29,017 nucleotides of DNA from a virus, in the IMG/VR virus record IMGVR_UViG_3300032249_000483, positions 1 to 29,017 of that record, one strand, 5' to 3'. Each line of letters opens with the position of its first letter. Position 1 is the first letter of the stretch. Shown here in pieces: positions 1-29,017 of this stretch. A program made the translations under genes and the position numbers. The notes beneath the pieces are model-generated. The model saw nothing but the letters and a program-made list of their open reading frames with translations, was not told the DNA's origin and did no database searches.

Positions 1-1
1 G

Positions 2-40
2 ATTTTAACTGATCAGATTAAAGCTCTTGAGCTTAAATAA
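2..40 (+). CDS. C-terminal end of a gene cut by the window edge
   Basis: An open frame enters from the left edge and reads ILTDQIKALELK before a TAA at 38-40. The tail is helix-like and charged, and the next gene follows in the same direction after an 84-nt leader. Only 12 residues are visible, so no function can be assigned and the frame could be chance. Confidence 0.35.
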   Translation: MLTDQIKALELK

Positions 41-124
41 TTTACGGGGGAAAGCGCACGATATATTGTGCTCACTTTATTAATCGTAATTACGTTAGTA
101 CCCCACCAACTTTAGGAAAATATT
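41..124 (+). promoter_or_regulatory. Leader before the early gene cluster, with a 10-bp palindrome
   Basis: This gap holds the perfect palindrome CGTAATTACG at 85-94 and a short GCAC/GTGC stem at about 57-71. No convincing -35/-10 pair is seen. The 9-mer GTAATTACG recurs at 3610-3618 inside another non-coding stretch. It may be an operator or a leader RNA. Confidence 0.3.
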
Positions 125-325
125 ATGAAACAAAAACACTGTACTGATTTTGAAATTGAATACTTAAAAAATATTGGCCAAACACATTTACACACACTGC
201 ATACTCCAAAGCATGTGATGCTTAAAAATTACATTGCGGCATGTGAGCTGCGAACTGACTGGGCTAATTTAGATAAGAACAGAATTTTAGCTGCCGCCCA
301 TCTTGAATTATATAAATGTGTTTAG
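125..325 (+). CDS. Small hypothetical protein, 66 aa
   Basis: The ATG follows an AGGA-type ribosome-binding site. The product is basic and His-rich near the N-terminus, with no signal peptide and no domain I recognise. It opens a run of tightly packed small genes (next start 10 nt downstream), typical of phage early regions. Confidence 0.6.
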   Translation: MKQKHCTDFEIEYLKNIGQTHLHTLHTPKHVMLKNYIAACELRTDWANLDKNRILAAAHLELYKCV

Positions 326-334
326 GAGAATAAA

Positions 335-535
335 ATGAGCGAAACACAAGGCGCAGGAGTACCAATAACAGATGCAGAGTTGCGCGAAACACTATCAGCT
401 ATGCATCATGGTATATTAGTTTTGCAAGCAAGGCTTGATGATCATGAAAAGGTTCTTGAGAAGGTAATGGTTGTGATAGATGCGCTAACATCAGGGAAGG
501 TACCTGATGGCTTTCGCCAGCCAAGGAATCATTAA
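335..535 (+). CDS. Small coiled-coil-like hypothetical protein, 66 aa
   Basis: AGGAG lies just upstream of the ATG. Residues 15-52 form a heptad-like helix rich in Leu, Val and charged residues (LQARLDDHEKVLEKVMVVID), suggesting a short coiled coil. The stop codon directly abuts the next ATG at 536, so the pair is probably translationally coupled. Confidence 0.6.
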   Translation: MSETQGAGVPITDAELRETLSAMHHGILVLQARLDDHEKVLEKVMVVIDALTSGKVPDGFRQPRNH

Positions 536-682
536 ATGAAATACGGAACCAGATGCATGAAATGCAGGGAAGCCCTTGCAGTGACTACAGTTAAAAGCTC
601 CATTGGCAGAGATAAACATTTATGTGAGGGGTGCAAAAAAAGAAATGAGCAAAATGGACAACGCAAAAGCAATATACGATAA
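536..682 (+). CDS. 48-aa zinc-ribbon-like microprotein
   Basis: The frame starts immediately after the TAA of the preceding gene. It encodes 48 residues with two CxxC pairs (C7-MK-C10 and C34-EG-C37), a zinc-ribbon pattern, in a very basic chain. Its 3' part overlaps the start region of the DUF3310-like gene in another frame. The paired Cys knuckles and coupled start argue that it is real; the function (nucleic-acid or protein binding) is unknown. Confidence 0.5.
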   Translation: MKYGTRCMKCREALAVTTVKSSIGRDKHLCEGCKKRNEQNGQRKSNIR

Positions 683-923
683 ATTTATAGATGGGAAACA
701 TGTCATTCAAAATGACATGGTTAACAATCCTCCACACTACACTAAAAACAAATGGGAAGTAATTGATGTATTGGAAGAGTTTTTTCCAACAGACCCATTG
801 TTATTTAACGTAGGAAAATATATCATGCGTCATGAACACAAAGGCCAATCATTACAAGATCTTGAGAAAGCTTTATGGTATCTTCAGCGCAGGATTAAGA
901 AGTTAAAGGATAGTCATGGATGA
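645..923 (+). CDS. DUF3310-like protein
   Basis: The C-terminal half carries the DUF3310 pattern known from many phages: NNPPHYTKNKWEVIDVLEEF, then NVGKYIMRHEHKG, then DLEKALWYLQR. The family is small, common near phage replication genes and has no firmly established activity. The frame is open back to a TTG at 603, but the ATG at 645 (with GAGGGG upstream at long spacing) or 654 seems likelier. The start is therefore uncertain and overlaps the zinc-ribbon gene. The 3' end overlaps the next gene by 8 nt. Confidence 0.75.
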   Translation: MSKMDNAKAIYDKFIDGKHVIQNDMVNNPPHYTKNKWEVIDVLEEFFPTDPLLFNVGKYIMRHEHKGQSLQDLEKALWYLQRRIKKLKDSHG

Positions 924-1101
924 TTTAGGGGTAAGAGATCTGTTTGCTATGTTTGCTTTGGCTGGCCTATTGATAAGAGATCCAGATGCTTTTATTGAAG
1001 ACTCTGCAATGTATTCATATTTAATTGCAGATGAAATGATTAAAGCTAGAAAGCCAGCATCATCTGGCCTTCCAGCAATTAAAAGAAAACCGCGTAAGTG
1101 A
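916..1101 (+). CDS. Small hypothetical protein, 61 aa
   Basis: It starts inside the end of the DUF3310-like gene and its TGA overlaps the next GTG start (GTGA), so it is embedded in a coupled operon. The N-terminal half is hydrophobic (LFAMFALAGLLI) and the tail is basic. That could be one membrane-associated helix, but it is short and interrupted. No family recognised. Confidence 0.55.
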   Translation: MDDLGVRDLFAMFALAGLLIRDPDAFIEDSAMYSYLIADEMIKARKPASSGLPAIKRKPRK

Positions 1102-1388
1102 ACTATAGAAACAAAAAACTATTAGAAGTGGTAAGAGATGCGCCATGTCAGCACTGCGGCTCCCAAAATGGGACCGTGGTTGCTGCGCATTCTAATCAAC
1201 AGCGAGATGGCAAAGGCACTGCAATTAAGGCCGATGACTTTCGCATAGCTGCTTTATGCCATATGTGCCACCATGAGCTTGATGCAGGTAATAAGTTATC
1301 TAAACAAGAGCGTCAAGAGCTATGGGAAGATGCTCACCGTAAAACAATTGGGTGGTTGTTTCTTAACGACCACGTTAAAATTATTTAA
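1098..1388 (+). CDS. DUF1364-like putative HNH-type nuclease
   Basis: The start is GTG, overlapping the previous stop. The 96-aa protein has C18-x2-C21, then AAHSNQ, GKGTAIKADDFRIAALC, CHMCHHELD and a terminal W-x-x-A-x-x-KT stretch. This is the layout of the DUF1364 family (lambdoid YbcO type), small Cys/His zinc proteins related to HNH endonucleases. In phages these sit near recombination and replication genes, which fits the phosphoesterase next door. Nuclease activity is inferred from family resemblance. Confidence 0.7.
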   Translation: MNYRNKKLLEVVRDAPCQHCGSQNGTVVAAHSNQQRDGKGTAIKADDFRIAALCHMCHHELDAGNKLSKQERQELWEDAHRKTIGWLFLNDHVKII

Positions 1389-1397
1389 GGACATATG

Positions 1398-2561
1398 ATG
1401 GTTGATCAGGGATGGTATCAGTTTTGTACGGTAAGGCAGGGTGAGTTATTAAAAGCATTAGAAGAACATGGGACATACAGAAATACCTGCGATGCACTAG
1501 GCATTGCTATGGGGACTTTATCTAATACGATTGCTAGAGTTAAATTTAAAGCCGCTACACATGGATATAGTCCCGAGCATGACATGACTAAGGTTGCACC
1601 AGAGCCATTTGTAATTCGAGGCACATCTACTTATTACAATGAGGATGGGAAAGTAAAAGGCCAGTGGGTTAAAACAAGGCTGGATGATAGTAAGGTGCAG
1701 CAGATGATGCTGGAAACTATCGAAGCAATGAAAGAAGAAATACCCCGCGTTAGCTTAATGACCCCACCCCCTCTCGGCAATTCAAACATACTCAACTGTT
1801 ACGTTATCACCGATTACCATCTTGGCATGCTGTCATGGGATGAGGAAACTGGAGAAAACTGGGATATTAAAATTGGTGAAGACTTAATCATCAAATGGTT
1901 TGCCCAAGCAATTCAACAATCCCCTCACGCAGACACCGCATTATTCGCACAACTATCAGACTTTCTTCACTTCGATGGCATGGATGCCGTCACTCCAGCT
2001 TCCAAACATTTACTAGACGTTGATACACGCTTCGCAAAGCTCGTTAGATCTGCCATACGCGTACTTCGCACCGTCATTGATATGTTGCTACAAAAACACC
2101 AGAAAGTTCACATTATAATGGCTGATGCCAATCATGATCCCGTGTCCCAGATTTGGTTGCGAGAATGGTTCTCAGTTCTCTATGAGAACGAGCCGCGTAT
2201 TACTGTAGACAAGTCCCCTAATCCATACAATGCGTATGAGTTTGGCAAGACTGCACTGTTCTTCCATCACGGCCATAAGAAAAAGGTGGCCAATGTTTCT
2301 GATGTGTTTGTGAGTATGTTCCGTGAGATGTTTGGTAGAACTAAGAATGCATACGCCCACATGGGCCATTTGCATCACGTAGACATCAAAGAAAATAACT
2401 TGATGATAGTAGAACAGCACAGAACTTTGGCGCCCGCTGACGCCTATGCCGCACGTGGAGGATGGTTATCTGGCAGAGATGCTAAGGTCATCACTTACCA
2501 CAAAGAATATGGCGAGGTATCAAGACTTACCATCAACAGTGATATGTTAAAAGATCAATAA
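1398..2561 (+). CDS. Calcineurin-like phosphoesterase with N-terminal helix-turn-helix
   Basis: Counting from the upstream ATG at 1395, metallophosphoesterase motifs appear in order: D140-x-H142, D189 (QLSDF), N246-H247-D248 (ADANHDP), H292-G-H294, and G324-H-L-H327-H. These are the metal ligands of the superfamily that includes SbcD/Mre11 DNA nucleases. Residues 16-55 look like a helix-turn-helix, so the protein may bind DNA. ATG at 1398 is preferred because AAGGA at 1387-1391 is six bases away, against three for 1395. A role in DNA processing is likely, but the substrate is unknown. Confidence 0.75.
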   Translation: MVDQGWYQFCTVRQGELLKALEEHGTYRNTCDALGIAMGTLSNTIARVKFKAATHGYSPEHDMTKVAPEPFVIRGTSTYYNEDGKVKGQWVKTRLDDSKVQQMMLETIEAMKEEIPRVSLMTPPPLGNSNILNCYVITDYHLGMLSWDEETGENWDIKIGEDLIIKWFAQAIQQSPHADTALFAQLSDFLHFDGMDAVTPASKHLLDVDTRFAKLVRSAIRVLRTVIDMLLQKHQKVHIIMADANHDPVSQIWLREWFSVLYENEPRITVDKSPNPYNAYEFGKTALFFHHGHKKKVANVSDVFVSMFREMFGRTKNAYAHMGHLHHVDIKENNLMIVEQHRTLAPADAYAARGGWLSGRDAKVITYHKEYGEVSRLTINSDMLKDQ

Positions 2562-2564
2562 TTT

Positions 2565-3047
2565 ATGCAAACATCAGATTATGATAGGGGTAAGGCGGCA
2601 GAGGTCCGCTTTGCCAGTGAGCATTTAACGGATGTATCTTGGGCTACAAAAGAACAAGATATAAATGAGCATTGGGATGTGCAGGGCAGGCGCAATAATG
2701 GCAACTTGTATAAGTATGACGTTAAAGCTATAAGAAAAATAAACAGAAGTGATTCAGACTTTACTGATGATATGACATGGGTAGAAGGCACCAATGTTCG
2801 TGGCGGAAGAGGGTGGGTAAAAGGCGATGCAGACTATATAGCTTTTGAGCGCAAGCATGAATGGTTACTGATCCCGCGTGACATATTATATGATTGGGTA
2901 TTGAGTATGCTTAACGGCACCAAAGGCAAAGGATTGTATTCTGTTTACAGCAGGCTAAATAGGCCAGACAAAATTACGTTAATTAAATATGAAGATATCC
3001 CTGAGTTTTATTTAACAAGACTTCCAAAAAAATTAAAGGATCAATGA
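2565..3047 (+). CDS. Possible PD-(D/E)XK-fold nuclease
   Basis: The 160-aa product has E13 in an N-terminal helix, HWDVQG at 36-41 and YDVKAI at 51-56, followed by a WVKGDADYIAFE strand. The order Glu, then Asp, then D-V-K matches the PD-(D/E)XK nuclease core, as in phage resolvase-like proteins. It follows the phosphoesterase by three bases, supporting a nuclease operon. I base this on motif order only; no catalytic proof. Confidence 0.5.
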   Translation: MQTSDYDRGKAAEVRFASEHLTDVSWATKEQDINEHWDVQGRRNNGNLYKYDVKAIRKINRSDSDFTDDMTWVEGTNVRGGRGWVKGDADYIAFERKHEWLLIPRDILYDWVLSMLNGTKGKGLYSVYSRLNRPDKITLIKYEDIPEFYLTRLPKKLKDQ

Positions 3048-3133
3048 TGCCAAAATGTAATATTAAATACCTACTAGACGTATATGAGCAGGTCGATTAT
3101 GATTACCTTTGCGTAGATTATAAGGTGCAGTAA
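3047..3133 (+). CDS. 28-aa hypothetical microprotein
   Basis: The ATG overlaps the last base of the preceding TGA. The product is acidic and Tyr-rich (YEQVDYDYLCVDY) and its TAA directly abuts the next ATG. The tight packing is the only support. Confidence 0.35.
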   Translation: MPKCNIKYLLDVYEQVDYDYLCVDYKVQ

Positions 3134-3259
3134 ATGGATAGGTATCAAGCTGTAGTTGACGGCATTGTAATTTTTGTAATGATTTGGGGACTGGGATCGT
3201 TTGCTAAAGCGGCTATCCTGGCATTTGAGTGGGTTACATGTAACCCAAGTTGGAGATAA
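3134..3259 (+). CDS. 41-aa single-pass membrane microprotein
   Basis: It starts at the base after the preceding stop. Residues 7-31 (AVVDGIVIFVMIWGLG and onward) form one hydrophobic segment long enough to span a membrane. The end carries an embedded 16-bp palindrome. Function unknown; a membrane-acting early peptide is possible. Confidence 0.45.
   Translation: MDRYQAVVDGIVIFVMIWGLGSFAKAAILAFEWVTCNPSWR
3231..3246. promoter_or_regulatory. Perfect 16-bp palindrome
   Basis: GGGTTACATGTAACCC is fully self-complementary and sits 15 nt before the start of the 84-aa gene, overlapping the end of the membrane microprotein. It may be an operator or an RNA hairpin that covers the ribosome-binding region. 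Confidence 0.4.
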
Positions 3260-3260
3260 A

Positions 3261-3515
3261 ATGATTTTAGATATTAAAGATTACGTTAGTGAAGAAGCAA
3301 TTTTGCTGGAGCCAAGAGACAGATATGACAGCTGTATCATTGGCGCTACATATGATGGTGAGAAGATCATCTACGATGCAGTTGCAATTATAGAAGCATT
3401 GGTAGAAGAAGATGAAATGACTGAAGAGGATGCCACAGAGTATTTTGAGTTTAATATTCTTGGCGCTTACATGGGTGAAAATACACCAATTTACGTTGGC
3501 ACAATTCTTTTGTAA
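3261..3515 (+). CDS. Acidic hypothetical protein, 84 aa
   Basis: ATG at 3261 has a GGAGA ribosome-binding site six bases upstream; the frame is open further upstream but without a better start. The protein is strongly acidic (VEEDEMTEEDATEYFEF) with no recognised domain. It is the last gene before a long non-coding gap. Confidence 0.6.
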   Translation: MILDIKDYVSEEAILLEPRDRYDSCIIGATYDGEKIIYDAVAIIEALVEEDEMTEEDATEYFEFNILGAYMGENTPIYVGTILL

Positions 3516-3523
3516 AAAAAAGC

Positions 3524-3553
3524 TTGACAAATAAAAAACTGCTGTGCTAGCTT
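3524..3553 (+). promoter_or_regulatory. Putative sigma-70 promoter for an intergenic RNA
   Basis: A consensus TTGACA at 3524-3529 lies 18 nt from TAGCTT at 3548-3553, which is preceded by an extended -10 TG. The -10 hexamer is weak, but a terminator 100 nt downstream makes a short transcription unit plausible. Confidence 0.4.
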
Positions 3554-3557
3554 TGTA

Positions 3558-3685
3558 CCCATCAAGTCCCCTTGCTTGATACCTTCCTTGTTTAATTCTT
3601 AGCGGAATAGTAATTACGGAAGTAAAGCCCCTCGGTGTCCCTCACACCACTAAAAACCTCCAGCTAAAAACTGGGGGTTTTTTTT
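3558..3685 (+). ncRNA. Candidate small structured RNA between promoter and terminator
   Basis: No convincing reading frame lies here, yet the stretch is bounded by a promoter-like TTGACA and a clear intrinsic terminator. It contains an ATCAAG/CTTGAT stem (about 3561-3580), a perfect GGTGT-CCCTC-ACACC hairpin at 3634-3648 and the terminator stem. The 9-mer ACGGAAGTA resembles one strand of glutamine riboswitches, but the partner strands are missing. A phage sRNA or a terminated leader are both possible. Confidence 0.4.
3655..3685 (+). terminator. Rho-independent terminator
   Basis: AACCTCCAG pairs with CTGGGGGTT (nine pairs, one G-U) around a CTAAAAA loop and is followed by eight T residues. 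Confidence 0.85.
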
Positions 3686-4146
3686 CATCTATCTCTTGCA
3701 TTTTTATTTAACTTCGTTTAACCTACACGAACCGCTATGATTTAAACGATGGATCACTTCCACTTTCTGTGGCAGTTCAATTATATTCTTCATTTAATTC
3801 CTAGCTATGGCATACGCGCATAGAGGGGAAACCGCCGATCAACGTGTGCCGAGAGACCAATGGATGCTGGACAGGGTCAAGCGTGGGTGATAGTGGATAG
3901 AGCGCGTCTGGGAAATTTACAGCGTAACACATGTTACGCATCAAATTTAAAGTCTGTCCTATGTGTAGATATCCGAACGGTACTCAGGGTGATACGCCTC
4001 ACGAGCTTAGACTACGGTCTGGGGTTGGGGGGTGCTGTCTTCTAAACCGACAATATCTAGGGTGATATTTCAAGTAGTTACTACAGGGGTGACATGTGAC
4101 TGGGGGACTGGTAGGTGGAACTCAAACAGCTCAAAGGGGGTGGAAA
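3686..4146 (+). other. Long gap with weak promoter-like motif and doubtful mini-frames
   Basis: No gene is clear over about 460 nt. A TATGAT -10 at 3736-3741, 17 nt from a poor -35 (TTCGTT, 3713-3718), could drive the genes from 4147 on. Two short frames exist: 3807-3890 (27 aa, MAYAHRGETAD...) and 3931-4065 (44 aa with a C-PM-C pair and a C-C pair). Both lack good ribosome-binding sites. A larger frame at 3860-4045 also lacks support. The palindrome at 3922-3939 and a GTAGT-T-ACTAC repeat at about 4073-4083 suggest regulatory use. Confidence 0.35.
3922..3939. repeat. Inverted repeat GCGTAACA-CA-TGTTACGC (copy 1)
   Basis: It has two perfect 8-bp arms around a 2-nt spacer, in a non-coding gap. 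The same arms with spacer CC recur at 16639-16656, which makes a protein-binding site likely. Confidence 0.55.
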
Positions 4147-4311
4147 ATGTTTTACGGCACATCATTTGTTATTACATGTTTATATGGCATGAAAGTCAAG
4201 CCTGATCCTAAACGTGAAAAGAAACTTAAATCCGCGATTGAATATCTTGGAGACAAGTATTGTCTGGACAAGCCTATTGGAAGATTAAATGAAAACAATC
4301 ATTCACGTTAA
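4147..4311 (+). CDS. Small hypothetical protein, 54 aa
   Basis: ATG at 4147 is chosen because AAAGGGGGTGG lies directly upstream. The N-terminus is mildly hydrophobic (MFYGTSFVITCLYG) and the rest is Lys-rich. The 3' end overlaps the next gene by 23 nt. Confidence 0.5.
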   Translation: MFYGTSFVITCLYGMKVKPDPKREKKLKSAIEYLGDKYCLDKPIGRLNENNHSR

Positions 4312-4510
4312 TCAGCATGTAGTTAAATCAAACATCAAGACTGGCGAAAGAGAACCAGTCTTGACTGTTAAAACTTACAAGACCAATACCTACGCCAACG
4401 AAGTTGAAATTAAAGGCGACAGCAAGGTTGTATACAGCCATGACAAGCCTTTAAGTTGTGGCGCAAGGGTATGGATTGAAACAGAGGGTGAAGTAATCAT
4501 TAAAAAGTAA
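4289..4510 (+). CDS. Small hypothetical protein, 73 aa
   Basis: It starts inside the preceding gene after a GGAAG-like site. The product is predicted mostly beta-stranded with alternating Lys/Val/Thr, and ends VWIETEGEVIIKK. No domain recognised. Confidence 0.55.
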   Translation: MKTIIHVNQHVVKSNIKTGEREPVLTVKTYKTNTYANEVEIKGDSKVVYSHDKPLSCGARVWIETEGEVIIKK

Positions 4511-4518
4511 GGGGTATT

Positions 4519-4659
4519 ATGAATAACGCAATATTAGGATGTCTAGTAACATTTTTAACAATGCTGTTGTGGGTTAGTTTGCATCAGACTTGCACCGTTA
4601 CGTTTAAAGACCATCAAGGTGCATACCATCAAATAAAGGGGAAAGCAGATGAAGATTGA
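4519..4659 (+). CDS. 46-aa membrane microprotein
   Basis: AAGGGG at 4509-4514 precedes the ATG. Residues 4-22 (AILGCLVTFLTMLLWVSLH) form one hydrophobic segment followed by a polar tail, with an N-out or lipoprotein-less anchor pattern. Its end overlaps the next start by 11 nt. Confidence 0.5.
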   Translation: MNNAILGCLVTFLTMLLWVSLHQTCTVTFKDHQGAYHQIKGKADED

Positions 4660-4867
4660 ATTTGATATGGAAGACAACAGTATTATCTATGACGTTTTTG
4701 ACGGCATGTTTGTAGCGTTACTGAAACGGCAGTTAAGAGATAGTAAAGAGTATTTGGTGGCCGCTTACAACGAAGAGGACAAGCTCGCCAACCAAGCTAA
4801 CATTGAGGCGTGTCGTGTGTTGTTAGATTATTACACGGGGAAAGATGATGGTGATGAAACAACATAA
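4649..4867 (+). CDS. Small acidic hypothetical protein, 72 aa
   Basis: AAGGGGAAAG stands just ahead of the ATG. The protein is acidic, with a helical middle (FVALLKRQLRDSKEYLVAAYNEEDKLANQANIE is split by charged turns), and resembles small phage helical proteins. No family assigned. Confidence 0.55.
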   Translation: MKIEFDMEDNSIIYDVFDGMFVALLKRQLRDSKEYLVAAYNEEDKLANQANIEACRVLLDYYTGKDDGDETT

Positions 4868-4946
4868 ATGGAAAAAAGTAATTCGTAAATTAAAATGGAT
4901 GATGATTAAAAACAGATGCGATGTAAGGGGGTGGTATTTTGACTAA
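4848..4946 (+). CDS. 32-aa basic microprotein
   Basis: The frame overlaps the end of the preceding gene and runs to a TAA inside the next start region. GGGG lies seven bases before the ATG. The product is Lys/Trp-rich (KQHKWKKVIRKLKWMMIK), an amphipathic basic helix. It could be spurious. Confidence 0.3.
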   Translation: MVMKQHKWKKVIRKLKWMMIKNRCDVRGWYFD

Positions 4947-5532
4947 AGACGAAGCATTAAAGATGGCGATTGATTGGTTTGAAGTTGAAAAAGGAACTGC
5001 GCCAACAAGTGATTTTGATTACATTATCAACGCTTGCAAAGAAGCACTAGAACAACCAAGCAATATGGTGACTGTGCCTTTAGATAAACTACAAGATATG
5101 CAACGTAGGTTAAAAGCACTAGAACAACCAGCGCAAGAACCTGTGGCTTGGATTGATGTAAATGATAAATTGCCTAAACAGTTAGATATTGTTTTGGTAT
5201 CAGGTAAACATAAATCAGAAAAATCAAGAAGTGGTAATTATGAATTAGTAGATACTGCTACTTATTATGATTGGACTTGGGAAAAAAATGGTACAAAAGG
5301 ATGGCTTTCACCTAGATTTGGTTCTGATTATGACGAGGTAACACATTGGATGCCACTGCCTAAATACCCACTCTACACCCACCCTCATCAATGGCAAGGA
5401 TTAACGGATGATGAGATAGAGTATTGGGAGTGTTTGAAAGCACCACCAGTTCATCCTGACTTTTTAGAAGATGATAGTTGGCGTGAGTTTGCAAGATGTA
5501 TTGAACAAGCATTAAAAGAAAAGAACATTTAA
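4939..5532 (+). CDS. DUF551-containing phage protein, 197 aa
   Basis: The start is TTG, seven bases after AAGGGGG. Residues 69-145 match the DUF551 pattern: VAWIDVNDKLPKQ, then a VLV strand, D-T-A-TYYDW, and THWMPLPKYP at the end. An upstream segment EALEQP...LKALEQPAQEPVAW is a modular linker often seen in phage proteins of this kind. The C-terminal part (WECLKAPP...DDSWREFARCIEQAL) is another short phage module. The biochemical role of DUF551 is unknown; such proteins are mosaic accessory genes. Confidence 0.7.
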   Translation: MTKDEALKMAIDWFEVEKGTAPTSDFDYIINACKEALEQPSNMVTVPLDKLQDMQRRLKALEQPAQEPVAWIDVNDKLPKQLDIVLVSGKHKSEKSRSGNYELVDTATYYDWTWEKNGTKGWLSPRFGSDYDEVTHWMPLPKYPLYTHPHQWQGLTDDEIEYWECLKAPPVHPDFLEDDSWREFARCIEQALKEKNI

Positions 5533-5627
5533 CAGTTTTTGTATTTTAATGGATGATATGTAGGTAAAAGCTAACATTATGTCCAGTATGGTGGATGAAT
5601 AGGTAAGTGAATAGATAGGAGAATGAA

Positions 5628-5915
5628 ATGAAGCCACATAAATGGGCAAAAGAAATAAAAGCATGGGCTGATGGTGCAGAGATTGAAATAAGAGTTAATA
5701 CTGAAACATTAGGATGTGATTGGACTGCAATTAAACAAGATTATGATTGGACACCAGCAGAGGGTGTTGAATACCGAATTAAACCACAGCCTAAAGAGCC
5801 ACAGTATTTGTATGTATATGGCAGAGATGGCGAAATTGGATATATGTATAGTGAGCCTAGAGGATGGGCAGAAGATTTATTAGGCAAAATTAAACTAGAG
5901 GTGGATGATGAGTAA
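5628..5915 (+). CDS. Phage hypothetical protein, 95 aa
   Basis: It begins with MKPHKWAKEIKAWADGAEIE and ends its core with EYRIKPQ, a pattern that I recognise from small phage proteins of unknown role. AGGAG stands ahead of the ATG. The 95-nt gap before it (5533-5627) holds nothing clear. It overlaps the next gene by 8 nt. Confidence 0.6.
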   Translation: MKPHKWAKEIKAWADGAEIEIRVNTETLGCDWTAIKQDYDWTPAEGVEYRIKPQPKEPQYLYVYGRDGEIGYMYSEPRGWAEDLLGKIKLEVDDE

Positions 5916-6141
5916 CAAAATTCAAGATTTAGAGCAAGAAGTTTTATTGTGTTGGGGCATTACAGAAGATTTATTGTTGCTTGCTAAAGAGCATGAGGAC
6001 AATGATGATTTTTGTAATAAAGTTTTAGGCCTTAAAAATGTTTACGATATGCGCTTTAGGAAAGCATGGGACACATATGAGAAAGTAACGAATGAATACT
6101 ACGCATGGAAACCAAGAGAAGTAAACTTTGATGAGGAGTAA
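5908..6141 (+). CDS. Small acidic helical hypothetical protein, 77 aa
   Basis: Two adjacent ATGs (5905 and 5908) follow AGAGG; the second has the better spacing. The product is acidic and helical, rich in Glu, Asp, Leu and Trp. It is separated by two bases from the next gene. Confidence 0.55.
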   Translation: MSNKIQDLEQEVLLCWGITEDLLLLAKEHEDNDDFCNKVLGLKNVYDMRFRKAWDTYEKVTNEYYAWKPREVNFDEE

Positions 6142-6143
6142 TT

Positions 6144-6389
6144 ATGAGTTGGAATTACAGGGTAATGGAGTTTGAGGATGAAATCGAAGGTAAGTATTAT
6201 GAGATCAAGGAAGTTTATTACAATCGCGATGGCTCACTTATGGGTTACTGTGACGCTTCTGTCAGTGGTGGGTCTTTTGGTGACATTATTAACACCTTAG
6301 ACATGATGAAAACAGATGCACATAAGTCTGTTTTGAGGGAGGAAGATTTCAAAGGGGCAACATATGAAGAGCGACCAGGAGTTGATTAG
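6144..6389 (+). CDS. Conserved-looking phage protein, 81 aa
   Basis: The opening MSWNYRVMEFEDE, the EIKEVYYNRDG core and a late DMMKTDAHKSVLREEDF stretch match a small protein type I have seen in phages and bacteria, without known function. GAGGAG lies seven bases upstream of the ATG. Confidence 0.6.
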   Translation: MSWNYRVMEFEDEIEGKYYEIKEVYYNRDGSLMGYCDASVSGGSFGDIINTLDMMKTDAHKSVLREEDFKGATYEERPGVD

Positions 6390-6636
6390 TTTAATTGTTG
6401 AGTATTTGGCAGTAAATAAATTTGCAACGCAAGAAGACTTAAGAAGGCTTACTAAGGCTTCTGTAAAAAGAATGAAAGAGCTGGCAGATGCAGGCCATTT
6501 CATTTATCCTAAAAAGATACCTGCGAACAAAAGACATTTATTATCAGATCAAACTAATTGGCGTAGATTTAGTTTAACAAAAGAGGTGCGATGGGAAAAT
6601 GCAACAGACCATCGTCATCCAGATTTTCAAAAATAA
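6364..6636 (+). CDS. Possible winged-helix protein, 90 aa
   Basis: It overlaps the preceding gene by 26 nt after AAAGGGG. Residues 5-45 (LISLIVEYLAVNKFATQEDLRRLTKASVKRMKELADAG) read like three helices of a winged-helix domain followed by a short basic wing. DNA binding is plausible, and it precedes the ParB-like gene. The domain call is inference. Confidence 0.5.
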   Translation: MKSDQELISLIVEYLAVNKFATQEDLRRLTKASVKRMKELADAGHFIYPKKIPANKRHLLSDQTNWRRFSLTKEVRWENATDHRHPDFQK

Positions 6637-6645
6637 GGAAGTAAA

Positions 6646-7533
6646 ATGAAAACTATGAACCTTGCATTTTTAAGGACTGATGGCGGGACACAAGCTCGTG
6701 TCCAATTAGATCAGAATATTGTAAACGAATATGCCGAGCATATGAAGGATGGGGATAAGTTTCCAGAGCTTATTGCATACCATGATGGATCTGACTATTG
6801 GTTGGCCGATGGCTTTCACCGATACTTTGCATACAAGTCAGCTGATATTAAAGAAGCTGAAGTAGAAGTAAGATCTGGCACACTAGAAGATGCACAGCTG
6901 TTTGCATACTCAGCCAATTGCAGACGCGGATTATCTATGTCAGCTGAGGATAATCGCAATGTGGTAATCCTTATGCTCAAACATCCCAAGTGGAGTTTAT
7001 GGACATACGCCGAGATTAGTAAGCACGTTGGCGTATCAAAAATGACTGTAAGTAGAATTGCTAAAACTTTAGAGCCAGATCCAAACGCTTCTACAATTAA
7101 AAAGTTTATCAATAGTCACGGCAATGTATCAACAGTTGATACGGCAAAACTAAACAAACCAAAGCCAGTTATTGAACGGCCAGTTGGCACAAAGCCAGAC
7201 AGTAGCACTATTGATGAAAGACAGATGCAGATCGCCCAGCTTACAGATCGTGTTAGTGAGCTGTCAGATGTCATCAATGAGTTGTCAATAGAAAATGATA
7301 ACTTGAAAGATAAGATAGCTATTGGCCAGTGGGATGCTTCTGAGTTTGAGAAGGTGGACATCGAAGAAACTGTGGCCAGCTTGAGAAGAACGATTACAGT
7401 ATTGGAAATTGATAATAAATCTCTTCGTGAGGGCAGAGATATGTATCAAAATCGTAACGCTGAGCTGATGAATATGGTAAAATCACTTCAGAATAAGATT
7501 AAGAGTTTAGAAGCAAAGCTAGAAGCAAGATAA
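6646..7533 (+). CDS. ParB/sulfiredoxin-like domain protein with coiled coil
   Basis: The N-terminal 100 residues follow the ParB-N pattern: TQARVQLDQNIVNEYAEHM, FPELIAYHDG, WLADGFHRYFAYK and E-V-x-V-R. An HTH-like stretch follows at about 123-150 (WTYAEISKHVGVSKMTVSRIAK). The last 100 residues are heptad-rich coiled coil. In phages such proteins act as DNA-binding or NTP-dependent accessory factors rather than true partition proteins. There is no ParA partner here. AAGGA precedes the ATG. Confidence 0.75.
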   Translation: MKTMNLAFLRTDGGTQARVQLDQNIVNEYAEHMKDGDKFPELIAYHDGSDYWLADGFHRYFAYKSADIKEAEVEVRSGTLEDAQLFAYSANCRRGLSMSAEDNRNVVILMLKHPKWSLWTYAEISKHVGVSKMTVSRIAKTLEPDPNASTIKKFINSHGNVSTVDTAKLNKPKPVIERPVGTKPDSSTIDERQMQIAQLTDRVSELSDVINELSIENDNLKDKIAIGQWDASEFEKVDIEETVASLRRTITVLEIDNKSLREGRDMYQNRNAELMNMVKSLQNKIKSLEAKLEAR

Positions 7534-7588
7534 GAGGCCGTAAGGCCAACCCAAGCTGGGGGGTTTCCCAGCAGTTGAGGAGCATTAA
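7534..7588 (+). other. Spacer with two small hairpins before the helicase gene
   Basis: GGCC-GTAA-GGCC at 7536-7547 and GCTGGG-GGGTTT-CCCAGC at 7555-7572 fold into consecutive stems, followed by GAGGAG and the helicase ATG. No T-run follows, so it is not an obvious terminator; it may set mRNA stability. Confidence 0.4.
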
Positions 7589-9076
7589 ATGGAGCTTGAA
7601 TTAAGGGAACATCAATCCGCTGTGATTGATGCGTTACGCAATGGTTTTCGTGAAGGTCATAAGTCTTTACTTCTTTACGCACCAACGGGTTTTGGTAAAA
7701 CAGAGGTGGCAATCTCATTGATGAAAGCCACATCTGATAACTACAAGAAGGCCTCGATGGTGTTAGATCGTATTGTGCTGGTGGATCAAACCAGCTTACG
7801 ATTATCTAAATACAATATCAATCATGGTGTATTTCAAGCGGATCACTGGAAGTATGATGTCGCTGAACGCTTGCAAGTATGCTCAGCTCAGACGCTGGAA
7901 CGTAGAGATAACTTTCCAAAGCCTGATCTATTGATCATTGATGAATGTCATATTGCCCGCAAACAAACCACAGAGTTTATTAAAAACAATCCTGATATAA
8001 AAGTCATTGGCCTTACAGCCACACCTTTTACTAAGGGTCTTGGTGATATATATTCTAAGGTAGTTTGTGGCATGACTACTGGGGATCTGGTCGATCGTAA
8101 ATGGCTTGCCCCTCTCAAGGTATTCATTGCAAAAGAAATTGACATGACGGGTGCCAAGAAGGTAGCTGGTGAATGGTCGCAAGAGGAAACCACCAAGCGC
8201 GGGATGCAGATCACTGGTGACATTGTGGGTGAGTGGATCAATAAAACACATGAGATATTCGGCAGGCCACGCAAGACAATCGTATTCTGCTCAGGCGTAG
8301 CACACGGGGCAGATCTTGTAGCACAATTTGCAGCTCGCGGGTATAACTTTGTATCAATATCTTACAAGGATGACGATGAGTTCAAGAGAGCCGCAATCGA
8401 AGACTTCTCTAAGCCTGACACTGAGATACATGGATTGATAGCCACAGATGTCTTGACGCGCGGGTTTGATGTCCCTGATGTCATGATCGGTGTATCAGCA
8501 AGGCCTTTCAGTAAGTCTTTAAGCTCTCACATCCAACAGCTTGGCCGTGTTATGCGCCCCCATGCTGGTAAAGAGTTTGCATTGTGGCTTGATCACTCAG
8601 GCAATTACATTCGTTTTCGTGATGACTGGGATGAAGTATACGCCAATGGCGTAGAGGAGCTTAATGAAGTTCGTGAGAAGGCTAAGAAAGAACCAACACA
8701 GAATGAGAAAGAGGCTAGTAAGTGTCCAGTATGCCACGCGCTATGGCCTAAACATTCTGATACCTGCTCATCTTGTGGCCATGTCCGTAAAAAGCGCAAC
8801 GAAGTATCATCCGTGCAGGGTGAGCTGGTAGAGCTATCGGAAAGCACTAAGAATGTAAAAGAAGAGAAGCAGGACTTTTATTCAGAGCTTCAATACATTG
8901 CACTATCCAAAAGCTATAACCCGCACTGGGCTGATCACAAATATCGTGAGAAGTTTGGTGTATGGCCAAGAGGATTAAACACTACGCCCAAGCACCCATC
9001 AACCAAGACAATCAATTGGATCAAGCACAAGAACATAGCATTCGTTAAGGGTAGAAATAAAGGATTATCATCATGA
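7589..9076 (+). CDS. Superfamily 2 DNA helicase with zinc ribbon
   Basis: Helicase motifs occur in order: Walker A APTGFGKT (31-38), DECH box (118-121), LTATPF (142-147), ATDVLTRGFDVPDV (285-298) and the arginine-finger motif QQLGRVMRP (316-324). A C-terminal zinc ribbon C379-x2-C382...C393-x2-C396 follows. This is the UvsW/RadD-like class used to unwind DNA at forks or branched intermediates. The stop overlaps the primase start (ATGATG), so the two are coupled. Confidence 0.9.
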   Translation: MELELREHQSAVIDALRNGFREGHKSLLLYAPTGFGKTEVAISLMKATSDNYKKASMVLDRIVLVDQTSLRLSKYNINHGVFQADHWKYDVAERLQVCSAQTLERRDNFPKPDLLIIDECHIARKQTTEFIKNNPDIKVIGLTATPFTKGLGDIYSKVVCGMTTGDLVDRKWLAPLKVFIAKEIDMTGAKKVAGEWSQEETTKRGMQITGDIVGEWINKTHEIFGRPRKTIVFCSGVAHGADLVAQFAARGYNFVSISYKDDDEFKRAAIEDFSKPDTEIHGLIATDVLTRGFDVPDVMIGVSARPFSKSLSSHIQQLGRVMRPHAGKEFALWLDHSGNYIRFRDDWDEVYANGVEELNEVREKAKKEPTQNEKEASKCPVCHALWPKHSDTCSSCGHVRKKRNEVSSVQGELVELSESTKNVKEEKQDFYSELQYIALSKSYNPHWADHKYREKFGVWPRGLNTTPKHPSTKTINWIKHKNIAFVKGRNKGLSS

Positions 9077-9924
9077 TGTTTGAGGACTTTGCAAAGGCGC
9101 ATGGCCTGATCATTCGCGGTATCACATCTCATAGGTGGGTGGCAACACCAACGACAGATCACCCGCACTCTAAGAACGGGCGATATAAGTTTATGGGTGA
9201 TGTTGGCTGGGTGCAAAACTGGGCAACAATGGATAAGCCGAGTATTTGGAAGACAGATCAGAAGTTTGTCCCATCCCAACAGTTTAAACGGGATCAAGAC
9301 AATGCACTCAGGGAGCGCAGGGAGTTGGCTGAGAAGGCTTCGGCAAAAGCTGGCTGGATCATGCACCAGACAGAGCTAACGTCCCATCCATATCTAATTA
9401 AGAAAGGTTTTCCTGAAGAGCGCATGGCCGTTTGGAATACGCCTGAAGGTGAAGGCAGGCTAGTGATACCTATGCGGAGGAATAACAAAATAGTGGGATG
9501 CCAGCTCATCAACGAAGAGGGGGAAAAGAAGTTCCTCTATGGTCAAACTAGTAAGGGGGCAACCCTTACACTTGACGCAAAGGGCGTTCCCATCTTCTGT
9601 GAAGGACTGGCCACTGGTCTTTCCATACAAGCCGTAATGCGATCGAATAAAATGCGCTACTCCATCCATGTGTGCTTCTCCGCAGGAAACATGAAGGAAG
9701 TAGCGCGAGAGTTCAGTCACGGCATCATTATCGCCGATCATGACAACAGCGGTGTCGGCCAGCGTATCGCCCATGAGGCAGGCAAGCCTTACTGGCTTAG
9801 TGATACAGTCGGTGAGGACTTCAATGATTATCATATGAGAGTTGGTCTTTTCAAGGCTAGTCAGTCTTTAAAGAAGTTTGTTGTTGATCATCGAGACGTT
9901 TTGCCAAGCCTCTCAAAAATTTAG
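9073..9924 (+). CDS. Toprim-domain DNA primase
   Basis: The C-terminal half is a Toprim fold: FCEGLATGLSIQAV with catalytic E177, CFSAGNMKEVA, then IIIADHDNSGVG with D222 and D224, and EDFNDYHMRVG. The N-terminal part (TSHRWVATPTTDHPHSKNGRYKF) lacks the Cys cluster of DnaG zinc fingers. It would make primers together with the upstream helicase. Its last 68 nt overlap the minus-strand sigma-like gene, so the two operons collide here without a visible terminator. Confidence 0.85.
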   Translation: MMFEDFAKAHGLIIRGITSHRWVATPTTDHPHSKNGRYKFMGDVGWVQNWATMDKPSIWKTDQKFVPSQQFKRDQDNALRERRELAEKASAKAGWIMHQTELTSHPYLIKKGFPEERMAVWNTPEGEGRLVIPMRRNNKIVGCQLINEEGEKKFLYGQTSKGATLTLDAKGVPIFCEGLATGLSIQAVMRSNKMRYSIHVCFSAGNMKEVAREFSHGIIIADHDNSGVGQRIAHEAGKPYWLSDTVGEDFNDYHMRVGLFKASQSLKKFVVDHRDVLPSLSKI

Positions 9925-10162
9925 CTTCAATCTGGCGGACGCGCTCTTTACTCAGGCCATAAAAGAAACCAGCCTCCTGCAAAGTAGCTCCGCCAGCCCT
10001 AGCCTTCAGTATAACCCAATACTTTTCTATTGTCGCATCCGTAATACTGGCGCGATATAAGCTCCTAAATATCCCCTTGTCAGGAAACTCCACCAGCAAA
10101 TATGGTGAAGTTGATCCTGTTACTCTGATAGGGACAAGGCCGTTACCTTGTTTTAAATTCAT
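9857..10162 (-). CDS. Sigma-70 region 4-like HTH protein, 101 aa
   Basis: Residues 58-88 read GATLQEAGFFYGLSKERVRQ followed by IEAKFLRGLAKRL. This closely matches the sigma-70 region 4 helix-turn-helix (…GVTRERIRQIEAKALRKL…). Regions 2 and 3 are absent, so it is not a full sigma factor. It could redirect host RNA polymerase at -35 sites or act as a repressor. The start overlaps the preceding stop (ATGA), and the gene ends antisense to the primase. It is the last gene of the minus operon. Confidence 0.7.
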   Translation of the reverse strand: MNLKQGNGLVPIRVTGSTSPYLLVEFPDKGIFRSLYRASITDATIEKYWVILKARAGGATLQEAGFFYGLSKERVRQIEAKFLRGLAKRLDDQQQTSLKTD

Positions 10163-10344
10163 TCTTCTTCCGTCCTTTCCAATTCGCTTTCAATAATATC
10201 CAATATCTCATACCTTTCACCATCATCAAAGTATGTGCCATCAACGGCTAGATCAACGGCCTCGTCAGCATCCTGCGCAATAACATTGATCACCTTTACA
10301 TTCCATGTGCTGAATGAAACTTCAAAGTTTTTAAATTTACTCAT
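10159..10344 (-). CDS. Small acidic hypothetical protein, 61 aa
   Basis: Residues 3-45 follow a strand-helix-strand plan (FEVSFSTWNVKVINVIAQDADEAVDLA) seen in several neighbours, and the tail is acidic (ELERTEEE). The N-terminal VIAQDADEA motif recalls other small genes of this operon (VEANSEEEAV, IKANTEEEAM), suggesting one repeated fold. Confidence 0.6.
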   Translation of the reverse strand: MSKFKNFEVSFSTWNVKVINVIAQDADEAVDLAVDGTYFDDGERYEILDIIESELERTEEE

Positions 10345-10535
10345 AGATCCTCCTTCAATACTTTGGTATAAATCACAGCACCATCACTGATGATCTCATA
10401 GTCTGCACCATCTGCGCATGTGGGACAATCAACCTCAGCAACCTTTTTCAAGGCCGAGTCATGAGATAGCGCTTCTACTGTATACCAAACCCTTACTTCG
10501 CATTGAACCACTTGCTCTACTTTATATTTCTTCAC
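10341..10535 (-). CDS. Small hypothetical protein, 64 aa (GTG start)
   Basis: It starts at GTG after GGGAGAG, inside the end of the upstream 58-aa gene. The plan VQCEVRVWYTVEALSHDSALKKVAE resembles the strand-helix repeat fold of its neighbours. A C-P-T-C pair at about 40-43 might bind metal. Confidence 0.6.
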   Translation of the reverse strand: MKKYKVEQVVQCEVRVWYTVEALSHDSALKKVAEVDCPTCADGADYEIISDGAVIYTKVLKEDL

Positions 10536-10698
10536 GATATCTCTCCCTTAAACTATCAAGCTCTTTGCTTTCATCACGATAGGTGTCTAATAAATTAGAC
10601 AGATCATGCAATTCAGCGTCTAAAAAATGTGGCTCTGTGGAATATCCCCAGTTCTCCAACACAGCTTTTAATGCATTTAATTCATTACGCTCAGTCAT
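10522..10698 (-). CDS. 58-aa helical hypothetical protein
   Basis: ATG lies after GGGGGCATC. The protein is helical and charged (LKAVLENWGY, HDLSNLLDTYRDESKELDSLRERYREE), probably a small coiled coil. It overlaps the next gene by 14 nt, which supports translation. Confidence 0.5.
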   Translation of the reverse strand: MTERNELNALKAVLENWGYSTEPHFLDAELHDLSNLLDTYRDESKELDSLRERYREEI

Positions 10699-10707
10699 GA
10701 TGCCCCC

Positions 10708-11157
10708 TTACCATGATGATTGATAATAAAAATCCCAGCTTTCCCAGCTCGGATCTGTAGTAAACGGCTCTAGCTTATCAATGGTATCCATAAGATCAGC
10801 GAAGTAATAATCATCAATTTCTGTTCCGCCAAAAAAGAAACCAGCTTGTGTCGGCAATAGCTCTTCAGCTCGATCTCGATGCGCCAGCACCTTCTTGCAC
10901 AGCTCAACCAAATCTCTCAATTGATCTACGCTTACCCTATATTCCTTACAATCGTCCTCGCCCTCCTGCACGTTATCCACAAACCATGCATGGATCTGAT
11001 TAGCCTTGCGCCAGTCACAAGCCCATATCTTAAAAGATTTAACCTGATAGCCTCTGGTATCAATAAATCCATTGACGGCCTTTGTAAGATCCGTAGGCTC
11101 TTCGTCCAGCGCCCCGTAGTGATACTTCTCAGCTGATAAATACATATCTAAGCCCAT
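10708..11157 (-). CDS. MGLDMYL-type phage protein, 149 aa
   Basis: The start MGLDMYLSAEKY and motifs IWACDWRKANQIHAWF and FFFGGTEIDDYYFADL mark a small family I know from phages and plasmids without established function. Length and layout look complete. It sits three bases downstream of the 68-aa gene. Confidence 0.65.
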   Translation of the reverse strand: MGLDMYLSAEKYHYGALDEEPTDLTKAVNGFIDTRGYQVKSFKIWACDWRKANQIHAWFVDNVQEGEDDCKEYRVSVDQLRDLVELCKKVLAHRDRAEELLPTQAGFFFGGTEIDDYYFADLMDTIDKLEPFTTDPSWESWDFYYQSSW

Positions 11158-11159
11158 GA

Positions 11160-11366
11160 TTATTTCCTCTCATTCAAATAAATTACTTCTGCACTTAGTA
11201 ACTCAGCACCATGCACTTGAGTTTCAGAGCCAAACTCTTCCTGCGGATCAAACTCTTGAGTTTCCATCATGCTCCATACCTTTTCTACAGCCTCCTCTTC
11301 CGAGTTTGCCTCCACTGCCTTGTATCCTGCATATTCATGCGTAACAAATACATCATACATAGCCAT
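11160..11366 (-). CDS. Small acidic hypothetical protein, 68 aa
   Basis: ATG at 11366 follows AAGGGG with six-base spacing, so the longer open frame upstream is not used. Core: YDVFVTHEYAGYKAVEANSE followed by EEAVEKVWSMME, the same strand-helix plan as other small genes here. Confidence 0.6.
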   Translation of the reverse strand: MAMYDVFVTHEYAGYKAVEANSEEEAVEKVWSMMETQEFDPQEEFGSETQVHGAELLSAEVIYLNERK

Positions 11367-11434
11367 AATATTCCCCTTAAAAGTTATGATTATCGAATGA
11401 TAATCCCCAAGCCCCCAGCAGGAGCTTGGAAGTA
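11367..11434 (-). other. Intergenic double hairpin
   Basis: On the minus strand a nine-pair stem (CCAAGCUCC with GGGGGCUUGG, loop UGCU) is followed by GAUUAUC-AUUC-GAUAAUC, then the AAGGGG site. No hammerhead core is present. It may be an mRNA-stability or partial-termination element. Confidence 0.45.
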
Positions 11435-11878
11435 TCACTTCTTGTGTTGCTCAATGATCGCTTCTACTTCATCTTCAGTCTTGGCACTGGCCAATGCTGA
11501 AACCCGTGCCATCCATTGTAATTCTGCCTCATCATCTTCATTGTCATAGTCAGAATATCGGTCATAAAGCACATCCAAATAGCCTTCACCCTCGAAAGGG
11601 ATCTCGGTGATAAAGTAATTCACCCGATTGACAAAATGATAACCGCTGGTGATCCATAGGCCTTCATCGCCTTCAATTAGCGTCCAAACATGGTTAGGAT
11701 TAAACCTCTTGACGCCCAGCACATAATGCAATTCATCGCCATAGGTTTCAAACATAATCTCGTCCCCATTCCCGCGAAGATTATTAAATATCGGCCTATA
11801 TTTGGCCTCCCATGCGTCATAATCCATCTCATCAGTCATGGCATTGCCATTCTCAATAATGTTTTTAATCTCTTCCAT
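11435..11878 (-). CDS. Acidic hypothetical protein, 147 aa
   Basis: Strongly acidic with a middle beta-rich part (VWTLIEGDEGLWITSGYHFV, YFITEIPFEGEGYLDVLY) and a C-terminal helix (AKTEDEVEAIIEQHKK). No catalytic motif seen. It overlaps the preceding stop by one base. Confidence 0.6.
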   Translation of the reverse strand: MEEIKNIIENGNAMTDEMDYDAWEAKYRPIFNNLRGNGDEIMFETYGDELHYVLGVKRFNPNHVWTLIEGDEGLWITSGYHFVNRVNYFITEIPFEGEGYLDVLYDRYSDYDNEDDEAELQWMARVSALASAKTEDEVEAIIEQHKK

Positions 11879-12369
11879 TATGCAACCCTCCCAATAAATA
11901 AAGATCCATCTTCGTTAAACTCCATATCGCTTTGCATCAGCTCCTCCGTGATCCCAGCATCTGAAAAGGCGTATTCCACATCACGCGCCACATCCATCAA
12001 TATCTCTTCAATTGCCGTCCTGTAGGCATGGTGTGCATCCCCTGTTGCCTTGAAGGTGTCATAAAAGGTATACCACAAGCTATTATCAAGGCAATAACCT
12101 GTTGGCATATACTCTCGATCAATGCTGGCCAGTTTTACGCCCCTAAATGATCCAGCATCAAGGCTAGTCTTGATATAAGATCGCTGATACTCACCAATAG
12201 AGTAGTCATGGATCTTGCCACCAAAATACTTTACAAAGGCCTCAATGCACCCAATCGCCTCATCAAACCAAAAGTAGTCATGGTGTTCACGATAGCGATC
12301 AATAGCTTTGGCCTTCCCAGCATCGTCCAGCTCTTCAAAATTTAACAATTTCACAGTAATTTCCCTCAT
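11878..12369 (-). CDS. Phage/plasmid hypothetical protein, 163 aa
   Basis: The N-terminus MREITVKLLNFEELDDAGKAKAIDRYRE followed by a W-F-D-E helix is typical of a widely spread phage/plasmid protein of unknown role. Later segments are rich in Tyr and Asp. The upstream spacer carries an AATA tetranucleotide run (12392-12405). Confidence 0.6.
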   Translation of the reverse strand: MREITVKLLNFEELDDAGKAKAIDRYREHHDYFWFDEAIGCIEAFVKYFGGKIHDYSIGEYQRSYIKTSLDAGSFRGVKLASIDREYMPTGYCLDNSLWYTFYDTFKATGDAHHAYRTAIEEILMDVARDVEYAFSDAGITEELMQSDMEFNEDGSLFIGRVA

Positions 12370-12417
12370 TTTGCGTCCAGTCCAATCTCAAATAAATAAA
12401 TAAATACTCCACCCCCG

Positions 12418-12504
12418 CTAAGGGGTGAGAGCCCATGCAAGTATTACGAGGGTGCAGTAGATCACGGCCATCGCTATAAAAACATAAGTTTCGTTGTTTC
12501 TCAT
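12418..12504 (-). CDS. 28-aa membrane microprotein
   Basis: The ATG overlaps the TGA of the upstream gene (ATGA). Residues 7-26 (YVFIAMAVIYCTLVILAWAL) are one continuous transmembrane-like helix. Coupling and hydrophobicity support a real gene. Confidence 0.5.
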   Translation of the reverse strand: MRNNETYVFIAMAVIYCTLVILAWALTP

Positions 12505-12833
12505 GAGATGCGCTCCAAGTAATTAGCTAGATCTTCCGCGCCCTTGAGTATTGCCTCGATCCCCTGCGTGGCCGTGTAATCGCTTATCAGATCCCAGCCC
12601 GTGTTACCATATACCAAGTGAACAAAGCCAGCGCGTTTATCATCAAGAAAAAATATCAGCGCGTCCTCATCAGTTGAATAACCAGCGTCAATGATGTCAA
12701 AATAATCGCTGGATTTCTTGAGCGGGTATTCTTCGCCATCGTAAACACTAATTGTATAACCCATAATTAGCGCGTCCTGCACAATCCGCGCGTATATGGC
12801 CTTTTCTATTGCTATCCTTCTGTGAATATTCAT
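12501..12833 (-). CDS. Hypothetical protein, 110 aa
   Basis: Alternating strands and helices with DGEEYPLKKSSDYFDIIDAG, EDALIFFLDDKRAGFVHLVYGN and a C-terminal helix. No family recognised. Start and stop both overlap neighbours by four bases. Confidence 0.6.
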   Translation of the reverse strand: MNIHRRIAIEKAIYARIVQDALIMGYTISVYDGEEYPLKKSSDYFDIIDAGYSTDEDALIFFLDDKRAGFVHLVYGNTGWDLISDYTATQGIEAILKGAEDLANYLERIS

Positions 12834-13000
12834 TCTGTAACCTCCGAAACAGTATCAATTTGCCAGCCTTCAGCATCGTAAGTTGTCCAATGCTTGTAAT
12901 CCTTCTCTAAAACAATTTCCATCGCCTCTTCTTCGGTGTTGGCCTTGATATCAATTTCATAGTGCATGATCTCGCTGGCCGTAAATCTAAATGTTGCCAT
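12830..13000 (-). CDS. 56-aa hypothetical protein downstream of ribozyme 1
   Basis: ATG at 13000 follows AAGGGGTTTAAC. The product has the strand-helix-strand plan YEIDIKANTEEEAMEIVLEK. It is the first gene translated from the 3' product of hammerhead ribozyme 1, whose cut site lies 25 nt upstream of the start codon. Confidence 0.6.
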   Translation of the reverse strand: MATFRFTASEIMHYEIDIKANTEEEAMEIVLEKDYKHWTTYDAEGWQIDTVSEVTE

Positions 13001-13019
13001 GTTAAACCCCTTAATTGTT

Positions 13020-13071
13020 GACTAAGACGCGCTCCCGCGCGTTTCGGCTCTTGAAGCCTCATCAGTTAGCC
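13020..13071 (-). ncRNA. Hammerhead ribozyme 1 (type I)
   Basis: Read on the minus strand: stem I GGCUAA pairs with UUAGUC (one G-U); core CUGAUGA; stem II GGCU-UCAAG-AGCC; core GAAA; stem III CGCGC-GGGA-GCGCG plus the A15.1-U16.1 pair; cleavage triplet GUC. All invariant hammerhead positions are met and stem I is open, so it is type I. Cleavage is expected between 13026 and 13025. Stem I begins on the last base of the upstream UAG stop, and the next SD is 10 nt after stem I. Confidence 0.93.
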
Positions 13072-13235
13072 TATTCTTCGGGATGCGGTGAGTAAAATAC
13101 CTCTTTCATCACGCCCAGCAAAATAACGGCCTGCTCAGTTTTCAAGCCGTTATGTTCCGCGAACCTCTCAGGCGTTAAGTAGTTGTTGCGCCAATCCATG
13201 TAATAGTCTTTTAAAATCTCTCTAAGCTCTCGCAT
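13071..13235 (-). CDS. 54-aa hypothetical protein
   Basis: GAGGGG precedes the ATG, which overlaps the previous stop by one base (TAATG). The product is helical (MRELREILKDYYMDWRNNY, TEQAVILLGVMKEVFY). Its UAG stop donates its G to stem I of hammerhead 1. Confidence 0.55.
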   Translation of the reverse strand: MRELREILKDYYMDWRNNYLTPERFAEHNGLKTEQAVILLGVMKEVFYSPHPEE

Positions 13236-13432
13236 TATTTCCCCTCTTTCAATAGGTGCTGGATCTGCTTGCCTACTTCAACCCATGCAAACCCGTCCAC
13301 GATCCCGCGCTCAGGGTAGTCATCGCCCTTTGTTTTTGCTACCTCATCGGCCAGCTTGTGGATCGCTGACATAATGAATAAATGCGCCAGCGGGTGGCAG
13401 TCTAAAATTTTGTTTAGTGATTTTGGTTTCAT
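13235..13432 (-). CDS. Small hypothetical protein, 65 aa
   Basis: Contains HPLAHLFIMSAIHKLADEVAKTKG followed by WVEVGKQIQHLLKEGK, mainly helical. Start overlaps the upstream stop by four bases. No family assigned. Confidence 0.55.
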   Translation of the reverse strand: MKPKSLNKILDCHPLAHLFIMSAIHKLADEVAKTKGDDYPERGIVDGFAWVEVGKQIQHLLKEGK

Positions 13433-13686
13433 GCTGTGCCCTTTGTGCTTAAAAATTTATTCCATTCATCTTTTGCCAGCTGGTCGATCTTCCGCGCAAT
13501 ATCTTTACGAATGTAAAAGACGCCGTCATGCGCCCAGCGTCCACAATAGTTATAAAAAAAGATCCAGTCCACGCGCCAGCCATCGGTTAAAGCTATGTCC
13601 CCGTCCTTAGTCCGTTCTAGCGTATACTTGCCAGCACTCATGATCACTTGCCCTGCTAGATCCGCGTTAAGTTGTGATTGTTTCAT
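13429..13686 (-). CDS. Hypothetical protein, 85 aa
   Basis: ATG follows AAGGGGCTTGTAAC, one base after the upstream stop. Tyr/Trp-rich middle (VDWIFFYNYCGRWAHDGVFYIRKDIARKI) suggests a compact fold. No known family. Confidence 0.55.
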   Translation of the reverse strand: MKQSQLNADLAGQVIMSAGKYTLERTKDGDIALTDGWRVDWIFFYNYCGRWAHDGVFYIRKDIARKIDQLAKDEWNKFLSTKGTA

Positions 13687-13687
13687 G

Positions 13688-13837
13688 TTACAAGCCCCTT
13701 AAATATTGTCTAAATTCCGCAAGCGCGGAGCGTTTGGAATAATAATAGTAAACCTGTGTAACCCTGTGGCCGTAGACGATCGCGGAAAGCTCCAGCGATC
13801 CGTTATGCTCATGCTTAAAAATAGTAATATCGTGCAT
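13688..13837 (-). CDS. 49-aa hypothetical protein downstream of ribozyme 2
   Basis: ATG at 13837 follows AAAGGGGCAACAA. The chain contains four consecutive Tyr (VYYYYSKRSALAEFRQYL). Hammerhead 2 ends 19 nt before the start, so its cleaved mRNA would begin with this gene. Confidence 0.55.
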   Translation of the reverse strand: MHDITIFKHEHNGSLELSAIVYGHRVTQVYYYYSKRSALAEFRQYLRGL

Positions 13838-13856
13838 TTGTTGCCCCTTTGTTGTT

Positions 13857-13906
13857 GACTAAGACCCCTCGCGGGGTTTCGGCTCTTAAAGCCTCATCAG
13901 TTAGCC
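13857..13906 (-). ncRNA. Hammerhead ribozyme 2 (type I)
   Basis: Stem I GGCUAA/UUAGUC; core CUGAUGA; stem II GGCU-UUAAG-AGCC; GAAA; stem III CCCC-GCGA-GGGG plus A-U; triplet GUC. Stem III differs fully in sequence from ribozyme 1 yet pairs perfectly and ends in a GNRA loop. Cleavage is expected between 13863 and 13862. Again stem I starts on the last base of the upstream UAG stop. Confidence 0.93.
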
Positions 13907-14139
13907 TAATAAGTAAAATCAATAAAAACGATCGTTTCGCCTTTTAGGAAAATTTCCCTATTCCAATCCGTGTAATCGTTGCATGAATACATGCGAGAGC
14001 CTCGCTCATAATCGCCCCGCGTGTAGACCCGTTTCGCTCCAGCCTTGCGAACGAAAAAATCGCCCTTTTTAAGATCCTTTAATAGTGCTGGGTGGTAGTC
14101 GTTGCCGTCCACGTATTGAACCTCGCCTAGTCCGCTCAT
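13906..14139 (-). CDS. Hypothetical protein, 77 aa
   Basis: ATG at 14139 follows GGGAG; the frame extends upstream but lacks a better site. Beta-rich and basic (YHPALLKDLKKGDFFVRKAG, YTRGDYERGSRMYSC). Its stop overlaps hammerhead 2. Confidence 0.55.
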   Translation of the reverse strand: MSGLGEVQYVDGNDYHPALLKDLKKGDFFVRKAGAKRVYTRGDYERGSRMYSCNDYTDWNREIFLKGETIVFIDFTY

Positions 14140-14141
14140 TT

Positions 14142-14417
14142 TTAAAACTCCCTTATCTGTTTTGCTACTCGTTCGAGAAAATCGGCCTGAGCGCGTTTGA
14201 AGGCGTCCCATTCGTCCCCGCTCTTGTTCAAGTCATACATGAAATAGTTGCCGTGCGCGGTGCCTTGCTGGTTGTTGGTTGGAAAAACCCAAGTGATGAA
14301 CTCTTGTTTCCATGTGGCCAATACCACGCCCTCGATCTCGTTCATATACACGGCCAGCACCTGAGCACCATTAGCGCAAAAGTCCCCCACGCGCAGACTA
14401 AAAGATTTTGTTTCCAT
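14142..14417 (-). CDS. Hypothetical protein, 91 aa, downstream of ribozyme 3
   Basis: AAGGGGCAATAA precedes the ATG. Beta-rich N-terminus (FSLRVGDFCANGAQVLAVYMNEIEG split by turns) and helical C-terminus (DEWDAFKRAQADFLERVAKQI). It would be the first gene on the 3' product of hammerhead 3. Confidence 0.6.
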   Translation of the reverse strand: METKSFSLRVGDFCANGAQVLAVYMNEIEGVVLATWKQEFITWVFPTNNQQGTAHGNYFMYDLNKSGDEWDAFKRAQADFLERVAKQIREF

Positions 14418-14439
14418 TTATTGCCCCTTAAGTTGTTTT

Positions 14440-14496
14440 GACATTGACGCCCCCAGCTGGGAGCGTTTCGGCTCATAAAGCCATCATCAGAATGCC
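14440..14496 (-). ncRNA. Hammerhead ribozyme 3 (type I, with an extra U)
   Basis: Stem I GGCAUU pairs with AAUGUC, a compensated change from ribozymes 1 and 2. Core CUGAUGA, then one unpaired U, stem II GGCU-UUAUG-AGCC, GAAA, stem III CGCUCCC-AGCU-GGGGGCG plus A-U, triplet GUC. Cleavage is expected between 14446 and 14445. It directly follows the ardA stop codon. The extra U beside A9 may slow it. Confidence 0.88.
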
Positions 14497-14979
14497 TTAA
14501 TAGTTTTGGAAGTAGTAGCCATTCTCGCTGGTATAGTCAAACATGATATTACGGGCGGTTCTTTCCCAATCGATCGCGATATAGTGCGGTAGATCCTTCG
14601 GGATATCCCCACAGCTTTCTAACAATTCCTGCGCGAATTCTTCATCTTGCGCAAATCGCCCAACAAAACGATCCTGCGCATCCGATAGATCGCCATCGAA
14701 GCCAGCATCTAAAAAGGCCTCCAATAGCTCCCGATCGTCCTGATCCAGCGCGAGGTATTCAAAAAGATCATCATCTAGCCCGCTTTCAGAATAATAGCGT
14801 TTTGGGAAGCCTTCGAAGTCTTGGATCATTAGCTCGGGGTCTTCTTCGTCCTTATGAAGCTCAGCGCAGACGGCGTTAAATTGCTCCGCGTCCGTGAAGC
14901 CTTCTAGTTCGATCCACGCCCCAGCGATTGAACCCTCGTTATATTTTGCATAAGTTCCAACATAAGCTCTTGCAGTCAT
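14497..14979 (-). CDS. ardA: ArdA-family antirestriction protein
   Basis: The 160-aa, highly acidic product starts TARAYVGTYAKYNEGSIAGAW and carries the ArdA signature AVCAELHKDEEDPELMIQDFEG followed by ESGL. ArdA proteins mimic bent B-DNA and occupy type I restriction enzymes (and some modification subunits), protecting incoming phage or plasmid DNA. The length fits the family. It lies near the front of the minus operon, as expected for an early counter-defence gene, and hammerhead 3 follows its stop. Confidence 0.88.
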   Translation of the reverse strand: MTARAYVGTYAKYNEGSIAGAWIELEGFTDAEQFNAVCAELHKDEEDPELMIQDFEGFPKRYYSESGLDDDLFEYLALDQDDRELLEAFLDAGFDGDLSDAQDRFVGRFAQDEEFAQELLESCGDIPKDLPHYIAIDWERTARNIMFDYTSENGYYFQNY

Positions 14980-15014
14980 TTAATGCCCCTCAGTTTATCG
15001 GCCAATATTAGCCC

Positions 15015-15038
15015 CTAAGCACCCCGCGAGATGCTTAG
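15015..15038 (-). other. Hairpin between the 59-aa gene and ardA
   Basis: CUAAGCAUC pairs with GGUGCUUAG (nine pairs, one G-U) around UCGCGG on the minus strand. It occupies the same position as the ribozymes do elsewhere but lacks the CUGAUGA and GAAA cores, so I do not call it a hammerhead. Confidence 0.5.
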
Positions 15039-15046
15039 AGATAACA

Positions 15047-15226
15047 TTAGTAAAAATTCACTTCTGCGTAGTCTTCGCAGGCCGTCACAAGGCCGTCAAA
15101 GTCTTCAGACGATCCCAGCAACCCAGCAAGCGAGAAAACCACGCTTTCAGGTATTCCGAAGTCTTCAGCCAAGCTGGCCAAGTAATCACGGCGTGAGTTA
15201 AAACCTTCTTCTTGATAGATGCTCAT
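15047..15226 (-). CDS. 59-aa acidic hypothetical protein
   Basis: AAGGGGCAATAA precedes the ATG, which directly follows the upstream TAA. The product is acidic and helical (RRDYLASLAEDFGIPESVV, EDFDGLVTACEDYAE). No family recognised. Confidence 0.55.
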   Translation of the reverse strand: MSIYQEEGFNSRRDYLASLAEDFGIPESVVFSLAGLLGSSEDFDGLVTACEDYAEVNFY

Positions 15227-15430
15227 TTATTGCCCCTTGTATGGTTTATAAGTTTTTGTGTCGAGATCGTAAGTCATCCAGCGCCCATAGTGATGAAAAT
15301 CAGCCACGATCCCACGCTTTGCAAAGTCCAGCACTAGCCAAGTAGCTTGGCCAATTGTTAGCAGGCGAGAAACCACGCCTTCACGAATAACGATATAGTC
15401 TTTTTTACCTTGTCCCTTTACTGATGCCAT
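15227..15430 (-). CDS. 67-aa hypothetical protein, first gene of the minus operon
   Basis: ATG at 15430 follows AAAGGGGCAATA; an upstream ATG at 15445 lies before this site and is less likely. The N-terminus is basic (ASVKGQGKKDYIVIREG) and the rest beta-rich. Its leader is about 44 nt from the predicted transcription start. Confidence 0.6.
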   Translation of the reverse strand: MASVKGQGKKDYIVIREGVVSRLLTIGQATWLVLDFAKRGIVADFHHYGRWMTYDLDTKTYKPYKGQ

Positions 15431-15468
15431 TATTGCCCCTTTCATTAGTCGATGTCAGGCCTCGTCAC

Positions 15469-15488
15469 CTGATAAGAGAGATTATCAG
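15469..15488 (-). other. Hairpin at the start of the minus transcript
   Basis: CTGATAA and TTATCAG form seven pairs around six bases, overlapping the -10 and the likely start of transcription. It may be an operator or a 5' stabilising stem. Confidence 0.4.
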
Positions 15489-15509
15489 CGCGGATCACTT
15501 GATTGTCAA
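15481..15509 (-). promoter_or_regulatory. Strong sigma-70 promoter of the minus operon
   Basis: On the minus strand TTGACA (15509-15504) and GATAAT (15486-15481) are separated by exactly 17 nt. This gives a full -35 match and five of six at -10. It faces the whole 15430-9857 operon. Confidence 0.85.
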
Positions 15510-15510
15510 G
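15498..15510. promoter_or_regulatory. Operator-like palindrome over the minus promoter -35 (copy 1)
   Basis: CTTGATTGTCAAG is a 13-bp near-palindrome covering the -35 hexamer. Two relatives, CTTGACTGTCAAG, lie at 16727 and 16781 beside the LexA-like gene. Binding here would block RNA polymerase. Confidence 0.6.
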
Positions 15511-15548
15511 CGTTTCAGATCCCGATCATGAGAGATTAAAACCAAGCC

Positions 15549-15567
15549 AGCGAAGCGAAACAGTCCA
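15549..15567 (+). repeat. 19-bp direct repeat, copy 1
   Basis: AGCGAAGCGAAACAGTCCA, identical to 15751-15769. Partial similarity continues downstream (GGAT...CAATAG-like). It is upstream of terS and is a candidate terminase or replication-protein binding site. Confidence 0.65.
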
Positions 15568-15750
15568 GCGGATGCAATAGGCAATAAACAACCTTCATCC
15601 GTCCAGCAGGCCATCTGAGGCTTGCACAATCGCCACAGGAGGCACGATCGCCAGCTGGGCTATGCTATGACATGGGGCGTTTTAAGTGCTGGGATCAATT
15701 CCACGCGCTGGCCGTGTTGGTCGCTGGCTTACCCGATCGCGGGAGTTGAT

Positions 15751-15769
15751 AGCGAAGCGAAACAGTCCA
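15751..15769 (+). repeat. 19-bp direct repeat, copy 2
   Basis: Exact copy of 15549-15567, 106 bp before the terS start. Confidence 0.65.
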
Positions 15770-15811
15770 AAGGATCTAAAGACAATAGGAAGAGATCAAA
15801 CAATTGATCGC

Positions 15812-15841
15812 TTGCATGTGTCCGTGTTGCTGTGCTATGAA
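15812..15841 (+). promoter_or_regulatory. Possible late promoter before terS
   Basis: TTGCAT at 15812-15817 and TATGAA at 15836-15841 are 18 nt apart, with an extended -10 TG. The match is modest. Confidence 0.35.
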
Positions 15842-15874
15842 TTGTCCCATGTTGAACCACCCTATTAAATACCT

Positions 15875-16522
15875 ATGAAGCTAACACGCGCACAGATCAA
15901 AGAAGGACTTCAGGCCATGCCAATAGATCGCCTCTTGCTGGGATCAGGTAAGACCCTGACTGCCAAGCAGAAGAAGTTTGCGGAAGAGGTAGCGAAAGGA
16001 TCACCGAAGGCTAAAGCGTATCGGGAAGCCTACGAAAGCCAAGCACTCCCACAGACCCAAGCGAGCGAAGCCTACAAGCTGGCACAGAACCCAGCGATCG
16101 CCAGCATGATCGAGGCTCAGAAGCTGGCCATTGAGGCGCAGAAATATACAACCCCCCTACATTTAAGAGCCTTGACGATCCATAACCTGACCCAGCTTGC
16201 ACTAGATCAGGAAGTTAAGCCAGCCCAACGGCTCAAAGCGTTGGAATTGCTGGGGAAGATCACAGAGGTTGCATTATTCACGGAACGGCGCGAGGTGGTG
16301 CAGGTAACGGATAGCGCAGGGATGAGGGAGAAGCTCCTGCAATCGCTCCAGCTGGCAATAAATAACAGCACGGCCATCGATGCAGAGTATACGCTGGCCG
16401 ATGATCTACTAAGTGAGATCGCGGGAGGCGCACAAGGTAATGATGAAGCAGACGATCATGCAGAGCCAGCAGGCACAGAGCCAGCCAGCGAGGCAGACGA
16501 TCCGCAAGGGGCTGGGGCATAG
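15875..16522 (+). CDS. terS: Terminase small subunit
   Basis: Residues 27-60 (LTAKQKKFAEEVAKGSPKAKAYREAY) give the N-terminal DNA-binding helix-turn-helix typical of phage small terminases. A helical middle and an acidic tail rich in Ala/Glu/Asp follow. It recognises the packaging site and loads the large subunit. The position just ahead of terL (with one regulator between) and after a repeat-rich region supports the call. The ribosome-binding site before 15875 is poor; ATG at 15917 is an alternative. The gene is unusually rich in GATC. Confidence 0.8.
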   Translation: MKLTRAQIKEGLQAMPIDRLLLGSGKTLTAKQKKFAEEVAKGSPKAKAYREAYESQALPQTQASEAYKLAQNPAIASMIEAQKLAIEAQKYTTPLHLRALTIHNLTQLALDQEVKPAQRLKALELLGKITEVALFTERREVVQVTDSAGMREKLLQSLQLAINNSTAIDAEYTLADDLLSEIAGGAQGNDEADDHAEPAGTEPASEADDPQGAGA

Positions 16523-16638
16523 CAGAATGACAAACAGAAGACCCCACGCACCCCCGACCCCCAAATTTAGGCCTTATGCACCTGCTCGCCCATGCATAGT
16601 AATCCACTCATCCGAAACCAATCTCAGGCCATTCTTAT

Positions 16639-16656
16639 GCGTAACACCTGTTACGC
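16639..16656. repeat. Inverted repeat GCGTAACA-CC-TGTTACGC (copy 2)
   Basis: Both 8-bp arms are identical to those at 3922-3939; only the 2-nt spacer differs. Confidence 0.6.
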
Positions 16657-16698
16657 CTCCAGATTTTCCTGCAATAAAACAATTACTTAACTTTTTGA

Positions 16699-16711
16699 GT
16701 AACACTGTTAC
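16699..16711. repeat. Related inverted repeat GTAACA-C-TGTTAC
   Basis: It has the same inner half-site as the copies at 3922 and 16639 but a 1-nt spacer, 43 bp after copy 2. It may be a weaker site for the same protein. Confidence 0.45.
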
Positions 16712-16726
16712 AGCGAAACACCCCCC

Positions 16727-16739
16727 CTTGACTGTCAAG
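16727..16739. promoter_or_regulatory. Operator-like palindrome CTTGACTGTCAAG (copy 2)
   Basis: CTTGAC and GTCAAG surround one T. It starts 54 bp upstream of an identical copy and lies just ahead of the LexA-like gene. Confidence 0.6.
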
Positions 16740-16780
16740 TGGTTAGGGGTGGGGGGTATATATTTTCCAAAAACCAACTA

Positions 16781-16793
16781 CTTGACTGTCAAG
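16781..16793. promoter_or_regulatory. Operator-like palindrome CTTGACTGTCAAG (copy 3)
   Basis: Identical to 16727-16739 and only 8 bp before the LexA-like start codon, a natural place for autoregulation. Confidence 0.65.
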
Positions 16794-16801
16794 CGATTTA
16801 T

Positions 16802-17026
16802 ATGACACCAGCACAAAAACAGATTTACATAGTCATTGACGAGTATTGGAAACAATATGGTTATGGACCATCTATAGATGACGTTATGTATCTCACGGGA
16901 GAACAGGGCCGTGGCAACGTGGGCCGCAAAATGTGGAAGCTCGTAGAACTTGGGGTTTGCAAAGGGGTAAAGGGCACCGCCCGTAGTATCCGCCCTTCAT
17001 ACATACGCATCAGGGATATTGAATGA
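16802..17026 (+). CDS. LexA N-terminal-like winged-helix regulator, 74 aa
   Basis: The sequence follows the LexA DNA-binding domain: TPAQKQIYIVIDEYWKQYGY, then GPSIDDVMYLTG, G-x-V-x-x-x-M-x-x-L-x-x-LG, and GTARSIRP. There is no Ser-Lys peptidase domain, so it cannot self-cleave as LexA does. Two CTTGACTGTCAAG palindromes stand directly upstream and a third variant covers the minus promoter, so it is the obvious candidate binder. No good ribosome-binding site precedes 16802; a GTG at 16739 is in frame. The stop overlaps the terL start. Confidence 0.7.
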   Translation: MTPAQKQIYIVIDEYWKQYGYGPSIDDVMYLTGEQGRGNVGRKMWKLVELGVCKGVKGTARSIRPSYIRIRDIE

Positions 17027-18516
17027 ACCTAGAAGAATTTATTGATTCACTCCCTGAAGGTGAGAAGGCGGAGTTGATGTTGATGGCCGAGGGTTATAAG
17101 GACTCTCTGCTTCGCGAAAAGGGCCAAGTGCACTTCATGGAGTTTGTTAAAGCTATGTGGCCTGGATTTATTCATGGAAGACATCATGCTTTGATGGCAA
17201 AAAAGTTTGAAGAGATTGCTGCAGGTAAAACTAAACGGCTTATTATTAATATGCCACCTCGTCATACTAAATCTGAGTTTGCATCTTATATGTTGCCAGC
17301 TTGGTTTTTAGGTAAGTTTCCCAACAAGAAAATTATTCAATGTTCAAACACTGCAGAGTTAGCCGTTGGCTTTGGCCGTAAGGTGCGTAACTTGGTTGAC
17401 AGTGATGTTTATACAAAGGTGTTTCCAAATGTCAATCTTAGGTACGATTCTAAAGCTGCTGGTCGCTGGTCCACTAATGCTAATGGTGAGTATTTTGCTA
17501 TCGGTGTTGGTGGTACTGTTACTGGTAAGGGCGCGGATCTACTCATTATTGATGACCCGCATTCTGAACAGGAGGCGGCGCTAGCCTCAGCAAACCCAGA
17601 AGTCTATGATAAGGTCTTTGAGTGGTATTCATCTGGTCCTCGTCAGCGTTTGCAACCTGGTGGTTCTATTGTTATAGTGATGACGCGCTGGTCCAAAAGA
17701 GATTTAACTGGCCGTGTGTTACAAAGTATGGTAGAGAGAGATGGTGATGAGTGGGAGATTATTGAGCTTCCTGCTATACTACCATCTGAAAAACCTCTAT
17801 GGCCTGAGTTTTGGTCTTATGATGAATTGGTTAAGTTACGTAATGAACTGCCTTTAGCTAAGTGGGCAGCGCAGTACCAACAAAACCCAACATCAGAGCA
17901 GGGCGCGATTGTCAAGAGAGAATGGTGGCAAGTCTGGGATCAGGAAAGACCGCCAGTGTGTGAGTTTATTATTCAGTCTTGGGATACGGCTTTTACTAAG
18001 AATGAGCGTTCTGACTATTCTGCATGTACAACATGGGGAGTATTTTATAAAGACGAAGATAAGAATGATGCTAATATTATTTTACTTGACGCTCTTAAAG
18101 AACGGCTTGAGTTTCCAGAACTGAAACAACGAGCACAAGAGATGTATAAAGAATGGGAGCCAGACGCTTTTATTGTTGAGGCCAAGGCTTCAGGTGCCCC
18201 ATTGATATTTGAATTGAGAAGAATGGGCATTCCTGTGCAGGAGTTTACGCCAACGCGCGGCAATGACAAGATATCTCGTATTAACTCAGTGTCTGACATA
18301 TTTGCATCTGGCAGGGTATGGGCACCAAGAAAAAGATGGGCTGAAGAAGTGATTGAAGAGATGGCTGCTTTTCCAAACTCAGATCACGATGACTTAGTTG
18401 ACTCATCAACACAAGCATTAATCCGCTTCCGTAAGGGCGGTTTTATTAAACTGGACTCGGATGAAGAGGATGACATCCCAGGATTTAGATCACCAAGAAA
18501 AAAAGGATACTACTAA
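17023..18516 (+). CDS. terL: Terminase large subunit
   Basis: The ATPase domain shows a Walker A-like PPRHTKSE (78-85) and Walker B ADLLIIDDPH (171-180). The RNase H-like nuclease domain has W-D321-TAF, IVE386-AKASG and the DHDDLVDS loop at 454-461. This motor packages DNA into the prohead and cuts it. At 497 aa it is full length for the family. It is coupled to the upstream regulator by ATGA and followed immediately by the portal gene. Confidence 0.95.
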   Translation: MNLEEFIDSLPEGEKAELMLMAEGYKDSLLREKGQVHFMEFVKAMWPGFIHGRHHALMAKKFEEIAAGKTKRLIINMPPRHTKSEFASYMLPAWFLGKFPNKKIIQCSNTAELAVGFGRKVRNLVDSDVYTKVFPNVNLRYDSKAAGRWSTNANGEYFAIGVGGTVTGKGADLLIIDDPHSEQEAALASANPEVYDKVFEWYSSGPRQRLQPGGSIVIVMTRWSKRDLTGRVLQSMVERDGDEWEIIELPAILPSEKPLWPEFWSYDELVKLRNELPLAKWAAQYQQNPTSEQGAIVKREWWQVWDQERPPVCEFIIQSWDTAFTKNERSDYSACTTWGVFYKDEDKNDANIILLDALKERLEFPELKQRAQEMYKEWEPDAFIVEAKASGAPLIFELRRMGIPVQEFTPTRGNDKISRINSVSDIFASGRVWAPRKRWAEEVIEEMAAFPNSDHDDLVDSSTQALIRFRKGGFIKLDSDEEDDIPGFRSPRKKGYY

Positions 18517-20952
18517 ATGGCAATTGATAAATCGTTGTATGCAGCACCACAGGGTCTTGAGGCTATCTCAGAAAGCCAAGAGCCAATAGAAATTGAAATC
18601 GTTGACCCAGAAGCGGTTAATATTGACATGGGTGAAATAGAAATTTCATTAATGCCAAAAGATGAAGACGATGATTTTGATGACAACTTAGCTGAGTATA
18701 TGGATGAGAGTGAGTTGTTAAAGATCTGTGGTGATCTTATTGGTGACGTAGAAGGCGATATCTCTTCACGTAAAGACTGGATGCAAACGTATGTAGACGG
18801 TTTAGAGCTGCTAGGCATGAAGATTGAAGAACGCAGTGAGCCTTGGGAGGGTGCATGTGGCGTTTACCACCCATTGTTATCAGAAGCATTGGTAAAATTC
18901 CAAGCTGAAACAGTGATGGAAACCATCCCAGCCTCTGGCCCAGTCAAAACTCAGATCATTGGTAAAGAAACACCAGAGAAAATGGCTGCTGCAGAGCGCG
19001 TTCAGCAAGACATGAACTACCAAATCATGGACAAAATGCCAGAATTTCGCCCAGAACACGAAAGAATGTGCTGGGGCCTTGGCTTATCTGGCAATGCATT
19101 CAAGAAAATCTACTACGATATTCAATTAGGCCGTCAAACTTCCATTTTTGTACCAGCTGAGGACCTAATTGTCCCTTATGGCGCATCAAATCTTCAAACT
19201 GCAGAGCGTGTTACCCATGTTATGCGCAAAACAGAGAACGAATTGCGTCATTTACAGGTGGCTGGCTTCTACCGTGACGTAGATTTAGGCGAACCATCCA
19301 CAGCTTTTGATGATGTCGAGAAGAAAATTGCAGAAAAGATGGGTTTTTCAGCAACATCTGACGATCGCTACAAGATTTTAGAGATTCAAGTCAATTTAGA
19401 CCTACCTGGCTACGAAGATCCAGATGGTTTAGCCCTACCATACATAGTAACAGTGGAAAAAGGCACACAAACTGTCCTATCTATCAGACGAAACTGGAGG
19501 CCAGAAGATGAAACTAAGCAAAAACGCAATCATTTTGTTCATTATGGCTATGTTCCTGGTTTCGGTTTTTATTGTTTTGGACTTATACATCTTGTTGGCG
19601 CGTTTGCAAAATCTGGAACTTCTATCATTCGTCAGCTGGTGGATGCTGGCACTCTTAGCAATCTTCCTGGCGGGTTTAAAACTCGTGGACTTAGAGTAAA
19701 AGGTGATGACACTCCTATTTCACCAGGTGAATTTAGGGATGTAGACGTTCCATCTGGCGTCCTTAAAGACAACATCATGCCGTTGCCATACAAAGACCCT
19801 AGCCAAGTTTTATACAGCCTTCTAGGCACCATTGTGGAAGAGGGACGTAGGTTTGCGTCAGCTGCAGACTTGCAAATCTCAGACATGTCAGCAAACTCAC
19901 CAGTAGGTACAACACTTGCTATCCTAGAGCGCACACTTAAAGTGATGTCAGCTGTTCAGGCGCGTGTTCACTACTCACTAAAACAAGAGCTTTGTTTATT
20001 GCGTGACATCATCCGTGACTACACTCCAGAAGAGTACACATATGAGCCAGAAGAAGGCGGCCGTATGGCGAAGCAGTCAGACTACGATAATGTTGACGTA
20101 ATCCCTGTATCTGATCCTAACGCTGCCACAATGAGCCAAAAGGTTGTGCAGTATCAAGCTGTATTGCAGTTGGCTCAACAGGCGCCACAGCTATATAACA
20201 TGGCCTTGTTGCACCGTCAGATGTTAGATGTGCTTGGCATTAAAAATGCTAAAAAGTTAATCCCACTTGAGGATGACAAAAAACCAATGGATCCAATTAC
20301 TGAAAACATGAACCTTATGAACATGAAGCCAGTAAAAGCATTTCTGTATCAAGACCATGAGGCTCACATCCAAGTCCACATGAATGCAATTAAAGATCCT
20401 AAACTTGCACAATTAATGGGTCAAAACCCTAATGCACAAGCAATTGGCGCTGCAGCAATGGCCCATATCAATGAGCATGCGGCATATGCGTATCGTAGAC
20501 AGATGGAAGATATGATTGGTATGCCTATTCCTACAGGCGAAGAAGAAGATGGCATTCCAAGAGAGTTTGAAATTCAAATCTCTGCATTGGCAGCTCAAGC
20601 TTCTAATCAGCTTCTTAACCGTAACCAAACTGAAATTGCTGCACAGCAAGCTCAGCAAGCTGCACAAGATCCTGTTATCCAAATGCAAGCACAAGAACTT
20701 CAACTTAAACAAGCAGAGATTGAACGTAAGAAACAAAAAGATCTTATGGACGCAGCTGCAAAAGCAGATCAGCAAGAACTTGAACAAGAGCGCATTGCTT
20801 CTCAAGAACGTATTGCTGGTATACAAGTTGGCGTAAAAGCTGCTAAGAACCAGAAGGATGCTGAACTAGCAGAGCTTAAAGTTGGCCTTGAGATAGGTCA
20901 ACATATGTCTGAATCAAAAACCAAACCTCAAAAAGGAAATATAAATGAGTGA
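18517..20952 (+). CDS. Portal protein
   Basis: The 811-aa protein follows terL by one base. It contains WEGACGVYHPLLSEALVKFQ, AETVMETIPASGPVK, GLSGNAFKKIYYD and FVPAEDLIVPYGA, segments of large portal proteins of the P22-like type. An acidic N-terminus carries IEIEIVDPE and the C-terminus (about 690-790) is a Gln/Ala/Lys-rich coiled coil, the likely barrel. It forms the dodecameric gate at the capsid vertex. The length is somewhat above the roughly 725 residues of P22 gp1. Confidence 0.88.
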   Translation: MAIDKSLYAAPQGLEAISESQEPIEIEIVDPEAVNIDMGEIEISLMPKDEDDDFDDNLAEYMDESELLKICGDLIGDVEGDISSRKDWMQTYVDGLELLGMKIEERSEPWEGACGVYHPLLSEALVKFQAETVMETIPASGPVKTQIIGKETPEKMAAAERVQQDMNYQIMDKMPEFRPEHERMCWGLGLSGNAFKKIYYDIQLGRQTSIFVPAEDLIVPYGASNLQTAERVTHVMRKTENELRHLQVAGFYRDVDLGEPSTAFDDVEKKIAEKMGFSATSDDRYKILEIQVNLDLPGYEDPDGLALPYIVTVEKGTQTVLSIRRNWRPEDETKQKRNHFVHYGYVPGFGFYCFGLIHLVGAFAKSGTSIIRQLVDAGTLSNLPGGFKTRGLRVKGDDTPISPGEFRDVDVPSGVLKDNIMPLPYKDPSQVLYSLLGTIVEEGRRFASAADLQISDMSANSPVGTTLAILERTLKVMSAVQARVHYSLKQELCLLRDIIRDYTPEEYTYEPEEGGRMAKQSDYDNVDVIPVSDPNAATMSQKVVQYQAVLQLAQQAPQLYNMALLHRQMLDVLGIKNAKKLIPLEDDKKPMDPITENMNLMNMKPVKAFLYQDHEAHIQVHMNAIKDPKLAQLMGQNPNAQAIGAAAMAHINEHAAYAYRRQMEDMIGMPIPTGEEEDGIPREFEIQISALAAQASNQLLNRNQTEIAAQQAQQAAQDPVIQMQAQELQLKQAEIERKKQKDLMDAAAKADQQELEQERIASQERIAGIQVGVKAAKNQKDAELAELKVGLEIGQHMSESKTKPQKGNINE

Positions 20953-21136
20953 ACTAGAATACTTATTAAGTGAAATCAAAGACCGCATTGGTATGCTTCA
21001 AAGGGCAGCTGGTGCGGGAAACTGCAGTTCATATGATGAGTATAAGTATACATGCGGACAAATACGAGGTCTTGAGTCTGCATGCTTAATAATTATAGAC
21101 CTCAAAAACAAACAGGAAGAAAACTTCGATGACTAA
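20945..21136 (+). CDS. Small hypothetical protein, 63 aa
   Basis: It overlaps the portal end and the co-chaperonin start by 8 nt each. Helical, with YLLSEIKDRIGMLQRAAGAG and two Cys. It may be a head-assembly accessory; no family recognised. Confidence 0.6.
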   Translation: MSELEYLLSEIKDRIGMLQRAAGAGNCSSYDEYKYTCGQIRGLESACLIIIDLKNKQEENFDD

Positions 21137-21596
21137 CATAAATTTAGATCAAGCACTAGATTTATCAAAATTGGCTGAACAAGCTAAGAAAGACGCGCAA
21201 GAAGAAGCAGAGATACGATCAATCGTAGGCGATGCAACTGAAGTAGAAAAGGCAGCACAACTGCCAAAGCCAAGTGGATATCACATTCTATGTGCTATCC
21301 CAGAGATCGATAAAGAACTTCAAACTGAAAGTGGTTTTAAGTTATTTAAAGATGAAAGCACAATGCGGACAGAAGAGATTTTAACTACAGTATTATTTGT
21401 AGTTGCACTTGGTCCAGATTGTTATAAAGACGAAAAAAGATTCCCTAGTGGCCCTTGGTGCAAGCCAGGCGACTTTATTTTAATTCGTCCTAACTCAGGT
21501 AGCAGACTTGAGATTCACGGTCGTGAATTTCGTTTAATTAATGATGACACCGTTGAGGCTGTAGTTGAAGACCCGCGCGGCATCAAACGCAAATAA
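21129..21596 (+). CDS. GroES-like co-chaperonin
   Basis: After a 45-residue helical extension the chain matches the Cpn10 beta barrel: GYHILCAIPEIDKEL, then VVALGPDCYKDE, WCKPGDFILIRPNSG, EIHGREFRLINDDTVEAVVED. GroES caps GroEL during folding; phage versions such as T4 gp31 help GroEL fold the capsid protein. The site between portal and scaffold fits that role. The mobile-loop region (about residues 65-85, TESGFKLFKDESTMRTEE) differs from host GroES. Confidence 0.75.
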   Translation: MTNINLDQALDLSKLAEQAKKDAQEEAEIRSIVGDATEVEKAAQLPKPSGYHILCAIPEIDKELQTESGFKLFKDESTMRTEEILTTVLFVVALGPDCYKDEKRFPSGPWCKPGDFILIRPNSGSRLEIHGREFRLINDDTVEAVVEDPRGIKRK

Positions 21597-21608
21597 GGAA
21601 TCCCCAAA

Positions 21609-22556
21609 ATGGATGAAGCTGAATACAAATTTCCAGATGAGATAGAAGCATCTGCAAGTGAAGAGCAAGAAATTGAAATTGAAATCGTTGATGATACCCC
21701 AGAAGAGGATCGCAAAAATGCGACACCTATGCCGAAGGAGATTGTTGATGAGATTGAAAGTGACGACCTAGAATCTTATTCTGGCGAAGCAAAGCAAAGA
21801 TTGCTTCAAATGAAAAAGGTGATGCATGACGAGCGCAGAGCAAAAGAAGCTGCGTTGCGTGAACAAGAAGAAGCCTTCCGTGTAGCACAACAACTTGTTG
21901 AAGAAAACAAAAAACTTAAAGGTAAGTTATCCAACGGGGAACAAACTCTCGTAAATACTTACAAAGAGACTGTAGCCCGTGAACTGGATGACGCTAAACG
22001 TGCATACAAAGATGCATATGACTCTGGCGACTCAGAATTATTGGCTGAAGCTCAAGATAAACTTTTTGATGTAAAAATGAAAGCACAGGATATTGCAAGA
22101 TATAAACCTGAATTTTCAGAAGAAGCTTTACAAGAGCAAGAAAATAATGTACAAATGCAAAATCAACCAAAATTGGAACCAAAAACCCAAGCATGGTTGG
22201 ACAAAAACAGCTGGTATGGCAGTGACGAAGACATGAGTTACCTTGCAATGGGTATTCATCGCCGTCTTGAAAAGGAGGGAGTAGCCCTAGGCTCCGACCA
22301 CTATTTCAGCGTTATCGACAAAGAGATGCGCAATCGCTTTCCAGAGAAATTTTCAGATACAAAAGTATCTGATACAGAGACCAAAACCTCTTCAAAATCT
22401 AATGCACCTCGTACTGTGGTTGCACCTGCTACGCGTAGCACATCCCCAAGAAAGATTGCATTAACGCCAACGCAAGTACAACTTGCTAAGAAACTTAACC
22501 TCACTAATGAGCAGTACGCTCGTGAATTAATGAAAATGGAGTCACAAAATGGCTGA
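21609..22556 (+). CDS. Capsid scaffolding protein
   Basis: A 315-aa acidic, helical protein between portal and capsid genes. The N-terminus is Asp/Glu-rich (EIEIEIVDDTPEED) and residues 65-175 are coiled coil. The C-terminus is basic and holds a helix (TPTQVQLAKKLNLTNEQYAREL), where scaffold proteins usually contact the coat protein. It shares the EIEIVD motif with the portal N-terminus. Start follows AAGGAATCCCCAAA. Confidence 0.75.
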   Translation: MDEAEYKFPDEIEASASEEQEIEIEIVDDTPEEDRKNATPMPKEIVDEIESDDLESYSGEAKQRLLQMKKVMHDERRAKEAALREQEEAFRVAQQLVEENKKLKGKLSNGEQTLVNTYKETVARELDDAKRAYKDAYDSGDSELLAEAQDKLFDVKMKAQDIARYKPEFSEEALQEQENNVQMQNQPKLEPKTQAWLDKNSWYGSDEDMSYLAMGIHRRLEKEGVALGSDHYFSVIDKEMRNRFPEKFSDTKVSDTETKTSSKSNAPRTVVAPATRSTSPRKIALTPTQVQLAKKLNLTNEQYARELMKMESQNG

Positions 22557-22998
22557 AAACAGAACACCCCGTAGTATTGAAACACGCTCAATTGAAGAAC
22601 GTCCAAAGCAATGGCAACAACCAGAGTTATTGCCAGAACCAGATAAACAAGAAGGTTATGCTTATCGCTGGATCCGTGTTTCAACTTTAAATAATGCTGA
22701 CCCACGTAACTTATCTGCAAAACTCAGAGAAGGTTGGGAAGCAGTAAAGAGTGAAGAACAACCACAACTAGCAATGTTAGCTGATCCTAATAGTCGGTTT
22801 AAAGATAACATCGAAGTTGGTGGATTATTATTATGTAAGACTCCAAAAGAATTTGTAGAACAACGGAATGCACATTTCGACCAACTATCAAAATCTCAAA
22901 CAGAGTCTGTAGATAATAACATTATGCGTCAAAGCGATGCCCGTATGCCTATGTTCTCTGAACGTAAGTCTACAACTAGCTTTGGCAAAGGTAATTAA
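22549..22998 (+). CDS. Structural-region hypothetical protein, 149 aa
   Basis: It overlaps the scaffold stop by 8 nt. Motifs: YAYRWIRVSTLNNADPRNLS, LREGWEAVKSEEQP, VGGLLLCKTPKEFVEQRNAHF. This composition is seen in head-gene clusters of environmental phages, role unknown; head completion or prohead assembly is likely. Confidence 0.65.
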   Translation: MAENRTPRSIETRSIEERPKQWQQPELLPEPDKQEGYAYRWIRVSTLNNADPRNLSAKLREGWEAVKSEEQPQLAMLADPNSRFKDNIEVGGLLLCKTPKEFVEQRNAHFDQLSKSQTESVDNNIMRQSDARMPMFSERKSTTSFGKGN

Positions 22999-23019
22999 TT
23001 TAATTTAAGGAGTATTTTT

Positions 23020-23841
23020 ATGGCTTATCCTACAGTTTCAGCCGCTTATGGCTTTGAACCTGTAAATCTTATCGGTGGTCAGGTATTTGCTGGCTCAACC
23101 CGTAATTTGCCTATTGCGTATAATTACGGAACCGCGATTTACTCAGGTGACTTTGTAACACTTTCTAGTGGTTATGCTGTTGCAGCGACTTTACCAACTA
23201 ACTCAACTAACACAGTTGTTGGCGTATTTTTAGGTTGCTACTACACTAGCCCACAAACTAAACAACGTTTGTTCTCACAATACTACCCAGGTAACGTAAC
23301 GGCTGGTGACATTACAGCGATTGTTGCTGATGATCCTGATGTTGTACTTAAAGCAGCTGTTACAGCCGCCGCTGGTTCTACAACTATTGCTTCAGCCTCT
23401 TCATTGTTGGTTGGTTCAAACATGGTTGGTAATACATTAACTGGTTCAGTAAACACAGGCAATGGTGCAGGCGCAGTTGTTGCAGCTTCTGCAGCTGCAG
23501 CTTCAACAGCTGGTTTCCGTGTGCTAGGCTTAGTTCCAGATACACAAGTATCAACAGGCGGTACATACGTTTCTGGTACAGGTACAACAACATTGACTGT
23601 TTCTGGTCTTCCAGTTGGCACAGTGTTACCTATCGGTACAGACGTATTTAACGTAGTTAATGGTCAATTGCAATTCACAGGTTCTATTTTGACTGCAGCG
23701 ACTACAGTTACTACATCAGGCAATACAGCGTTAACTGTTACAGCTTCAACAGTTACTGTTGCAGGCACCGTTGCTTTAGTTCAAACACCAGAAGTTTTGG
23801 TTAAAGTGAACTTCGGCGTTCATCGTTACAACATTGCTTAA
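23020..23841 (+). CDS. Ala/Thr/Gly-rich structural protein, probably head decoration
   Basis: The N-terminus AYPTVSAAYGFEPVNLIGGQ resembles proteins encoded next to major capsid genes. The remaining two thirds is a low-complexity beta-rich chain with many T-V-S-G repeats. AAGGAG precedes the ATG. Position directly before the capsid gene suggests a decoration or cement protein; not proven. Confidence 0.6.
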   Translation: MAYPTVSAAYGFEPVNLIGGQVFAGSTRNLPIAYNYGTAIYSGDFVTLSSGYAVAATLPTNSTNTVVGVFLGCYYTSPQTKQRLFSQYYPGNVTAGDITAIVADDPDVVLKAAVTAAAGSTTIASASSLLVGSNMVGNTLTGSVNTGNGAGAVVAASAAAASTAGFRVLGLVPDTQVSTGGTYVSGTGTTTLTVSGLPVGTVLPIGTDVFNVVNGQLQFTGSILTAATTVTTSGNTALTVTASTVTVAGTVALVQTPEVLVKVNFGVHRYNIA

Positions 23842-23853
23842 GGAGATAATTAA

Positions 23854-24762
23854 ATGGCAATTTCACGCGCACAGTTATTGAAAGAGCTACTCCCAGGCTT
23901 GAACGCTTTGTTCGGTTTGGAGTACGCACGTTATGGTGAAGAACATCAAGAGATCTACGAAACAGAGACCTCAGAACGTTCTTTCGAAGAAGAAACAAAG
24001 TTGTCTGGCTTCTCAGCTGCACCTGTTAAAAACGAAGGCTCTGCCATCGCTTATGACAATGCACAAGAAGCATGGACTGCTCGCTACAACCACGAAACAA
24101 TCGCTTATGGCTTCAGCTTAACTGAAGAAGCTATTGAAGATAACTTGTATGACTCATTGTCTGCTCGTTATACCAAAGCATTGGCTCGTGCTATGGCTTA
24201 CACAAAACAAGTTAAAGCTGCTTCAGTATTGAACAACGGTTTCAACGGCGCTGTAGTTGGCGGCGATGGCGTATCATTGTTCTCAACAGCACACGGTCTT
24301 GTTAGTGGCGGTACAAACAGCAACACGCCAGCAGTTGCAGCTGACTTGAACGAAACTTCATTGGAAAATGCAGTTATTCAAATCGCAGCTTGGACTGATG
24401 AACGTGGTCTATTGATTGCAGCTAAACCTAAGAAACTTATCGTTCCACCAGCATTGCAATTCGTTGCAACACGTTTGTTGGAAACTAAGCTTCGCGTAGG
24501 TACAACTGACAACGACATCAACGCTCTAGAAAACAACGGTTCTATTCCAGAAGGTTACACAATTAACCACTTCTTGACAGACAATAACGCTTGGTTCTTG
24601 ACTACTGATGTTCCTAACGGTATGAAACACTTTGTTCGTACACCATTGCAAAACTCAATGGATGGTGACTTCGACACAGGTAACGTTCGTTACAAATCTC
24701 GTGAACGTTATAGCTTCGGTTATTCAGATCCACTAGGTATGTACGGTTCTCCAGGCGCTTAA
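23854..24762 (+). CDS. Major capsid protein (HK97-like fold)
   Basis: The 302-aa protein has an N-terminal helix (ISRAQLLKELLPGLNALFGLEYAR), an E-loop-like acidic section and the segment YGFSLTEEAIEDNLYDSLSARYTKALARAMAYTKQ (spine helix, residues about 90-125). LFSTAHGL and the C-terminal beta part ending YSFGYSDPLG follow. This is the Mu gpT-like capsid pattern. Codons are highly regular, as in strongly expressed genes. A terminator follows. Confidence 0.85.
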   Translation: MAISRAQLLKELLPGLNALFGLEYARYGEEHQEIYETETSERSFEEETKLSGFSAAPVKNEGSAIAYDNAQEAWTARYNHETIAYGFSLTEEAIEDNLYDSLSARYTKALARAMAYTKQVKAASVLNNGFNGAVVGGDGVSLFSTAHGLVSGGTNSNTPAVAADLNETSLENAVIQIAAWTDERGLLIAAKPKKLIVPPALQFVATRLLETKLRVGTTDNDINALENNGSIPEGYTINHFLTDNNAWFLTTDVPNGMKHFVRTPLQNSMDGDFDTGNVRYKSRERYSFGYSDPLGMYGSPGA

Positions 24763-24809
24763 TTAGGCTTGGTAGTGTTATCCCCCTGATGGTTTCGACT
24801 GTCAGGTGC

Positions 24810-24837
24810 AGGGGCCCTTCGGGGCCCTTTGCTTTTT
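24810..24837 (+). terminator. Terminator after the capsid gene
   Basis: AGGGGCCC-TTCG-GGGCCCTT forms eight pairs with a stable UUCG loop and is followed by TGCTTTTT. Confidence 0.85.
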
Positions 24838-24998
24838 AATGGTTTAAATAAAGTAAAATAACTAAACTCTTATTTTAGTTTTGAGCATAAAAGTAAACTA
24901 AGAATAACATTTAATGATTATCCGTATTGTTTGTCTTTAATAATAGGCAGATTATTACAAGCAAGCAATTTTGCTTTGTATACATTAAGGACTAAATC
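24838..24998 (+). promoter_or_regulatory. AT-rich control region of pqqA
   Basis: It holds AACTAAA-N7-TTTAGTT (24860-24880), TAATAAT-AGGCAG-ATTATTA (24938-24957) and AAGCAA-TT-TTGCTT (24963-24976). A weak promoter is possible (TTGTTT 24927-24932, GATTAT 24950-24955, 17 nt apart) and overlaps the second repeat. AAGGA at 24987-24991 is the ribosome-binding site. Confidence 0.5.
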
Positions 24999-25070
24999 AT
25001 GTGGACAAAACCAGCAGCTACTGAAATGCGCTTTGGCTTCGAAGTGACAATGTACGTAATGAACAAGTAG
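24999..25070 (+). CDS. pqqA: PqqA, pyrroloquinoline quinone precursor peptide (23 aa)
   Basis: The peptide begins MWTKPAAT and continues EMRFGFEVTMYVMNK, carrying the invariant E15-x3-Y19 pair that PqqE cross-links. Both the MWTKPA start and the GFEVTMY core match proteobacterial PqqA. PqqA is the ribosomally made substrate whose Glu and Tyr become PQQ, the cofactor of methanol and glucose dehydrogenases. No pqqB-E genes are present, so processing must rely on the host. AAGGA lies seven bases upstream. The gene stands alone between two terminators in the late region, like a moron. Confidence 0.92.
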   Translation: MWTKPAATEMRFGFEVTMYVMNK

Positions 25071-25087
25071 TAACATATATGTTACTA
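25068..25087. repeat. 20-bp perfect palindrome over the pqqA stop
   Basis: TAGTAACATATATGTTACTA includes the pqqA TAG and touches the following terminator. Its GTAACA/TGTTAC half-sites match those at 3922 and 16639, with a 4-nt centre. Confidence 0.7.
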
Positions 25088-25108
25088 AGGGGCTTCGGCC
25101 CCTTTTTT
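25087..25108 (+). terminator. Terminator after pqqA
   Basis: AAGGGGC-TTCG-GCCCCTT followed by a T-run; a near-ideal UUCG terminator. Confidence 0.9.
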
Positions 25109-25118
25109 ATTTATATAC

Positions 25119-25146
25119 TTGCATATTTATACAGTATGTGTATGAT
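25119..25146 (+). promoter_or_regulatory. Possible promoter for the surface-protein genes
   Basis: TTGCAT (25119-25124) and TATGAT (25141-25146) are 16 nt apart, directly after the pqqA terminator. Confidence 0.45.
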
Positions 25147-25167
25147 TCAATTATCTGGGAATACTTA

Positions 25168-25210
25168 TTCTTACCAACTGCCCCAGCAGACGATGCAAAG
25201 ATGGTAAGAA
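25168..25210 (+). other. Leader stem-loop with nine-pair stem
   Basis: TTCTTACCA (25168-25176) pairs perfectly with TGGTAAGAA (25202-25210) around 25 nt, just before the AAAGGA site of the next gene. It may control translation or protect the 5' end. Confidence 0.5.
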
Positions 25211-25235
25211 GAACTTTTGCATAAAGGAATTTATA

Positions 25236-25727
25236 ATGGCTATCGCTACTCATTTAGGCCCATGGTTATTGGGCACAGTTAAGAATACCACAGGTACTAC
25301 TGCTGGTACAATCAGAAATACAGGCGCTACAACCGTAACTCAAACTGGCGTAACAACTGTTTCTAATACTTCAGCTACTACTTTATTTGTACTTCCAGCA
25401 GGCTCACAAATTTTAGATTTTACTGTTGATATTACTACTGCTTACGCAGGTACTACAGGTAATACAATTACTCTTGCAACTTCTACTGGTACTACATTAG
25501 GTACTGTTGGTGGAGCAACAACTACACCTTTATCTGTTGGTCGTGCAACATTCACTATTACTGGTGCAAGTATTGGTACTTATGTAAACGTAGGTACTAC
25601 TGATGTGTTAATTCAAGCTACTTATGCTTGTGCTGGTACAGCTTCTGGTGGTGCGGCAACAGTTACATGTACCTACACTGTTCGCAACTCTGACGGTACA
25701 TTCCAACCAACAGCGTTTACAGCTTAA
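25236..25727 (+). CDS. Thr/Gly-rich structural protein, 163 aa
   Basis: AAAGGA precedes the ATG. Start MAIATHLGPWLLGTVKNTTG, then an almost pure beta chain rich in Thr, Gly, Ala and Val. This type is found next to phage capsid genes and is probably a virion surface or head-fibre component. Function inferred from position and composition. Confidence 0.6.
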   Translation: MAIATHLGPWLLGTVKNTTGTTAGTIRNTGATTVTQTGVTTVSNTSATTLFVLPAGSQILDFTVDITTAYAGTTGNTITLATSTGTTLGTVGGATTTPLSVGRATFTITGASIGTYVNVGTTDVLIQATYACAGTASGGAATVTCTYTVRNSDGTFQPTAFTA

Positions 25728-25740
25728 TTAATCTGAGGGT

Positions 25741-25759
25741 GGCTTCCTAATAAGAAGCC
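25741..25759 (+). other. Intergenic hairpin
   Basis: GGCTTC-CTAATAA-GAAGCC, six pairs, followed by TTAAA rather than a T-run; a weak terminator or processing site. Confidence 0.4.
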
Positions 25760-25813
25760 TTAAATGTCAATCGCCCACATGACAGCCCTTATTAAATATA
25801 TAGGAGATTAATT

Positions 25814-26122
25814 ATGCGTCAGCAAATCGCAACAAAGACAGGCACGGGTTCTAGTAACGTAATTGCCACAGATACATACATTAGCCCATTTAACGTGGGT
25901 TTTGGCGTTGTCGTAACAGGCACCGTGAACTACACAGTACAACATACGTTTGATAATCCTCAAACAGTGGCAAGCCCAACATGGTTTAGCCATCCAACAG
26001 TTGCAGCAGCAACAACAAGCCAAGACGGTAACTACGCGTTCCCAGTAGCGGCAATTAAAGTGCTAGTCAACTCAGGCGCAGGCACAGCAACAATGACAGT
26101 TATTCAGGCAGGTATCGCCTAA
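25814..26122 (+). CDS. Small virion-associated protein, 102 aa
   Basis: AGGAGA precedes the ATG. Beta-rich chain (SPFNVGFGVVVTGTVNYTVQHTFD is broken by turns) with a hydrophobic end (KVLVNSGAGTATMTVIQAG). This plan resembles small phage head-tail or decoration proteins. Two bases separate it from the adhesin gene. Confidence 0.55.
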   Translation: MRQQIATKTGTGSSNVIATDTYISPFNVGFGVVVTGTVNYTVQHTFDNPQTVASPTWFSHPTVAAATTSQDGNYAFPVAAIKVLVNSGAGTATMTVIQAGIA

Positions 26123-26124
26123 CC

Positions 26125-28200
26125 ATGACATACTCAGTCGGCAACTCAGAAGTAGCAAACTACGCTAATACCTCATCAGGTAAGGTGACTAATGTTGTTG
26201 CCGATAATGGAGTAGGTGGTTCGGGTGAGTCTGTTAACGTGGTTGATAGAGTAGCTTTATCTTTTGTAATTTCAGTAAATGTGGCAAATGCGGTTGTAGA
26301 TGTAACGTCTGTAGTGGGGTACATTGCTGGTAAGTCAGATATTACAGTTACTGTAGACCCAAACGTTTATGTTTATGGAGTAGTGCCAACCAACGTTTAT
26401 TCACAAAGTCCTGACCCAGCTTACTATAATGATATATTAATGCCTTATGCAGGGTTAGAAATTGTAGGCGGAGCTTCAGGTGACACTATAAAGCTAGTAA
26501 ACAACGGATACATTACAGGCTATGGTGGTGATGGTTCGGGGATGGCATTCTGGGAAACTATATGTTGTTGTAGCGGATATAACACTGGAGCCAATGGCGC
26601 TAGAACAGGTGGCGCAGCTTTATCATTTGTAACACCTGGAATTAATCTAGTTATTGAGAACAACGGCTACATTGCTGGTGGCGGTGGTGGCGGCGGTGCA
26701 GGAGTTAATTTAAGTGGTCGAGGAACATTTGGCGGTGGCGGTGCAGGTGGAGGAATCTGCTATGGCTTTAGTGAAAACAAAGTTAGAGCTACCCCAACGT
26801 CCCCTACTGGATTAAATGGTGGCGTATATTCATATGGATACGATTGTGTTGGTATTACAATGTATCAGGGAGGCGGCGGAGGATTTACATTCCCAGGAGT
26901 TGGAGGGGCTTTAGGTAGTCAACCTGGATTTGCTGTAGCTTCTGGAGTTGGTGGTGGTAGCGGTGGCGGGGGGGCAATATCTAACTATACAGGTAGTTCA
27001 TTTACACCAACTAATAATGGGGGAAGTGGAAATACTCAAGCAGGAGATACAAGTAGTTCTACAGCTTTTAACCGAACCATGGGAGGGGGAGGTGGCGGAT
27101 GGGGAGCTGCTGGAGGGTCGGGTTATGTCGACAACGGTTTAATTGAATTTGGCGCTTCTGGTGGCTACTCTATTATCACTAACGGCAATGCTTATACAAT
27201 GTTAGGTGATGGCAATACAAGATTATGGGGAACTGTAAGCACGACTTTACGAACAGTAGTGTATACATTCCCAACGACAACAGCAAATGCTGTATTAGAC
27301 TTTATTAATATCCCACAGTTTAGTGCATTACCTATTGGTCTTCAGGTTGTTCTAATAGTCCCTGCAAATGTTACTTTATATTCACTAAACCCTACTATGC
27401 CAGGTTTAAAAATAGGGGCTACAACCACTAGAAATTGTAATGTTAGGTTAATTGTTAATGGAAATATCCTTGGGATGGGTGGTACTGGGGGTGGCGAAAA
27501 TACACTCCCATCAGCTGGCGGATATGCACTTCAAGTAGGCAGTGCTGCCCTATTAAATACATTCCCGTTAATTATTGACAACCAAGTTGGATATATTGGC
27601 GGTGGCGGTGGCGGTGGCGGTCTTGCTGCTAATAATGCCAATTATTCCAGTGCAACAAGAGTTACATATGGTGGTGGTGGGGCAGGTGGTGGGGCTAGTG
27701 GAGCAGTAGGAGATTTTGCATACAACGCAAGGATAACAGCCCTAAACACTAATGGAAATAATGGTACATCAGTAGTAAACGGGATTAAAACATACAGTTC
27801 AGGTGGTACAGGCGGTACTATAGTGCCAGGGGCAAGAACAAATAATACTGGTACGTTTACAGGTGGAGTTAGCTATCCAGGACTAGGTGGACAAGCAGGT
27901 GGTTCAGGAGCATTTTATAATGGAAGTACAGTATCCAACCCAACCAACTATGGTGGCGCATTTGGTGAAAATGGAAACAATTCTCAAACTATTTCAATTG
28001 GAAATCAAGGGTGCGCAGGTGGTGGTGGTGGCGGATGGGGAGCAGCAGGAGGACAAGGTAGGCAGACAAACCAATTCTATCAATCTGGAGCTGCTGGAGG
28101 GTATAGTATTGTAGTTTCTGATTACGGCTCTGGCGCAGGTAATATATGGGTAGGTTCATCAAGCCATTTAGGTGGTGGTGTAGTTACAGACTTAGTTTAA
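26125..28200 (+). CDS. Glycine-rich adhesin or tail-fibre tip protein with internal duplication
   Basis: The 691-aa protein contains two similar modules of about 300 residues. Each has a VNNGYI or VNGNIL strand, then a GGGGGGG run, a GGGGAGGG run, and the ending GGGGGGWGAAGG...GASGGYSI or GAAGGYSI. Such glycine runs build polyglycine-II-type sandwiches in receptor-binding adhesins (e.g. phage S16 gp38). The N-terminal 90 residues are a beta-rich attachment part. It probably contacts the host surface. It could alternatively be a virion spike. Confidence 0.7.
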   Translation: MTYSVGNSEVANYANTSSGKVTNVVADNGVGGSGESVNVVDRVALSFVISVNVANAVVDVTSVVGYIAGKSDITVTVDPNVYVYGVVPTNVYSQSPDPAYYNDILMPYAGLEIVGGASGDTIKLVNNGYITGYGGDGSGMAFWETICCCSGYNTGANGARTGGAALSFVTPGINLVIENNGYIAGGGGGGGAGVNLSGRGTFGGGGAGGGICYGFSENKVRATPTSPTGLNGGVYSYGYDCVGITMYQGGGGGFTFPGVGGALGSQPGFAVASGVGGGSGGGGAISNYTGSSFTPTNNGGSGNTQAGDTSSSTAFNRTMGGGGGGWGAAGGSGYVDNGLIEFGASGGYSIITNGNAYTMLGDGNTRLWGTVSTTLRTVVYTFPTTTANAVLDFINIPQFSALPIGLQVVLIVPANVTLYSLNPTMPGLKIGATTTRNCNVRLIVNGNILGMGGTGGGENTLPSAGGYALQVGSAALLNTFPLIIDNQVGYIGGGGGGGGLAANNANYSSATRVTYGGGGAGGGASGAVGDFAYNARITALNTNGNNGTSVVNGIKTYSSGGTGGTIVPGARTNNTGTFTGGVSYPGLGGQAGGSGAFYNGSTVSNPTNYGGAFGENGNNSQTISIGNQGCAGGGGGGWGAAGGQGRQTNQFYQSGAAGGYSIVVSDYGSGAGNIWVGSSSHLGGGVVTDLV

Positions 28201-28213
28201 AACAGGATAAAAC

Positions 28214-28591
28214 ATGGAAAATAAATATCGTATTCAAAACCACATCTTAGGAAAATCAGAATACTTTGATACAAAAGATGAGGCTAATACCCGTATCAAA
28301 GAATTACAGGATGAAATTCTAGTCAAACAAGCTGGTAGATTTAGCATTATTCAAACAGTGCAAACAGCTAACGGTATGATGTGGATTGCCCCATCTGAAA
28401 ATTCAGAAGAAGACGGTGACTATATGGTCTTCCTTAGTTCTACTGGACAGTACGAAAAAGTAAAAGGTCGCACAGCAGCGTATGCTAGAAATCAAGAGCT
28501 AAAAGATGAGTTCTTAGCTGAACTAGCACAAGAACCTGTATTTGTAGAGCCTCCAGTACAACCTCTGACAAAAGGATTACAAGAGCTATGA
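28214..28591 (+). CDS. Hypothetical protein, 125 aa
   Basis: Follows the adhesin after 13 nt, with AGGATAAAAC upstream. N-terminal helix-strand part (YFDTKDEANTRIKELQDEIL) and Pro-rich C-terminus (EPVFVEPPVQPLTKG). It could be an adhesin-assembly chaperone or tail-fibre accessory by position only. The stop overlaps the next start. Confidence 0.55.
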   Translation: MENKYRIQNHILGKSEYFDTKDEANTRIKELQDEILVKQAGRFSIIQTVQTANGMMWIAPSENSEEDGDYMVFLSSTGQYEKVKGRTAAYARNQELKDEFLAELAQEPVFVEPPVQPLTKGLQEL

Positions 28592-28884
28592 CAACAAAAG
28601 CCGTACCACCAGCCCACGCATTTACCTATGACGGGGCAAGAACTACTGTGTACCACGCCAACAAGGGCGAAGGTCTACCTAAGCACGACCACAAATACTC
28701 ACATGCATCGTTCTGTACATCAGGCTCTGTTATAATTCGCAAAGAAAATAAAGAGTTTGTGATGGATAAAACCACACAGCCAGTGAATTTAAAAGCCGCA
28801 GAATGGCACGAGATAGAAGCCCTAGAAGACAACACAGTATTTATCAACATATTTGCGGATATTTATAATGACCACAAAGACTAA
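28588..28884 (+). CDS. Cupin-like protein, 98 aa
   Basis: A small double-stranded beta-helix pattern: GLPKH33-D-H35-KYSHASFCTSGSV with a following EWH74EIEALED strand. The HxH and later His can form a cupin metal site. Many phages carry cupin-like genes near tail genes with unknown substrates. It overlaps the next start by 17 nt. Confidence 0.6.
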   Translation: MTTKAVPPAHAFTYDGARTTVYHANKGEGLPKHDHKYSHASFCTSGSVIIRKENKEFVMDKTTQPVNLKAAEWHEIEALEDNTVFINIFADIYNDHKD

Positions 28885-29017
28885 ACCAGCTAAGGCGCGG
28901 GTATGTGAATTGTGTAGTAAAGATATTAGCCATATGCGAAGCAATGCTAGGTTTTGCTCTAGAAAACACAAAGGAATTGTTAGTGATAGCAAACGAAACT
29001 ATGCAGTGGAGTATCAA
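28868..29017 (+). CDS. Zinc-finger-like protein, truncated by the window end
   Basis: The 50 visible residues contain C13-x2-C16 and F-C30-SRKH, a treble-clef or HNH-like knuckle on a Lys/Arg-rich background. It may be the start of a small nuclease or DNA-binding protein. No stop codon is reached. Confidence 0.5.
   Translation, partial: MTTKTKPAKARVCELCSKDISHMRSNARFCSRKHKGIVSDSKRNYAVEYQ

Follow-up and report, generated by a model that had tools for sequence, protein, structure and literature searches.

What do three short, similar elements between the genes of one phage operon do to the RNA in which they lie? The window in this study is a stretch of 29,017 nucleotides, positions 1 to 29,017 of the IMG/VR virus record IMGVR_UViG_3300032249_000483. 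It carries rightward replication genes, a leftward block of approximately 20 small genes (15445-9857), and rightward terminase, portal and head genes. An earlier note on this DNA had claimed three type I hammerhead ribozymes on the minus strand between genes of the leftward block, at 14496-14440, 13906-13857 and 13071-13020, with cuts leaving 5' ends at 14445, 13862 and 13025. Direct reading bore out the number, type, strand and position of the elements, their intergenic placement and the predicted cuts (14446/14445, 13863/13862 and 13026/13025). Each copy consists, in this order, of stem I, CUGAUGA, stem II, GAAA, stem III and GUC; stem I is open-ended, stems II and III are closed by loops as in type I, and all helices were paired when the copies were folded.

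Hammerhead 1 (14440..14496, minus strand) has stem I at 14496-14491/14445-14440, CUGAUGA at 14490-14484, stem II and its loop at 14482-14470, GAA at 14469-14467, stem III at 14466-14447 and C17 at 14446. In hammerhead 2 (13857..13906, minus strand), these parts lie at 13906-13901/13862-13857, 13900-13894, 13893-13881, 13880-13878, 13877-13864 and 13863, respectively, and in hammerhead 3 (13020..13071, minus strand) at 13071-13066/13025-13020, 13065-13059, 13058-13046, 13045-13043, 13042-13027 and 13026, respectively. The core consensus of the class is C3 U4 G5 A6 N7 G8 A9 / G12 A13 A14 A15.1 / U16.1 H17 (PMC3088659). Direct reading showed that these bases are complete in all three copies and that CUGAUGA, GAAA and GUC are present in each, as the earlier note had it; copies 2 and 3 are perfect, but copy 1 is not canonical, having one additional U (14483, U9a) between A9 and stem II. 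Stem III was said to differ wholly between the copies and always to pair, which holds, whereas the change claimed for stem I is confined to copy 1 (GGCAUU/AAUGUC), copies 2 and 3 sharing GGCUAA/UUAGUC.

Hammerheads can be slowed by core insertions (PMC3088659), and U9a in copy 1 counts against cleavage. This objection is tempered by the recurrence of the insertion, which was found in 6 of the 25 copies in relatives selected by their terminase. The same additional U recurs in otherwise perfect hammerheads of L008, L009, L081, L090, L212, L351 (an orthologous operon) and others. When the window copies were folded with their flanks, stems II and III formed and were strong; in the minimum-energy structure, stem I of copies 1 and 2 had to compete with upstream coding sequence, which counts against efficient cleavage. 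The folding energy of the three copies was unremarkable (z of only -1.6 to -2.1) and was rejected as evidence.

A pattern scan, by which 0.18 matches were expected in the window, found the three elements, one of them counted twice. A pairing-aware descriptor found exactly these three, and none in 200 shuffled windows. A covariance model trained on 34 sequences from other loci, with the window left out, gave E values of 5.9e-16, 6.9e-16 and 1.7e-9 for copies 3, 2 and 1, respectively, and 0.86 for a fourth match; neither descriptor nor model found a further hammerhead in the window. The earlier note had proposed the Rfam hammerhead models as a check and had regarded scores below their thresholds as grounds for giving up the claim. 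With Rfam 15, no element of the window reached a gathering score (RF00163, RF00008, RF03152 and others), and the best sub-threshold matches were RF03152 at 20.0 bits (gathering 56.3) and RF00008 at 18.6 bits (gathering 48.5), so that the elements are filed under no Rfam family. At its thresholds Rfam 15 had no match in 14 related loci either. The scores thus do lie below the thresholds of Rfam, whereas in the dedicated model they are at E=1.7e-9 or better. An Rfam threshold is a criterion of a database and not the definition of a ribozyme class. Because 14 loci of the same family were also unmatched while covariation and the dedicated model were decisive, we take the miss as a probable gap in the Rfam coverage of a compact subtype. 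A test by Rfam would therefore have wrongly rejected the finding, and annotation that relies on Rfam overlooks this subtype.

How far does the family extend? A narrow pattern was found in 14 viral contigs, and a broader one, which fixes only the core and a few stem and loop II bases, in at least 120 stretches. Complete hammerheads stood at 140 of the 151 distinct pattern places in viral contigs and at 30 of 114 in bacterial genome contigs; the remaining bacterial matches appear to be due to chance and were rejected. The compact ribozyme is present in more than 100 viral contigs, and the whole collection comprised 265 distinct copies at 187 loci in 3.35 Mb; the reversed sequences yielded none. 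Across the family, both sides had changed in 12 of 15 pairs and 99.8% of the cells were paired, with a covariation score of 0.80 compared with 0.14 in shuffles and 0.04-0.08 for slid partners. The earlier claim that the structure is under selection was upheld by these figures, and the three helices round the core, which mark the hammerhead class, are conserved by covariation. When stem I was left unconstrained, pairs 1-6 were formed at 98-99% of the places; for pair 7 the figure was 7%, which is below chance. Stem I is therefore exactly 6 bp. The mismatch that closes it off is mostly A2.7/A1.7.

The seventh nucleotide after the cut (1.7) and the final nucleotide of loop II covaried (Fisher p=1.7e-30), with a mutual information z of 39.8 when the next best was about 10. 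The 1.7:loop II counts, related sequences included, were A:U 165, A:G 46, A:A 3, A:C 1, U:A 26 and U:G 1; taken once per locus and combination, they were A:U 118, A:G 41, U:A 17, U:G 1 and A:A 3. Loop II conservation was partly imposed by the search pattern and was rechecked on copies outside the pattern and in the terminase-selected loci. All three window copies have A1.7 with G, the A:G form. This covariation is the signature of a known tertiary contact, and the stem I-stem II contact of natural hammerheads is in this way indicated by family-wide covariation rather than by structure. In engineered minimal hammerheads, the contact is reported, as cited in PMC9217987, as a trans-Hoogsteen pair between a U 7 nt after the cut and the A of a GUGA loop (O'Rourke et al. 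2015). Some of the terminase relatives (L289, L294, L300, L301 and L073) have U1.7/U2.7 in place of A/A, and these copies carry loops II of GUAA, AUAA or AUAAA type, not the U-N-A-N-N pentaloop.

These results bear on the possibility that the elements cleave negligibly or not at all and are structured spacers, whose hairpins would protect the upstream gene on its 3' side or keep neighbouring genes apart in translation. Stems II and III, which fold even with flanks, are what such a spacer would have. A hairpin alone, however, needs neither the invariant CUGANGA/GAAA/UH core nor an open stem I of 6 bp spanning the cleavage site, and covariation between 1.7 and loop II is not expected of an inert hairpin. 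We consider an exclusively structural role highly improbable. Other gaps of the leftward operon, at 15046-14980, 12428-12409 and 11431-11405 (minus strand), hold hairpins without a hammerhead core, such as CUAAGCAUC/GGUGCUUAG before ardA and two sites that resemble terminators.

The elements fit closely between the genes, all of which are on the minus strand here. The ardA-like antirestriction gene (14497..14979; Pfam PF07275, E=1e-23; phrog_2059) has a stop codon that abuts stem I of hammerhead 1. After the predicted cut 1 there is a leader of 28 nt (14418..14445) with AAGGGG at 14429-14424, followed from the ATG at 14417 by a gene of 91 aa without a family (14142..14417) and a gene of 77 aa (13906..14139), and the G of the TAG stop of the latter is the first stem I base of hammerhead 2. 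Cut 2 would leave a leader of 25 nt (13838..13862; AAGGGG at 13849-13844, ATG at 13837), after which come genes of 49 aa (13688..13837), 85 aa (13429..13686), 65 aa (13235..13432) and 54 aa (13071..13235), the last of which again shares the G of its TAG stop with the first stem I base of hammerhead 3. The leader after cut 3 is likewise 25 nt (13001..13025; AAGGGG at 13012-13007, ATG at 13000) and leads to a gene of 56 aa (12830..13000), whose product weakly resembles DpnD-PcfM (16.2 bits, cut-off 25) and has a 93% identical relative in L387, on the same contig as L351. The genes of 91, 77 and 54 aa are conserved in L351. A candidate promoter of the leftward operon lies at 15481..15509 on the minus strand (TTGACA, 17 nt, GATAAT; 11 of 12 matches in a consensus scan), and promoter-like sites were no more numerous in the window than in shuffles by the same scan. 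We infer that the leftward block is transcribed as one unit.

The same fit was seen in the family. An ORF of 40 or more codons has its end between -30 and +22 relative to stem I in 88% of the viral copies, compared with 19% of random positions; in 37% it ends exactly at -3 to 0, compared with 1.7%. In 21% of the viral copies, the stop of the upstream ORF is the UGA of the ribozyme's own CUGA (0.3% at random); since CUGA always contains a stop codon, we estimate that the fair enrichment at that position is only several-fold. The distance from the cleavage site to the ATG in viral copies had a median of 26 nt (quartiles 22.5-32.5). The window elements lie as clustered phage hammerheads do, three within 1.5 kb and on the strand of the genes, in a contig with phage hallmark genes. 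Because each fits exactly into the gap from a stop codon to the ribosome-binding site that follows, they probably chop a long mRNA into separate messages.

Hammerheads cut after C17 and leave a 2',3'-cyclic phosphate on the upstream product and a 5'-OH on the downstream product, and a 5'-OH should resist decay that requires a 5'-monophosphate. The cleavage chemistry of the window elements would be that of their class. The site of action would be the untranslated gaps between the small accessory genes, ardA among them, of the leftward operon, where each ribozyme would fold behind the passing RNA polymerase and then cut 3' of C17. The last gene of the upstream product would be followed, just past its stop codon, by stems II and III and the terminal cyclic phosphate. 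On the downstream product, the 5'-hydroxyl would lie 25-28 nt ahead of the start codon that follows, just beyond the span covered by an initiating ribosome, and a complete ribosome-binding site would be kept. The operon mRNA would then become four modules, made up of three genes (the last of them ardA), two genes, four genes and the remainder, respectively, which could differ in translation and decay. We also speculate that a ribosome terminating at the nearby upstream stop would cover the core, so that translation might delay folding. The benefit may be that the modules are expressed separately and are protected from end-dependent decay.

The closest comparison is with L351, whose orthologous operon has 75-89% DNA identity with that of the window. 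In L351, ribozymes 2 and 3 occupy the corresponding junctions and have an unchanged stem I, and their stems II and III are altered yet paired. The junction from ardA to the next gene reads TAA-GGGGCAACAAATG in L351, and in the window TAA-[ribozyme 1 + leader, ending CTTAA]-GGGGCAATAAATG; this empty site was read from the raw sequences, because the MAFFT alignment misplaces the next gene. Ribozyme 1 is thus cleanly present in the window and absent from L351, which is compatible with gain or loss. Its absence shows that ribozyme 1 is dispensable and counts against the cleavage reading; at this junction, where stop codon and ribosome-binding site overlap tightly in L351, the ribozyme would instead give two separate messages. 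A small gene stands directly after ribozyme 3 in L351 only, and the second ribozyme of L351 has the stem III of the third in the window. The comparison indicates that the ribozymes keep their form while the surrounding sequences and cassettes turn over.

It could be argued from the same comparison that the elements are kept mainly as DNA homology between gene cassettes, serving as recombination sites for accessory-gene turnover, and that RNA cutting is incidental. The clean presence or absence of a ribozyme between stop codon and ribosome-binding site, the gain or loss of a gene directly after ribozyme 3 and the stem III shared across positions would all suit this explanation. Homology alone, however, predicts no compensated changes in all three stems and does not explain the fixed distance to the start codon or the orientation with the genes, and the conserved sequence amounts to only about 25 scattered bases. 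We regard such a role as most unlikely.

The orientation was established in 80 loci chosen by terminase similarity alone (67-84% identity). Hammerheads were found in 16 of them, and in all 25 distinct copies stem I is 6 bp and the strand is opposite to the terminase, as in the window; the leaders had a median of 26 nt (quartiles 25-28). The frequency of 20% is a lower bound, since many of these loci are short and end before the accessory operon. There was no hammerhead in 50 kb of each of the named terminase relatives DSL-LC04, 023Pt_psg01 and HTVC027P, and a megablast with 23 kb gave no match to near-identical named phages. Flavobacterium elemo phages (blastn E=0.09) were rejected as carriers by the descriptor.

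If the elements cleave, the products could still be rejoined, the main product being religated RNA, either a circle carrying several genes or a joined product of the outer fragments that lacks the middle genes. Because ribozymes 2 and 3 have identical stem I, the fragment from 13862 to 13026 would carry UUAGUC at its 5' end and the GGCUAA hammerhead at its 3' end. In the 35 loci with at least two ribozymes (e.g., L019, L033 and L180), stem I was also more alike within than between genomes (0.78 vs 0.44; exact identity 0.31 vs 0.03), and more so than stem II, which was close to background (0.62 vs 0.57). Stem III, however, was more alike within genomes as well (0.62 vs 0.31), which recent duplication or exchange explains, and the stems I differ in many multi-copy operons (L007, L012 and L015). 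Spliced or circular products were sought by Perreault et al. and none were found (PMC3088659). The likeness could be due to duplication, to exchange or to selection for a shared stem I, and we think it very unlikely that religation yields the main product.

We therefore return to cutting into separate messages. It is supported by the covariation, the 6-bp stem I, the contact between 1.7 and loop II, the flush stops, the leader distance, the strand and the conservation in L351 and in operons unrelated to that of the window, and also by similar tandem hammerheads that cleave in vitro and in E. coli (PMC3088659). Hammerhead identity and intergenic position in one leftward operon, together with mRNA cutting and 5'-hydroxyl ends as their likely consequence, make up the best-supported reading. 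We consider it quite probable that three cis-acting type I hammerheads cut the polycistronic mRNA co-transcriptionally into modules, and this is the best reading of the locus. The relatives show that the arrangement is widespread and kept by selection.

Is there a particular link with ardA? ArdA was found in 3 of 151 hammerhead loci and hammerheads in 1 of 36 ArdA-selected loci, so that the association is recurring but not general, and a specific link was rejected. The cultured SAR11 phage Pelagibacter phage Jormungand EXVC012P has a hammerhead (E=6.4e-11; L247:4995-5060, about 38217-38282 of MT375528.1) near ardA, marR and integrase genes, which the annotated hypothetical CDS gp49 overlaps.

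Other loci hold larger numbers. For example, a 51-kb phage contig (G004/L271, G004:C1:3500-10000; IMGVR_UViG_3300006924_000032) packs nine hammerheads into 4.3 kb, each of which precedes the start codon of a small gene by 20-34 nt, and a contig binned as Aliivibrio (L180) has eight. Within one family of marine Flavobacteriales, a match was found in 20 of 52 genomes, and in 19 of these the ribozyme lies between a gene for a TonB-dependent receptor and one for a short Cys/His-rich lipoprotein, a constant pair (L142, L147, L163, L164, L171, L175, L195, L201, L214, L217, L218, L238 and L251-L269). It stands 22-27 nt before the lipoprotein start codon, with a stem I that is mostly AATACT/AGTATT. 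No joint treatment of hammerheads, Flavobacteria and TonB was found in the open-access literature; this chromosomal version may be more novel than the phage elements, and its operon copies are perhaps the most promising route to function.

As a tentative idea, to which we give somewhat less than even chances, the compact hammerhead could be a general intercistronic punctuation element of prokaryotes, approximately 50 nt long, set after a stop codon and ahead of the ribosome-binding site that follows, in phages and chromosomes. If this is true, it sets the 5' end of the downstream mRNA approximately 26 nt before the start codon, gives neighbouring genes separate mRNAs without protein, and serves in as many as nine copies in one phage operon and also in chromosomes, such as in the conserved TonB-receptor operon of marine Flavobacteriales. 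The strict fit between stop and ribosome-binding site, the pair of window and L351, and the chromosomal copies make the mRNA-processing hypothesis directly testable.

Clustered hammerheads that flank prophage genes have been reported, and the processing of long phage transcripts was proposed for them (Perreault et al. 2011, PMC3088659). Three clusters were cleaved in vitro, and the triple of A. tumefaciens next to ardA was also cleaved in E. coli (PMC3088659). Three hammerheads in series in one phage operon, which the earlier note had found striking, are therefore not new, and the window triple joins an arrangement whose cleavage was demonstrated in 2011. De la Pena et al. 2017 (PMC6155905) called the role of prokaryotic hammerheads open, and no later treatment was found in the open-access literature. 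The clusters of A. tumefaciens, A. caulinodans and C. scindens (PMC3088659) resemble the window in being serial, in lying among small phage-operon genes with ardA as a neighbour, in their core consensus and in the proposed cutting of long phage transcripts. They were assayed for cleavage, which is predicted for the window elements; ardA lies downstream in their case and upstream of the ribozyme in ours; and the window family, which may differ from the clusters in this respect, is all compact type I with a 6-bp stem I and mostly a 5-nt loop II. HHphage of the haloviruses HF1 and HF2 (PMC3088659) is similarly a phage hammerhead a few nt upstream of a start codon, but it is a single copy of an archaeal virus, with insertions near C3, before a helicase gene. 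RF03152 (RAGATH-1-hammerhead) and RF00008 (Hammerhead_3) share the core and part of the stem arrangement with the window elements and differ in their peripheral elements. Closest in build, as they are described through PMC9217987, are the engineered minimal hammerheads of O'Rourke, Estell and Scott (2015), which have the same 6-bp stem I and the same contact between position 1.7 and the final base of loop II; those were engineered, whereas here the A:U, A:G and U:A alternatives are natural and covary.
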